Source of the DNA: Sulfoacidibacillus thermotolerans
Lineage (GTDB): Bacteria > Bacillota > Bacilli > Alicyclobacillales > SLC66
Assembly: GCF_003144315.1 (NCBI RefSeq)
Contig: NZ_MPDK01000002.1
Span: forward strand, 1-64,000
Direction: 5' to 3'
Length of the DNA: 64,000 bases
Position numbers and translations under genes: made by a program. Under the pieces are notes generated by a model. It had not been told where the DNA came from. It saw nothing but the letters and a program-made list of their open reading frames with translations, and did not search any database. Positions 1 through 64,000 of the stretch are shown one piece after another; position 1 is the stretch's first letter; each line of letters opens with the position of its first letter.

Positions 1-5
1 TATGC

Positions 6-11
6 TATATT
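6..11 (+). promoter_or_regulatory. rrn operon promoter, -10 region only
   Basis: TATATT preceded by TGC forms an extended -10 hexamer about 108 bases before mature 16S. The -35 region would lie left of the window. A GC-rich short hairpin follows at about 23-38. Assignment as the last promoter of the rRNA operon is inference from position. Confidence 0.5.
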
Positions 12-57
12 ACTCGATGTCGCCGCGAGCGGCGGCGCAAGAAGGTAGCGAGTTGAT

Positions 58-77
58 CCTTGAAAACTAAATGCAAG
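58..77 (+). other. Pre-16S processing stem, 5' arm
   Basis: This 20-base segment is complementary to 1700-1719 just after 16S, with one mismatch. Together they would loop out the 16S precursor as the long helix cut by RNase III, as known for bacterial rRNA operons. Confidence 0.8.
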
Positions 78-113
78 AAGAGACGGACGACGAAAAGAGC
101 ACGGAAGCGACAT

Positions 114-1661
<1,548 letters not shown>

Positions 1662-1699
1662 AAGTAAGCCTAAAGAGGGCAGAAGCGGACGATCTCTTA

Positions 1700-1719
1700 C
1701 TTGCATTTAGTTTTGAAGG
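1700..1719 (+). other. Pre-16S processing stem, 3' arm
   Basis: Pairs with 58-77 at 19 of 20 positions. It lies in the 16S-23S spacer (1658-1852), which holds no tRNA gene: no cloverleaf with T-loop GTTCGA-type signature was found there. Confidence 0.8.
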
Positions 1720-1758
1720 ATGGACGCAGGGGGAAAGACCTGCGGCGACCTTCAGGGG

Positions 1759-1779
1759 TTCCTTGACAACTAGAGGTGA
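1759..1779 (+). other. Pre-23S processing stem, 5' arm
   Basis: A 21-base segment complementary to 4824-4844 after 23S with a single mismatch. It is the 5' strand of the helix that encloses pre-23S rRNA for RNase III or Mini-III processing; mrnC, encoding Mini-III, is in this same window at 20452. Confidence 0.8.
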
Positions 1780-1852
1780 AACATAGGAGCGCACGAGGCG
1801 ACGGGGAACCGGAGCGCGAGCGCAAAGAGAAGGTAAGGCAAGCGTAGGATGA

Positions 1853-4800
<2,948 letters not shown>

Positions 4801-4823
4801 CACGAAAATCTATCCTGTGCAAG

Positions 4824-4844
4824 TCACCTCTAGTTGTGAAGGAA
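4824..4844 (+). other. Pre-23S processing stem, 3' arm
   Basis: Pairs with 1759-1779 at 20 of 21 positions, closing the pre-23S loop between the 23S and 5S genes. Confidence 0.8.
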
Positions 4845-4896
4845 TCCGCAAGGATTTCGCTCAGGGGCACCTGAGAAGATCAGGGGCCTTGAGACG

Positions 4897-5012
4897 TCTG
4901 GTGATGATGGCGGAGGGGACACACCCGTACCCATCCCGAACACGACGGTTAAGCCCTCCAGCGCCGATGGTACTTGGACCGCAGGGTCCTGGGAGAGTAG
5001 GTCGTTGCCAGA
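4897..5012 (+). rRNA. rrf: 5S ribosomal RNA
   Basis: A 116-base 5S gene begins TCTGGTGATGATGGC and ends GTCGTTGCCAGA, so that helix I closes. The conserved CACACCCGTACCCATCCCGA block and CGAACACGACGGTTAAGC follow the standard 5S fold. It is the last gene of the rrn operon and is followed by a terminator hairpin at 5033. Confidence 0.95.
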
Positions 5013-5032
5013 CAACATCGATACACTACGCA

Positions 5033-5067
5033 AAAGGCACACGCAAAGTAACAGAGCGTGTGCCTTT
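5033..5067 (+). terminator. rrn operon terminator
   Basis: Perfect 12-bp stem AAAGGCACACGC (5033-5044) / GCGTGTGCCTTT (5056-5067) with an 11-base loop, 20 bases after 5S. The T-run is only three bases long, so termination may be incomplete. Confidence 0.75.
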
Positions 5068-5071
5068 AAGT

Positions 5072-5080
5072 TGTTATAAT
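5072..5080 (+). promoter_or_regulatory. Extended -10 promoter for the HAD gene
   Basis: TGT followed by TATAAT (hexamer 5075-5080), 42 bases before the HAD start codon and directly after the rrn terminator. No good -35 element is visible at 17 bp, which is typical of extended -10 promoters. Confidence 0.5.
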
Positions 5081-5122
5081 GATAACGTTTCTTATGTTAT
5101 GAACAACTTTGGAGGTGCTTGT

Positions 5123-5782
5123 ATGAGTAAACAATTGTGGTTATTTGATATGGATGGGACGTTATTTGAGACGGAGCGTGTGGCAATTCCTGCATTTCAC
5201 GAGGTGTTTGTTAAACTGAGAAGCGAAGGATTGGAAATTCCGGAAAAGATCACAGATAAGCAAATCACGGGTGTGTTTGGGTATACCCATGAGCGGATAT
5301 GGGCTGAGTTATTTGGACGTTCACTGAATCAACAGGAACAGGCACTGGCTGATGAGTTGTTATTAAAAGCTGAGTTGGAGTTGATTGCTAAAGGGCAGGG
5401 AGTTCTTTATCCGGAAGTGAAAGAAACGCTTTGGCAACTACGGGAACTTGGTGCATCGTTGGCGGTAGCGAGTAACGGAATGCCAGATTATATTGCGGCA
5501 ATCGTGGATTATTTTGAGCTTCGGGATTTCTTTGTAGGGCTCTATACAGCGGGTGGCTATCAAGTGAACTCATAGGTAGATTTAGTGCGCATCGCTTGCA
5601 AGGATATTGCTCATGAGCAGGGCTTTATGGTGGGGGACCGCTTAACTGATGTAGAGGCCGGTCGGCAAAATGGATTATATGTGATCGGATGTGCTTTTGG
5701 TTTTGCGCAAGCAGAGGAATTTGCAGGGGCGGATCGCATAGTAAAAAAGTTTTCGGAGATTCTAACCATGTCGGGCATGTGA
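5123..5782 (+). pseudogene. HAD-superfamily hydrolase gene with in-frame amber stop
   Basis: Phosphatase-like haloacid dehalogenase protein. ATG 5123 follows a strong Shine-Dalgarno GGAGGTG at 5111. Motif I (DMDGT, Asp9 and Asp11) is at the N-terminus, a motif II-like SNG lies near residue 120, and a motif IV GDRLTD lies in the second half. Codon 151 (5573-5575) is TAG, yet the same reading frame continues without further stops to TGA 5780-5782 and keeps family-like sequence. A full protein would be 219 residues. The stop falls where the family often has the motif III lysine, and AAG to TAG is a one-base change. A HAD gene is not usual between rrn and ctsR. The truncated 150-residue product would lack motif IV and is probably inactive. 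Specific substrate is unknown. Confidence 0.8.
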
Positions 5783-5796
5783 CGACATGGTTTTTT
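5766..5796 (+). terminator. Terminator after HAD gene
   Basis: Stem CCATGTCG (5766-5773) / CGACATGG (5783-5790), 9-base loop and six T residues. The HAD stop codon TGA lies within the loop. It isolates the ctsR operon from upstream transcription. Confidence 0.85.
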
Positions 5797-5889
5797 CATT
5801 AGGATTTTTCTTGATATGATGAGATAAGTACAGTGAGTGGTTGAGACGCTAAATAAAGAAAAAAATTTACCAATATGATCGTCAGGATA

Positions 5890-5918
5890 TTTACAATGGG
5901 CATTTGGTTGAATATAAT
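5890..5918 (+). promoter_or_regulatory. ctsR operon sigma-A promoter
   Basis: TTTACA (5890-5895), 17-bp spacer, TATAAT (5913-5918). The predicted start near 5925 lies just before the CtsR operator. Confidence 0.8.
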
Positions 5919-5928
5919 TAAGCCGTAA

Positions 5929-5945
5929 GGTCAAATAAAGTCAAA
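5929..5945 (+). promoter_or_regulatory. CtsR operator
   Basis: Direct heptad repeat GGTCAAA-TAA-AGTCAAA. It matches the known CtsR consensus (A/G)GTCAAANAN(A/G)GTCAAA at every fixed position. It sits at about +5 to +21 relative to the predicted transcript start, so bound CtsR would block transcription of its own operon. Confidence 0.93.
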
Positions 5946-5970
5946 GTCAGAGGTGGTGGATCTTGGGAAC

Positions 5971-6447
5971 GTGAGAAGCACAGCGGATCTCATTGAAGCC
6001 TATCTGTCCGACCTGCTTGCGAAGAGTGCAAATGGTGTAATTGAAGTACAGCGGAGTGATTTGGCTGAACTTTTCTCTTGTGTACCTTCGCAGATTAATT
6101 ATGTGATTGCGACTCGGTTTACTCTGGAACGCGGATACATCGTCGAGTCAAAGCGAGGCGGCGGAGGATATATTCGCATTCGGCGCGCAGCGACGGTGGA
6201 TTTAAGCGAGATGAAACAATTGATTCGCGATGTTGGTGATCGCATTGCGCAGAGGGAAGCAGAAGGAATTTTGTGGCGCCTTGAAACGGATGGAGTCTTG
6301 TCGTCAAGAGAAGCATCGATGTTAAGGACGGCCATCTCGCGCGACGTATTAGTCCTTCCACTCCCTGAACGTGATATGTTACGTGCGCGGTTATTAGCAG
6401 CGATGCTGGCAGCCGTATATATGCATCGTGATGGTAAATCAGGGTAA
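5971..6447 (+). CDS. ctsR: Transcriptional repressor CtsR
   Basis: Class III heat-shock repressor that binds the heptad operator upstream and is released on stress, when McsB helps inactivate it. The N-terminal winged helix carries the conserved RGGGGYIRI wing (about residues 54-62), and the C-terminal dimer domain follows. GTG 5971 gives 158 residues and aligns with the usual family start (R-S-T-A-D-L-I). GTG 5953 or 5956 in the same frame would add up to six residues; the AGAGGTG at 5949 is rather far from 5971, so the start is uncertain. First gene of ctsR-mcsA-mcsB-clpC. Confidence 0.93.
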   Translation: MRSTADLIEAYLSDLLAKSANGVIEVQRSDLAELFSCVPSQINYVIATRFTLERGYIVESKRGGGGYIRIRRAATVDLSEMKQLIRDVGDRIAQREAEGILWRLETDGVLSSREASMLRTAISRDVLVLPLPERDMLRARLLAAMLAAVYMHRDGKSG

Positions 6448-6466
6448 GCAGCGCTATTTAAACAGG

Positions 6467-6498
6467 TTATCCACAACTTATTCACACCATGTGTATAA
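6467..6498 (+). promoter_or_regulatory. Cluster of three DnaA-box matches
   Basis: The ctsR-mcsA gap contains TTATCCACA (6467-6475), TTATTCACA (6478-6486) and, on the other strand, TTATACACA (6490-6498). All three match the DnaA-box consensus TTATNCACA. The outer parts can also form a hairpin, CAGGTTAT (6463-6470) with ATAACCTG (6495-6502). DnaA binding is inference; an RNA hairpin inside the operon is the alternative reading. Confidence 0.55.
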
Positions 6499-6579
6499 CC
6501 TGTGGATTGAAGAAGAAATTGTCGACACTTAATCAAACAGTTAGATGAGTTTGTCCTTTAGTAAGGAAGGTGACGAGCC

Positions 6580-7098
6580 ATGCTCTGTGAACAATGTGGA
6601 CAGCGGCCAGCAACTGTACATTATACGGAGATTGTACAGGGGAAGAAAAATGAATACCATTTGTGCGAAGTGTGCGCAAGCCAGAAGGGGCAAGCTGCCT
6701 ACCAAGCATTAGCAGGTCCCTTTTCTGTAAATCAGTTGCTGTCAGGGTTACTGCATTTTGATTCGAGCGTAGCCCCACGGTCAGATGCACCAGCTCCACG
6801 ATGTGAACACTGTGGGCTTACATTTCAGCAATTTGTCAAAATGGGTCAATTCGGATGTGAGCATTGCTACGAAACATTTTCTGAGCAATTGGGTCCACTT
6901 TTAAAGCGAGTACAAAGTGCTGATCACCATACAGGGAAAATTCCTAAACGAAGAGGCGGAGCGATGACGCTGCGGCGAGAATTAAGCCAATTGCGTAAAG
7001 AACTGCAACTCAGCGTTTTAGAGGAACGATTTGAGGAAGCTGCGCAACTGCGCGATCGCATCCGCAGCTTAGAGCAACAAATTGGCAGTGATGCGTAA
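6580..7098 (+). CDS. mcsA: McsA, zinc-binding activator of McsB
   Basis: 172-residue partner of the arginine kinase McsB. It has paired CxxC zinc motifs: C3/C6 and C29/C32 in the N-terminal part, then CEHC and CEHC pairs near residues 70-95. The last 40 residues form a UVR-type helical hairpin also found in ClpC. ATG 6580 has the Shine-Dalgarno AAGGAAGGTGA. McsA is known to activate McsB and thereby to help remove CtsR from DNA. Confidence 0.93.
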   Translation: MLCEQCGQRPATVHYTEIVQGKKNEYHLCEVCASQKGQAAYQALAGPFSVNQLLSGLLHFDSSVAPRSDAPAPRCEHCGLTFQQFVKMGQFGCEHCYETFSEQLGPLLKRVQSADHHTGKIPKRRGGAMTLRRELSQLRKELQLSVLEERFEEAAQLRDRIRSLEQQIGSDA

Positions 7099-7176
7099 AT
7101 CATTTTCACGCGTGCTACCAGACACTCAAATTTAAGTGTACTTTAGAACTTTTGTTGCAGACAGGAGGTTGTCTGT

Positions 7177-8247
7177 ATGTCATTGAGCGATTTCTTATCG
7201 CAGGCGTCGAGTAAGTGGTTACGCGATGAGGGTCCAGAATCTGATATTGTCATCAGTAGTCGTGTGCGGATTGCGCGTAATCTGACGGGCTATGTTTTTC
7301 CTCTGATCGCATCAGAAAGTGATAAACAGGCTGTACTTCAAACAGTGGAAAAAGCAGTAGAGCAACCACAAGTAAAGCAACTTGGGCATTTTGAAATTCT
7401 GAAAATGAATGATTTAAGCCCTGTAGAGCAAGCGGTGCTAGTAGAAAAACACTTGGTAAGCCCAGCGTTAATCGAGTCTTCGGGATCCGCCGTCATTTTG
7501 CGTGATGACGAGGAACTCGGTGTTATGGTGAATGAAGAGGATCACTTGCGTATGCAGTGTCTACTTCCGGGATATCAATTGGATGCCGCTTATGCGCTTG
7601 CTGATCGATTAGATGATGCACTAGAAACGAGTCTCGATTATGCGTTTGATGAGACGAAAGGATATCTCACTGCTTGTCCAACGAACGTCGGGACAGGAAT
7701 GCGCGCATCTGTGATGGTGCATTTGCCAGCGCTTGTTTTGACAGGCAGCATTCAGCGGATTTTGTCAGCCGTAACGCATGTGGGTCTCGCTGTGCGCGGT
7801 ATTTATGGAGAAGGCACGGATGCGCTGGGAAATCTGTTTCAAATTTCTAACCAGATTACACTTGGGCAGAGCGAGCAAGAAATTCTGAGTAACTTACATG
7901 GTGTCGTGAAACAAATCATCGATCATGAACGCACAGCACGTCAGCATTTACTCCAGCAAAGTAAAGATCCAATCGAAGATCGCGTGTGCCGATCGTTTGG
8001 AATTCTTGCTTATGCGCGACAGATTGACTCGAAAGAAGCGATGCAGCGTCTGTCAGATGTGAGATTAGGGATTGATTTGGGGATTATTAAGGGCGTTTCC
8101 GCAAATATTCTAAAAGAACTGATGGTGGCAACACAACCGGGGTTCTTGCAGAAATACTACGGGCATGAAATGAATCCAGGAGAGCGCGATGTCAAGCGGG
8201 CTTCATTGATTCGCGAACGTTTGCGCATGGATCAGGTGCAATCGTAA
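7177..8247 (+). CDS. mcsB: Protein arginine kinase McsB
   Basis: 356 residues, the usual family length. It phosphorylates arginine in CtsR and in damaged proteins and so tags them for ClpC-ClpP. The phosphagen-kinase fold is marked by SSRVRIARNL near residue 27, and by the catalytic loop LTACPTNVGTG with Cys167, the position known to be essential in Bacillus-type McsB. Strong Shine-Dalgarno ACAGGAGGTT precedes ATG 7177. Confidence 0.96.
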   Translation: MSLSDFLSQASSKWLRDEGPESDIVISSRVRIARNLTGYVFPLIASESDKQAVLQTVEKAVEQPQVKQLGHFEILKMNDLSPVEQAVLVEKHLVSPALIESSGSAVILRDDEELGVMVNEEDHLRMQCLLPGYQLDAAYALADRLDDALETSLDYAFDETKGYLTACPTNVGTGMRASVMVHLPALVLTGSIQRILSAVTHVGLAVRGIYGEGTDALGNLFQISNQITLGQSEQEILSNLHGVVKQIIDHERTARQHLLQQSKDPIEDRVCRSFGILAYARQIDSKEAMQRLSDVRLGIDLGIIKGVSANILKELMVATQPGFLQKYYGHEMNPGERDVKRASLIRERLRMDQVQS

Positions 8248-8328
8248 CGATTTGAAAGATCTTTTTTAAGTGTAAAAAGTACACAATGACTTTGATTAAA
8301 ATGGATAGGAAAGAAATGGGGGATTAAC

Positions 8329-10773
8329 ATGTTATTCAATCGCTTTACTGAAAGGGCGCAAAAAGTGTTGACACTTGCGCATGAAGAAGCGGTGCGTCTT
8401 GGGCATCCAGGAGTTGGGACAGAGCATATATTACTTGGTCTTGTCAAAGAGGGAGAGGGCATTGCTGCCAAGGCATTACTCAGTTTAGGGGTTACAGGCG
8501 ATAAAATTCAGCGCGAAGTAGAAAAAATTATTGGCCGTGGCCCAGGCAATACTACGGGGACGACTTATACGCCGCGCGCAAAGAAAGTAATCGAGTTGTC
8601 AATGGATGAGGCGCGCAAGCTAGGTCACAACTATATTGGGACAGAGCACATTTTGCTTGGATTGATTCGTGAAGGAGAAGGTATTGCTGCTCGCGTCTTG
8701 GGTAATCTTGGGATCAACTTATCGAAGGCTCGACAGACCGTATTGCAGCTACTTGGTGCGGATTCACCTGAGAGCAATTCTGAGGCGGGGACGCCTGCTG
8801 CAAGCACACCGACTCTTGATAGTTTAGCTCGCGATTTGACTGCATTGGCGCGAGATTCCAAATTGGATCCAGTGATTGGGCGCGCTTCTGAAATTGAACG
8901 CGTTATTCAAGTTTTATCGCGGCGGACCAAAAACAATCCTGTCTTGATTGGTGAACCTGGTGTTGGTAAAACAGCAATCGCAGAAGGACTTGCTCAGCGT
9001 ATCGTATCAAACGAAATCCCTGAGACGTTACGCAATAAACGCGTGATGGTTCTTGATATGGGGACCGTTGTTGCAGGTACAAAATATCGCGGTGAATTTG
9101 AAGATCGACTCAAGAAGATCATGGATGAAATACGTAACGCAGGAAATGTGATTTTGTTTATTGATGAGTTGCACACTTTAATCGGAGCTGGTGGTGCAGA
9201 AGGAGCGATTGACGCATCTAATATATTAAAGCCTGCGCTTGCACGAGGAGAACTGCAATGTATCGGAGCGACAACGCTAGATGAGTATCGCAAGCACATT
9301 GAAAAAGATGCGGCGTTAGAGCGGAGATTTCAGCCCATTAAAGTGGATCAGCCGACGGCTGATGAAGCGGTTCAAATTTTGTATGGCTTACGTGACCGGT
9401 ATGAAGCACATCATCGGGTAAAAATTACCGATGCGGCTGTGGAAGCAGCGGTGCGGCTGTCGGATCGGTATATTACAGATCGTTTTTTGCCGGATAAGGC
9501 GATTGACTTGATTGATGAAGCAGCTTCGCGCGTACGATTACGCACATATACAGCGCCTCCTAATTTAAAGGACCTTGAAGTGCGACTAGAAGAAATTCGT
9601 TCGGAAAAGGATTCGGCCATTCAGGCACAAGAATTTGAGTTGGCAGCATCTTTGCGCGATCAAGAACAAAAGTTGCGCGATGAATTGGAGCGGCGCCGGC
9701 TAGAGTGGCAACAACGTCAAGATTCGCATGATGTCGCTGTTACAGAGGAAGACATTGCAGAGATTGTCTCTACGTGGACGGGAATTCCTGTGAAGAAACT
9801 GGCCGAGGCGGAATCGACAAGGTTACTCAATATGGAGAAGTTATTGCATGAGCGTGTAATTGGTCAAAATGAAGCGGTGGAAGCAGTGAGTCGCGCCATT
9901 CGACGTGCACGTGCTGGTTTGAAAGATCCAAAACGTCCGATCGGCTCTTTTATCTTTCTCGGCCCTACTGGAGTTGGGAAAACGGAATTGGCCCGCGCCT
10001 TGGCGGAAGCAATGTTTGGTGATGAGGATGCGATGATTCGCGTTGACATGTCAGAATTTATGGAGAGACATACTACGGCTCGGTTAGTTGGAGCGCCTCC
10101 AGGATATGTCGGTTATGAAGAAGGTGGGCAGTTAACGGAAAAAGTACGGCGCAAGCCCTATTCTGTCGTCTTGCTCGATGAAATTGAAAAGGCGCATCCG
10201 GAAGTCTTTAACATTTTATTGCAGGCGCTTGATGATGGACGTCTGACAGATGGGAAAGGACGAACTGTTGATTTTCGCAATACGGTCATTATCATGACGT
10301 CCAACGTGGGAGCGCAAATGATCCGTAAAGGTGGGCCGCTCGGCTTTACGAGTAATCATGATAGTGCGTATCTCGACATGAAGGATCGTGTGATGGAAGA
10401 ATTAAAGAAGACATTCCGTCCTGAATTTTTAAATCGGATTGATGATCTGATCGTCTTTCATCCGCTCGAACAAGCGGATATTGCTCAAATTGTCACTTTG
10501 CTTGCGAAAGAACTCGGGCAGCGTCTGGAAGAGTATGGTCTGCGCCTAAGGTTGACGGAAGCTGCGAAAGACTTTTTGGCAAAAGAGGGTTTTGATCCTC
10601 AATATGGCGCTCGACCACTTAAGCGCGCGATGCAGCGACATATTGAAGACAAACTCTCTGAAGCGTTGCTTGCAGGAACGATTGCAAGTGGTGACGAGGT
10701 GGAAATTGATGTCGATCCAGCCGGCGGATTACAGGTGAAACGGCTCTCGCCGCAACCGCTACAGTCGCAGTAA
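8329..10773 (+). CDS. clpC: ATP-dependent protease ATPase subunit ClpC
   Basis: 814-residue Hsp100 unfoldase that feeds substrates to ClpP. Order of domains: duplicated Clp-N repeats (about 1-145), AAA1 with Walker A GEPGVGKT near 208, a middle UVR-like coiled segment near 420-460, AAA2 with GPTGVGKT near 545, and a ClpB-type C-terminal domain. The phosphoarginine-binding N domain fits the presence of McsB upstream. Shine-Dalgarno is weak (GGGGGAT). A terminator follows at 10832, closing the ctsR operon. Confidence 0.97.
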
Positions 10774-10831
10774 TTGCGATTAAAACCATTGATAGTTGGG
10801 GTTATGGCAAGAACTTAAAAGGATTGTGATG

Positions 10832-10874
10832 AAACGGTCGCAAGGCGGGATCATGCTCCTCTTGCGGCCGTTTT
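10832..10874 (+). terminator. ctsR-clpC operon terminator
   Basis: Stem AAACGGTCGCAAG (10832-10844) / CTTGCGGCCGTTT (10861-10873), one G-T pair, 16-base loop, T-rich tail. It ends the stress operon before radA. Confidence 0.8.
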
Positions 10875-10927
10875 CCTCCTTAATTTTACTAGCCAATTTT
10901 TGTGTCCTCATGTATAGTGGAGGCGTT

Positions 10928-12307
10928 ATGAAAAAGCAAAAGACGAAATTTGTTTGTCAAGAGTGCCAAACAGAAAGTCCGAAGTGGCTTGGACGTTGTC
11001 CGGGTTGTGGCGGCTGGGGTACGATGATTGAGGAAGTTATCCAGGTTGCTTCTGTACGAGGTGTGGATTCAGCACATCATGTGTTAAAATCCAGTTCACC
11101 GATGCGTTTACATGAAGTTGAAACTGCAGAGACGTTGCGCTTTTCTACAGGAAGTGCTGAGTTTGATCGAGCGCTTGGTGGTGGCATTATTCCGGGAGAA
11201 GTATTTCTTGTTGGCGGGGATCCAGGAATCGGGAAATCAACTTTATTGTTACAAACTGCTCAACTCGTTGCGCGTGCAGAATGGATTGTTCTCTATGTGA
11301 CGGGTGAAGAATCTGTGCAACAAGTGCGATTGCGGGCTCAGCGATTGGGGGCGTTGCACGATGCGCTCTATGTTTTGGCAGAGACAGATGTCGATGTGAT
11401 TGCAGAGCATGTGCATGCGCTTGGCCCACATTTATTGATCGTCGATTCAATTCAAACGATGTCACGCGCGCACATTCAGAGTGCTCCAGGCAGCAGTCAA
11501 CAGGTGCGAGAGTGCACGATGGCGCTATTGCGACTCGCAAAGGAGCGAAACCTTGCGACTTGCATCGTTGGACATGTGACAAAAGATGGGACGATTGCGG
11601 GACCGCGACTGATGGAACACATGGTGGATGCTGTGTTTTATTTTGAAGGGGACCGCAATCAGCGCTTTCGGATATTGCGTGCCGTAAAAAATCGATTTGG
11701 TTCGACGAATGAGATTGGCGTTTTTGATATGCAATCAGGCGGGCTTGTTGACGTACTTAGTCCATCTGAAATATTTTTGGCGGAACGTTCTCGTGGTGTA
11801 GCTGGATCTGCTGTTGTAAGTAGTCTTGAAGGAACGCGGCCCATGCTCATTGAGGTGCAGGCGCTTGTGACGCCGACGGCGTTCGGGACGCCGCGGAGAA
11901 TGGCTTCAGGTGTAGATTATAACAGGGTATCTCTGCTTATGGCTGTTTTGGAGAAGCGCTTGGGGTTATATCTTCAAAGCCAGGACGCATATGTCAATGT
12001 AGTAGGTGGAGTACGGATGGATGAACCAGCAGTGGATCTTGGCATTGCAGTTGCCATTGCCTCAAGTTTCAAAGATGAACCCATCCGTTCCGGAATTGTC
12101 CTCATTGGCGAAGTTGGCCTAACGGGTGAAGTGAGGGCTGTGACACACTTAGAGAAGCGGATTTCGGAAGCTGCCAAACTTGGCTTTTCGCGCGTGCTAG
12201 CACCACTTGGAAACATGAAGCGAGCAGATTCGTCGATTGCTTCTGAAATCGAAGTGATTGGGGTTCATTCACTTCAAGAAGCTTTGCGCTTAGCGCTAGG
12301 AGGGTGA
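10928..12307 (+). CDS. radA: DNA repair protein RadA
   Basis: 459-residue RecA-like branch-migration helicase used in recombinational repair. The N-terminal zinc finger has two CxxC pairs (CQEC and CPGC); Walker A is GGDPGIGKST; the RadA-specific KNRFG motif is present; the C-terminal third is the Lon-protease-like domain (LIGEVGLTGEVRAV). ATG 10928 is chosen because it follows GGAGG and matches the family start KTKFVCQEC; an upstream in-frame codon at 10796 would add an unrelated stretch running through the clpC terminator. Confidence 0.95.
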   Translation: MKKQKTKFVCQECQTESPKWLGRCPGCGGWGTMIEEVIQVASVRGVDSAHHVLKSSSPMRLHEVETAETLRFSTGSAEFDRALGGGIIPGEVFLVGGDPGIGKSTLLLQTAQLVARAEWIVLYVTGEESVQQVRLRAQRLGALHDALYVLAETDVDVIAEHVHALGPHLLIVDSIQTMSRAHIQSAPGSSQQVRECTMALLRLAKERNLATCIVGHVTKDGTIAGPRLMEHMVDAVFYFEGDRNQRFRILRAVKNRFGSTNEIGVFDMQSGGLVDVLSPSEIFLAERSRGVAGSAVVSSLEGTRPMLIEVQALVTPTAFGTPRRMASGVDYNRVSLLMAVLEKRLGLYLQSQDAYVNVVGGVRMDEPAVDLGIAVAIASSFKDEPIRSGIVLIGEVGLTGEVRAVTHLEKRISEAAKLGFSRVLAPLGNMKRADSSIASEIEVIGVHSLQEALRLALGG

Positions 12308-12311
12308 GAAA

Positions 12312-13400
12312 GTGCGCGAACGAGATGACACAAAGCGCGGTGAAGCGACGATGATGAAGACGTTACGCATGGTGGCGCCGGGGACACCAATTCGTGAGGG
12401 CATTGACAATGTATTACGCGCTAAGACTGGGGGTCTCATTGTCATCGGGTTTGATCAACTTGTAGAGTCTTTAATTGACGGGGGATTCGCGATCAATTGT
12501 GACTTTAGTCCTGCGCGACTCTATGAACTTGCAAAAATGGATGGGGCGATCATTTTAAGCGAAGATGCCAAGCGCATTCTGTTTGCGAATACGCAACTCA
12601 ATCCTGATCCATCGATTCCAACTGGTGAAACGGGGACGAGACACCGCACGGCCGAACGTGTAGCTAAACAAACTGGCAGGCTCGTGATTTGCGTTTCACA
12701 GCGACGCAATGTGATCACATTGTACCAAGCGACGGATCGCTATGCACTCAATGACATCAGTCGAATCATCACAAAGGCTAATCAAGCAATGCAGACATTA
12801 GAGAGATACAAAGCAGTGCTCGATTCTACTCTATCCAATTTGTCCGCACTAGAAATGGATGAAATTGTTACATTGCAGGATGTTGTTGGTGTTATTCAGC
12901 GCTTTGAAATGGTGTTGCGCATTAAGGCGGAAATCAAGCGCTATATCACTGAACTGGGTTCTGAAGGTCGACTGATTTCTATGCAGATGGATGAGCTAGT
13001 TTCACGCGTGGAAGAGGAAGCCTACCTCCTCGTAAAAGATTATTCGGCAAGCAACCAAGAGCTTACACCCCATCAAATTCTTACAGAGATTCATTCGCTG
13101 GATACAGAAGAGGTATTGAATGGGCAAGCGATCGTCTACGCACTTGGATACTCAGGGATTAACAATCTAGCGGAAGCAAATATTGCATCTCGGGGCTATC
13201 GCATTTTGCACAAGATTCCACGTTTGCCCCAACCTGTGATCGAAAATTTGACTGAAGAGTTTACGACGCTTGGGAAAATTGTTTCTGCTACTGTTGAGGA
13301 ACTAGACGATGTAGAGGGAATTGGATCGGTTCGCGCGCGTTCGATTAAAGAGGGGTTAAAGCGTATGCAAGAACTCGCATTCCTTGAGCGTAATCTCTAA
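12312..13400 (+). CDS. disA: Diadenylate cyclase DisA
   Basis: 362 residues. Makes cyclic di-AMP from two ATP while scanning DNA for branched intermediates. The DAC domain shows DGAIILSED (near residue 76) and GTRHRTAER (near 107), the nucleotide-binding DGA and RHR motifs. A helical linker leads to a C-terminal helix-hairpin-helix domain (VEGIGSVRARSIKEGL). GTG 12312 follows GGAGGGTGA, which overlaps the end of radA, so the two are translated as one operon. Confidence 0.95.
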   Translation: MRERDDTKRGEATMMKTLRMVAPGTPIREGIDNVLRAKTGGLIVIGFDQLVESLIDGGFAINCDFSPARLYELAKMDGAIILSEDAKRILFANTQLNPDPSIPTGETGTRHRTAERVAKQTGRLVICVSQRRNVITLYQATDRYALNDISRIITKANQAMQTLERYKAVLDSTLSNLSALEMDEIVTLQDVVGVIQRFEMVLRIKAEIKRYITELGSEGRLISMQMDELVSRVEEEAYLLVKDYSASNQELTPHQILTEIHSLDTEEVLNGQAIVYALGYSGINNLAEANIASRGYRILHKIPRLPQPVIENLTEEFTTLGKIVSATVEELDDVEGIGSVRARSIKEGLKRMQELAFLERNL

Positions 13401-13448
13401 AGTTTAAAGTAGTGAAATAAGGAACAAGATGGTGTGGAGGAGGACTTT

Positions 13449-14162
13449 ATGCGCAACTCACTCGCAAATTTACTCACACTTCTTAACCTCATACTCGGAA
13501 TGGTTTCTCTGATGTTATCTGTGCAAGGATCGTATGAAGTGGCGGCCTTGTTTGTCATTGTCGGTATGGCATTTGATGGGTTAGATGGTCGTGTGGCTCG
13601 AGCACTAGGTATCTCAAGCGAATTTGGCAAACAACTCGACTCGCTTTCTGACATTGTCACTTTTGGTATAGCGCCGTCCATTATCATGTGGGATGTGGTT
13701 CTTCGCAACCTTGGTGTGCTTGGGGCGTTTATTGCCTGTGCGTTTCCTGTTGCAGGCGCGTTGCGTTTGGCACGGTTTAATGTACAGACGGGTCAACGGC
13801 ATTATTTTATCGGGTTGCCGATTACGGCAGCGGGGGGCATTCTTGCAACATTTGCGCTTTATCATGGACTTATTCCTACATTTTGGCTTCCTCTTTTAAC
13901 GCTGGCATTGAGTTATCTTATGGTTAGTAAAACGAAGTATCCTAACTTTAAACATTTGGCTGTCCCGCGCTTTGCTTACGTTGTGGTCCCATTTCTAGCA
14001 ATTGTGGTTGCTTTCGTCTTAATTCACCATCGTAATTTGGTAGCAAGAGCGATTTTTATCGTTTTGGCCCTATATGGCGGGTATGGTGTTTGGTATGATT
14101 TGCATATGATTCGAAAAAGACGTGCAAGACGCCGCGATGCATATGGATCTACGCACGAATAA
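13449..14162 (+). CDS. pssA: CDP-diacylglycerol-serine O-phosphatidyltransferase
   Basis: 237-residue integral membrane enzyme that joins serine to CDP-diacylglycerol, giving phosphatidylserine for phosphatidylethanolamine. The CDP-alcohol phosphotransferase signature DGx2ARx8Gx3Dx3D is complete (residues near 45-67), and several hydrophobic helices follow. ATG 13449 is preferred over GTG 13434 because GGAGGAGG lies just before it. Its place between disA and yacL is not the Bacillus arrangement. Confidence 0.9.
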   Translation: MRNSLANLLTLLNLILGMVSLMLSVQGSYEVAALFVIVGMAFDGLDGRVARALGISSEFGKQLDSLSDIVTFGIAPSIIMWDVVLRNLGVLGAFIACAFPVAGALRLARFNVQTGQRHYFIGLPITAAGGILATFALYHGLIPTFWLPLLTLALSYLMVSKTKYPNFKHLAVPRFAYVVVPFLAIVVAFVLIHHRNLVARAIFIVLALYGGYGVWYDLHMIRKRRARRRDAYGSTHE

Positions 14163-14176
14163 AGAGGAGTAATTCT

Positions 14177-14224
14177 ATGGAATTGATGGAGTTTTCGCAA
14201 TTGACCCCTTTACAAACGCTGTGA
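14177..14224 (+). CDS. Possible 15-residue leader peptide
   Basis: A short reading frame (MELMEFSQLTPLQTL) follows a good Shine-Dalgarno AAAGAGGAG at 14161, seven bases before its ATG. It lies in the pssA-yacL gap. No family is recognisable. It may be a leader peptide, the remnant of a gene, or chance. Confidence 0.25.
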   Translation: MELMEFSQLTPLQTL

Positions 14225-14289
14225 TAAGCTGTAAACAATTACGTTTAAAAGTTTTATGCTTGTCTATACTGATGTAGAGGAGGTGACAC

Positions 14290-15381
14290 ATGTTGGTACG
14301 CAGATTGGTTCAGATTTTTTTCTTTGTCATTGGTTTGGCGCTTGGAGGAGCATATGGAGAACGCGTTTTCGCACTCATTCATGTTCCTTTGTTTCCTTGG
14401 GAAGATGTCACTTCGGCAATAGTCGGTGGATTAGTTGCGATGTTTATCGCAACATTTGTAGTTGATCCGTTTGTCGAATGGTTTCGCTGGCTGGAAGACA
14501 AGTTGATTCGCACACCGCTTGTCGATTTGTTATCTGGCGTCCTTGGTCTTGTGATTGGACTCGGAATTGCCTTTGTGGTAACACCGGCGATTGGACATAT
14601 TCCTGTTATTGGTATTCTTGTGCAATTTTTTGCTTCCGTCTTATTAGGCTATCTTGGTTTTCGTATCTTCTTCTCGCGCCGCGAGGAAATTTTCTCGCTA
14701 ATCCCGTCCTTATTATCTAAGGGGGGGCGTGACAGGGGAAACAAAGGAGCACAAGCTTCCTCTCCCCGCGTAGGGGAGGCAAAGATTTTGGATACTAGCG
14801 TCATCATTGACGGACGGATAGCTGATATTGTCGAGACGGGCTTTCTCGACGGTGTATTAATTATCCCCTCTTTTGTGCTTGGAGAGTTACAGCATATCGC
14901 TGATAGTTCAGATGTCTTGAAGCGCAATCGAGGTCGTAGAGGTCTCGATATTTTAAATCGCATTCAAAAAGAGTTAAAAGTGAAAGTTCAAGTGCTAGAA
15001 ATAGATTTTGAAGAGTTATCAGAAGTGGATAGCAAGCTGGTTAAACTTGCTAAACAGCTCGGCGGTAAAGTGGTTACGAATGACTTTAATTTAAATAAAG
15101 TGGCAGAACTACAGGGTGTATCGGTGCTAAATATCAATGATCTTGCCAATGCAGTTAAACCTGTAGTCTTGCCTGGCGAGGAGATTACAGTTCAAATTAT
15201 TAAGGACGGGAAAGAGTATGGGCAAGGCATTGGTTATTTGGACGATGGTACGATGATTGTCATAGAAGGTGGACGCGATTTTATCGGACATCGTTTGGAT
15301 GTGTTGGTGACGAGTGTTTTACAAACCTCGGCTGGACGGATGATTTTTGCTAAACCCAAGGTGTTTGAGAAAGCGCTGTGA
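14290..15381 (+). CDS. yacL: Membrane PIN-TRAM domain protein YacL
   Basis: 363 residues. Four N-terminal hydrophobic segments (about 1-120) resemble the YacL family. A PIN nuclease-like domain follows, beginning [15 protein letters not shown], with acidic residues of the PIN pocket and VVTNDFNLN near its end. A TRAM domain closes the protein. ATG 14290 has Shine-Dalgarno GAGGAGGTGA. The family is conserved next to disA and ispD in Bacillales; a ribonuclease role is assumed from the PIN domain but not established here. Confidence 0.9.
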
Positions 15382-15382
15382 T

Positions 15383-15411
15383 TTTCCATAGCCATGCTTC
15401 CATGCTATAAT
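15383..15411 (+). promoter_or_regulatory. Promoter for ispD-ispF-gltX
   Basis: TTTCCA (15383-15388), 17-bp spacer, TGC-TATAAT (hexamer 15406-15411). The extended -10 is strong and starts right after yacL. Confidence 0.65.
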
Positions 15412-15488
15412 CGTGCAAAGTCCACACTTTGTGATTTGTGATAGCAATGGAGATGCACACATTGGGAACCCAGTTTGACAAGAATGTC

Positions 15489-16175
15489 ATGGAAGAAGTG
15501 GCTGTGCTTGTGATGGCAGCTGGTACGGGTACGCGGATGGGCGCCACAGAGCGAAAGCAATGGCTTATGCTCTGTGGTCGTCCGTTGTTTATTTTTACGG
15601 TTGAACGGTTGCTTTCTTTCGGGATTACCTCCTGTCTTGTCGTTGTCCATCCTACGGATTTGCAACGTGCGCGAATTGCTTTAGATGAACGCGGTCTGTA
15701 TGCTGTACCGATCACTGCTGGTGGTGTTGATCGACAAGCATCGGTATGGGAAGGGTTGCAATTTGCCAAAACACGATATGTGGCAGTCCATGATGGTGCA
15801 CGACCTTTTCTAACACAAGCGGATTTTTCAGCAGTATTGAAGGAAGCAATCGCTACTGGTGCAGCTACGTTGGCACATCCTGTAATTGATACGCTCAAAC
15901 GTTCAGATGGAAGCACCAAAGTCGCTCAGCATATAGATCGAGAAGGTTTATGGGCAGTGCAAACACCGCAGGTTTTTTTGCGTGAGTGGCTTTATGAAGC
16001 GCATGTGGCCGCACAAGTTGACAATTTTCACGGAACGGATGATACGGTCCTACTCGCTCGGATTGGAAAATCTGTATCACTTGTTCGTGGATCAAAGTGG
16101 AACATCAAGCTTACAGATCAAGATGACCTCGCGTATATGCGATTGTGGGAGGCGGTTTCGTGCGGGTCGGATTAG
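15489..16175 (+). CDS. ispD: 2-C-methyl-D-erythritol 4-phosphate cytidylyltransferase
   Basis: Third step of the MEP isoprenoid pathway: joins CTP and MEP to give CDP-ME. The N-terminal nucleotide-binding motif AAGTGTRMGA and VHDGARPF are both present, and GTDDTVLLA lies near the C-terminus. Start is uncertain: ATG 15489 (228 residues) fits the family, but TTG 15462 has the better Shine-Dalgarno (GGAG at 15449) and ATG 15447 is also in frame. Overlaps ispF by 16 bases. Confidence 0.93.
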   Translation: MEEVAVLVMAAGTGTRMGATERKQWLMLCGRPLFIFTVERLLSFGITSCLVVVHPTDLQRARIALDERGLYAVPITAGGVDRQASVWEGLQFAKTRYVAVHDGARPFLTQADFSAVLKEAIATGAATLAHPVIDTLKRSDGSTKVAQHIDREGLWAVQTPQVFLREWLYEAHVAAQVDNFHGTDDTVLLARIGKSVSLVRGSKWNIKLTDQDDLAYMRLWEAVSCGSD

Positions 16176-16639
16176 GTTTTGATGTTCATCGTTTTATCAA
16201 GGGTCGTCCTCTTGTTTTAGGAGGGGTTGAGATTCCAAGCGATGTAGGTCTTGATGGACATTCGGATGCAGATGTACTTTTGCATGCAGTGATGGATGCG
16301 CTTTTAGGTGCCGCAGCACTTGGCGATATTGGAGATCATTTTCCAGATACGGATGAGCAGTTTCGCGGTGTGTCGAGTGTGGTTTTACTGCGCCGCGTAA
16401 TCCAGTTAATAGGGGAACGTGGATATCGCGTCGGGAATGTTGATGTCATGATCCTTGCAGAATTTCCAAAAATCTCCCCGTATAAGCATCGTATGATCGA
16501 ATTATTGGCGCACGAACTATCTGTGAGGATAGAAGATGTAAGCATCAAGGCGACAACGATGGAAAAAATGGGCTTTATTGGGCGGCGAGAAGGGATTGCT
16601 GTGGAAGCGATCGTCTTGCTGGTCGACAGAGTGAATTGA
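16160..16639 (+). CDS. ispF: 2-C-methyl-D-erythritol 2,4-cyclodiphosphate synthase
   Basis: 159 residues, normal for the family. Cyclises CDP-ME 2-phosphate to MEcPP. Metal ligands DVH (Asp8, His10) and the H-containing SDADVLLHAVMDALLGA segment are present, then GDIGDHFPDTD. GTG 16160 follows GGGAGGCGG and lies inside the end of ispD, so the pair is probably translationally coupled. Confidence 0.95.
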   Translation: MRVGLGFDVHRFIKGRPLVLGGVEIPSDVGLDGHSDADVLLHAVMDALLGAAALGDIGDHFPDTDEQFRGVSSVVLLRRVIQLIGERGYRVGNVDVMILAEFPKISPYKHRMIELLAHELSVRIEDVSIKATTMEKMGFIGRREGIAVEAIVLLVDRVN

Positions 16640-16648
16640 GGTGATTGT

Positions 16649-18100
16649 ATGAGTGGTGTGCGTGTGCGCTACGCGCCAAGTCCTACAGGGCATTTGCACA
16701 TTGGGGGCGCGCGGACTGCGCTGTTTAATTATTTGTTCGCAAAACATCATGGTGGTACGTTTATTCTGCGGATCGAAGATACAGATTTAGAGCGTAATGT
16801 CGATCGAGCTGCTGACGGTTTTGCTGAGCAATTGCGCTGGCTTGGCGTGGAATGGGATGAAGGGGCTTATGTGGGCGGTGAGTATGGCCCATATGTATGT
16901 ACAGAGCGCCTTTCAATCTATGACGATTACATTCGGCAATTACGTGAACTTGGATATGCATACGATTGTTTTTGCACTGAAGACGAACTCGCGATCGAGC
17001 GCGAAAATGCGCTGGCAAAAGGGGAAACGCCACGCTATTCGGGCAGATGTCGGCATTTGACAGAAGAACAACGCAACCACTTTTTAGCGGAGGGTCGGAA
17101 AGCGACCGTGCGTTTTCGGGTACATGAAGAGGATACCATTCACTTTTCAGATATGATCCGCGGGGAAATGACGTTTGAGGCGGGGGCTACTGGTGGCGAT
17201 TTTGTCATTGTGAAATCGAATGGAATCCCTACCTACAATTTTGCGTGTACGATCGATGATCATTTAATGGAGATCACGCATGTCATTCGCGGAGAGGAGC
17301 ATATCTCGAATACACCCAGACAACTCTTGCTATATAAGGCTTTTGGTTGGGAACCGCCCATATTCGCGCATGTTTCCTTAATTTTAGGGGCGGATGGCAA
17401 AAAGCTAAGTAAACGTGATGAATCCATCGTCCAATTTATAGAGCAGTATCGGGATCTGGGGTATTTACCTGAAGCGATGTTTAATTTTTTAGCGTTATTA
17501 GGCTGGACTCCGGAGGGAGAACAGGAAATTTTAACGAAAAAAGAATTGATAGCCTCCTTTCGTTTGGAACGTGTCAATAAGAGCGGAGCTTTTTTTGATG
17601 CGACAAAGTTGGCCTGGATGAATGGTCACTATTTACGTCAGCGTTCAGAAGAAGAATTATTGCCACTTGTCAAACGCGTGTTTCTGAAGTACTCTAAGGA
17701 AACTAAGGAAATGGAATCTGACTTATGGCTTCTTAAACTTATTGCCCTATATAAAGATAAGCTAAGCTATTTGGCGCAGTTGCCTGAGATGGCGGAACCG
17801 TTTCTTGTGGAAATTCCATCGGTTCATAAAGAGGCACAAGTTTTGCTCGCGGATCGTACTGTAAGTGAAGTGCTTCAGGCGTTTTCGGATGTTGTTGCAA
17901 GTGCATCGACGTGGGACGCAGATGTTGTCAAGGCAGCGCTAAAAACTGTACAGGCAACGACAGGTCGCAAGGGGAAAGATTTATTTATGCCGATCCGGGC
18001 GGCGATATTAGGTCAGTTGCACGGCCCTGATCTTAATCAGTCGCTTGCGCTGTTAGGTCGAGAACGTATACTTCAGCGCTTGCATCAAGTCACTAGATGA
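16649..18100 (+). CDS. gltX: Glutamyl-tRNA synthetase
   Basis: 483-residue class I synthetase. The HIGH-type motif GHLHIGG is at residues 14-20 and KLSKRD lies near residue 251. In Firmicutes of this type GluRS is usually non-discriminating and also charges tRNA-Gln for later amidation; that cannot be decided from sequence by eye. Shine-Dalgarno GAGGTGATT precedes ATG 16649, nine bases after ispF. Confidence 0.96.
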   Translation: MSGVRVRYAPSPTGHLHIGGARTALFNYLFAKHHGGTFILRIEDTDLERNVDRAADGFAEQLRWLGVEWDEGAYVGGEYGPYVCTERLSIYDDYIRQLRELGYAYDCFCTEDELAIERENALAKGETPRYSGRCRHLTEEQRNHFLAEGRKATVRFRVHEEDTIHFSDMIRGEMTFEAGATGGDFVIVKSNGIPTYNFACTIDDHLMEITHVIRGEEHISNTPRQLLLYKAFGWEPPIFAHVSLILGADGKKLSKRDESIVQFIEQYRDLGYLPEAMFNFLALLGWTPEGEQEILTKKELIASFRLERVNKSGAFFDATKLAWMNGHYLRQRSEEELLPLVKRVFLKYSKETKEMESDLWLLKLIALYKDKLSYLAQLPEMAEPFLVEIPSVHKEAQVLLADRTVSEVLQAFSDVVASASTWDADVVKAALKTVQATTGRKGKDLFMPIRAAILGQLHGPDLNQSLALLGRERILQRLHQVTR

Positions 18101-18128
18101 GCAAATCGATCGTTTGGAGGAGTATGTT

Positions 18129-18372
18129 AAGTCGTCGCTACAGAGAGCCTTTTCGGTTTTATAGACCTGCTGTGAGAAAAGGCAGATGACACTTTGCAGA
18201 ATGCACCAAACGCGAGCGAAAGGAACGGAGAGTCGTTTGTTCTCTCTAAGTAAACTTCGCCGGGATCGCCCGTTACAGCACGATTAAGAGCTGCCTCAAG
18301 ATAGCAATATGATGCAGAATCAGAGTGGAATCGCGGGGAAACCGTCTCTGGCTGAGCTAGAGGCGGTTTTCA
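18129..18372 (+). ncRNA. T-box riboswitch (Cys) controlling cysE-cysS
   Basis: The gltX-cysE gap holds a T-box leader. The T-box proper AGAGTGGAATCGCGG is at 18322-18336, close to the consensus AGGGTGGNACCGCGG. It is followed by a terminator ACCGTCTCT (18341-18349) / AGAGGCGGT (18359-18367) with T residues. A likely specifier TGC (Cys) is at 18202-18204 in the context GAATGCA. Binding of uncharged tRNA-Cys would favour readthrough into cysE, as known for the Bacillus cysES operon. The 5' boundary is approximate. Confidence 0.85.
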
Positions 18373-18398
18373 TTTTACATGGAGGGGGTTGGTGGTGG

Positions 18399-19052
18399 AT
18401 GTTTCGCCGCATGCGTGAAGATATCGACTTCATTATGAAGATGGATCCTGCCGCACACTCTCGTTTAGAGGTTATCCTCACATATTCAGGGGTGCATGCG
18501 GTTTGGTTCTATCGACTCGCCCATCAATTATATAAGAGGAAGTGGTTTACAATTGCGAGGATGATTTCGCAATTTGCAAGATTCCTTACGGGGATTGAAA
18601 TTCACCCGGGGGCCGTGATTGGCAAAGGGCTCTTTATCGATCATGGGATGGGGGTTGTAATTGGAGAAACTGCGATTGTCGGGGATTATGTCGTGCTTTA
18701 CCAGGGGGTTACACTTGGAGGAACGGGTAAGGAAAAAGGGAAGCGCCATCCAACAATTGGAAACCATGTCTTAATCGCGACAGGCGCAAAGGTGTTGGGA
18801 TCCTTGACGGTGGGGGATTACGCAAAAATTGGGGCAGGTTCTGTTGTGTTAAAGTCTGTTCCTCCCCATTCGACTGTCGTGGGAATTCCTGGTCGTGTTG
18901 TCGCGATTGAAGGGCGACGTGTTGATGAATTAGATCAAGTGGACTTACCAGATCCAATTTCTGAAACCGTGCAAATGATGCAAGACCGCATAGAGCTATT
19001 AGAGCGTAGATTAGCTGCGCTTGATGCAAATATGGCTAAATCAAGTCGTTAA
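18399..19052 (+). CDS. cysE: Serine O-acetyltransferase
   Basis: 217 residues. Makes O-acetylserine, the acceptor for sulfide in cysteine synthesis. A short N-terminal helical part precedes the left-handed beta-helix of hexapeptide repeats ([30 protein letters not shown]). The catalytic His lies in DHGMG, and [11 protein letters not shown] matches the family. The start [11 protein letters not shown] fits known proteins; the upstream in-frame stretch is the T-box. Pairing with cysS under one T-box couples cysteine supply with its charging. Confidence 0.95.
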
Positions 19053-19066
19053 AGAGGGGAAGATGC

Positions 19067-20455
19067 ATGTCGATTCGCCTTTATAACAGTTTGTCTGGGC
19101 AAAAAGAAGTTTTTGAACCTATGGAACCGGGTGTCGTCAAAATGTATTCTTGCGGTCCAACTGTGTATAATTATTTTCACATTGGAAACGCGCGCGCCTT
19201 TGTGGTGTTTGACATGGTAAGACGCTATTTGCAGTATCGAGGATATCGTGTCAAATTTGTTCAAAACTTTACAGATGTCGATGATAAGTTGATCAAGCGA
19301 GCAAATGAACTGGGTACAACGGTCGATGAAATCGCTAATCAATATATTGATGCGTATTTTGCGGATGCTACAGCGATAGGGATTGAGCGTGCAGATGTAC
19401 ATCCGCGCGTGACAGAGACTATGTCAGAAATTATTTCATTTATCACTGGGCTCATTGAAGCTGGGTATGCTTATGTGGCAGATGGTGATGTTCTCTTTGA
19501 AACGCCAAAGTTCAAGGACTACGGGAAACTTTCCAAACAATCGCTAGATGAACTGCAAGCAGGCAGTCGTGTTGAAGTGTCTGAACGCAAACGCAATCCG
19601 GCTGATTTTGTTTTGTGGAAGGCGGCTAAGCCAGGTGAACCTTGGTGGGATAGTCCGTGGGGGCCTGGACGTCCGGGGTGGCATATCGAGTGTTCTGCGA
19701 TGATTCACAAACATCTTGGAGAGCATATTGATATTCATGGTGGGGGACATGATTTACTATTCCCTCATCATGAGAATGAAATTGCGCAAAGTGAGGCGTT
19801 GCTAGGGGCTCCACTTGCACGATACTTCCTGCACAATGGATATATCAACATTAATAATGAGAAAATGTCAAAATCGCTCGGTAACAGCATTTTTGTTCAT
19901 GACCTTGTGAAGCGCTATGATCCGCGAGCTTTGCGCCTGTTTTTGCTCTCTGCTCAATATCGTAGTCCGATCAACTATTCAGACGAGGTCATGGCGCAAA
20001 CAGTTGCAGCGATTCGTCGTATTGATAGCTGCTATGACAGTTTAGTTGAAAAATTGGAGACTCCTTTTTTGCCGGAAGGAGACCCAGTCGATCTTTCCGA
20101 GTGGGAAGAGCGTTTGGTAACGGCTATGGACGATGATATAAATACGGGTGATGCCATTGGCGTCTTGTTTGATTTTGTTCGATCGGCAAATAGTTATGTA
20201 CATCTCGGGTCGGTAGATCGCCAAGGATTGCAGGCGAGACATGAAAAATTGCGGAATTGGTTACAATTATTTGGGCTAGCCAAGGATTTTTCGGAGTTAC
20301 CGGATGAGGAAATTGCAAAGCTGATTGAGGAGCGTGTGCTTGCGCGTAAAGCACGCGATTTTGCAAAAGCGGATATGATTCGCGAAAAATTACTAGCACA
20401 GGGAATTCATCTTGAAGATACCGCAAAAGGTGTAAGATGGTGGAGAGAATCGTGA
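19067..20455 (+). CDS. cysS: Cysteinyl-tRNA synthetase
   Basis: 462-residue class I synthetase. The zinc ligand Cys29 lies in CGPTVYN, the HIGH motif is HIGN nearby, and KMSKS lies near residue 267. ATG 19067 follows AAAGAGGGG, 14 bases after cysE. The stop overlaps the mrnC start. Confidence 0.96.
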   Translation: MSIRLYNSLSGQKEVFEPMEPGVVKMYSCGPTVYNYFHIGNARAFVVFDMVRRYLQYRGYRVKFVQNFTDVDDKLIKRANELGTTVDEIANQYIDAYFADATAIGIERADVHPRVTETMSEIISFITGLIEAGYAYVADGDVLFETPKFKDYGKLSKQSLDELQAGSRVEVSERKRNPADFVLWKAAKPGEPWWDSPWGPGRPGWHIECSAMIHKHLGEHIDIHGGGHDLLFPHHENEIAQSEALLGAPLARYFLHNGYININNEKMSKSLGNSIFVHDLVKRYDPRALRLFLLSAQYRSPINYSDEVMAQTVAAIRRIDSCYDSLVEKLETPFLPEGDPVDLSEWEERLVTAMDDDINTGDAIGVLFDFVRSANSYVHLGSVDRQGLQARHEKLRNWLQLFGLAKDFSELPDEEIAKLIEERVLARKARDFAKADMIREKLLAQGIHLEDTAKGVRWWRES

Positions 20456-20850
20456 ACCAGCAGGAAAAAGCCTATCGTTTACCTCCTTTAACTTTGGCTT
20501 ATGTTGGTGATGCGGTATGGGAGCTTGCTGTGCGACATTATTTGGTGGAAAATGGAGAGACACAACCTAGACGCTTACATCGTTTGGCGGTCGAACGAGT
20601 ACGAGCCAAGTCACAAGCTGATCGACTGCGCCAGATCCGAGAGGAACTGTCAGATCAGGAGCGTGAGGTTGTGCGTAGAGGGAGAAACGCAAAGTCGAAC
20701 TCTATACCGCGCAGTGCCTCTGTAGCAGATTATCGAGCGAGTACGGGAATTGAAGCATTGCTTGGTTACTTGTACTTAGCGGATCAAAAAGAACGGCTAA
20801 ATGAAATTCTGCAGTTATTGTTACAAGTTGAGGAGACTGATAAGCAGTGA
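20452..20850 (+). CDS. mrnC: Mini-ribonuclease III
   Basis: 132 residues. It is an RNase III catalytic domain without a double-stranded RNA-binding domain; the family trims 23S ends from the pre-23S stalk. The signature LAYVGDAVWEL and the C-terminal GIEALLGYLYL (RNase III acidic helix) are clear. GTG 20452 overlaps the cysS stop as GTGA and has GGAG eight bases upstream; ATG 20437 is the alternative. Confidence 0.92.
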   Translation: MNQQEKAYRLPPLTLAYVGDAVWELAVRHYLVENGETQPRRLHRLAVERVRAKSQADRLRQIREELSDQEREVVRRGRNAKSNSIPRSASVADYRASTGIEALLGYLYLADQKERLNEILQLLLQVEETDKQ

Positions 20851-21890
20851 GAAATCAAGTGTCAACACGAACCCGTACGAAAGGTCAGAGCGCAAGACGC
20901 AAAGGGAGCCCTTCTGGTTCTAAATTCGCAAAAGGAAGTATGGATTATAGTGAAAAATCACGGATAAAGGGTCGTCGTGAAGATAGGTCTCTCGAAACGG
21001 GGGGGCGAGATGATGCGAAAAAAGACAAGATCGGCCGTAGGGGGGCCGCGCGTTTTGAACGCGATCGGCAGAGCGGGCGCGGTCGGTCGGTTCGCTCGGA
21101 GCGAACAAAGTTGCCAGAACAGACACGCGTCGAGGAAGTCGATAAGCATGAGGAGTTTGTATTTGGAAGGCGTGCTGTACTTGAAGCATTAAAAGGGCAA
21201 AGAGCGTTGAATAAAATTCTGCTACAGGAGGATGCTGCTGGCGGAAGTTTAACTGAGATTTTAGCTGTTGCACGAGATCAGCGAGTCATTGTGCAAAAAG
21301 TTCCCAAAGCAAAGATGAATGAGATCGTTGGTGAACGCAGTCATCAAGGAGTGATTGCGTACACGTCTGCTAAAAATTATGTCGATTTGGAAGAGTTGAT
21401 TCAAAAGGCGCGCGCAAAGAAACCCGGGCTGCTTGTTGTTCTCGATGGGATCGAGGATCCGCATAATCTAGGCTCCATTTTACGCGTAGCGGATGGTGCG
21501 GGAGCAGCTGGTGTCATTATTCCAAAACGGCGTGCGGTAGCTCTGACGGGTACTGTAGCGAAAGCATCGGCTGGGGCGCTTGAGCATGTAGATGTAGCGC
21601 GAGTGAGCAATATTGGGCAAACGTTGTTACGCCTAAAGGAAGCAGGGTTTTGGGTGATCGGTACATCCCCTGAAGCACCGCAAATGTACTGGCAGGTTGA
21701 CTATACGATGCCGGTAGCGGTTGTCATTGGGGCAGAAGGGGCGGGCATTAGCCGTTTGACGGCTGAACGGTGTGATGTTTTGGTTGGGTTGCCAATGAAC
21801 GGTCAGGTCAACTCATTAAACGCTGGAGTTGCAACTGGTATTCTTCTCTACGAAATTGTTCGGCAACGAATCTCTCGGCTGTCGAAATAA
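20847..21890 (+). CDS. rlmB: 23S rRNA (guanosine-2251-2'-O)-methyltransferase RlmB, N-extended
   Basis: SpoU/TrmH-family knotted methyltransferase. The core begins near residue 105 (EFVFGRRAVLEAL), with motifs LDGIEDPHNLGSILR, AEGAGISRLTAERCD and the knot segment SLNAGVATGILLYE. The first ~100 residues are an unusual Arg/Lys/Ser/Gly-rich, apparently disordered basic extension; ordinary RlmB is about 250 residues against 347 here. GTG 20847 overlaps the mrnC stop (GTGA). An internal start is possible, but none with a clear Shine-Dalgarno stood out. Confidence 0.9.
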   Translation: MRNQVSTRTRTKGQSARRKGSPSGSKFAKGSMDYSEKSRIKGRREDRSLETGGRDDAKKDKIGRRGAARFERDRQSGRGRSVRSERTKLPEQTRVEEVDKHEEFVFGRRAVLEALKGQRALNKILLQEDAAGGSLTEILAVARDQRVIVQKVPKAKMNEIVGERSHQGVIAYTSAKNYVDLEELIQKARAKKPGLLVVLDGIEDPHNLGSILRVADGAGAAGVIIPKRRAVALTGTVAKASAGALEHVDVARVSNIGQTLLRLKEAGFWVIGTSPEAPQMYWQVDYTMPVAVVIGAEGAGISRLTAERCDVLVGLPMNGQVNSLNAGVATGILLYEIVRQRISRLSK

Positions 21891-21932
21891 GGAGATTTGA
21901 GAGATTTCTCCCGTTTTCTTATACAAACGAGG

Positions 21933-21962
21933 TTGACCCTCTCGGAATCTATCATGTATACT
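21933..21962 (+). promoter_or_regulatory. sigH promoter
   Basis: TTGACC (21933-21938), 18-bp spacer, TATACT (21957-21962). A second TATAAT at 21971-21976 lacks a good -35. Confidence 0.6.
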
Positions 21963-21999
21963 GACGTTACTATAATGCGATGATAGACTCCCCGGGGGG

Positions 22000-22650
22000 A
22001 TGACGGTGGCAGTTGAACTTTCGGTCGAACACGGTCGAAGCCTTGACGACATCCCGGACGAAGTATTAGTCGAGTGCGTAAGGGTCGGCGATAATCATGC
22101 GTTGGAATGTCTAATCCAGCGTTATAAGACATTTGTCCGTGGCAAAGCTCGTTCCTACTTTCTTATCGGTGCAGATCATGAGGATATCGTTCAGGAGGGT
22201 ATGATTGGCTTATACAAAGCCATTAGAGACTTTCGTGATGATAAACTCGCTTCGTTTAAGGCGTTTGCGGAACTGTGCGTAACGAGACAGATCATTACTG
22301 CAATCAAAACGGCGACGCGCCAAAAACATGTGCCATTAAATTCTTATATTTCGCTGGACAAGCCGATTTACGATGAAGAGTCTGATCGCACTTTGATGGA
22401 TGTGATCGGAGTGGCACGCGTTGCAGATCCGGAAGAATTGATTATCAACCGTGAAGAGTTTAACCGGATCGAATATAAAATGGCTGAATTATTAAGCGAA
22501 TTAGAACGAAATGTTCTCATGCTTTATTTGGATGGTCGTTCGTATCAAGAGATTGCGGTGGATTTACAACGGCATGTGAAGTCGATTGATAATGCGTTGC
22601 AGCGCGTAAAACGGAAGTTGGAAAAACATCTTGAAGATCGCCTTGCCTAG
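22000..22650 (+). CDS. sigH: RNA polymerase sigma-H factor
   Basis: 216 residues. Sigma-70 family factor for the transition to stationary phase and the onset of sporulation. Region 2 shows DHEDIVQEGMIGLYKAI, and region 4 shows LDGRSYQEIAVDLQRHVKSIDNALQRVKRKL. Start is ambiguous: ATG 22000 lies within the GGGGGG run, while GTG 22006, two codons later, has better spacing. The yacP gene usually found just upstream in Bacillus is absent. Confidence 0.93.
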   Translation: MTVAVELSVEHGRSLDDIPDEVLVECVRVGDNHALECLIQRYKTFVRGKARSYFLIGADHEDIVQEGMIGLYKAIRDFRDDKLASFKAFAELCVTRQIITAIKTATRQKHVPLNSYISLDKPIYDEESDRTLMDVIGVARVADPEELIINREEFNRIEYKMAELLSELERNVLMLYLDGRSYQEIAVDLQRHVKSIDNALQRVKRKLEKHLEDRLA

Positions 22651-22718
22651 GCTTGGGATCTGAAATTAGTGATGAGAATATATGACACGGTGATTAAACA
22701 CGATGCAAAAGGGCAATA

Positions 22719-22747
22719 TTGACATACGTTGTCACTTGTGTTAGAGT
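22719..22747 (+). promoter_or_regulatory. Promoter for rpmG-secE-nusG
   Basis: Perfect TTGACA (22719-22724), 17-bp spacer, TAGAGT (22742-22747) preceded by TGT (extended -10). Confidence 0.7.
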
Positions 22748-22786
22748 ATTTGGGTGTTTTCGGCCTTGTAAAGGGAGGTGCTCTGC

Positions 22787-22936
22787 ATGCGGGTGACGAT
22801 TACGTTAGCTTGTACAGATTGCAAACAGCGCAACTATACAACGATTAAAAATAAGAAGAACGACCCAGACCGTCTGGAAATGAAAAAGTTTTGTAAATAC
22901 TGCAATTCTCAGACGTTGCACCGTGAAACGCGTTAA
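22787..22936 (+). CDS. rpmG: Ribosomal protein L33
   Basis: 49 residues. Zinc-binding form with two pairs, C9/C12 and C36/C39 (CTDC, CKYC). Starts at ATG 22787 after GGGAGGTG. The conserved [15 protein letters not shown] and the C-terminal HRETR identify it. Located before secE-nusG, as in other Firmicutes. Confidence 0.95.
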
Positions 22937-22989
22937 GTGTCGAGATCTACTTCATTCGTGGGGTTCGTCCGATGTTGGGGGTGCCTTAA

Positions 22990-23214
22990 TTGAGTAATTT
23001 TTTTGCCAGTGTACAACACGGGACGAATGAAATCGTCGGGTACTTTCGTGGGGTTGTTGAAGAAGTAAAAAAGGTTCGTTGGCCTACTCGCAAAGAGTTG
23101 GTCTCTTACACGATAACAGTGGTTATCGTGTGCACGGTTATGTTTGTTCTAACTTATGGATTTGATTTGCTGGTTACGCGGGGATTTGAGTTGCTCGGCA
23201 TAGGGAATTCCTGA
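22990..23214 (+). CDS. secE: Preprotein translocase subunit SecE
   Basis: 74 residues. Amphipathic segment VEEVKKVRWPTRKEL leads into one C-terminal transmembrane helix, the minimal SecE type of Gram-positive bacteria. Partner of SecY (49606). The start is TTG 22990; a GTTGGGGGTG stretch upstream is the probable ribosome site. Confidence 0.92.
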   Translation: MSNFFASVQHGTNEIVGYFRGVVEEVKKVRWPTRKELVSYTITVVIVCTVMFVLTYGFDLLVTRGFELLGIGNS

Positions 23215-23223
23215 TCTTAACTT

Positions 23224-23251
23224 AGGAGGTGCGGGCTGCCGCCCTCGTTCT
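23224..23251 (+). promoter_or_regulatory. nusG ribosome-binding region with intervening hairpin
   Basis: The strong Shine-Dalgarno AGGAGGT (23224-23230) is 21 bases from the nusG ATG. A hairpin GGGC-TGCC-GCCC (23233-23244) lies between; leaving out its 12 bases gives an optimal 9-base spacing. No nearer start codon exists in frame. Confidence 0.55.
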
Positions 23252-23797
23252 ATGGAGAATCAATTAGAGACACAGTGGTATGTCGTTCATACGTACTCAG
23301 GGTATGAAAACAAAGTAAAAGCGAATCTGGAGCGCCGTGTCGAATCTATGAACATGGCGGATAAGATTTTTCGCATACTGGTGCCGACAGAGGAAGAAAT
23401 TGAAATTAAAAATGGCAAGAAAAAGTCTGTGCAACGCAAGGTCTTCCCGGGCTATGTGTTGGTCGAAATGATCATGACAGATGACTCTTGGTATGTTGTG
23501 CGCAATACACCTGGAGTTGCGGGGTTTGTTGGTTCGAGTGGTGCAAACTCAAAGCCAACACCGCTGTTGTCTAGCGAAGTTCGGCTGATTTTGATGCAGA
23601 TGGGTGTAGACGATGTGAAAACTCGCTTTGACTATGAAGTCAATGAGGTGGTGCGCATTGTTGGCGGACCGTTTGCAAATTTTGTGGGCACGATCGACGA
23701 AATTTTGTGGCCGGAACATAAGGTTCGCGTATTAGTTTCGATGTTTGGACGGGAAACTCCGGTAGAGCTTGATTTTGAGCAGATGGAGAAACTATAA
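23252..23797 (+). CDS. nusG: Transcription termination/antitermination factor NusG
   Basis: 181 residues. The NGN domain begins TQWYVVHTYSGYENKV, and the KOW domain near the C-terminus includes VVRIVGGPFANFVGTI. It binds the RNA polymerase clamp and modulates pausing. It follows secE as in most bacteria. See the unusual ribosome site upstream. Confidence 0.96.
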   Translation: MENQLETQWYVVHTYSGYENKVKANLERRVESMNMADKIFRILVPTEEEIEIKNGKKKSVQRKVFPGYVLVEMIMTDDSWYVVRNTPGVAGFVGSSGANSKPTPLLSSEVRLILMQMGVDDVKTRFDYEVNEVVRIVGGPFANFVGTIDEILWPEHKVRVLVSMFGRETPVELDFEQMEKL

Positions 23798-23895
23798 TAG
23801 AACGGTCTATAAAGTAGAGTACTGCATAGAGCTGATTTTTGTGGTGCTCAAATTTGTTGTAATCCGCTACTATGTGCGTGCATTGTTGTGCTGTA

Positions 23896-23936
23896 GTGGG
23901 AGGTCGTAGGGTGCACCTGCGCCCGTCATACCACAT
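23896..23936 (+). promoter_or_regulatory. Putative L1-binding leader before rplK
   Basis: GTGGGAGGT ... ATACCACAT with outer GTGG (23896-23899) / CCAC (23931-23934) and an inner stem GGGTGC-ACCT-GCGCCC (23909-23924). It resembles the L1-stalk site of the 23S gene here (GTGGGAGGC at 4020, ATACCAC at 4070). Ribosomal protein L1 is known to repress the L11-L1 genes through such a mimic. Confidence 0.7.
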
Positions 23937-23962
23937 GGGTGAGGGAAAGTGAGGTTTTTGCA

Positions 23963-24388
23963 GTGGCAAAACGCGTGATTAAACTGGTAAAACTGCAGGT
24001 CGCTGCAGGAAAAGCCACTCCGGCGCCGCCGATTGGTCCAGCTTTGGGTCAAGCAGGCGTCAACATTATGATGTTTTGTAAAGAGTTTAATGCTCGAACA
24101 GCAGATCAACCAGGGATGATTATCCCGGTTGTCATTACAGTCTATGAGGATCGTTCATTTACATTTGAACTTAAAACTCCTCCTGCCTCCGTGTTGTTGA
24201 AAAAAGCACTCGGAATTGAGAGCGGTTCGGGAGAGCCAAACAAGAAGAAAGTTGGTACGCTTTCCCGCGCAAAAGTGCGTGAGATTGCGGAAATGAAAAT
24301 GGTGGATTTAAACGCGGCGAGTGTTGAAGCTGCAATGCGCATGGTCGAAGGTACAGCGCGTTCGATGGGCATTGTGATTGCGGATTAG
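23963..24388 (+). CDS. rplK: Ribosomal protein L11
   Basis: 141 residues. Base of the GTPase-associated centre. [23 protein letters not shown] matches the family N-terminus, so GTG 23963 is preferred to the upstream codon at 23939; GTGAGG lies nine bases before it. The [13 protein letters not shown] proline-rich hinge is present. Operon with rplA. Confidence 0.96.
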
Positions 24389-24406
24389 CGCAAGATGCTG
24401 CGTGAC

Positions 24407-24459
24407 GTGGGAGGTGCGGAGTAAGACGAACGTCTTGCGAAGTGCGCCGTCAACCACAT
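24407..24459 (+). promoter_or_regulatory. Putative L1-binding leader before rplA
   Basis: A second copy of the rplK leader pattern: GTGGGAGGT, then GGTGC (24412-24416) pairing with GCGCC (24444-24448), then GTCAACCACAT. The apical part holds a hairpin AAGAC-GAAC-GTCTT (24423-24436). Outer pairing is GTGG (24407-24410) / CCAC (24454-24457). Confidence 0.65.
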
Positions 24460-24477
24460 TTAGGGAGGAACGAGAAA

Positions 24478-25182
24478 ATGGCAGGGAAGAAATACGCTGA
24501 AGCATTAAAGTTGATCGATAAAGATCGTTTATACGATCCAATTGAAGCATTGGAATTGGTAAAACAAACGTCAGTGACCAAATTTGATGCGTCTGTTGAG
24601 ATTGCTTTTCGCCTAGGACTGGATCCGCGTAAAAACGACCAGCAAATTCGCGGCGCTGTGGTACTTCCGCATGGCACAGGGCGTACGGTTCGTGTGATTG
24701 TATTTGCAAAAGGAGATAAGGCTCGCGAGGCTGAAGCTGCGGGTGCTGACGTGGTCGGCGATGAGGATTTAGTGGCCAAGATCGCGGGCGGATGGATGGA
24801 GTTTGATGCTGCAATCGCAACGCCGGATATGATGGCGAGCGTTGGGCGACTGGGGCGTGTACTCGGTCCGCGCGGACTGATGCCAAATCCGAAAACGGGA
24901 ACTGTTACGTTTGACGTGAAGAGAGCGGTTGAAGAAGTTAAAGCGGGTAAAATTGAGTATCGCCTTGATAAAGGCGCTAATGTGCATGCGGTATTGGGGA
25001 AGGTATCCTTCCCAACTGAAAAGCTCGTTGAAAACTTTCAGGCGATATTTGAAGCGTTGCAAAAAGCAAAGCCAGCTGCTGCAAAGGGGCAGTATTTCCG
25101 GAGTGTATCGGTCAGTACGACGATGGGGCCTGGAATTCCGCTCAATTTGCAAAGATTGACGGCAACAACGCGCGCTCAGTAG
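24478..25182 (+). CDS. rplA: Ribosomal protein L1
   Basis: 234 residues. L1 stalk protein and likely autorepressor of rplK-rplA. ATG 24478 follows AGGGAGG; the [15 protein letters not shown] start and the conserved [25 protein letters not shown]-type segment (written here in part) are intact. Full family length. Confidence 0.97.
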
Positions 25183-25194
25183 AATTCTTAAAGT

Positions 25195-25223
25195 TTGCAT
25201 TGCATAGAGTGATGTGCTACAAT
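25195..25223 (+). promoter_or_regulatory. rplJ-rplL promoter
   Basis: TTGCAT (25195-25200), 17-bp spacer, TGC-TACAAT (hexamer 25218-25223). Confidence 0.7.
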
Positions 25224-25229
25224 ATTGCA

Positions 25230-25368
25230 AGTTTGTCGAGCTGTAGACAGTAGGTGTCCCGAGGACTTAAACAAACCTACCGAGGCTGCGACCACCGGAT
25301 CGGATGAAGGGTAAAACGACCTTTTCCTGAAACGCATGGACGTAGTCTCCGCCTCGGCGGAGTTTTTT
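25230..25368 (+). ncRNA. L10 leader of rplJ-rplL
   Basis: The 207-base rplA-rplJ gap has the arrangement of the L10 leader: AGTAGGTG pairing with a later CCTACC, a GAGGCTGCG element, and at its end an intrinsic terminator CTCCGC-CTCG-GCGGAG (25347-25362) followed by six T residues. Binding of the L10(L12)4 complex to such leaders is known to promote termination in Firmicutes. Confidence 0.85.
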
Positions 25369-25389
25369 GTTTGCTAGGAGGTGTAGATA

Positions 25390-25887
25390 GTGAGTGTTCG
25401 TGAAGAGAAAGCAGCGCTAGTAGCGGAAGTCGCTGATAAATTAGCGCAAAGCAAGACGACGATTGTCACTGATTATCGTGGATTAACGGTTGGCGAAGTG
25501 ACAGAGCTGCGAAAAAGATTGCGTGAAGCAGGCATTGAGTTTCGCGTGTTAAAGAACACATTGGTCCGTCGTGCAACTGCACAGTCGGGGACAGAAGCTC
25601 TTGATGTGTTTCTTAAAGGCCCAACAGCGATCGCTTTTAGTACAGAGGATCTCGTCGCGCCAGCTAAATTGCTAAATGACTTTGCGGCGAAGAATAAGGC
25701 GCTGGAAATCAAAGGTGGTTTAGTAGAGGGCAAATTGATTGATGCGGATGGAGTTAAGGATTTAGCTTCCTTGCCATCACGCGAAGGCCTTTTGTCAATG
25801 TTGCTTAGTGTGTTGCAGGCTCCGATGCGCAATCTGGCTTATGCGACCAAGCAGATTGCAGAACAAAAGGAAGCTCAAGGCGCTTAA
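25390..25887 (+). CDS. rplJ: Ribosomal protein L10
   Basis: 165 residues. Stalk base that carries L12 dimers. GTG 25390 follows AGGAGGTG. The family segments [19 protein letters not shown] and LKNTLVRRA are present, and the C-terminal helix binds L12. Regulated through the L10 leader. Confidence 0.96.
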
Positions 25888-25971
25888 TAGCAAGTGCTAT
25901 GGTTTGTCGATTTGAAGATAGTCATTTTCGTTTAACTTTACTATAAAAGAACTAGTTTTGGAGGGGTTTAC

Positions 25972-26343
25972 GTGTCTAAGGAGCAAATTATTGAAGCGAT
26001 TAAAGGCATGACAGTTCTTGAACTCAATGAACTTGTAAAAGCAATCGAAGAAGAATTTGGTGTTACAGCAGCTGCGCCTGTTGCAGTAATGGGTGGAGCG
26101 GCAGCTGGTGGCGCTGAAGCAGAAGCGGAACAGTCTGAGTTTGATGCAATCCTAGTCGATGCGGGTGCGTCGAAAATTAACGTGATTAAAGTGGTTCGCG
26201 AGATTACCGGTTTAGGGCTGAAAGAAGCAAAAGAATTAGTCGATAACGTTCCAAAACCGTTAAAAGAAAAAGTCAGCAAAGAAGATGCGGAAGCTGTAAA
26301 GGCGAAAATTGAAGAGGCTGGCGGAAAAGTCGAAGTCAAGTAG
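25972..26343 (+). CDS. rplL: Ribosomal protein L7/L12
   Basis: 123 residues. The N-terminal dimer helices, an Ala/Gly/Glu-rich hinge near residues 37-52, and the C-terminal factor-binding domain ([21 protein letters not shown]) are in order. GTG 25972 follows TTGGAGGGG. Confidence 0.97.
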
Positions 26344-26364
26344 TGTTCATTTATCCATAGATGC

Positions 26365-26401
26365 TCAGCGGGCCGCGCAGTGCGTGGGTCCGCTGACTTT
26401 T
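26365..26401 (+). terminator. Terminator/attenuator after rplL
   Basis: Stem TCAGCGGGCC (26365-26374) / GGTCCGCTGA (26387-26396) with one G-T pair, 12-base loop, then CTTTT. Probably partial, separating rplJL from the rpoBC region. Confidence 0.7.
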
Positions 26402-26480
26402 CATAAGCAAGTTTATAGGGAAAACAATGCTGAGAAAAGGATTTATTTAGTGGTTGTTGCTCAGCTGAGGTGAGAAACTG

Positions 26481-27080
26481 ATGCCAGACCATTACTACAG
26501 CGCACGTCCGAGTAGTGCATCGGATCGCAGAAAGATAACGGCGGTATTACGCGGCCGAGATTTTGTGTTTATAACAGACAAAGGTGTATTCAGTCGTGCG
26601 GGGGTTGATTTTGGATCAGCGCTACTAGCGAATGCTGCGCACGTCGATGTAGGTGATTCAATTCTCGATTTGGGCTGCGGTTACGGGCCCGTGGGAATTG
26701 CACTGGCTGCGACTGTTCCAGATGTCACTGTGTGGGCTGTCGATGTGAATGAGCGGGCGGTTGAATTATGTAACATCAATGCCGAGGTGGCGCGTGTCTC
26801 TGTACACGCTCTTGTTAGTGATGGCGTTGCTGCCTTGCCGAAAGACATTCAGTTTGACTGTGTCGTTTTTAATCCTCCCATTCGAGCAGGGAAGTCTGTG
26901 GTTTGGCGTTTATATGAGCAGGCGTTTGCGGTTTTGCGCAACGGCGGGCGATTGTTTGTAGTGATTCAGAAGAAACAGGGAGCAGAATCTAGTGAAACCT
27001 TTTTGCGCTCACTCTTTTCTGAAGTGAGGACCATTCAACGCGAAGCTGGCTATCGTGTCTATGAATGTAAAAAGGAATGA
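26481..27080 (+). CDS. Class I SAM-dependent methyltransferase (YbxB-like)
   Basis: 199 residues. The SAM-binding motif ILDLGCGYGPVGIALA (near residue 60) and the amino-methylating motif NPPIR near 132 resemble the RsmC group of 16S rRNA guanine-N2 methyltransferases. The YbxB family occupies this same place between rplL and rpoB in Bacillus. Substrate is not proven. ATG 26481 follows TGAGGTGAG. Confidence 0.88.
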   Translation: MPDHYYSARPSSASDRRKITAVLRGRDFVFITDKGVFSRAGVDFGSALLANAAHVDVGDSILDLGCGYGPVGIALAATVPDVTVWAVDVNERAVELCNINAEVARVSVHALVSDGVAALPKDIQFDCVVFNPPIRAGKSVVWRLYEQAFAVLRNGGRLFVVIQKKQGAESSETFLRSLFSEVRTIQREAGYRVYECKKE

Positions 27081-27121
27081 TCGATGGGTGAGGAAGGCGG
27101 CAATATGCTTGAAATATGTCG

Positions 27122-27150
27122 TTGACTTATCATCTCATTCATGCTATCGT
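27122..27150 (+). promoter_or_regulatory. Candidate rpoB promoter
   Basis: TTGACT (27122-27127), 17-bp spacer, TGC-TATCGT (hexamer 27145-27150). A TATAAT at 27153-27158 is an alternative -10 without a good -35. About 170 bases of untranslated leader would precede rpoB. Confidence 0.5.
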
Positions 27151-27329
27151 CATATAATGCGAAATATTATTCTGGGGTTGTATGCTCTACGGATGAATAT
27201 TTCGCCTAATTTGTGGCGATAGAAGTATATTACATGTTCTATTTCAAGGAGAAATGAGGTCGAGCTTGACCCGTTTGTCTTTCTTTCTTTTTGCGGAAAG
27301 CCAGCGATTTGGTATGAGGGGTGACCGAT

Positions 27330-30300
27330 TTGCAGGGACACGTAGTAAAGTACGGGCGCCGCGAGCGCAGGACGTACTCCCGCGTTGCGGAAGTTCATGA
27401 ACTCCCGAATTTGATTGAGATCCAACAAAAGTCGTACCAGTGGTTTTTGAACGATGGATTGCGCGAGCTCTTCGCAGATATTTCCCCCATTCAAGACTTC
27501 ACAGGCAATTTAACCTTGGAGTTTGTTGATTATAGTCTTGGGGATCCGAAGTATAGTGTCGAGGAGTCAAAAGAGCGGGACGTAACATACGCGGCACCGC
27601 TTCGTGTGAAGGTGCGGCTAATTAACCGCGAAACAGGTGAAGTCAAAGAACAGGAAGTGTTTATGGGCGATTTTCCGCTCATGACGGAGACTGGGACTTT
27701 CATTATCAATGGTGCGGAACGCGTCATTGTCAGTCAACTTGTTCGCTCGCCTAGTGTGTATTTCAATGCAAAAGTAGATAAGAACGGGAAAAGAACGTAC
27801 AGTGCAACAGTAATTCCAAACCGCGGCGCCTGGCTCGAACTCGAGACAGATGCCAAAGATATTATATATGTGCGTATTGACCGCACGCGTAAGATTCCAG
27901 TCACGGTGTTATTAAGAGCACTCGGATTTTCATCGGATGCTGAGATTTTGTCCCTGCTTGGTGAAGATGAATTTCTGCGCAACACACTGGAAAAGGATAA
28001 CACAGACTCTACCGAAAAGGCCTTGATTGAAATTTATGAACGCCTGCGTCCGGGAGAACCACCTACGGTGGAAAATGCGCGCAATTTGTTGACATCGCGC
28101 TTTTTTGATCCCAAGCGGTATGATCTGGCGGCAGTGGGTCGATATAAAATCAATAAAAAGTTACATTTGAAAAATCGCTTGCTCAATCAGCGTCTGGCAG
28201 AATCACTTGTCGATGCAGAGACTGGAGAAATTTTAGCTGAGGCAGGACAACTTGTCGATCGACGGCTGTTAGATCGTTTGCTTCCATATCTAGATGCCGG
28301 ATTAAATGAACATACGTATCGCTCGGCGGCAGGAGTTACTGAAGATCCGTTGATTCATGTACAAGAAATTCGGATCTTTAGTCAACGTGAAGACGGAAAA
28401 CCGATTAAAGTGATCGGTAATGGTCGAATTGGGAAAAATGTAAAACATATTGTTCCGGCAGACATTATTGCATCGATCAGCTATTTCATGGATTTGCTGC
28501 ATGGTGTAGGCGACACGGATGATATTGATCATTTAGGCAATCGCCGTTTGCGCTCCGTAGGAGAGTTGTTGCAAAATCAATTTCGCATTGGTTTGTCTCG
28601 GATGGAACGCGTCGTGCGCGAACGGATGTCAATTCAAGATGCGAATGCGATAACGCCTCAAGGATTGATTAATATTCGTCCGGTGATTGCATCGATTAAG
28701 GAGTTTTTTGGGTCGAGTCAGTTATCGCAGTTTATGGATCAAACAAATCCGTTAGCGGAACTCACTCATAAACGACGTCTTTCGGCGCTTGGTCCCGGGG
28801 GGCTAACACGTGAACGGGCAGGATTTGAAGTTCGAGATGTTCACCATTCTCATTATGGTCGGATGTGTCCGATTGAAACTCCTGAAGGTCCAAACATTGG
28901 ATTGATAAACAGTTTGTCCACATATGCTCGAATTAATGAGTATGGATTTATTGAAACCCCTTATCGACGTGTAGATCCGGAGACGGGTCTCGTAACAGAT
29001 CACGTGGATTACCTGACTGCAGATGAAGAAGACAACTATGTGATTGGTCAGGCTAGTTCACGCATCACACCTGAGGGTAAGTTCATGGACGCAGAGCAGA
29101 TTGTTCGCTATAAAGAAGAGATTCTAACCATGCCTGCGGAACGTGTTGATTACATTGATGTATCGCCAAAGCAAGTAGTATCTGTGGCAACGGCTTTAAT
29201 TCCATTTCTTGAAAATGACGATGCCAATCGCGCGTTGATGGGTTCAAACATGCAGCGCCAAGCGGTTCCTCTGCTTGTTACAGATGCCCCGCTAGTCGGG
29301 ACAGGGATGGAGTACAAAGCAGCCCGTGATTCGGGTGTTGCAATCCTTGCGAAGCGATCAGGAGTCGTTGAACGCGTCACGGCAAACGAAATTCAAATCC
29401 GTGTGCAAGAGGTTGTCGATGGAAAAGTCGTGCAGGGGAATATTGATCGCTATAAGATTATGAAGTTTATGCGCTCGAACCAAGGGACCTGTATCAATCA
29501 GCGACCGATTGTGCGTATGGGAGACGTTGTTCAAAAGGGTGATATTATCGCAGATGGTCCAGCGACCGATCAGGGAGAATTGGCGCTAGGCCGAAATGTC
29601 CTCGTTGCGTTTATGACGTGGGAAGGATACAACTATGAAGATGCGATTCTGTTAAGTGAAGACGTTGTGAAAGAGGATATTTACACTTCGATTCACATTG
29701 AGGAATACGAGTGTGAAGCGCGCGATACAAAACTTGGACCAGAGGAGATCACGCGTGACATCCCAAATGTTGGAGAGGATGCGTTGCGTAACCTTGACGA
29801 TCGCGGGATTATTCGCATCGGAGCAGAGATTGTTGCGGGAGATATTCTAGTTGGCAAAGTAACTCCTAAAGGCGTGACAGAACTCACAGCAGAAGAGCGG
29901 TTGTTACATGCGATTTTTGGTGAAAAAGCGAGAGAGGTTCGTGACACTTCACTAAAAGCGCCAAACGGCGGCGCAGGGATCATTGTAGATGTCAAAGTGT
30001 TTACGAGGGAAAATGGCGATGAATTGCCGCCTGGTGTTAATCAGTTGGTGCGTGTCTACATCGCGCAAAAACGCAAAATTTCAGAAGGCGACAAAATGGC
30101 TGGACGGCACGGCAATAAGGGGGTCGTTGCTCGGATCATGCCCGTCGAAGATATGCCGTTTTTGCCGGATGGAACGCCTGTGCAAATTGTGTTAAACCCT
30201 CTAGGGGTTCCCTCGCGGATGAATATCGGACAAGTGCTGGAAACACATCTTGGTATGGCGGCACACGCCCTGGGCATTCGAGTTGCAACTCCTGTGTTTG

Positions 30301-30863
30301 ATGGAGCTCATGAATCGGACGTGTTTGATGCACTTGAAGAAGCGGGTCTTGATCGCGATGGTAAGACGGTGCTTTACGATGGTCGCACTGGGGAACGGTT
30401 TGATGGACGTGTCACAGTAGGGTATGTGTACATGTTGAAGTTGCACCATTTGGTTGATGATAAGATTCATGCACGCTCGACAGGTCCTTACTCGCTAGTT
30501 ACACAGCAGCCACTCGGTGGTAAAGCACAATTTGGCGGGCAGCGATTTGGGGAGATGGAAGTCTGGGCGCTTGAAGCGTATGGTGCAGCATATACACTGC
30601 AGGAGATTCTCACGGTCAAATCGGACGATGTCGTTGGACGTGTAAAGACGTATGAAGCAATCGTAAAAGGGGAGAACGTACCGGAGCCAGGTGTCCCTGA
30701 ATCGTTTAAAGTGTTGATCAAAGAACTACAGAGTCTTGGGTTAGATGTAAAGATTTTATCGGAAGATGAACAAGAAATCGCAATGCGTGAATCGGATGAA
30801 GATGATGACACTACCGAAAAGCTCAATTTCAGTCTAGAAATGCGTGAAGTGGGCGAAGACTAG
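27330..30863 (+). CDS. rpoB: RNA polymerase beta subunit
   Basis: 1177 residues from TTG 27330, which aligns with the family start ([10 protein letters not shown]) and has GAGGGG eight bases upstream; GTG 27321 overlaps that site and is less likely. The rifampicin pocket ([19 protein letters not shown], then KRRLSALG) is of the sensitive type with no substitution at the usual resistance positions. The C-terminal part contains the conserved [20 protein letters not shown]. Confidence 0.97.
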
Positions 30864-30898
30864 GATTTCTTAAAGACGACATAAGAGGGGGGCCCCTT

Positions 30899-33800
30899 TT
30901 GCTAGATGTCAATAACTTCGAGTTTATGAAAATTGGTCTAGCCTCACCCGACAAGATTCGTTCATGGTCGCATGGGGAAGTCAAGAAGCCGGAAACAATT
31001 AACTATAGAACCTTGAAACCAGAAAAAGAAGGTCTGTTTTGCGAAAAGATCTTTGGACCGCAGCGTGACTGGGAGTGTCACTGTGGGAAGTACAAGCGCG
31101 TTCGGTACAAAGGAGTCGTCTGCGATCGCTGCGGCGTTGAAGTGACACGTGCGAAGGTGCGCCGAGAACGGATGGGTCATATTGAATTAGCAGCTCCGGT
31201 GTCGCACATCTGGTATTTCAAGGGAATTCCAAGCCGTATGGGGCTAGTGCTTGACATGTCGCCGCGCTCTCTTGAAGAAGTGATCTACTTTGCGTCCTAT
31301 GTCGTGACAGATCCGGGCGATACGCCGCTTGAGAAAAAACAGTTGTTATCAGAAAAAGAGTACCGCAGTTATCGAGAAAAGTACGGGTATGCGTTTGAGG
31401 CAGGCATGGGAGCGGAATCGATTAAAAAACTGTTGCTAGAGATCGATCTTGATCGTGAGATTGACACGTTACGCGAAGAGTTGCGCACTGTTCAAGGTCA
31501 ACGTCGCAACCGTGCAATTAAGCGTTTGGAAGTACTCGATGCCTTTAAACAGTCAAATAACGAACCGAGTTGGATGATTCTTGATGCCCTGCCGGTAATT
31601 CCGCCTGATCTGCGTCCAATGGTCCAACTTGATGGTGGGCGTTTTGCCACTTCAGACCTAAACGACTTGTATCGTCGTGTGATCAATCGCAATAATCGCC
31701 TTAAACGTCTGTTGGATCTTGGCGCACCGGATATTATTGTGCAGAATGAAAAGCGTATGCTTCAAGAAGCGGTTGACGCGCTAATTGATAATGGTCGTCG
31801 TGGGCGACCTGTGACGGGACCAGGAAATCGGCCGTTAAAATCTTTATCCCATATGTTAAAAGGTAAGCAAGGCCGCTTTAGACAAAACTTGCTAGGGAAG
31901 CGTGTTGACTACTCTGGCCGTTCAGTCATTGTTGTTGGACCTGAATTGAAAATGTATCAGTGTGGTCTACCTAAGGAGATGGCCCTTGAGCTCTTTAAAC
32001 CTTTTGTAATGAAAGAACTCGTCGCGCAGGGTCTGGCCCATAATATAAAAAGTGCCAAGCGCAAAGTGGAACGTGTATCACCTGAAGTGTGGGATGTCTT
32101 AGAACAGGTGATTACAGAGCATCCGGTTTTGTTAAATCGCGCACCTACACTCCATCGCTTGGGCATTCAGGCATTTGAACCAATTCTTGTTGCTGGACGA
32201 GCGATTAAGTTGCATCCGCTTGTTTGTACAGCATATAATGCTGACTTTGATGGCGATCAAATGGCGGTTCACGTACCGCTATCTGCTGAAGCACAGGCTG
32301 AAGCTAGACTACTTATGCTAGCGGCTCACAACATCCTTAATCCTAAAGATGGAAAGCCTGTCGTAACACCGACGCAAGACATGGTTCTTGGTTCCTATTA
32401 CTTGACAATTGAAAAGTCAGGTGAGCCTGGAGAAGGTCGGATTTTCAGTTCAAAAGAAGAAGTCTTACTTGCTTATCAATATGGTCAGATCTCTCTACAC
32501 TCACGCATCGTGATTCCTGCGCGTGTTCTTGAAAAAACGTCATTTACTCCCGAGCAAGAAAAGGCGTTGTTGGTAACAACTTGTGGGAAGATTTTATTCA
32601 ATGAAATTTTCCCGCCTGAATTCCCTTATATTAATGTGGCGGATCGCAAGAATCTGTTAGTTGGTACGCCTGATGAGTATTTTATTTTTGATAAGGGAGC
32701 CGATCTCACCGCATTTGTTTCAAAAGTTCCGGTAAAAGGAGCGGTCGTTAAATCCTTTCTGGGCGCAATTATTGGAGAGTGTTTTAGTCGTTATGGTACG
32801 ACTCGCACTGCTGAAATTCTGGATCGTGTCAAGCGTCTCGGATTTTCCTATTCGACGAAAGCCGGGATTACGATTTCTGTGGCAGATATTTATGTGCCAA
32901 AGCAAAAAGAAGAGATTGTTGCGGAAGCTGAGAAAAAAGAAGATACAGTTGTCATGCAATTTAGGCGTGGGTTGATCACGGAAGAGGAACGGTACAATCG
33001 ATTTATCAGTATCTGGAGTACAGCAAAAGACAATCTGACCAATACGCTCATGGATTCGTTGGATCGCTTTAATCCGATCTATATGATGGCGAACTCAGGT
33101 GCGCGCGGATCAGTTTCTCAGATTACCCAATTAGCCGGGATGCGCGGGTTGATGGCGAATCCTTCTGGTCGGATTATCGAGTTGCCAATCAAGTCGAATT
33201 TCCGGGAAGGTCTAAGCGTACTTGAGTATTTTATCTCGACGCACGGGGCTCGCAAAGGACTTGCAGACACTGCGTTGCGTACGGCAGACTCTGGTTATTT
33301 GACTCGTCGGTTGGTTGATGTTGCCCAGGATACCATTGTGCGTATTGAAGACTGTGGTACCGACCGGGGGCTTCCTGTTCAGCAAATCCGCGATGGCAAA
33401 GAAGTAATCGAAGATCTCTATGACCGCATTGTTGGTCGAATTGCGTTTGAAACGGTACGCCATCCGGAAACAGGGGAAGTGCTGGTTGCGCGCAATCAAT
33501 TAATAGAAGAAAATATCGCGCGTGCAATTGTTAATGCAGGGATCACTGAAGTCACAATACGATCTGTGTTGACATGTCGGGCGCGTCATGGTGTATGCAT
33601 CAAGTGTTATGGACGTAATCTTGCGACGGGTAAAATGGTTGAAATCGGAGAAGCGGTTGGGATTATCGCGGCTCAATCGATTGGCGAACCAGGTACACAG
33701 TTGACCATGCGGACATTCCATACAGGCGGGGTCGCTGGCGATGATATCACACAAGGTTTGCCACGGATTCAGGAGTTGTTTGAGGCGCGTAATCCGAAAG

Positions 33801-34537
33801 GGCAAGCCACGATTACTGAAATTGCTGGAACGATTACAGATATTCGTGAAGCGAAAGACAAACGTGAAATTGAGGTAACGGGTGAGGCTGAAACGAAGGT
33901 CTACGCAGTGCCGTTTGGATCACGCCTGCGCGTCAGTATCGGTCAAGAAGTGGATGCGGGGGACGAGTTAACAGAAGGTAGCGTAGATCCAAAGGAAATG
34001 CTGCGCGTAAAAGGTCTACGCGGGGTGCAAAATTATCTTTTGCGTGAAGTGCAACGGGTATATCGTCTGCAAGGTGTGGATATTGACGATAAGCACGTTG
34101 AGGTGATGGTGCGCCAGATGATGCGCAAAGTGCGCATTGTTGACAGCGGTTCAACAGATTTGCTGCCTGGCACTTATGTGGATCTATTTGTTTATGAAGA
34201 TGCAAACCGCGTGGCCCTTTTAACTGGTGGAGAACCGGCGGTGGCACGAGCGGCACTGCTTGGAATTACAAAGGCTTCGCTTGAGACAGACTCCTTTTTG
34301 TCGGCGGCTTCTTTCCAAGAAACAACTCGTGTCTTAACAGAAGCGGCAATCAAAGGGAAAGTCGATCGATTGTTAGGCTTAAAAGAAAATGTGATTATCG
34401 GTAAATTAATACCAGCTGGTACTGGGATGTCGCGTTATCGCAGTATTGATATCGTGGATGCAAACGAAGTACAAGACGCAAATGCTGATGTAGAGGAGTC
34501 GAGCTTGGAAGTTGTAGCTGCAGATGTAACGGACTGA
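30899..34537 (+). CDS. rpoC: RNA polymerase beta' subunit
   Basis: 1212 residues from TTG 30899 ([20 protein letters not shown]). The N-terminal zinc ribbon [19 protein letters not shown] is intact. The catalytic NADFDGDQ with three Asp that hold Mg2+ is at about 447-454, and trigger-loop sequence [10 protein letters not shown] lies near residue 940. A GGGGGGCCCC palindrome overlaps the ribosome site. 35 bases after rpoB. Confidence 0.97.
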
Positions 34538-34565
34538 ACAAGTCGCAAGTGTTACAAATGTTGGT

Positions 34566-34602
34566 CAGAAAGCGACTGCTGAGAATGGGCAGTCGCTTTC
34601 TG
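34566..34602 (+). terminator. Terminator-like hairpin after rpoC
   Basis: Perfect 14-bp stem CAGAAAGCGACTGC (34566-34579) / GCAGTCGCTTTCTG (34589-34602) with 9-base loop. There is no clean T-run, so it may act as a processing or stabilising structure as well. Confidence 0.65.
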
Positions 34603-34620
34603 CTAAATTCTTCTTTGTCC

Positions 34621-34650
34621 TTGACAATTAACGTGCAGCGGTGCTAACAT
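34621..34650 (+). promoter_or_regulatory. str operon promoter
   Basis: TTGACA (34621-34626), 18-bp spacer, TGC-TAACAT (hexamer 34645-34650). It precedes the L7Ae-like gene and rpsL. Confidence 0.7.
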
Positions 34651-34684
34651 GTTCAAGTGTGCCTAGACAGGAGAAGTAGGTGGC

Positions 34685-34945
34685 GTGCCAGTGTATCAGC
34701 GAGTTCGTCAACAGCAGATGCGCGTGGTGGGATTATCCTCTACTTTGCGGGCTCTGCAAAAGGGGCATCTGATCGAAGTTTATCTCGCTAAAGACGCGGA
34801 ACACCGAGTGTTACAGCCGCTGCAGAAGCAGTGTGAGGAAAGAGGCATATCGATCGTTTGGGTTGATTCGCAACTTGCCTTGGGTCGGGCCTGTGGACTG
34901 CGGATTGGCACTTCGGCGGTTGGAATTTTGCGAGAAGACATATAG
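34685..34945 (+). CDS. ybxF: L7Ae-like kink-turn RNA-binding protein
   Basis: 86 residues. Matches the small L7Ae/L30e/S12e/Gadd45 family found between rpoC and rpsL in Bacillus. The helix and VYLAKDAEHRVLQPL are typical, as is ALGRACGLRIGTSAVGIL. These proteins bind kink-turn RNA; a ribosomal or regulatory role is not settled. GTG 34685 follows AGGAGAAGTAGG. 34946-35110 holds only the rpsL leader, with a small stem GCGAATT/AATTCGC at 35070-35090. Confidence 0.87.
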   Translation: MPVYQRVRQQQMRVVGLSSTLRALQKGHLIEVYLAKDAEHRVLQPLQKQCEERGISIVWVDSQLALGRACGLRIGTSAVGILREDI

Positions 34946-35110
34946 GCGTTAGGCCGAACTTCGCGAACTTCTAGCGATGAGGGCTGCAAGACCACTTTTC
35001 TTTGCCCGTTAATGGCCCGCCAGGGTCAGTGGGCTTAAAAAGAAGGCGGACACGCCGAGTGGATTGATGGCGAATTGAAATGAAATTCGCTCCAAAAGGA
35101 GGTGTGCGAC

Positions 35111-35530
35111 GTGCCGACGATTAACCAGCTCGTGCGCAAAGGACGGATGGTCGTAGAAGAAAAATCCGGAGCGCCGGCATTACAGAAGGGGTACAACAGC
35201 TTCCATAAGGAGCAGACAGACCTGCCTTCACCGCAAAAGCGCGGCGTATGTACGCGCGTGGGGACAATGACCCCGAAAAAACCAAACTCAGCATTGCGTA
35301 AATATGCTCGTGTACGCCTGACCAATGGGATTGAAGTAACAGCGTATATCCCCGGGATTGGACATAATTTGCAAGAACACTCTGTCGTCCTTGTTCGTGG
35401 CGGACGGGTGAAAGATTTGCCTGGTGTTCGCTATCACATTGTGCGTGGGGCGCTCGATACTGCGGGCGTAAAAGACCGTCAGCAAGCTCGTTCAAAATAT
35501 GGCGCAAAACGTCCGAAGAAGAAAAAGTAA
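35111..35530 (+). CDS. rpsL: Ribosomal protein S12
   Basis: 139 residues. Decoding-site protein. GTG 35111 follows AAAAGGAGGTG and gives the family start [11 protein letters not shown]. The streptomycin region [11 protein letters not shown] and [13 protein letters not shown] carry the wild-type residues. First ribosomal gene of the str operon. Confidence 0.97.
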
Positions 35531-35596
35531 TGCGGAGTGCGGGCTAGCCAGTGCGCTTTGTAATTTGATAAGGGTAGTGGAAAGGGGGATTTCTTC

Positions 35597-36067
35597 ATGC
35601 CGAGGAAAGGGCCTGTGCCGCGTCGGGATGTAATGCCGGATCCGGTATACGGAAACAAGTCGGTCACGCGTTTGATCAACAAAGTCATGCTTGATGGTAA
35701 GCGTGGAATCGCGCAAAACATCGTGTATGGCGCGTTTGAAAAAGTGCGTGAACGCACTGGCAAAGATCCAATGGAAGTATTTGACGCAGCGATGAAAAAT
35801 ATTATGCCCGTCCTGGAAGTTAAAGCGCGACGTGTAGGTGGATCAAATTATCAAGTGCCAGTTGAAGTGCGTCCGGAGCGCCGCACAACACTTGGGATCC
35901 GCTGGTTAGTAACATATGCGCGTCAACGTCATGAAAAAGATATGGACGAGCGCTTGGCAAATGAAATTCTTGACGCTGCAAACAATGCAGGCGGTTCAGT
36001 GAAAAAACGTGAAGATACGCATCGTATGGCTGAGGCCAACAAAGCGTTTGCGCATTATCGCTGGTAG
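35597..36067 (+). CDS. rpsG: Ribosomal protein S7
   Basis: 156 residues. Organises the 16S 3' domain at the head of the small subunit. [18 protein letters not shown] is the typical start. ATG 35597 after AAAGGGGGA. 66 bases after rpsL. Confidence 0.97.
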
Positions 36068-36132
36068 ACCGCTGCGTGAGTTAGAAGCAGTTGCTAAGAA
36101 TGAAAATGTACATGGAAGGGAGGAGGGAGTTC

Positions 36133-38208
36133 ATGTCAAGACAATTCCCGCTAGAGAAAACGCGCAACATTGGAATTATGGCTCACATCGATGCGGGGAA
36201 AACGACAACGACTGAGCGTATTTTGTTTTACACAGGTCGTGTGCACAAAATAGGTGAAGTGCATGAAGGCGCAGCGACGATGGACTGGATGGTGCAGGAA
36301 CAAGAACGCGGGATCACCATTACTTCGGCTGCGACAACGGCTCAATGGAAGGGCCACCGCATCAATATCATTGATACGCCAGGACACGTGGACTTTACGG
36401 TTGAAGTCGAGCGTTCTTTGCGCGTTCTTGATGGAGCGGTCGCGGTGTTTGACGCCAAAGGCGGTGTTGAGCCGCAATCTGAGACCGTCTGGAGACAAGC
36501 AGATAAGTATGGAGTTCCACGGATCGCATACGTAAACAAAATGGATATTATTGGTGCGGACTTCTATGCCTGTGTAGATCAGATCCGCAATCGCTTAAAA
36601 TCAAATCCTGTGGCGATTCAACTCCCCATCGGGGCGGAAGATCACTTTACAGGTGTGATTGATCTTGTGGAGAATCGAGCGATTGTCTATACGGACGATC
36701 TCGGGACTACTTCAGAATCGCGCGAGATTCCGGAGGAATACAAGGAAAAAGCGGCTGAGTTTCGTGTGAAACTGCTTGAAGCTGTTGCTGAAGTTGATGA
36801 AGAACTGATGATGAAGTATCTTGATGGCGAAGAGTTGACGATCGAAGAGATTAAGCGTGGATTGCGCCAGGGAACAACATCATCCGTATTGGTACCGGTA
36901 CTTTGCGGATCGTCCTATCGCAATAAAGGTGTTCAACCTATGCTTGATGCGGTCGTTGATTATCTTCCTTCGCCTCTAGATATCCCCCCCGTAAAAGGGA
37001 CGGATGCAGAGGGTGAGCCTGCAGAGCGTTTAGCGGATGATCAGGAGCCCTTTTCTGCATTGGCTTTTAAGATCATGACAGATCCTTTTGTCGGGAAGTT
37101 AGCCTTCTTCCGCGTTTACTCAGGGACTCTTTCGTCAGGATCGTACGTGCTGAATTCAACAAAAGGAAAGCGCGAACGGATTGGTCGTATTCTACAGATG
37201 CATGCGAATCACCGCGAAGAAATTCCTGTTGTGTACTCCGGTGATATTGCAGCTGCAGTTGGTTTGAAAGATACGACTACGGGGGATACACTGTGTGACG
37301 AAAAAGCGGTGATCGTTCTCGAATCGATGGATTTCCCGGATCCGGTAATTTCGGTCGCAATTGAACCTAAAACAAAGGCAGACCAAGATAAGATGGGGAT
37401 TGCCTTAAATAAGCTGGCTGAAGAGGATCCGACCTTTAAGACGCGGACAGATCAAGAAACCGGACAGACGATTATTTCAGGAATGGGTGAGTTGCATCTT
37501 GAGATTATCGTCGATCGGATGGTTCGCGAGTTTAAGGTTGAGGCGAATGTTGGGAAACCGCAAGTTGCCTATAAGGAAACCATACGAAACAAGGTCAAGG
37601 CAGAAGGAAAATTTGTGCGTCAGTCAGGTGGACGTGGTCAATATGGTCACGTTTGGGTGGAATTTGAGCCCCTCGAACGCGGAGCTGGCTATGTTTTTGA
37701 AAACAAGATTGTCGGCGGTGTCGTGCCGCGCGAATACATCCCGGCGGTGGACGCGGGGATTCAGGAAGCGATGCAAAATGGCGTGATTGCTGGGTATCCG
37801 ATGATCGATGTAAAAGCTACGATTGTCGATGGCTCCTATCACGAAGTCGACTCTTCGGAAATGGCATTCCATATTGCTGGGTCTATGGCGTTGAAAAATG
37901 GCGCAAACAAAGCCGATCCAATTCTTCTTGAACCTATCATGAAAGTTGAAGTTGTTGTACCCGAAGAATACATGGGCGACATTATGGGTGATATTAACTC
38001 GCGCCGCGGTCGTATCGAAGGCATGGAGGCTCGTGCAGGTGCGCAAGTCATTCGTGGATTTGTGCCACTCGCTGAGATGTTCGGGTATGCAACAAGTCTT
38101 CGCTCTAGAACGCAAGGTCGAGGAACGTACACGATGGAGTTCTCCTCTTACGAGGAAGTTCCGCGTTCTGTAGCTGCCGAGATCATTGCAAAAAATAAAG
38201 GACAATAA
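36133..38208 (+). CDS. fusA: Elongation factor G
   Basis: 691 residues. Translocase GTPase. G1 AHIDAGKTT (residues 17-25), DTPGH and NKMD are present, followed by domains II-V. ATG 36133 has a strong GGAGGGAG; an in-frame ATG upstream at 36100 would add residues without a clear site. Transcribed with rpsL-rpsG-tuf. Confidence 0.97.
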
Positions 38209-38229
38209 GACGATAAGGAGTTGATTTCA

Positions 38230-39420
38230 TTGGCAAAGGCAAAATTTGAACGCAATAAACCGCACGTAAATATCGGTACGATCGGTCACGTAGACCATGG
38301 GAAGACCACTTTGACGGCTGCGATCACTACGGTGCTTTCGCTGAACGGCCAAGCTCAAGCTATGGCATATGATGCAATTGATAAAGCGCCAGAAGAACGC
38401 GAGCGCGGAATCACGATCAATACAGCTCACGTGGAATATGAAACGGCAAATCGCCACTATGCACACGTGGACTGCCCAGGTCACGCAGACTATGTAAAAA
38501 ACATGATCACCGGTGCGGCACAAATGGACGGAGCGATTCTTGTTGTATCAGCCTCTGATGGTCCTATGCCACAAACGCGGGAACATATTTTGCTCGCTCG
38601 CCAAGTAGGCGTTCCATACATTGTTGTGTTTATGAACAAGTGTGACATGGTAGATGACGAGGAATTGCTTGAACTCGTAGAAATGGAAATTCGCGATCTG
38701 TTAACAGAATATGAATTCCCTGGCGATGACACTCCGATTATCCGCGGTTCTGCGTTAAAAGCCTTAGAAGATCCAAAAGGTGAATGGGCTTCGAAGATCA
38801 ACGAATTGATGGATGCTGTAGATAGCTTTATCCCGACGCCGGAGCGTGATACGGATAAACCATTCTTGATGCCAGTTGAAGACGTATTTACCATTACGGG
38901 TCGCGGAACCGTCGCAACGGGTCGCGTAGAACGCGGTCAACTTAAAGTTGGAGACGAAGTTGAAATCGTCGGATTGGCTGAAGAGCCGCGTAAAACCGTT
39001 GCTACAGGGATTGAAATGTTCCGTAAACTGCTTGACTTTGCTCAAGCTGGTGACAATATCGGCGCTTTATTACGTGGTGTCGATCGCAAAGATATTGAGC
39101 GTGGTCAAGTTATTTGTAAACCAGGTTCGATTAAACCGCACACAACTTTTGAAGCGCAAGTTTACGTTTTGAAAAAAGAAGAAGGTGGACGTCATACACC
39201 ATTTTTTAATAACTACCGTCCCCAATTCTATTTTCGAACAACAGATGTGACTGGGATCATTACACTTCCTGAAGGTGTAGAAATGGTCATGCCTGGCGAT
39301 AACGTGACACTTAAAGTGGAATTGATTTCGCCGATCGCAATTGAAGATGGAACGCGTTTTGCAATTCGCGAAGGTGGACGCACAGTGGGTGCAGGCGTCG
39401 TTGTTGGGATTACGAAATAA
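38230..39420 (+). CDS. tuf: Elongation factor Tu
   Basis: 396 residues from TTG 38230. AAGGAG lies nine bases before it and [18 protein letters not shown] is the normal N-terminus; TTG 38221 directly abuts the ribosome site. G1 GHVDHGKT (19-26), DCPGH and NKCD are all intact. A TTG start in so abundant a protein is unusual. A strong terminator follows. Confidence 0.97.
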
Positions 39421-39428
39421 CTTGAGAA

Positions 39429-39467
39429 AAAAAGAAGCTAGGCGCATTTTGCGTCTAGCTTCTTTTT
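39429..39467 (+). terminator. str operon terminator after tuf
   Basis: 17-bp stem 39429-39445 / 39451-39467 with one G-T pair, a 5-base loop and a T-run that is part of the stem end. It is also A-rich on the 5' side, so it could work in both directions. Confidence 0.9.
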
Positions 39468-39548
39468 GTGAAAGGCACTTGTGAGTTAGCCAATTTCTTG
39501 TGGGGAAAAGATGTACCATAGTAGGTGGTGTATTAGTAGTAGAGCATG

Positions 39549-39554
39549 TATAAT
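39549..39554 (+). promoter_or_regulatory. Possible -10 element for lepB
   Basis: TATAAT at 39549-39554 in the 197-base tuf-lepB gap, about 64 bases before lepB. No matching -35 is visible at 16-18 bp. Confidence 0.3.
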
Positions 39555-39617
39555 TAAACCCGTATCTTTTAGACGGCAGATCGTTTGATGAACGCGTTTT
39601 AGTGAAGGAGGCACACG

Positions 39618-40223
39618 ATGAGTGAACCGTCACGCGGCCGAAAAGATGGATTATCATCTGAAACCGCTGCGAACCAAAAATCTGGATGGAGTAATATCTG
39701 GGATTGGGTTAAAGCCATTCTAGTAGCAGTCGTGATTGCTTTTCTTATCCATCACTTCCTCTTCGCACAATTTCAAGTCGACGGCCTTTCAATGTATCCC
39801 ACGCTGCGCAATAACGAACGATTGCTAGTCGATAAAATCCCCTATTATTTTGGCCCGCCAAAGCCAGGTGATATCATTGTGTTTAAGTCCCCGTTTGGCG
39901 AGGATTGGGTAAAACGTGTGATCGGCATACCTGGTGAGACCTTGCGCATTTACGATGGACAACTCTACATTGACGGGAAATTAATCAAAGAACCATTTAT
40001 AAACGGTCCTATGAATCCATACAAGAATTTTGGTCCGGTTACAGTACCGCCGGGTCACTTGTTTGTCATGGGGGACAACCGAAATATTAGTGAAGATTCG
40101 CGTGTGATCGGGCCGATACCGATCTCTTCGGTGATTGGGCGTGTAGACTTCGTATTTTGGCCGCTTGATCATTTTAAATTTATTGGGCCAACGCAAGAAC
40201 ACTATCTACCACAATCACCGTAA
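39618..40223 (+). CDS. lepB: Type I signal peptidase
   Basis: 201 residues. Membrane serine protease that removes signal peptides. One N-terminal transmembrane segment (about 31-50) after a short cytoplasmic Ser-rich tail. Catalytic Ser58 in VDGLSMYPTL, catalytic Lys99 in DWVKRVIGIPGE, and MGDNR..SEDSR (boxes D and E). ATG 39618 follows GAAGGAGGC. Its position between tuf and rpsJ, bounded by the tuf terminator and the S10 promoter, is not the Bacillus order. Confidence 0.93.
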   Translation: MSEPSRGRKDGLSSETAANQKSGWSNIWDWVKAILVAVVIAFLIHHFLFAQFQVDGLSMYPTLRNNERLLVDKIPYYFGPPKPGDIIVFKSPFGEDWVKRVIGIPGETLRIYDGQLYIDGKLIKEPFINGPMNPYKNFGPVTVPPGHLFVMGDNRNISEDSRVIGPIPISSVIGRVDFVFWPLDHFKFIGPTQEHYLPQSP

Positions 40224-40256
40224 GGAATGATCAGATCGGGCAAACAATGTTCTTCC

Positions 40257-40285
40257 TTGTATTTTGCGCGCATCTTTAGTATAAT
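40257..40285 (+). promoter_or_regulatory. S10 operon promoter
   Basis: TTGTAT (40257-40262), 17-bp spacer, TATAAT (40280-40285). It would give a leader of about 140 bases. Confidence 0.55.
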
Positions 40286-40326
40286 TTCATACTGTTGGTT
40301 TCTGACTGCGATGAGGCAAAAGGTTG

Positions 40327-40368
40327 CTCATGTACCTGAGCCATATAGGTACCAATGAGGAAATTTTT
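40327..40368 (+). promoter_or_regulatory. Attenuator-like hairpin in S10 leader
   Basis: CTCATGTACCT (40327-40337) pairs with AGGTAC (40347-40352) and ATGAG (40355-40359) across a 2-base bulge, followed by a T5 run at 40364-40368. A second small hairpin CCGGT/ACCGG lies at 40384-40400. Together they look like a control point before rpsJ. Confidence 0.5.
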
Positions 40369-40429
40369 GCGGAGTATGTCCAGCCGGTCGATGAAACCGG
40401 AACAATTGGGCGATGAAGGAGGGAAATAT

Positions 40430-40738
40430 GTGGCAAAGCAAAAGATTCGAATTCGACTCAAAGCGTACGATCATCGGCTACTGGATCAATCTGCCGAAAA
40501 AATCGTTGAGACTGCGAAACGATCAGGCGCTGGTGTCGCGGGACCGATTCCGCTGCCGACAGATAAATCTGTGATCACCATTCTGCGTTCTCCGCACAAG
40601 TATAAGGATTCACGCGAACAGTTTGAGATGAGAACACATAAGCGACTGATCGATATATTGAGTCCGACGCAACAGACTGTAGATGCGTTAATGCGCTTAG
40701 ACTTACCGTCTGGTGTAGATATTGAGATTAAATTGTAA
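40430..40738 (+). CDS. rpsJ: Ribosomal protein S10
   Basis: 102 residues. Head protein of the small subunit, also NusE in antitermination. GTG 40430 follows GAAGGAGGG and gives the family start [14 protein letters not shown]; the open frame upstream to 40355 is leader. Opens the S10 operon. Confidence 0.97.
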
Positions 40739-40765
40739 TGTGTGCACGGCTAGGGAGGTGCGAAA

Positions 40766-41386
40766 GTGAAAGGGATTTTAGGACGCAAACTTGGCATGAC
40801 GCAAGTGTTTCTGGAGGACGGAAACGTAGTTCCTGTAACGGTAATTGAAGCGGGTCCCTGTGTAGTGTTGCAGGTTAAGACGCCGCAAACAGACGGTTAC
40901 AGCAGCGTTCAACTCGGTTTTGCCGACATGAAACGACCGAATAAGTCGTTGGCTGGTCATGCTGCAAAAGCCAATACAGTGGCCAAGCGCTACGTTCGTG
41001 AACTTCGCGGTCCGCTTGATCAAGCGTATGAAGTTGGGCAAGAGGTGTTTGCAGATACGTTTAGTGCGGGCGATATTGTCGATGTAATCGGCGTATCAAA
41101 AGGCAAAGGGACGGCTGGACCGATTAAACGGCACAATCAGTCTCGTGGTCCTATGGCGCACGGGTCCAAGTATCACCGTGGTGTAGGATCGTTAGGATCG
41201 ATTAACCCGAATCGCGTCTTTAAAGGTCAAACAATGGCGGGGCGTATGGGACATGAGCGGGTTACTGTGCAGAATCTGCAAGTGGTGCGCGTGGATCGCG
41301 AACGCAATTTATTGTTGATCAAAGGTGCTGTACCAGGGCCGAAAAAAGGGTATGTAACCGTGCGCTCGGCAGTGAAACAGCGCTAA
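40766..41386 (+). CDS. rplC: Ribosomal protein L3
   Basis: 206 residues. Its long loop reaches the peptidyl-transferase centre. [14 protein letters not shown] at the start and [22 protein letters not shown] in the middle are typical. GTG 40766 follows AGGGAGGTG. 27 bases after rpsJ. Confidence 0.97.
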
Positions 41387-41411
41387 TTAGCAAGAAAGGA
41401 GGTTGCAAGAA

Positions 41412-42038
41412 ATGCCGAAAGTTCCTGTTTACAACATGAGTGGGGCTGCAGTGGGCGAAATCGAATTGTCCGATGCGGTGTGGAACGCGCCTGTTCATCA
41501 AGGTGCAATGTTTGATGTGGTTCAAAGTATACTCGCTTCTAGGCGGGCGGGGACGCACAAAGTGAAAGGTCGCTCGGAAGTGCGCGGCGGTGGTCGTAAA
41601 CCTTGGAAACAAAAAGGAACGGGGCGTGCGCGTCAGGGTAGCATTCGTTCTCCGCAATGGGTTGGTGGTGGTACGGTGCATGGACCGACACCAAGGTCAT
41701 ACGCATATCAATTGCCCAAAAAAATTCGCCGTCTTGCCTTGCGTTCTGCATTGACGACAAAAGTGCAAGCGGGCACGATCATTGTTCTTGATGAACTGGC
41801 GATGCAAGAAGTGAAAACCAAGCGGATGCATGAAGCGCTAAAGGCGTTAGGTATAACAAGTAAGGCGCTGCTTGTCGATGCAACGAAGAGCGAAAATGTC
41901 TACTTGTCCGTTCGCAATATTCCGGGTACGTCTTATTGCGCCGCTGAAGGGCTCAATGTTTATGACGTGCTAGCGTACGACCGCCTCGTCATTACAAAGG
42001 CTGGCGTTGCGCGTGTCGAGGAGGTGTTCGCGAAGTGA
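41412..42038 (+). CDS. rplD: Ribosomal protein L4
   Basis: 208 residues. Exit-tunnel protein. The loop [21 protein letters not shown] is conserved. ATG 41412 follows AAAGGAGGTT. The stop overlaps rplW (GTGA). In some bacteria L4 represses its own operon; the hairpins at 40327-40400 are candidates here. Confidence 0.97.
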
Positions 42039-42328
42039 AAAACGCTCACGATATCATCCGACGTCCGCTTGTCACTGAGAAATCAATGGGGTTAGCAGAA
42101 CGCCAAGTATATACTTTTGAAGTTGCTGGCGATGCGAACAAAATTGAGATTGCAAAAGCTGTAGAAACAGTTTTTCCAGGAGTTAAAGTTGTGAAGGTGA
42201 ACACGATGTGGGTGCCAGCAAAACGCAAGCGTTTTGGGCGTCATGTTGGCTATACGTCAAAGTGGAAAAAGGCAATGGTTACGTTAACAGAAGACTCGCA
42301 GCAACTTGATTTCTTCGGTCAAGCGTAG
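42035..42328 (+). CDS. rplW: Ribosomal protein L23
   Basis: 97 residues. At the tunnel exit, docking site for SRP and trigger factor. [12 protein letters not shown] and [15 protein letters not shown] are family segments. GTG 42035 overlaps the rplD stop by four bases, so translation is probably coupled. Confidence 0.96.
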
Positions 42329-42352
42329 TTCTGAGTAAAGGAGGGATCCGCG

Positions 42353-43183
42353 TTGGCAATTAAAAAGTATAAACCGACTTCGCCAGGTCGTCGTTTTATG
42401 TCTGTGGCGGCATTTGATGAAATCACGACAGACACACCAGAAAAAACACTGCTGGAGGCACTTCCTAAGCGTGCTGGACGCAACCATCAAGGGAAAATTA
42501 CCACGCGTCATCGCGGCGGCGGTCATAAGCGGCAGTATCGAATCATTGATTTTAAGCGCAATAAAGATGGCATACCCGGCCGTGTTGCCACGATTGAGTA
42601 TGATCCGAACCGTTCTGCTCGGATTGCACTGATCCATTATGTGGACGGGGAAAAGCGGTATATACTTGCGCCTGTTGGACTAAAGGTGGGCGATACGATT
42701 CATTCTGGTCCGGATGCTGATATTAAGGTTGGAAATGCATTGCCGCTTTCTGCAATTCCGGTCGGTACAGTTGTGCACAACGTCGAGTTGAAGCCTGGCA
42801 AGGGCGGTCAAATGGCTCGCGCAGCGGGCGCAGAAGCTCAATTGCTCGCAAAAGAGGGCGATTATGCACAATTGCGCTTGGCTTCGGGTGAAGTTCGTAT
42901 GGTGCGCATTGAATGCAGGGCGACGGTTGGACAAGTGGGGAACCTCGATCACGAGAATGTGAACTATGGAAAAGCGGGTCGCAAACGCTGGCTTGGCATT
43001 CGTCCAACAGTTCGCGGGGTCGTAATGAATCCAAACGATCACCCGCACGGTGGTGGTGAAGGGCGTGCTCCGATTGGGCGCAAGTCTCCGATGTCACCTT
43101 GGGGCAAACCAACGCTTGGGAAGAAGACTCGGAAAAAGAATCACAGAACGGATAAGTATATCGTGCGTCGCCGCAAAAAATAA
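42353..43183 (+). CDS. rplB: Ribosomal protein L2
   Basis: 276 residues. Needed for subunit joining and peptidyl transfer. [15 protein letters not shown] start and the conserved [18 protein letters not shown] with the functional His are present. TTG start at 42353 after AAAGGAGGGAT; again unusual for a strongly expressed gene. Confidence 0.97.
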
Positions 43184-43217
43184 TGCAGCGTGATGTGCGA
43201 GAAGGGAGGACGTTATC

Positions 43218-43499
43218 GTGGGCCGTTCATTAAAAAAGGGGCCGTTTGCGGACGATCATTTGTTAAAGAAGGTTGATGCGCTCAATGCGGCAAATGAAAA
43301 ACGCGTCATAAAGACATGGTCGCGCCGTTCGACGATTTTCCCGCAATTTGTGGGTCACACCATCGCAGTTCATGATGGTCGTAAGCATGTTCCGGTTTAT
43401 ATCTCAGAAGATATGGTTGGCCATAAACTCGGTGAGTTTGCGCCGACGCGTACCTTTAAAGGACATGCGGGCGATGAGAAGGCTTCGCGTTCGCGTTAA
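43218..43499 (+). CDS. rpsS: Ribosomal protein S19
   Basis: 93 residues. Binds 16S at the head with S13. [17 protein letters not shown] start, [11 protein letters not shown] and the basic C-terminus are typical. GTG 43218 after GGGAGGA. Confidence 0.97.
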
Positions 43500-43541
43500 A
43501 TTTGTTGTTTAACTGGAAATTGAAGTGAAGGGGGTACTGAG

Positions 43542-43874
43542 ATGGAAGCCAAAGCTGTTGCGCGGCACATTCGGATCGCTCCGCGGAAGGTGCGCTTGGT
43601 TGTGGATTTGATCCGCGGCAAACGCGTTGGGGAAGCGATCTCCATTTTGCGCCACACCCCAAAGGCGGGTTCGCCTGTGGTGGAAAAGGTATTGCGATCG
43701 GCCATTGCAAATGCGGAGCATAATTACAACATGGATGTTGAGCAACTCGTTGTGAAAAAGATCTTTGTTGATCAAGGCACTACGCTCAAGAGATTCCATC
43801 CGCGAGCACAGGGACGGGCATTTAGCATTCTTAAACACACAAGTCACATTACGGTAGTTGTTGGCGAAAAGTAG
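43542..43874 (+). CDS. rplV: Ribosomal protein L22
   Basis: 110 residues. Its beta-hairpin lines the exit tunnel. [17 protein letters not shown] at the start and [19 protein letters not shown] near the end are intact, with no insertion in the macrolide-sensitive loop. ATG 43542. Confidence 0.97.
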
Positions 43875-43889
43875 GGAGGGATTGACTGC

Positions 43890-44543
43890 ATGGGGCAAAA
43901 GGTGCACCCAATCGGAATGCGCATTGGCATTATTCGCGACTGGGATTCAAAGTGGTTTGCCAATAAGAAAGAGTACAGAGGGTTACTGCACGAGGATTTA
44001 AAAGTGCGTGAATTTGTGCTTAAGCGCTTAAAAGATTCGGCAGTTTCTCGCGTAGGAATTGAACGTTCAGCGAATCGTTTAAATGTGACCATCCATACCG
44101 CAAAGCCTGGTATGGTGATTGGTAAGGGCGGATCTGAGGTAGATACGCTGCGCAATCAGCTTTCAAGCTTGACAGGGAAGCGAGTTCACATCAGTATTAA
44201 CGAGATTAAAGTGGCGGATCTTGATGCCAAGCTAGTTGCAGACAATATTGCACAGCAACTTGAGCGCCGTGTCGCATTTCGCCGCGCAATGAAACAAGCG
44301 ATTCAACGCACTTTGCGCGCTGGGGCAAAGGGTGTCAAAGTGCAAATTTCAGGTCGCCTGGCAGGCGCTGATATTGCACGTACGGAGGGCTACTCAGAAG
44401 GGACAGTGCCGCTTCACACGCTGCGTGCAGACATCGATTATGCAATTAGCGAAGCGCACACAACGTATGGAAGAATCGGAGTCAAGGTGTGGATCTACCG
44501 CGGAGAAGTCTTGCCGACGCGCGGGAAGAAAACCGCCGAATAG
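43890..44543 (+). CDS. rpsC: Ribosomal protein S3
   Basis: 217 residues. mRNA entry-channel protein. The N-terminal KH domain carries [15 protein letters not shown], and the C-terminal domain ends with a basic tail. ATG 43890, 15 bases after rplV, with GGGAGGG. Confidence 0.97.
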
Positions 44544-44557
44544 GGAGGTAACAAACC

Positions 44558-44992
44558 ATGTTGATGCCGAAACGCGTGTTGCACCGCAAGGAACATCGCG
44601 GGCGTATGAAAGGCATGAGCAAGGGTGGCAACGAGGTCACGTTTGGTGAATACGGCCTACAGGCGTTGGAACCGGCGTGGATTACCAATCGTCAGATCGA
44701 AGCTGCTCGTATTGCTATGACGCGTTACATTCGCCGTGGTGGTAAAGTGTGGATTAAAATCTTTCCGAGTAAACCTGTAACTGCAAAACCAGCCGAAACT
44801 CGGATGGGGAGCGGGAAAGGTTCTCCGGAAAAATGGGTTGCAGTAGTGAAGCCGGGGCGGATTTTATTTGAATTGGCAGGTGTGCCAGAAGAGGTAGCAC
44901 GAGAAGCGCTGCGGTTAGCGTCGCACAAACTTCCGATTAAGACAAAGTTTGTTGCGCGTGCGGATATGGGAGGTGAACCAAATGAAGGCTAA
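44558..44992 (+). CDS. rplP: Ribosomal protein L16
   Basis: 144 residues. Near the A-site tRNA elbow. The start [15 protein letters not shown] and [19 protein letters not shown] are characteristic. ATG 44558 after GGGAGG. Overlaps rpmC by 11 bases. Confidence 0.97.
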
Positions 44993-45179
44993 AGATCTCC
45001 GTTTGAAGACGAATGGCGAACTAGTCGATGAAATTGGTTCTCTGAAAGAGGAATTGTTCAACTTGCGGTTCCAATTGGCAACTGGACAATGTGAAAATCC
45101 GATGCGTGTGCGCGAGGTGCGCAAAGCCATTGCGCGAGCAAAGACGATTCTTCGCGAACGCGAGCTTGGCATCGGTTGA
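44982..45179 (+). CDS. rpmC: Ribosomal protein L29
   Basis: 65 residues forming two helices near the tunnel exit. [18 protein letters not shown] is the family start, so ATG 44982 (GGGAGGTGA just upstream) is used rather than the open frame from 44949. Overlap with rplP suggests coupling. Confidence 0.95.
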
Positions 45180-45206
45180 GTTTAATGGAAAGGGGAATCG
45201 ATCTGA

Positions 45207-45473
45207 ATGGCTGAGACCCGGAACGAACGTAAAGTTAGGACTGGTACGGTCGTAAGTGATAAGATGCAAAAAACGATCGTAGTCGCAGTTGAGACGACGA
45301 AGCCGCATCCGCTCTATGGTAAACGCGTAAAGCATACCAATCGCTTCAAAGCGCATGATGAGCAAAATGAAGCGAAGATCGGCGATGTGGTAAAAATCAT
45401 GGAAACGCGTCCGCTTAGTAAAGATAAGCGTTGGCGGTTAGTGGAAATTGTAAAGAAGGCTGAAATACTGTGA
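45207..45473 (+). CDS. rpsQ: Ribosomal protein S17
   Basis: 88 residues. OB-fold primary binder of 16[23 protein letters not shown] and [15 protein letters not shown] are typical. ATG 45207 follows GAAAGGGGA. Confidence 0.96.
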
Positions 45474-45524
45474 GGTTATTTTACAGCGAGGTAGTATAAC
45501 GCTGTATGAAGGGAGGCAATTGCC

Positions 45525-45893
45525 GTGATTCAACCCCAAACACGACTTGCTGTGGCGGACAATTCCGGCGCTAAGGAAATTATGTGTTTCCGAGTGCTCG
45601 GTGGATCGAATCGTCGCACGGCAAATATCGGAGATATCATCGTTGCTTCTGTGAAAAGTGCAACACCAGGTGGCGTTGTCAAGAAAGGCGACGTTGTCAA
45701 GGCTGTTGTTGTAAGAACGCGACGCGGTGTGCGGCGGGCGGATGGTTCATATATTCGCTTTGACGAGAATGCTGCAGTGATTATTCGCGAAGATAAAAGT
45801 CCGCGTGGAACTCGGATTTTTGGACCAGTAGCCCGTGAACTGCGGGATCGCGATTTTATGAAAATCATTTCGTTGGCTCCCGAAGTTCTGTAG
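45525..45893 (+). CDS. rplN: Ribosomal protein L14
   Basis: 122 residues at the subunit interface. [18 protein letters not shown] start and the C-terminal [12 protein letters not shown] are characteristic. GTG 45525 after GGGAGGC. 51 bases after rpsQ. Confidence 0.97.
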
Positions 45894-45922
45894 GGGCTGC
45901 TTTGGATCGAGGAGGTGTGATG

Positions 45923-46252
45923 ATGACGCAACCGAAGCTAAAGATCAAAAAAGGCGATCAAGTCATTGTGACGACTGGAAAAGATCGCGATAAAAAAGGG
46001 AAAGTACTTGCAGTCTTTCCAAAGAAAAATCGCGTTTTAGTTGAAGGCGTGAACATGATTAAGCGCCATATGAAACCTAGTATGGACATGCCAGACGGTG
46101 GGATTGTGGAGCGCGAAGCGCCAATCCATGCGTCAAACGTAGCGATTGTAGATCCGAAGACGGGAGCTCCGACGCGCGTTGGCTACAAATTTTTGCAAGA
46201 TGGCACGAAGGTCAGATACGCGAAAAAGTCTGGCGAAATCATCGATAAGTAG
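45923..46252 (+). CDS. rplX: Ribosomal protein L24
   Basis: 109 residues. Assembly initiator with a KOW motif ([21 protein letters not shown] in part). ATG 45923 lies seven bases after GGAGG; ATG 45920 one codon earlier is too close. Confidence 0.95.
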
Positions 46253-46277
46253 CCAGGTTGGAAAAGAGGTGTAGGGA

Positions 46278-46820
46278 ATGGCGCGTTTGCGCGATCGGTA
46301 TCAAAGTGAAGTGGTCTCGCAGTTAATGCAAAAATTTCAATATCGCAGTGTGATGCAAGTGCCGCGTTTGGAAAAAGTCGTGATCAACATGGGTGTTGGT
46401 GAAGCTGCGCAAAACGAAAAGGTCATGGATCATGCGGTTAATGATTTGACCTTGATTTCCGGACAAAAACCTGTTGTTACACGCGCGAAGAAGTCGATTG
46501 CTGGGTTTAAGTTGCGTGAAGGACAAAAAATTGGCGCGAAGGTTACTCTGCGTGGAGATCGTATGTATGAGTTTCTTGATAAACTCTTTAACATCGCATT
46601 GCCGCGTGTCCGCGACTTTCGTGGAGTTTCTCCAAAAGCGTTTGATGGACGCGGCAACTATACACTGGGATTGCGGGAACAATTGATTTTTCCGGAAATC
46701 GAATACGATCGAGTGGATAAAGTTCGTGGCATGGATGTCGTGATTGTGACCTCAGCCAAAACGGACGAAGAAGCGTTGGCCTTGCTCACAGAACTAGGAA
46801 TGCCGTTTCGGAAATCTTAA
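46278..46820 (+). CDS. rplE: Ribosomal protein L5
   Basis: 180 residues. Binds 5S rRNA and contacts P-site t[18 protein letters not shown] and [20 protein letters not shown] are conserved. ATG 46278. Confidence 0.97.
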
Positions 46821-46841
46821 AAGCGTTTAGGAGGTAGAGTT

Positions 46842-47027
46842 GTGGCCAAGAAGTCAATGATTATTAAGGCTCAGCGTCCGCCGAAATTCAGCACAAGAGC
46901 GTATACGCGCTGCGAACGTTGTGGCCGTCCGCACTCTGTGTTGCGCAGATTCGGTATATGTCGGATTTGTTTTCGCGAATTGGCGCACCAGGGACAACTA
47001 CCTGGCGTCACCAAATCGAGCTGGTAA
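46842..47027 (+). CDS. rpsN: Ribosomal protein S14, type Z
   Basis: 61 residues. The short zinc-binding form with CERC and CRIC pairs, not the longer zinc-free paralogue. GTG 46842 after AGGAGG. Confidence 0.96.
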
Positions 47028-47054
47028 GGGTAAACGGAAGGAGGTTGTCTTGGC

Positions 47055-47453
47055 ATGGTGATGACAGATCCGATTGCGGATATGTTGACCCGGATTCGCA
47101 ATGGCAATATGGTCGGCCATGAGAAAGTGGATATTCCTGGGTCGCGGATCAAGCGTGCAATTGCTGACATTTTAAAGGCAGAAGGGTATATTCGGGACGC
47201 GGAGTTTATTCGTGATAATAAACAAGGAACAATCCGTGTTCATCTCAAGTATGGTCCAAACAACGAACGCGTGATTACAGGGCTAAAGCGCATTAGTAAA
47301 CCAGGTCTACGTGTTTATGCGGGATCTGAAGAACTCCCGCGTGTTTTAGGCGGACTTGGAATTGCAATCGTTTCGACATCGCGGGGGATCATGACAGATC
47401 GTGAAGCCCGCAAAAATAAAGTAGGCGGAGAAGTGCTTTGCTACGTGTGGTAA
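47055..47453 (+). CDS. rpsH: Ribosomal protein S8
   Basis: 132 residues. Central-domain 16S binder and, in E. coli, the spc repressor. [14 protein letters not shown] and the C-terminal [20 protein letters not shown] are present. ATG 47055 after GGAGG; ATG 47061 two codons later is possible. Confidence 0.97.
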
Positions 47454-47485
47454 TGCACAAGGGTTAATTTAAAGGAGGTGTGATC

Positions 47486-48025
47486 GTGTCCCGGATTGGT
47501 AAGAAGAGTATCGCAATTCCAGACGGTGTGAACGTGCAGATTGAGGGCAATGTAGTGACGGTCAAAGGTCCCAAAGGCACATTGACGCGTGAATTGCACC
47601 CGGACATGATTGTGCGAATGGAAGGCAGCGAGATTCATGTCGAGCGTCCAAGCGACGGCAAGCTTCATCGCAGCCTGCACGGCACAACGCGCAGCGTTGT
47701 GGCCAATATGGTCGAAGGTGTGACAAATGGCTTTCAAAAAGGCTTAGAACTCGTAGGTGTTGGTTACCGTGCGGCGAAAAGTGGCAATAAAGTAACTTTG
47801 TCTCTGGGTTTCTCACATCCGGTCGAGATCGTCCCTGATGAAGGTCTGGAACTAGACGTTCCAGCGAATAATCGGGTGATCGTCAAAGGAATTGACAAAG
47901 AAAAAGTAGGCATTTTTGCAGCGAAGATTCGTGATTTACGCAAACCTGAACCATATAAGGGTAAAGGGATTCGCTATGAAAATGAAGTCGTGCGCCGTAA
48001 AGTTGGCAAAACGGGTAAGAAGTAA
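47486..48025 (+). CDS. rplF: Ribosomal protein L6
   Basis: 179 residues, two related domains at the factor-binding side. [16 protein letters not shown] start and [17 protein letters not shown] end. GTG 47486 has AAAGGAGGTG upstream; GTG 47480 overlaps it. Confidence 0.96.
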
Positions 48026-48044
48026 GGCTTAGGAGTGTGAAAAC

Positions 48045-48413
48045 GTGATTACTAAACCGGACAAGGAAGCCGTTCGTGCTCGTCGACATGCGAGGATTCG
48101 GCGGCAACTGAGTGGTACGCCGGAACGTCCGCGATTAAACGTATTTCGCTCAGAGAAGCACATTTATGCACAGATGATCGATGATGTTAGTGGACGCACG
48201 ATTGTTTCAGCGTCAACAGTTGAAAAGTCTGTTCGTGAACGTGTTCCTCACGGCAATACAGTAGAAGCGGCGAAGGCGATTGGGCAATTGGTAGCAGAGC
48301 GCGCTTTGGAACAAGGTATTACCAAAGTGGTGTTTGATCGGGGCGGTTATCTCTATCATGGACGAATTCAAGCGCTTGCGGATGCGGCGCGCGAAGCAGG
48401 TCTAGAATTCTAA
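48045..48413 (+). CDS. rplR: Ribosomal protein L18
   Basis: 122 residues. Carries 5S into the large subunit. [19 protein letters not shown] and [20 protein letters not shown] are typical. GTG 48045. Confidence 0.97.
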
Positions 48414-48442
48414 TCGCCTAAAGTAAAGGAGGGAAGTTGCTC

Positions 48443-48940
48443 GTGCATATTGATCCATCAAATCTCGATTTGTCGGAAAAGGTGGTCTCGATCAATCGTG
48501 TCGCTAAAGTCGTAAAGGGCGGCCGGCGATTTAGCTTTAGTGCGCTGGTTGTCGTTGGTGACGGGCAAGGGCATGTCGGGGCTGGCCTTGGGAAGGCTTC
48601 TGAAGTGCAGGAAGCTGTTCGCAAAGGCGTCGCTGACGCAAAGAAAAACTTAATTAACGTCCCGATGCGTGGAACGACAGTTCCGCATGAGATTGTTGGA
48701 CGTTTTGGCGCAGGGAAAGTGTTGATTAAGCCAGCGCGTGAAGGTACCGGAGTCATTGCTGGCGGCCCTGTTCGCGCAGTCTTGGAATTAGCAGGAATTA
48801 AGGACATTGTGACGAAATCACTAGGGTCCTCAAATTCGATCAACATGGTGCATGCGACGTTGAAAGGCTTAGCAGCGATTAAACGGCCGGACGAGGTTGC
48901 TCGGCTGCGCGGAAAGACACTCCAGGAATTGCGCGGTTAG
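48443..48940 (+). CDS. rpsE: Ribosomal protein S5
   Basis: 165 residues. Fidelity and mRNA unwinding at the entry site. [19 protein letters not shown] and [17 protein letters not shown] are intact. GTG 48443 has GGAGGG nine bases upstream, better than TTG 48437. Confidence 0.96.
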
Positions 48941-48954
48941 GAGGACAAATCTCG

Positions 48955-49140
48955 ATGAAACAATTGCAAATCAAACTGGTTCGCAGCTTAATTGGTCGTA
49001 CCGAATCACAACGTGCGACCGTGCAGACACTCGGTCTTCGCAAATTGAACCAGGTGGTCGTGCGTGAAGACAGTCCTTCCGTGCGCGGGATGATTGACAA
49101 GGTTAGCCATTTGGTCGAGTGGAAAGAGATCGAGGCTTAG
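48955..49140 (+). CDS. rpmD: Ribosomal protein L30
   Basis: 61 residues. [18 protein letters not shown] and [21 protein letters not shown] identify it. ATG 48955 after TTAGGAGGA. Confidence 0.96.
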
Positions 49141-49161
49141 TAGCTCTTGGAGGGATAATCA

Positions 49162-49605
49162 ATGAAATTACATGAACTTGCTCCAGTGCCCGGATCTCGT
49201 CACACTCGTAAGCGACTTGGACGCGGCATTGGATCTGGACTTGGCAAGACGTCTGGTCGAGGCCACAAAGGTCAGTGGGCTCGTTCGGGCGGCGGAGTTC
49301 GTCCTGGTTTTGAAGGGGGGCAAACGCCACTTTTCCGACGCTTGCCAAAACGCGGATTTTCAAATTCCCCCTTTAAGAAAGAATGGGAGATTGTCAATTT
49401 AAAAGAATTAGCTCGATTCGCAGCCGGAACAGTGGTTACACCTGACCTTCTAAAAGAGAGCGGTGTGATTAAGACGTTTCGCGATGGCGTTAAGATTCTA
49501 GGAGTAGGCGACTTGTCTGTAGCACTGACAGTACGCGCGCATGCCTTTTCCAAATCAGCTCAGGAAAAGATCGCAGCGGCTGGCGGCACAGTCGAGGTGA
49601 TCTAA
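49162..49605 (+). CDS. rplO: Ribosomal protein L15
   Basis: 147 residues. [21 protein letters not shown], then the Gly-rich [17 protein letters not shown]. The stop TAA is immediately followed by the secY ATG. ATG 49162 after TTGGAGGGA. Confidence 0.97.
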
Positions 49606-50904
49606 ATGTGGCAAAGCCTCGGGCGTGTCTGGCGTGCAAAAGATTTGCGCAGACGCTTGTTGATCACCTTGTTGATCCTTGCAATTTATCGCATTGGCGC
49701 AGTGATACCTGTGCCAGGTGTCAATGCGTCGATGTTGCAGTCGCTTGCCGCCAAGAGCCCTGTGGTAGGGTTGCTTAATACGTTTTCCGGAGGCGCGCTC
49801 TTTAATTTCTCGATTTTTTCTATGAGCATCTATCCTTATGTGACGGCGTCGATCATTGTTCAGTTATTACAGATGGGCGTCATAACGCAGTGGGAGGACT
49901 GGTCGAAAGAAGGCGAGACGGGGCGGGCAAAACTGACACAGTGGACCAGGTATTTAACCATCCTGTTAGGACTTGTGCAGTCTTCCGCGTTGACGTTTTC
50001 GTTCAGCCGTCAGCTGGGGCCAGGTTTTATCGTGGATCCAAGTATTTGGACCTACATTTTGATTGCCCTAACCCTGACAGCAGGTACTACGTTTTTGATG
50101 TGGTTGGGTGAGCAAATTACTGACAAAGGTGTGGGAAACGGTATTTCGGTAATTATTTTCTTAAGTATCTTGTCGAGACTTGAGACTGTGATTCCGCAAA
50201 TATACACCAATTGGTTTTATGCGCATCCTGATCAATTGTTCTTAAACATCATCAAAGTGATTGTGATGATGCTCGGTGTCTTGATCCTTGTTGTATTCGT
50301 TGTTTTTGTGCAACAAGGTGTTCGCCGAATTCCAGTTCAGTACACGCAAAAACAAGTGGGGCAGAAGGTCTACAGCGGCCAGAGTACGTTTATTCCAATT
50401 AAGGTCAATGCAGCAGGGGTAATCCCAGTGATTTTTGCGACCTCTGTGCTGTTTTTCCCAACGATTATCGCCCAGTTCTTTCGTGGAAATCACGTGGCCG
50501 ATTGGATTATATCGACGTTGAGTCCAACTTCGACAGTATTTATAGTAGCGGAAATGGTGCTTATCGTGGGATTCACCTTTTTCTATACGCTGATTCAGAT
50601 CAACCCGAGTCAATTGGCTGAACAGATGCAGAAAAATGGAGGATATATTCTTGGGGTTAGACCTGGAAAGGCCACGGAAGACTATCTGATTCGCATTATG
50701 AATCGCCTTTCACTTGTGGGTGGCATTTTTCTAGCAGTTGTTTCAGCGGTTCCATACCTCTTTATGGGGGTCACTGGTTTGTCTGGTGTTGCCTTTTATT
50801 TTGGCGGTACATCGCTGCTCATTGTAATTGGTGTAGCGCTTGACACGGTACGACAACTTGAAGGTCTTGTACTACAGCGAAGCTACAAGGGCTTCATCCG
50901 ATAA
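49606..50904 (+). CDS. secY: Protein translocase subunit SecY
   Basis: 432 residues with ten predicted membrane helices. Forms the export channel with SecE (22990). The plug and helix-2 region LNTFSGGALFNFSIFSMSIYPYVTASII (in part), the cytosolic loop and the C-terminal region YILGVRPGKATEDYL are typical. ATG 49606 abuts the rplO stop, with GAGGTG inside rplO as ribosome site. Confidence 0.97.
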   Translation: MWQSLGRVWRAKDLRRRLLITLLILAIYRIGAVIPVPGVNASMLQSLAAKSPVVGLLNTFSGGALFNFSIFSMSIYPYVTASIIVQLLQMGVITQWEDWSKEGETGRAKLTQWTRYLTILLGLVQSSALTFSFSRQLGPGFIVDPSIWTYILIALTLTAGTTFLMWLGEQITDKGVGNGISVIIFLSILSRLETVIPQIYTNWFYAHPDQLFLNIIKVIVMMLGVLILVVFVVFVQQGVRRIPVQYTQKQVGQKVYSGQSTFIPIKVNAAGVIPVIFATSVLFFPTIIAQFFRGNHVADWIISTLSPTSTVFIVAEMVLIVGFTFFYTLIQINPSQLAEQMQKNGGYILGVRPGKATEDYLIRIMNRLSLVGGIFLAVVSAVPYLFMGVTGLSGVAFYFGGTSLLIVIGVALDTVRQLEGLVLQRSYKGFIR

Positions 50905-50935
50905 TCTCAGTTTGGCAGAGAAGGAGTGGGTAGGC

Positions 50936-51589
50936 ATGCAAGTCGTATTTTTAGGGCTTCCGGGTGCCGGCAAAGGTACGCAAGCAGCGAATATCACGCA
51001 GGATTTCGGCATCCCACACATTGCAACTGGGGATATGTTTCGATCTGCAATCGCTGCAGGAACGCCTCTCGGTAAGGAGGTCCAGGGATATCTTGATGCT
51101 GGCCTTCTCGTTCCAGACGAACTGACGATTCGGGTGGTGCGCGAACGTCTACAGGCGCCTGACGCGCAAAACGGCTTTTTGCTCGACGGATTTCCGAGGA
51201 CGCAACCGCAAGCAGTTGCGCTCGACGAGATGCTAGCTGAAATTTCTAGACCTCTAACACATGTGTTGTATTTGGTCGTTTCCCAAGAAGAACTGTTATC
51301 GCGTCTCACGGGGAGGCGAGTGTGTAAGAAGTGTGGAGCTAGTTATCACGTGATTTTCAACCCGTCACGGGTAGAAAATGTGTGTGATCGGTGTGGCGGA
51401 GAGTTGATCACACGCCCGGATGACGAACCTAAAGCTGTCGCGGTTCGGTTGAGGGAAAACATGCAACGTACGGAGGAACTCGCTGCCTTCTATGCGGCGC
51501 GCGGATTGTTGGCTAAAATTGACGGTGAACAACCGATTGGGCATGTGTATGATGAGATATGGCGGACATTGCGAGGCGAAACGAAATGA
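50936..51589 (+). CDS. adk: Adenylate kinase
   Basis: 217 residues, long form. P-loop GLPGAGKGT (residues 7-15). The LID has a four-Cys zinc site, CKKC and CDRC, as in Gram-positive and thermophilic enzymes. ATG 50936 chosen by family start [10 protein letters not shown]. Overlaps map by four bases. Confidence 0.96.
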
Positions 51590-52332
51590 TCACCGTTAAA
51601 TCCCGCCGCGAGTTGGAGATTATGCGTGAAGCGGGCCGCATTGTCGCCTTAGCGCACGCAGAAATCAAACGGGTCTTAAGTCCTGGGATCTCAACGCGCG
51701 AGTTGGACGCGGTGGTGGAAAGCGTCATCCGAAAAGCGGGCGCAATTCCCTCGTTTAAAGGTTATCAGGGCTTTCCGGCGTCTAGCTGTATCTCGATCAA
51801 CGAAGAACTAGTGCATGGCATTCCGGGAGACCGAAAAGTTCAAGCGGGCGACATTGTCACTGTAGATATTGGGGCGCAGTACAGAGGATATCACGGAGAT
51901 AGTGCCTATACGTATGCTGTCGGAGAGATTTCTCCAGAAGCAAAACGGTTGCTCGATGTCACAGAAGCTTCGCTGTATGAGGGAATTAAGCAGGCGCAAG
52001 TTGGCAATCGTCTGTCCGACATCTCGCATGCGATTCAGGTGTATGTCGAGGCGCGTGGAATGTCGATTGTTCGGGAGTATGTGGGTCATGGGATCGGACA
52101 GGAGATGCATGAGTCCCCTCAGATTCCAAATTATGGTCCGCCAGGCATGGGCCCGCGACTAAAACCTGGCATGGTCTTAGCCATTGAGCCGATGGTGAAT
52201 TTAGGTGGACCTGAAGTACGGACACTGCTTGACAACTGGACAGTCGTCACAGAAGATCATTCTCTTTGTGCGCACTTTGAGCATACAGTGGCAATCGCCG
52301 AGGACGGACCGCAATTGATGACGGTTCTGTGA
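51586..52332 (+). CDS. map: Methionine aminopeptidase, type I
   Basis: 248 residues. Removes the initiator Met. Metal ligands appear in [16 protein letters not shown], in the [10 protein letters not shown] His segment and in the C-terminal Glu residues. ATG 51586 overlaps the adk stop (ATGA). Confidence 0.96.
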
Positions 52333-52354
52333 GCCAAGAGGGGGGAATTAGCGC

Positions 52355-52573
52355 ATGGCGAAAGATGATGTGATTGAAGTAGAGGGAAAAGTGATTGAGC
52401 CTCTACCCAATGCCATGTTTCGAGTTGAATTGGAAAACGGCCATAAAATTTTAGCGCATGTCTCAGGAAAAATTCGAATGAATTATATCAAGATTTTACC
52501 TGGAGACAGAGTTACGGTAGAATTGTCACCATACGACTTGACAAGAGGCCGGATCACCTATCGGTATAAATAA
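52355..52573 (+). CDS. infA: Translation initiation factor IF-1
   Basis: 72 residues, an S1/OB-fold. [21 protein letters not shown] and [13 protein letters not shown] are diagnostic. ATG 52355. The KOW-domain gene found between map and infA in B. subtilis is absent. Confidence 0.97.
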
Positions 52574-52599
52574 CCGTGAAGTGGAGCAAGGAGGTTTGA

Positions 52600-52716
<117 letters not shown>

Positions 52717-52745
52717 TTCGATGGAGAGTTTAGGAGGTGCATGGA

Positions 52746-53114
52746 ATGGCTCGGATCGCAGGCGTTGACTTGCCGCGCGAAAAACGAATTGAAATTGGTC
52801 TCACCTATATTTTTGGAATCGGTCGGCCGACTGCAAATCTGATCCTCGCAAAGACGGGAGTGGACCCGGATAAGCGGGTGCGGGATTTGACAGAAGAAGA
52901 AGTACAAAAACTGCGCGATGAAATCGACCGTTCACTAAAGGTTGAAGGTGATCTAAGGCGCGAAATCGCTCTGAACATTAAACGTTTAATTGAAATAGGT
53001 TCTTATCGCGGCATGCGTCATCGTAAAGGATTGCCTGTTCGCGGTCAGCGCAGTAAGACGAATGCCCGCACGCGCAAAGGTCCACGGCGCACAGTGGCAG
53101 GGAAGAAGAAGTAG
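52746..53114 (+). CDS. rpsM: Ribosomal protein S13
   Basis: 122 residues. Intersubunit bridge protein. [20 protein letters not shown] and the basic tail [17 protein letters not shown] are typical. ATG 52746 is eight bases after AGGAGGTG. Confidence 0.97.
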
Positions 53115-53130
53115 GTAGGGAGGCGTACAA

Positions 53131-53541
53131 GTGGCTACAAAGGTGAAGCGCAAGTCTACTACGACCGTGCGGACAAAACGCCGCGACCGGAAAAATGTAG
53201 AGAGTGGGATTGCACACATTCGTTCCACGTTTAACAATACAATTGTGACCATTACAGATCCATCAGGAAATGCACTTAGTTGGGCGAGTTCAGGAGCTCT
53301 TGGTTTCAAAGGATCGCGTAAAAGCACTCCTTTTGCGGCACAGATGGCTGCTGAATCTGCAGCAAAGACAGCGATGGAGCACGGAATGAAAACTGTCGAA
53401 GTGTATGTAAAAGGTCCAGGCGCAGGTCGCGAGGCAGCGATTCGCTCGTTGCAAGCAGCTGGTTTAGAGGTGTCTGCGATTAAAGACGTAACGCCAATTC
53501 CCCACAATGGCTGTCGTCCACCAAAGCGCCGTCGCGTCTGA
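53131..53541 (+). CDS. rpsK: Ribosomal protein S11
   Basis: 136 residues. Platform protein by the Shine-Dalgarno helix. [18 protein letters not shown] and [13 protein letters not shown] are typical. GTG 53131. Confidence 0.97.
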
Positions 53542-53561
53542 GTAAGGGATAAGCGCTTAGG

Positions 53562-53601
53562 TTATGCGATTCTGGCGCAATCTATGCAAAGGATCGCATA
53601 A
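53562..53601 (+). promoter_or_regulatory. Inverted repeat in rpsD leader
   Basis: Perfect 9-bp repeat TTATGCGAT (53562-53570) / ATCGCATAA (53593-53601) with a 22-base loop, just before the rpsD ribosome site. It has no T-run. It may be an S4-responsive or processing element. Confidence 0.4.
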
Positions 53602-53627
53602 AATTTCCAGGAGGTGTCAATACTAGA

Positions 53628-54254
53628 ATGGCGAGATATACGGACCCCGTATGCCGGATTTGCCGTCGTGAGGGCCTAAAATTGTACTTCAAGGGTGAAC
53701 GTTGCTATACGGACAAATGTGCCATTGATCGCCGCGGATATGCGCCTGGACAGCACGGTCAAGGACGCAAACGCACGAGTGAATATGGCATTCAATTGCG
53801 CGAGAAACAAAAGGCACGTCGTCTTTATGGCGTGTTAGAAAAACAGTTCCGCGCTTACTATGAAGAAGCTGCGAGACAAAAGGGGATCACGGGTGATCGC
53901 TTGCTCGCATTGCTTGAAACTCGTTTGGACAATGTTGTGTATCGCTTGGGATTTGCTGGGTCGCGTCCTGAAGCGCGTCAGTTAGTGAAGCATGGACATT
54001 TCGAAGTGAATGGTCGACGCATTGATATTCCTTCGTATGCGGTGCGGATTGGCGATGTAATTACAGTACGTGAAAAAAGCGCTGCATCGCCTAAATTTAA
54101 AGAATTACTGGAGTCAGCTGGCAGTAAAACTGTCGTTTCTTGGTTAGAACGGGATTTAGACGCTCGCAGCGGAAAAGTGATTCGTTTCCCTGAACGTCAT
54201 GAAATCGACGTGCCGGTGACTGAACAATTGATCATTGAGTACTATTCGCGTTAA
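53628..54254 (+). CDS. rpsD: Ribosomal protein S4, zinc-finger type
   Basis: 208 residues. Primary 16S binder and fidelity protein. The N-terminal part has C9, C12, C26 and C31, the zinc form; B. subtilis S4 lacks these. The S4 domain [20 protein letters not shown] follows. ATG 53628 after CAGGAGGTG. Location in the alpha operon, before rpoA, differs from B. subtilis. Confidence 0.96.
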
Positions 54255-54338
54255 GTGCATGTTAGCGGGTGCATGGCATTCGCTTTGTGCTAGAGTCTCA
54301 TTTTGCGCGTTGGCGTCGCCCGAAGGAGGGTTATGTGG

Positions 54339-55283
54339 ATGATTGAGATAGCAAAACCCCGGATCGAAACGGACACGCTCAGTGAAGATGGAAAGTATGG
54401 CAGATTTATTGTCGAGCCGCTCGAAAGAGGGTATGGGACGACACTTGGGAATTCACTACGGCGGATTCTCTTGTCGTCGTTACCCGGGGCGGCAGTTACT
54501 TCCGTCAAAATCGAAGGCGTATTGCATGAGTTTTCGACCATTCCCGGCGTGGTTGAGGACACGACCGAGTTTATTTTAAATTTGAAGCGCCTAGCGTTGA
54601 AAATTCATTCGGATGAAGAGAAAAAGCTGTTCATCGATGTAGATCAGCCGGGAGAAATTAAAGCTGGGGATATTCGCGCTGATTCCGATGTGGAGATCCT
54701 GAATCCAGAGCTTCACATCGCCACACTCGCACCTGGGGCTCGCATTTACGCCGAAATTGCAGCGCGCAATGGTCGCGGTTATGTACCGGCTCACTTGAAT
54801 AAAAGTGAGGATCAAGAGATCGGCGTGTTGCCCGTTGATTCGATCTATTCTCCGATTTACCGCGTCAATTACCAGGTCGAAAACACACGCGTCGGACAGG
54901 TTACGGATTATGATAAATTGACCTTAGAACTGTGGACGGACGGAAGTGTGAAACCTGATGAAGCCGTGAGTATGGCAGCAGGTATACTATCCGATCAATT
55001 GTATCTATTCATGGGTCTGACCGATCGAGTGCGTCACCATGAGCAACCGATTGATCACGGTGATGAACGCAAAGATAAAGTTCTTGACATGACCATTGAA
55101 GAATTAGATCTGTCGGTGCGTTCCTATAACTGTCTGAAGCGTGCTGGAATTAACACGGTTCAAGAATTATGCTCGAAGACGGAAGATGAAATGATGAAAG
55201 TTCGTAATTTAGGTCGCAAGTCGCTCGAAGAAGTGCAGGAAAAGCTAGAGCAACTTGGACTTGGATTACGTGAAGAAGATTAA
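54339..55283 (+). CDS. rpoA: RNA polymerase alpha subunit
   Basis: 314 residues. N-terminal dimer domain with [20 protein letters not shown], flexible linker, and C-terminal domain ([20 protein letters not shown]) that binds UP elements. ATG 54339 is eight bases after GGAGGG; ATG 54333 is too close to it. Confidence 0.97.
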
Positions 55284-55318
55284 CTCACTTTTAAACTTGC
55301 ACTAAGGAGGTATCCAAA

Positions 55319-55684
55319 GTGGGATATCGCAAACTGAATCGCCGCACGGGTTCACGTGAAGCTCTCATGCGCAGTTTAGTGACTGACCTGTTCATGTATG
55401 GCCGTATCCGAACCACAGAGGCAAAGGCGAAAGAATTGCGCAAAGTGGCGGATAAAATGATCACTTTGGCAAAACGCGGCGACTTACATGCACGCCGTAC
55501 GGCGGCAAAGTATGTTCGTCCAGAACCTATCGAAGGCCTGGAAAGGCAAAATGTGTTGCAAAAGTTGTTCTCAGAGATTGGCCCGCGCTATGCAGAACGC
55601 CAAGGCGGTTATACTCGAATTCTAAAGCTCGGCCCTCGTCGCGGCGACGCCACTGAAATGGTGTATATCGAACTCGTCGAGTAA
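55319..55684 (+). CDS. rplQ: Ribosomal protein L17
   Basis: 121 residues. [20 protein letters not shown] start. GTG 55319 after TAAGGAGGT. It ends the alpha operon; the ecf transporter genes that follow in Bacillus are missing and truA comes directly. Confidence 0.97.
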
Positions 55685-55697
55685 GTATAGAAAGAAG

Positions 55698-56471
55698 ATG
55701 CAAAAAGTTAAGTGTGTCGTGTCCTATGAGGGGACACACTTTCATGGATTTGCTCGGCAGCCGCGTTTGCGCACAGTGCAGGGAGAAATTGAGCGTGTGT
55801 TTGAGGAATTATTTGCATATCCAGTAGAAACCGTAGGCGCAAGTCGTACGGATGCTGGTGTGCATGCACGCGCTCAAGTGTTTCATTTCGCTTTGCCAAA
55901 ATATCGGATCGCAATTGAGAAGTTACCGTATATATGTGCGCGTCGCTTCCCGGTTGACTTGGCATTGCAAAGTGCGACTTTTGTGGATGATGGATTTGAT
56001 GCGCGGCGCTCTGTTTTATGGAAAACATATCGCTATACGATTGTAATGCGTCGTGTGCCGGATGTATTTTTGCGACGTTATGCACTTCATGAACCACAGC
56101 CGCTTGATCTTGATGCGATGCGGGATGCATCTGTACATCTGCTTGGTGAACATGACTTTAGCAGTTTTTGTGCAGCGAAAGCACAACAAGCATCAAAGAT
56201 TCGGACGGTGCATCGCATTCATTTTGCTCATGATGAGCAAACTTCACGTTTAGATATTGACATCACCGGCAATGGATTTCTTCACCATATGGTTCGCATC
56301 ATTGTGGGGACATTGTTGGAAGTGGGTAAAGGACAATTGCAAAGCGAGGACGTTGAGCGGATTTTGCATCTTCGCGATCGCAGAGCGGCAGGTCCAACTG
56401 CGCCTGCTCACGGTCTTTGTCTAAGGCATATTGAGTACCCGAACATGCTTGATTCTCTTGACGATGTATGA
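55698..56471 (+). CDS. truA: tRNA pseudouridine synthase A
   Basis: 257 residues. Makes pseudouridine at 38-40 of the anticodon arm. The catalytic Asp is in GASRTDAGVHA, and HHMVRIIVGTLLEVGKG is conserved. ATG 55698, 13 bases after rplQ, with a modest GAAAGAAG site. Confidence 0.95.
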   Translation: MQKVKCVVSYEGTHFHGFARQPRLRTVQGEIERVFEELFAYPVETVGASRTDAGVHARAQVFHFALPKYRIAIEKLPYICARRFPVDLALQSATFVDDGFDARRSVLWKTYRYTIVMRRVPDVFLRRYALHEPQPLDLDAMRDASVHLLGEHDFSSFCAAKAQQASKIRTVHRIHFAHDEQTSRLDIDITGNGFLHHMVRIIVGTLLEVGKGQLQSEDVERILHLRDRRAAGPTAPAHGLCLRHIEYPNMLDSLDDV

Positions 56472-56531
56472 GTAATTACGATACACTGACATTTAGCATA
56501 TTGAACGTAATGGAATTAAGGAGGGACACCC

Positions 56532-56969
56532 ATGCGGACGACCTATATGGCCAAACCGGGTGCCGTCGAACGGAAATGGTATGTGGTCGATGCGACTGGA
56601 AAGCGCGTTGGCCGCTTAGCAACTGAGATCGCAACCATTTTGCGCGGCAAGCATAAGCCGGAATATACGCCTCATGTGGATACAGGTGACTTTGTCATTG
56701 TGATCAACGCAGAGAAAGTTGTATTTACTGGAAGAAAGCTGACGAATAAAATTTATTATCGGCATTCTGGCTACCCTGGTGGTCTAAAGATGACGACAGC
56801 TGCAGATATGTTAAATAAGCATCCCGAGCGTGTGATTGAACTCGCGGTAAAGGGAATGTTGCCACACAACCGGCTTGGGGCTGATCAGTTTCGTAAGCTA
56901 AAAGTATATGTAGGTTCGGAACATCCTCATGCTGCGCAACAACCTGAAGTACTAAAGCTTGCAGAGTAG
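56532..56969 (+). CDS. rplM: Ribosomal protein L13
   Basis: 145 residues. [20 protein letters not shown] start and [18 protein letters not shown] are typical. ATG 56532 after AAGGAGGGA. Operon with rpsI. Confidence 0.97.
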
Positions 56970-57051
56970 TCGGTACAAAAGGTAAAGGGTTTTGTGGAGC
57001 TTTTTATTAAACGGGTTGACTAACTAGGCGAGTAAAGGAGGGTCATCTGGT

Positions 57052-57444
57052 TTGGCACAATTACAATATTGGGGCACTGGGCGCCGTAAAACCTCAGTAG
57101 CACGTGTCCGACTGTTGCCAGGTGAAGGCAAAGTAGAAATTAATAAAAGACCCATGGATGAATATTTTGGTCTTGAAACTCTGAAATTGATTGTGAAGCA
57201 ACCGCTGCTCGTCGCGGACGTCTTAGGTCGCTATGATATTATTGCAAATGTACGTGGCGGAGGGATCTCTGGACAAGCGGGTGCAATACGTCATGGAATT
57301 GCCCGAGCGCTGCTTAAGGTGGACCCAGAATTTCGTGCAGCATTAAAACGGGAAGGTTTATTGACCCGCGATGCACGCATGAAAGAGCGGAAGAAATACG
57401 GGCTCAAGGCAGCTCGCCGCGCACCGCAATTCTCCAAACGGTAA
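57052..57444 (+). CDS. rpsI: Ribosomal protein S9
   Basis: 130 residues. Its C-terminal tail (QFSKR) reaches P-site t[23 protein letters not shown] and [19 protein letters not shown] are typical. TTG 57052 after AAAGGAGGG. Confidence 0.97.
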
Positions 57445-57470
57445 CGTGGGTCGAAGTTTGGAGGAATGGA

Positions 57471-57500
57471 AGGCACTCCACACGTTGGGAGTGCCTTTTT
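57471..57500 (+). terminator. rplM-rpsI terminator
   Basis: Stem AGGCACTCC (57471-57479) / GGAGTGCCT (57488-57496) and a five-base T-run. End of the ribosomal block. Confidence 0.9.
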
Positions 57501-57557
57501 CTATGGGCGGATGGTTGATAAGCTGTCAAAAACAGAGCATTCAAGTCCCGCAGCTCA

Positions 57558-57566
57558 TGGTACAAT
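57558..57566 (+). promoter_or_regulatory. Extended -10 promoter before salA
   Basis: TGG-TACAAT (hexamer 57561-57566), 51 bases before the start codon. The -35 is weak. Confidence 0.45.
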
Positions 57567-57616
57567 AATTGAGTACGTCCAAGCACCTGGTTGGTGATTG
57601 TCAGGAGGCGATTGAA

Positions 57617-58705
57617 GTGAGTCGATCGAAAGTGACAGAAGAAGCGATTCTAGAAGCTTTGCGTGTGGTAGAAGATCCAGAGGTGCGACGCAGTATCGTT
57701 GAGTTAGAGATGGTGAAGCGCATTGAAATTGACGGCTCCAAAGTCGATGTGGAAGTTCTTTTAACGATTCGCGGCTGCCCATTGCGCACAGTGATTGAGG
57801 ATCAAGTGCGTGAGGCGATTTTAGCGGTTCCTGGTGTGACTTCAGCTACCGTTACGATCGGTACAATGACAGATGAAGAACGTGATCGCTTTGCAGCAAA
57901 ACTTCGTGGTACGCCAGAACAAACGGCGGAGTCACCCTTGTTAAACCCTCATTCCACTACGCGTTTTATCGCAGTCGCAAGTGGTAAAGGTGGGGTTGGA
58001 AAATCAACCGTCACAGCGAATTTGGCCGTTGCTTTCGCTCGGCTAGGATATCGCGTTGGTGTGGTAGACGCTGATATCTACGGCTTTTCTTTGCCGAGTA
58101 TCTTTGGCATTGCCGACGTGAAACCGGTCGTGGTCTCAAACTTGATCCTTCCAGTTCAAACACATGATGTGAAAGTTGTGAGTATGCATTTTTTTGTGCC
58201 AGAAAATCGACCTGTTATTTGGCGGGGCCCGATGCTGGGAAAAATGCTTCGCAATTTCTTTCAAGAGGTACACTGGGGAGAACTCGATGTGATGTTGCTT
58301 GATTTGCCGCCTGGTACTGGAGATGTCGCACTAGATGTGCATAACATGTTACCTAAGAGTAAAGAATTGATCGTGACTACACCACATCCCAATGCGGCTG
58401 ATGTCGCTGTGCGTGCGGGACTCATGGCACAACAAGTACACCATGATATCATTGGGGTTATCGAAAACATGGCATATTATCAGTGTGATCAGTGTGGAGA
58501 AAAGGCGTATTTGTTCGGTCGTGGCGGGGGAGATCAGGTGGCAGAAACACTCGGTACGCAATTGCTCGCACAAATCCCGATCGGTGCAACAGGAAAGGCT
58601 ACTGGCATTTTTACAGCAGATAGTCTTCAAGGAGAAGCATTTTATGAGCTTGCAATTGGTCTTGCGAGTACACTTGAGATGACGCCGACAAAGAGGAAGG
58701 AATAA
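57617..58705 (+). CDS. salA: Mrp/NBP35-type P-loop ATPase (SalA)
   Basis: 362 residues. An N-terminal MIP18/DUF59 domain (about 1-85) precedes an ATPase domain with the deviant Walker A GKGGVGKST and a CxxC pair (CDQC) near residue 296. Family members carry or insert iron-sulfur clusters; in Bacillus the gene at this place is salA, a regulator. Both readings fit. GTG 57617 follows AGGAGGCG. A terminator follows at 58752. Confidence 0.9.
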   Translation: MSRSKVTEEAILEALRVVEDPEVRRSIVELEMVKRIEIDGSKVDVEVLLTIRGCPLRTVIEDQVREAILAVPGVTSATVTIGTMTDEERDRFAAKLRGTPEQTAESPLLNPHSTTRFIAVASGKGGVGKSTVTANLAVAFARLGYRVGVVDADIYGFSLPSIFGIADVKPVVVSNLILPVQTHDVKVVSMHFFVPENRPVIWRGPMLGKMLRNFFQEVHWGELDVMLLDLPPGTGDVALDVHNMLPKSKELIVTTPHPNAADVAVRAGLMAQQVHHDIIGVIENMAYYQCDQCGEKAYLFGRGGGDQVAETLGTQLLAQIPIGATGKATGIFTADSLQGEAFYELAIGLASTLEMTPTKRKE

Positions 58706-58751
58706 TTTGACCAGTTTTTGTTACGATATGTAAAATAGCAAATGTTACTAA

Positions 58752-58790
58752 GAAAAAGTGCCTGAAAGTGTTGATCAGGCACTTTTTCTT
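58752..58790 (+). terminator. Terminator after salA
   Basis: Perfect 14-bp stem GAAAAAGTGCCTGA (58752-58765) / TCAGGCACTTTTTC (58775-58788), 9-base loop. The A-rich and T-rich flanks would allow termination in either direction. Confidence 0.9.
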
Positions 58791-58821
58791 ATTGGTCATC
58801 ACTGTGTGTGAGAAAAGGCAC

Positions 58822-58851
58822 TTGCGTAAATACTAAACTGAAGCGTATAAT
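58822..58851 (+). promoter_or_regulatory. Promoter of the TetR-efflux operon
   Basis: TTGCGT (58822-58827), 18-bp spacer, TATAAT (58846-58851). Predicted start near 58858 lies inside the nested palindrome. Confidence 0.6.
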
Positions 58852-58884
58852 GCAAGTACATGCTTGCGCATGTGATGACTTGCA
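58851..58884 (+). promoter_or_regulatory. Nested palindrome, probable TetR operator
   Basis: Outer inverted repeat TGCAAGT (58851-58857) / ACTTGCA (58878-58884) encloses ACATGC-TTGC-GCATGT (58858-58873). It overlaps the end of the -10 and the start point, where a repressor would block transcription. Confidence 0.6.
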
Positions 58885-58916
58885 TGCATGAGAATTGGTG
58901 ATAGGGAGGGTATTTG

Positions 58917-59537
58917 ATGAATGAAACCTTCCACTTAGCGGGAGAAGGGAGTACACACCGACGGATCATTGAAGCTGCACTCCAAGAATTCACAGAGCGT
59001 GGTTATAAGGGCGCTAGCACACGTGCAATTGCGGAGCGAGCGGGAGTAAATGAAGTGACACTCTTTCGCCACTTTGGGAGCAAGCTCGATTTATTGCGGA
59101 TCGCTGTCGAGTACGAAGTCTCGCAAATGCATGTCCCAGAATCCCTCGAACCCTATCTTGAGATGGATTTTCGCGCAGGATTCACAGCTTTTCTACGTGA
59201 ATTTTTGATGCAATTAACTTGTCAAAGTGACATCTTGATGTTGGGATTTGCAGAGTCCTACTCTCATCCGCAGATTGTTTATTCTTTACGCCAAATGTTT
59301 TGGCGGATACGAATTTCACTGCAGGATTTTTTTAATGAAATGCAAAAGCGTGGGCGCATGCGCAAAGCAGATAATCACGTGCTTTCGCAGATGGTCATCG
59401 CAACATTGCACACGACGCCTCTCATCAAAAAACACGCACCATCGGAGTGGGCTGACCAGTTAACAGATGAGCGTTTGATTGCGGCTCTTGTTGAGACGAT
59501 TGCTAGCGCCTATGGGATTTCTAATTCGACACCCTAG
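58917..59537 (+). CDS. TetR/AcrR-family regulator
   Basis: 206 residues. The N-terminal helix-turn-helix lies at about residues 20-60 (ASTRAIAERAGVNEVTLFR, then HFGSK). The C-terminal ligand domain is of AcrR type with no recognisable ligand. ATG 58917 follows AGGGAGGG. First gene of a likely four-gene efflux operon and presumably its own repressor through the palindrome upstream. Confidence 0.88.
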   Translation: MNETFHLAGEGSTHRRIIEAALQEFTERGYKGASTRAIAERAGVNEVTLFRHFGSKLDLLRIAVEYEVSQMHVPESLEPYLEMDFRAGFTAFLREFLMQLTCQSDILMLGFAESYSHPQIVYSLRQMFWRIRISLQDFFNEMQKRGRMRKADNHVLSQMVIATLHTTPLIKKHAPSEWADQLTDERLIAALVETIASAYGISNSTP

Positions 59538-59559
59538 CAGACTAAAGGGGGCATCATGA

Positions 59560-60201
59560 ATGAAAAAAACACGTATCATTGGACTCACAATCATTGGGAT
59601 CCTTGCTGTTCTCGTCATTTTAATTGGTGGCGGTTGGTACGCATATCAACAGATGAATTACGTAAAAACGGCTGACGCGAGCATCCAAGGAACAGTAGTG
59701 CCACTTACTTCACCGGGAGATGGAACTCTACAAAATTGGAATCTAGCAGTTGGGGATACGGTGAGTAAAGACGCTGTAATTGGCAAGGTGAATGGACTGA
59801 CAGGTACAGTAGATATTCATGCGCCCATCTCGGGTACAGTCGTGCAAGATAATGCCGTAAACAATGAAGTTGTTGTACCAGGTGAACCACTTGGGTACAT
59901 CGTAAATATGAATAATTTACAAATTGTAGCGAATGTGCAAGAGACAGAAATCAATAATGTGAAGGTTGGCAAGAGCGTCGACATCACGATCAATGCATAC
60001 CCGAATACGAGTTTTTCGGGGACGGTTACCCAAATTGGCGGCAGTTCAACCGTAGTTGCCCAGGGTGTCCCCAATACGAGTTTATCTGGCGCCTTTAATA
60101 AGCAAACACAACGTGTGCCAGTTTATATTTCGATTTCAGGAAGTGAAGGCAAAACGCTCATGCCTGGTATGTCAGCGCAAGTGTCAATTCATCAGAACTA
60201 A
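59560..60201 (+). CDS. HlyD/EmrA-type membrane-fusion adaptor, first copy
   Basis: 213 residues. One N-terminal transmembrane helix (about 5-28), then a biotinyl-lipoyl-like barrel (DGTLQNWNLAVGDTV, then HAPISGTVVQD), then a beta-barrel domain ending PGMSAQVSIH. The alpha-helical hairpin that separates the lipoyl halves in Gram-negative adaptors is almost absent. ATG 59560 after AAAGGGGG. Works with the MFS pump downstream. Paralogue of the next gene. Confidence 0.85.
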   Translation: MKKTRIIGLTIIGILAVLVILIGGGWYAYQQMNYVKTADASIQGTVVPLTSPGDGTLQNWNLAVGDTVSKDAVIGKVNGLTGTVDIHAPISGTVVQDNAVNNEVVVPGEPLGYIVNMNNLQIVANVQETEINNVKVGKSVDITINAYPNTSFSGTVTQIGGSSTVVAQGVPNTSLSGAFNKQTQRVPVYISISGSEGKTLMPGMSAQVSIHQN

Positions 60202-60236
60202 GGGATCAAGTCATAAGTGGACTGGAGTGAATGTGT

Positions 60237-60974
60237 ATGCAAGGTACAAGTGTCATCCGTGTGATCCTCATTAATCTCATCGTGATTATTGTGCTCTTTG
60301 CACTAATCGTTGCAGGATATTTTTATTACACGAATGCGACAAACTATGTAACGAGTCAAGATGCGCAGGTGACAGGACAGATCGTCCCGATCACAGTTCC
60401 TTTTACTGGAAAACTATCGAATTGGTATGCATCTGTCAACAGTACAGTAAACCAAGGCGATGTGCTGGGGACTGAGTCGAATTCTTCTGTGCTCACTCTC
60501 AATCCAGGGCTTGCACAGGTAGTCGGACGTGATCAGACGATGCAACAAAAATTAAAGGAGGAAGAAACGGTTACTTCTCCGATTAGTGGAACAATTATTC
60601 AAAACAACGTAGCGGTTGGCCAAGTCGTGCAGCCAGGGCAGGTACTCGCTGAAGTCGTAAATCTAGGGAATCTAAATATTACGGCGAACATCCCAGAAAC
60701 AGAAATTCGCCATGTCAGTGTGGGGCAAACGGTTGACATTTCAATTGATGGGATTCCGAATACGACGTTCAAAGGGACTGTGCAATCGATTGGCAATGCA
60801 ACGACTTCCATATTTTCGATCGTGCCGAATCCAGATGCAGCACAAGGCAGTTATACGCCCGTAACACAGCGAATCCCGGTCATCATTAGCTTAAACGGCG
60901 GGTATGCAGGGAAGGCACTTGTTCCTGGAATGAGCGCCGAAGTGACGATTCACGTCAATAATAACAATAGTTGA
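60237..60974 (+). CDS. HlyD/EmrA-type membrane-fusion adaptor, second copy
   Basis: 245 residues. Same plan as the preceding gene: one N-terminal helix, split lipoyl halves (GKLSNWYASVNSTVNQGDVL and TSPISGTIIQNNVAVGQVV), and a barrel ending VPGMSAEVTIH. A linker of about 35 residues with a short charged helix (QTMQQKLKEEE) replaces the usual hairpin. Clearly related to but diverged from copy one. ATG 60237 is nine bases after GGAG; ATG 60231 is too close. Confidence 0.85.
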   Translation: MQGTSVIRVILINLIVIIVLFALIVAGYFYYTNATNYVTSQDAQVTGQIVPITVPFTGKLSNWYASVNSTVNQGDVLGTESNSSVLTLNPGLAQVVGRDQTMQQKLKEEETVTSPISGTIIQNNVAVGQVVQPGQVLAEVVNLGNLNITANIPETEIRHVSVGQTVDISIDGIPNTTFKGTVQSIGNATTSIFSIVPNPDAAQGSYTPVTQRIPVIISLNGGYAGKALVPGMSAEVTIHVNNNNS

Positions 60975-61010
60975 ATGGCATGAATCGGGAATTGAAGGGA
61001 GGTTTTGTGT

Positions 61011-62558
61011 TTGACCTTTAAGGAGCGTTTTGGAATTAGTTTCCCTGCCTTGTTTGCCGTTGTACTTGGCGTCTTTATGGCGATTCTCGATACAACAGTT
61101 GTAAATGTTGCCATTCCAAAGATGATGGCTGTGTTTAATGCAACGCAAGACGATATGCAGTGGGTGATTACTGCCTATTTGTTAGTTACGGGGATGCTCA
61201 CACCTGTCAGTGGTTATTTAGGCGATCGTTTTGGTCAAAAGAAAATTTACCTTTTCGCACTCGCTGTCTTTACGCTTGGATCCGCTCTTTGTGGGATGGC
61301 TTGGAGTACAGAATCGCTCATTTTCTTTCGCGTATTGCAAGCGGTGGGCGGCGCGATGCTCATGCCAGTGAGTATGACAATCCTATTTTCCTTATCAAAA
61401 CCGGAACGGCGCGGTACGATCATGGGAATATGGGGAATTGCATTGATGTTTGCCCCTGCTCTTGGTCCGACGCTGAGTGGCTATCTCGTTGAATACGTAG
61501 ACTTCCGCTTAATCTTCTATATCAATGTACCGATTGGCATATTTAGTTTCTTTCTCGTAGGTGCCACAATCCCTGATTTCCCTGCGCGGCACACAGAGAC
61601 TCTTGATTTGCCAGGACTTTTGACATCTGTAAGTGGATTTTTCTGCCTACTCTATGCTCTTTCGGAGGGACCGACAGACGGTTGGAATTCCATCACGATT
61701 ATCTCTTTGTTCTTTGCAGCGGCAGTCTTACTTGCGATGTGGGTTGTCATTGAACTAACCTCGGAGAATCCAATGCTTGACTTGCGCTTATTTAAGCGCA
61801 AGGTATTTACAGTATCCATTCTCACGACGAGTTTATTGAGTGTGGCAATGCTCGGAGCACTGTTTATTTTGCCTGTGTTTTTACAGAATGGACTCGGGCT
61901 GACTCCTTTACAAACAGGTCTGTTAACATTGCCTGGCGCACTTGTAACCGGAATTTTAATGCCGATCAGCGGATTTTTATTTGACCGGATTGGTGCGCGT
62001 TTGCTTGGTGTGATCGGATTGCTTGTGCTCATGCTGACTACTTTCCAGATGGTGAATATGAACTATGATTGGACATTTGGCGCGATTCTCATGATTTATA
62101 TGTTTCGACAAGCAGGAATGGGACTTGCAATGATGCCGCTGTCGACAGCTGGATTAAATGATGTTCCACGAGACAAAGTCAGTCGCGCTACAGCGTTGCA
62201 AAATACGACGAGAAATATTGCAGGTTCAATTGGAACGGCATTTTTAAGCACAGTGATGCAAACAAATACGACTGTTCATTTAGCGCAATTGTTGCAGAGG
62301 ACAACGGTGCAAGCCTTCCAAGGTTTTCATGTGGCGGGTCAATTGCCAACAGTTTTTGGTCCAGCAAGTAGACAAGTGGTATCTACTTGGATGAGTGTCA
62401 TTGAACAAATTGCTTTTGAGAAAGGGACACAAGATGCATTTGGGGCCTCTGCAGTGATTGCTTTGATTGCTTGGGTTGCTGTGTTTTTTATCGGCAAAAA
62501 GCGGCCTCCTGTAGGTATACAGGAAGGTGAGCAACCGCACATGATGATGATGGAATAG
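61011..62558 (+). CDS. DHA2-family MFS drug efflux pump (EmrB/QacA type)
   Basis: 515 residues with about 14 hydrophobic segments. MFS motif A GYLGDRFGQKK, a membrane LDTTVVNVAIP segment near residue 26 (the D1 motif of DHA2 pumps), and motif C-like ALMFAPALGPTLSGYL are present. A proton-driven exporter of drugs or lipophilic compounds; substrate unknown. TTG 61011 is eight bases after GGAGG; TTG 61005 is too near. Terminator at 62566. Confidence 0.9.
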   Translation: MTFKERFGISFPALFAVVLGVFMAILDTTVVNVAIPKMMAVFNATQDDMQWVITAYLLVTGMLTPVSGYLGDRFGQKKIYLFALAVFTLGSALCGMAWSTESLIFFRVLQAVGGAMLMPVSMTILFSLSKPERRGTIMGIWGIALMFAPALGPTLSGYLVEYVDFRLIFYINVPIGIFSFFLVGATIPDFPARHTETLDLPGLLTSVSGFFCLLYALSEGPTDGWNSITIISLFFAAAVLLAMWVVIELTSENPMLDLRLFKRKVFTVSILTTSLLSVAMLGALFILPVFLQNGLGLTPLQTGLLTLPGALVTGILMPISGFLFDRIGARLLGVIGLLVLMLTTFQMVNMNYDWTFGAILMIYMFRQAGMGLAMMPLSTAGLNDVPRDKVSRATALQNTTRNIAGSIGTAFLSTVMQTNTTVHLAQLLQRTTVQAFQGFHVAGQLPTVFGPASRQVVSTWMSVIEQIAFEKGTQDAFGASAVIALIAWVAVFFIGKKRPPVGIQEGEQPHMMMME

Positions 62559-62565
62559 CTCATGT

Positions 62566-62599
62566 AAAAGCGCGAGACGCTTTTGTCTCGCGCTTTTTT
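62566..62599. terminator. Bidirectional terminator between MFS gene and gerD
   Basis: Stem AAAAGCGCGAGAC (62566-62578) / GTCTCGCGCTTTT (62585-62597), 6-base loop. T-rich on the right and A-rich on the left, so it can end both the plus-strand efflux operon and the minus-strand gerD transcript. Confidence 0.9.
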
Positions 62600-62617
62600 G
62601 AAGGGTGGCATAGGCGT

Positions 62618-63367
62618 TTAATCGCCGCCTCCTTCGCTTCCTTCCCCACTATCACCGCCGCCACTGCCACCACCGCCTCCACCTCCGCCTTTACTTTCAC
62701 CCTTGCTTTGACCGCCTTCTTGTTGTTTTTGACCCATCTGTTTCGGATTTCCACCACCAGCACTTTTTACAGCTTCCTTCATACTATCCATAAAGAGCAG
62801 GCGGAACGTCGGTTCTTGAAGTGCTTCTGTCATGATTTTCATGATTTCTTTGCGGTACTCAGGACTTTTTAGCAATTGTAATTGGGTTTGTTGGTATTCT
62901 GGAGAAGCCATTAAAGAAAGCAATTGTTTTTGGTATTCAGGATCCTTCATGAGTTGTTTTTGGATCTCCACCATTTGCGGACGCGCAGATTTTACAACTG
63001 CTGCGGCAAACTGAGGATCTTTCATCTGCTCCGCGAGAAACGACTTATTATGTCCTTGATTGAAAGCTTTTTCAACGGCAGCAGAGATATCAGCTTCAGA
63101 AATTGCTGCTTGTCGTTTAAAGTCGGGGCTGGAAATCGTATCTTTTAAAGTGCTCATGCCTTCTTTGCTGTGAAGAATGTCAAGTACCATCGCTTTAATG
63201 TCTGGGTAACTTACTTTGCCGCCTGCTTGGCCGCCACTTTGTTGTTGACCGCCTTCGCTAGAGGATTCGCTACCCGCAGCCTGATCGCCGCCTATTGAAC
63301 ATCCCGTGAAAAGTAGTGTAGTGGCAAGAAGCAAAGAGGTTGCTGCTCTCACAATCTTTTGAGCCAT
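62618..63367 (-). CDS. gerD: Spore germination lipoprotein GerD
   Basis: 249 residues. Signal peptide with lipobox LLFTGC (lipidated Cys23). Then a Ser/Gly/Gln-rich linker, a helical core (about 50-195) with repeated SPEY/DPEY-type units, and an extreme Gly/Ser-rich tail. GerD clusters germinant receptors in the spore inner membrane. Start at 63367 has GGAGGAG upstream. A sigma-G-like promoter precedes it. Confidence 0.9.
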   Translation of the reverse strand: MAQKIVRAATSLLLATTLLFTGCSIGGDQAAGSESSSEGGQQQSGGQAGGKVSYPDIKAMVLDILHSKEGMSTLKDTISSPDFKRQAAISEADISAAVEKAFNQGHNKSFLAEQMKDPQFAAAVVKSARPQMVEIQKQLMKDPEYQKQLLSLMASPEYQQTQLQLLKSPEYRKEIMKIMTEALQEPTFRLLFMDSMKEAVKSAGGGNPKQMGQKQQEGGQSKGESKGGGGGGGGSGGGDSGEGSEGGGD

Positions 63368-63392
63368 TTGCGAATCTCCTCCTTTCTATGGG

Positions 63393-63421
63393 TACTATGT
63401 CCAGTCGAAAAGGGGTTATGC
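63393..63421 (-). promoter_or_regulatory. Sigma-G-type promoter for gerD
   Basis: On the minus strand GCATA (63417-63421), 17-bp spacer, CATAGTA (63393-63399). This fits the known sigma-G pattern GHATR and CATNNTA. GerD is known to be made in the forespore under sigma-G. Confidence 0.6.
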
Positions 63422-63445
63422 AGGCAATGGTTATGGCTATCCTAA

Positions 63446-63475
63446 AGAAAAAGCCCGAAACTTGTAGCTCGGGCT
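63446..63475 (-). terminator. Terminator after polysaccharide deacetylase gene
   Basis: Minus-strand stem AGCCCGA / TCGGGCT (63452-63475) followed by TTTTTCTTT. It separates the deacetylase gene from gerD. Confidence 0.8.
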
Positions 63476-63495
63476 GTGCGTGAACGATATGCAAC

Positions 63496-64000
63496 TTATT
63501 GAACATTGGAGTGAACTTTTGCACCAGCAATCAATTCAGAGACAGTTGCAAATTGAAATCCTTTTGCCCGTAGACCATCGATGATTGCAGGCAGTGCTAA
63601 GTGCGTCTGTTTACAAGTGTCACTCGCGTGCATTAAGATGATGTCGCCTGGAACGGCACGGGTGAGAACTCGTTGCTTGATTTGTTCTACACCAGGATTC
63701 ATCCAATCAAGGGAGTCTGTATGCCACTGAATGACCGTATATCCCATCTGATTGAGCACTTGAATGGTATGCTTGTTAAAGTCGCCATTTGGGGTACGAA
63801 TGAGCGTAGTTTTGATGCCAAGAACGTCTTTGATTGCCTGTTCGGATTTTTGCACCTGTTCGCGCACCCAACTATCGGTGTGTTCTGAGAAATTCTTGTG
63901 CATATGGCCGTGACTACCAATTTCAAAGCCCATTGCTTTTATCCGTTTTGCAATTTCCTGATGGTGAAGAACCCAAGGTCCTGACAAAAAGAACGTGGCT
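63496..64000 (-). CDS. pdaB: Polysaccharide deacetylase, PdaB-like (5' end cut off)
   Basis: Partial: the frame continues beyond the right edge (ATFFLSGPWV at the border). NodB-domain motifs: HGHMHKNF (metal His pair), RTPNGDFN, WHTDSLDW, and ILMHAS with the late His. Position after gerD matches pdaB of Bacillus, which is needed for spore cortex or long-lived spores. kbaA, usually between them, is absent. The N-terminal NodB motif TFDDG lies outside the window. Confidence 0.85.
   Translation of the reverse strand, partial: ATFFLSGPWVLHHQEIAKRIKAMGFEIGSHGHMHKNFSEHTDSWVREQVQKSEQAIKDVLGIKTTLIRTPNGDFNKHTIQVLNQMGYTVIQWHTDSLDWMNPGVEQIKQRVLTRAVPGDIILMHASDTCKQTHLALPAIIDGLRAKGFQFATVSELIAGAKVHSNVQ

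Follow-up and report, generated by a model that had tools for sequence, protein, structure and literature searches.

Organization of the ctsR-mcsA region

The window, as the whole analyzed stretch of 64,000 nucleotides of Sulfoacidibacillus thermotolerans DNA is called here, carries the genes ctsR-mcsA-mcsB-clpC-radA-disA, named from their translations, in the usual order and preceded by an rRNA operon. A promoter-like site and a CtsR operator precede ctsR (Table 1). The 132-bp gap between the stop codon of ctsR, which ends at 6447, and the start of mcsA at 6580 contains three exact matches to the DnaA-box pattern TTATNCACA and one degenerate match within 43 bp, a grouping of several boxes like that of DnaA clusters outside oriC. 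An earlier note on this DNA had claimed three boxes, two direct and one inverted, within 32 bp between the two genes, and these are present at 6467-6498 without a single mismatch; a fourth, degenerate box in the same 11-bp register had been overlooked. The starts of boxes 1 to 4 are spaced by 11, 12 and 11 bp, leaving gaps of 2, 3 and 2 bp, and their order is forward, forward, reverse, reverse. Boxes 1 and 2 on one side, and boxes 3 and 4 on the other, form two tandem pairs that face each other across 3 bp.

Table 1. Features around the array (window positions) and places in the genome with closely spaced exact boxes (contig and position).
Feature	Position	Strand	Remarks
Promoter-like site	5890-5918		TTTACA-17-TATAAT, upstream of ctsR
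CtsR operator	5929-5945	+	GGTCAAATAAAGTCAAA, in front of ctsR
ctsR	5953-6447	+	array adjoins its 3' end; 56 of the 59 genomes in the order have homologues
Inverted repeat, possible RNA hairpin	6462-6503	+	boxes 1 and 3 with flanks
DnaA box 1	6467-6475	+	TTATCCACA, 0 mismatches to TTATNCACA; both sisters have TTATCAACA here
DnaA box 2	6478-6486	+	TTATTCACA, 0 mismatches; TTGTTAACA or ATGTTAACA in the sisters
DnaA box 3	6490-6498	-	TTATACACA, 0 mismatches; faces boxes 1 and 2; TTATCAACA in both sisters
DnaA box 4	6501-6509	-	TGTGGATTG (= CAATCCACA), degenerate, 2 mismatches; TTGTCCACA and CTATCCACA in the sisters, 1 mismatch each
mcsA	6580-7098	+	downstream of the array
Close exact-box pairs	C54		dnaA and rpmH-dnaA gap, oriC
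Close exact-box pairs	C61:9054-9088		just behind tsaD/gcp
Close exact-box pairs	C48:6467-6498		array in the ctsR-mcsA gap

Several other identities were considered for the array and rejected. A repeat element was discarded, as the 141-bp region is single-copy in the genome; the CtsR operator sits upstream of ctsR and not at the array; and the operators of Rex, Fnr/CRP and NrdR, parS and CIRCE, compared by eye only, gave no fit. No promoter kept across species overlaps the array, the one candidate being a weak TTGATA-16-TAAAGT in a single sister, and no intrinsic terminator (a G+C-rich stem followed by a T run) was found there. The ctsR-mcsA gap had no match in Rfam, and a literature search for DnaA boxes linked to ctsR returned no relevant paper. 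Between the 5S rRNA gene and ctsR, a gene for a HAD-type hydrolase carries an in-frame TAG at 5573-5575, where the open frame of the sister species has a lysine codon; the gene may have become a pseudogene recently, or the sequence may contain an error.

Closely spaced DnaA boxes in the genome

The genome (2.87 Mb in 135 contigs) was found to contain 138 exact matches to TTATNCACA, versus 60 for the reversed pattern. The search covered exact boxes separated from each other by at most 28 bp, in all three relative orientations, with the reversed pattern as control. Such pairs occur at only three places genome-wide, namely oriC, the region behind tsaD and the ctsR-mcsA gap, and the control gave none in this genome. 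Under random scatter of the boxes, about 8e-5 triples within 32 bp are expected. The scan for rarity that the earlier note had proposed as a check was thus favorable to its claim.

Conservation of the array within the genus

The family to which the window belongs is represented mostly by genomes assembled from metagenomes, and the ctsR locus was recovered in 16 of its 18 genomes. The 32-bp arrangement was found in three of the 59 genomes of the order; these are exactly the three genomes of the genus, and in each the arrangement lies between ctsR and mcsA. Its distance from the stop codon of ctsR is 15 bp in both sister species and 19 bp in the window. The array reads TTATCAACA-cct-TGTTAACA-gcc-TGTTGATAA-gt-TGTGGACAA in one sister (G016) and TTATCAACA-gga-TGTTAACA-agg-TGTTGATAA-ac-TGTGGATAG in the other (G017). 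The four-box geometry is kept in all three species, with inter-box gaps of 2, 3 and 2 bp throughout, in keeping with the 2-3 bp spacing preferred by E. coli DnaA (PMC11317965), whereas exact consensus boxes are restricted to the species of the window: boxes 1, 2 and 3 of the sisters deviate by 1, 2-3 and 1 mismatches, respectively, and none is an exact TTATNCACA. The core TGTGGA of box 4 is unchanged across the three species. In the alignment of the gap, from which the ribosome-site end was excluded, 27 of 43 columns of the array are identical in all three species, versus 14 of 66 in the rest, and third codon positions of ctsR are 52-57% identical in pairwise comparisons.

Outside the genus, the gap between ctsR and mcsA measures 15-161 bp in the remaining 13 family genomes and holds no exact box either there or in further members of the order, and TTATNCACA was absent from the first 150 bp behind ctsR in all 80 Bacillales-type loci inspected (Paenibacillus, Bacillus and others). 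The search among relatives that had been suggested earlier therefore found the geometry at the gap in every genome of the genus, and no boxes at the gap in other genera. In the 80 loci, mostly from Paenibacillus, 25 exact boxes were counted in 132 kb upstream of ctsR (control, 6) versus 3 in 240 kb downstream. These upstream boxes were noted at L039:201-472, where five exact boxes lie between the 5S rRNA gene and a GNAT-type gene, at L014:500-615, and at L029, L046 and L053; they perhaps represent an independent origin-side cluster.

Sister boxes and the oriC and tsaD clusters

The degenerate boxes of the sisters were compared with those in use at oriC. In nine oriC (dnaA-rpmH) regions of the family, totaling 3.7 kb, three one-mismatch variants of the box were enriched over 300 shuffles, none of which reached the observed counts: C6A (TTATNAACA; 5 seen versus 0.6 expected), A3G (8 versus 0.34) and T1C (6 versus 0.18). 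Boxes 1 and 3 of the sisters are C6A variants, and their boxes 4 are A3G and T1C variants. With a matrix trained on oriC sites, the four-box arrangement scored 52.5 in the window, 44.9 in one sister and 40.2 in the other, and no unrelated position on either strand of about 0.74 Mb of DNA exceeded 24.0; the training sites had at most one mismatch and included C6A, which makes these scores a check of consistency and not a proof in their own right. All three species share the same recognition-helix stretch in DnaA, and boxes beside tsaD in the sisters retain C at position 6, indicating that the weaker letters belong to the ctsR site and not to the DnaA of these species.

Upstream of dnaA, several genera of the family share at oriC a module of boxes with the layout F-11-R-12-R, whose middle box is TTATCCACA, TTATCAACA or TTATAAACA, the latter two in other genera. 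Among 17 family genomes that have an ortholog of tsaD, at least 12 carry a cluster beside this gene, which begins 9-32 bp behind the tsaD stop codon where seen; its instances include L081:4055-4110 (C61:9054 onward in the genome of the window) and L101-L117. One of the eight strongest DnaA regions of B. subtilis is located downstream of both gcp and ydiF (PMC4447404). The tsaD-side cluster corresponds in position to this proven B. subtilis site, which suggests that it is old and conserved; the family therefore appears to use DnaA clusters outside oriC. One of the sisters (G017) has, in addition, an exact box pair with a one-mismatch box near the start of contig C39 (L131:95-154), adjoining the 3' end of a gene for an ArsR-like regulator; the genome of the window has no close-spaced equivalent.

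A putative DnaA-binding site

We consider it likely that the array behind ctsR is a DnaA-box cluster outside oriC, made of two facing double boxes, specific to the genus and located at a new place, and DnaA probably binds it in the species of the window. The earlier proposal of a DnaA cluster is favored by the rarity of such groups, the geometry shared with the sisters, the letters in use at oriC and the 2-bp spacing; it is weakened by the sisters, in which exact boxes are lacking and the stem is kept. The array is probably a real landing site for DnaA that would help to time replication, tune the stress operon, or both. In vivo, E. coli DnaA is found mostly on paired boxes with 2 or 3 bp between them, and one box of a pair may match at only 7 of 9 positions (PMC11317965). 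On the array, each pair would be occupied by a DnaA dimer, and contacts among the four subunits would be possible.

The genome of the window is a draft with ctsR and oriC on different contigs, and the distance between the ctsR operon and dnaA was taken from eight other genomes of the order with both genes on one contig, in which it spans 0.24-0.43 Mb in simple coordinates. Judged by these genomes, an origin-side reservoir would be the plainest role: the array would be copied soon after initiation, take up DnaA and help to delay re-initiation, and this is the most likely of the roles considered. A titrating role of this kind has been proposed for the oriC-proximal clusters of B. subtilis, as conveyed by papers citing Okumura 2012 and Ishikawa 2007. 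One observation may count against binding: in B. subtilis rplB, DnaA bound inside a transcribed gene in vitro and not in vivo (PMC4447404), and the ctsR array likewise lies in a transcribed stretch.

The location inside the operon also makes a roadblock into mcsA possible, with bound DnaA slowing RNA polymerase before mcsA-mcsB-clpC. That DnaA mainly controls transcription here, so that expression of the protein-repair and protease genes would depend on the amount of DnaA and the state of replication, is another version of the DnaA reading and not its opposite, and we regard it as a possibility, though a doubtful one. According to a 1988 paper, a DnaA/DnaA-box complex reportedly blocks RNA polymerase at E. 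coli asnC, a precedent for such an effect. In addition, DnaA controls several B. subtilis genes (PMC4447404). However, no conserved promoter or terminator was found at the array, and every other genus that has this operon lacks the array. A bolder form strikes us as unlikely: the facing double boxes would throttle the passage from ctsR to mcsA-mcsB-clpC and thereby couple the replication initiator to the stress operon of CtsR, with protein quality control tracking the state of replication. In this form the central 14 bp could flip between the arms without loss, since the middle box is nearly alike on both strands.

Hairpin and other explanations

The conserved element at the gap could be the palindrome rather than the boxes, since boxes 1-3 of the sisters are inexact while their stem is perfect over at least 9 bp. 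In the window, 6462-6475 can pair with 6490-6503 in a stem of 13 pairs with one internal C.U mismatch and a 14-nt loop (-14.4 kcal/mol, z -3.1); the RNA hairpin mentioned in the earlier note is therefore predicted, but is longer than the 8 bp stated there. Stems were also predicted in the sisters (-18.1 kcal/mol, z -4.7, and -12.0 kcal/mol, z -1.9), so that a hairpin in the ctsR-mcsA transcript, serving in processing, stability or attenuation and resembling DnaA boxes as a by-product, has a candidate in all three species, as good or better in one sister than in the window. Among the stem changes, which come from three species only, position 6 is altered on both arms (an A/T pair to a C/G pair), another position is broken in the window, and the outer pairs are not kept. 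Retention of the stem with loss of the boxes had been named in advance as evidence against DnaA; both sisters do combine a perfect stem of at least 9 bp with no exact box, yet they keep degenerate boxes and the geometry.

Against the hairpin, any two sites facing each other produce a stem. Stem length varies among the three species (13 pairs plus a mismatch, 14 pairs including G-U, and 9 pairs), no U tract or terminator follows, and the fold of the whole gap is no better than that of shuffled sequences (z -0.43). Several features favor DnaA. The longest invariant run is found in box 4, nearly all of which is excluded from the stem, and the change at position 6 is common to boxes 1-3, even though box 2 sits in the loop and takes no part in the pairing. 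Boxes 2 and 4 both retain box-like letters in the 11-bp register. The two arms in the window differ solely at position 5, the N of TTATNCACA, where any letter suits DnaA but a stem has a mismatch, and the outer pairs of the stem are not conserved. We therefore give the hairpin little chance of being the primary function. The loop itself (L086, L087) showed a peculiarity: the 14-bp loop of G017 matches the reverse complement of that of G016 at 13 of 14 positions, versus 8 of 14 in direct orientation, with colinear flanks, and the loop of the window shares the orientation of G016 (9 versus 6 of 14). This is suggestive only of a loop flipped between perfect inverted arms in one lineage, the signal resting on six letters, as the other eight are palindromic.

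The symmetric TTATCAACA-N3-TGTTAACA-N3-TGTTGATAA shared by the sisters might instead be the operator of another regulator reading a palindrome of the TTATCAACA/TGTTAACA type, the exact boxes of the window being coincidental drift. This is improbable: a whole-genome search for TTATNMACA pairs found the palindrome only at the ctsR gap in each of the three genomes, a single place per genome that implies no regulon, and nearly all remaining matches belonged to oriC, to the tsaD side or to mixed DnaA boxes; moreover, other genera of the family have TTATCAACA or TTATAAACA as middle box of their oriC module. Single boxes are common enough to invite the idea of a chance cluster without function, but this is barely credible given the expected number of triples and the recurrence of the array, with its location and register unchanged, in the two sister species despite the divergence of ctsR third positions.

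Relation to known DnaA sites

In B. subtilis, oriC-proximal clusters lie downstream of gcp/ydiF and upstream of ywlC, and at ywcI/vpr, yqeG/sda, yydA and trmE (PMC4447404). The ctsR array resembles them in its closely spaced boxes outside oriC and, like the gcp cluster, adjoins the 3' end of a gene, but it corresponds to none of the B. subtilis sites and lies inside the ctsR-mcsA-mcsB-clpC operon. It has four boxes, versus 4-12 sites in the eight strongest B. subtilis regions, and is a putative binding site. In each of its halves, two tandem boxes are separated by 2 bp, like the double boxes of E. coli (PMC11317965); the two pairs, however, face each other inside an operon, and binding, which was observed by ChIP in E. 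coli, is predicted here. The spacing steps are those of the family oriC module, which shares TTATCAACA or TTATAAACA as middle box in some genera, but the layout is F-F-R-R instead of F-11-R-12-R, and no dnaA gene is nearby. E. coli datA is a site outside oriC that takes up DnaA and also promotes hydrolysis of the ATP bound to it. In its proposed role the ctsR array would likewise take up DnaA; the promotion of ATP hydrolysis is a feature of datA.

Only a few model bacteria have well-known DnaA clusters outside oriC, and the ctsR array would add a genus-specific one at a new place. Together with the conserved tsaD/gcp cluster, apparently shared with B. subtilis, it suggests that some of these sites are young and others very old. 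The array also offers a testable, possible link between the control of replication and a protein-stress operon.
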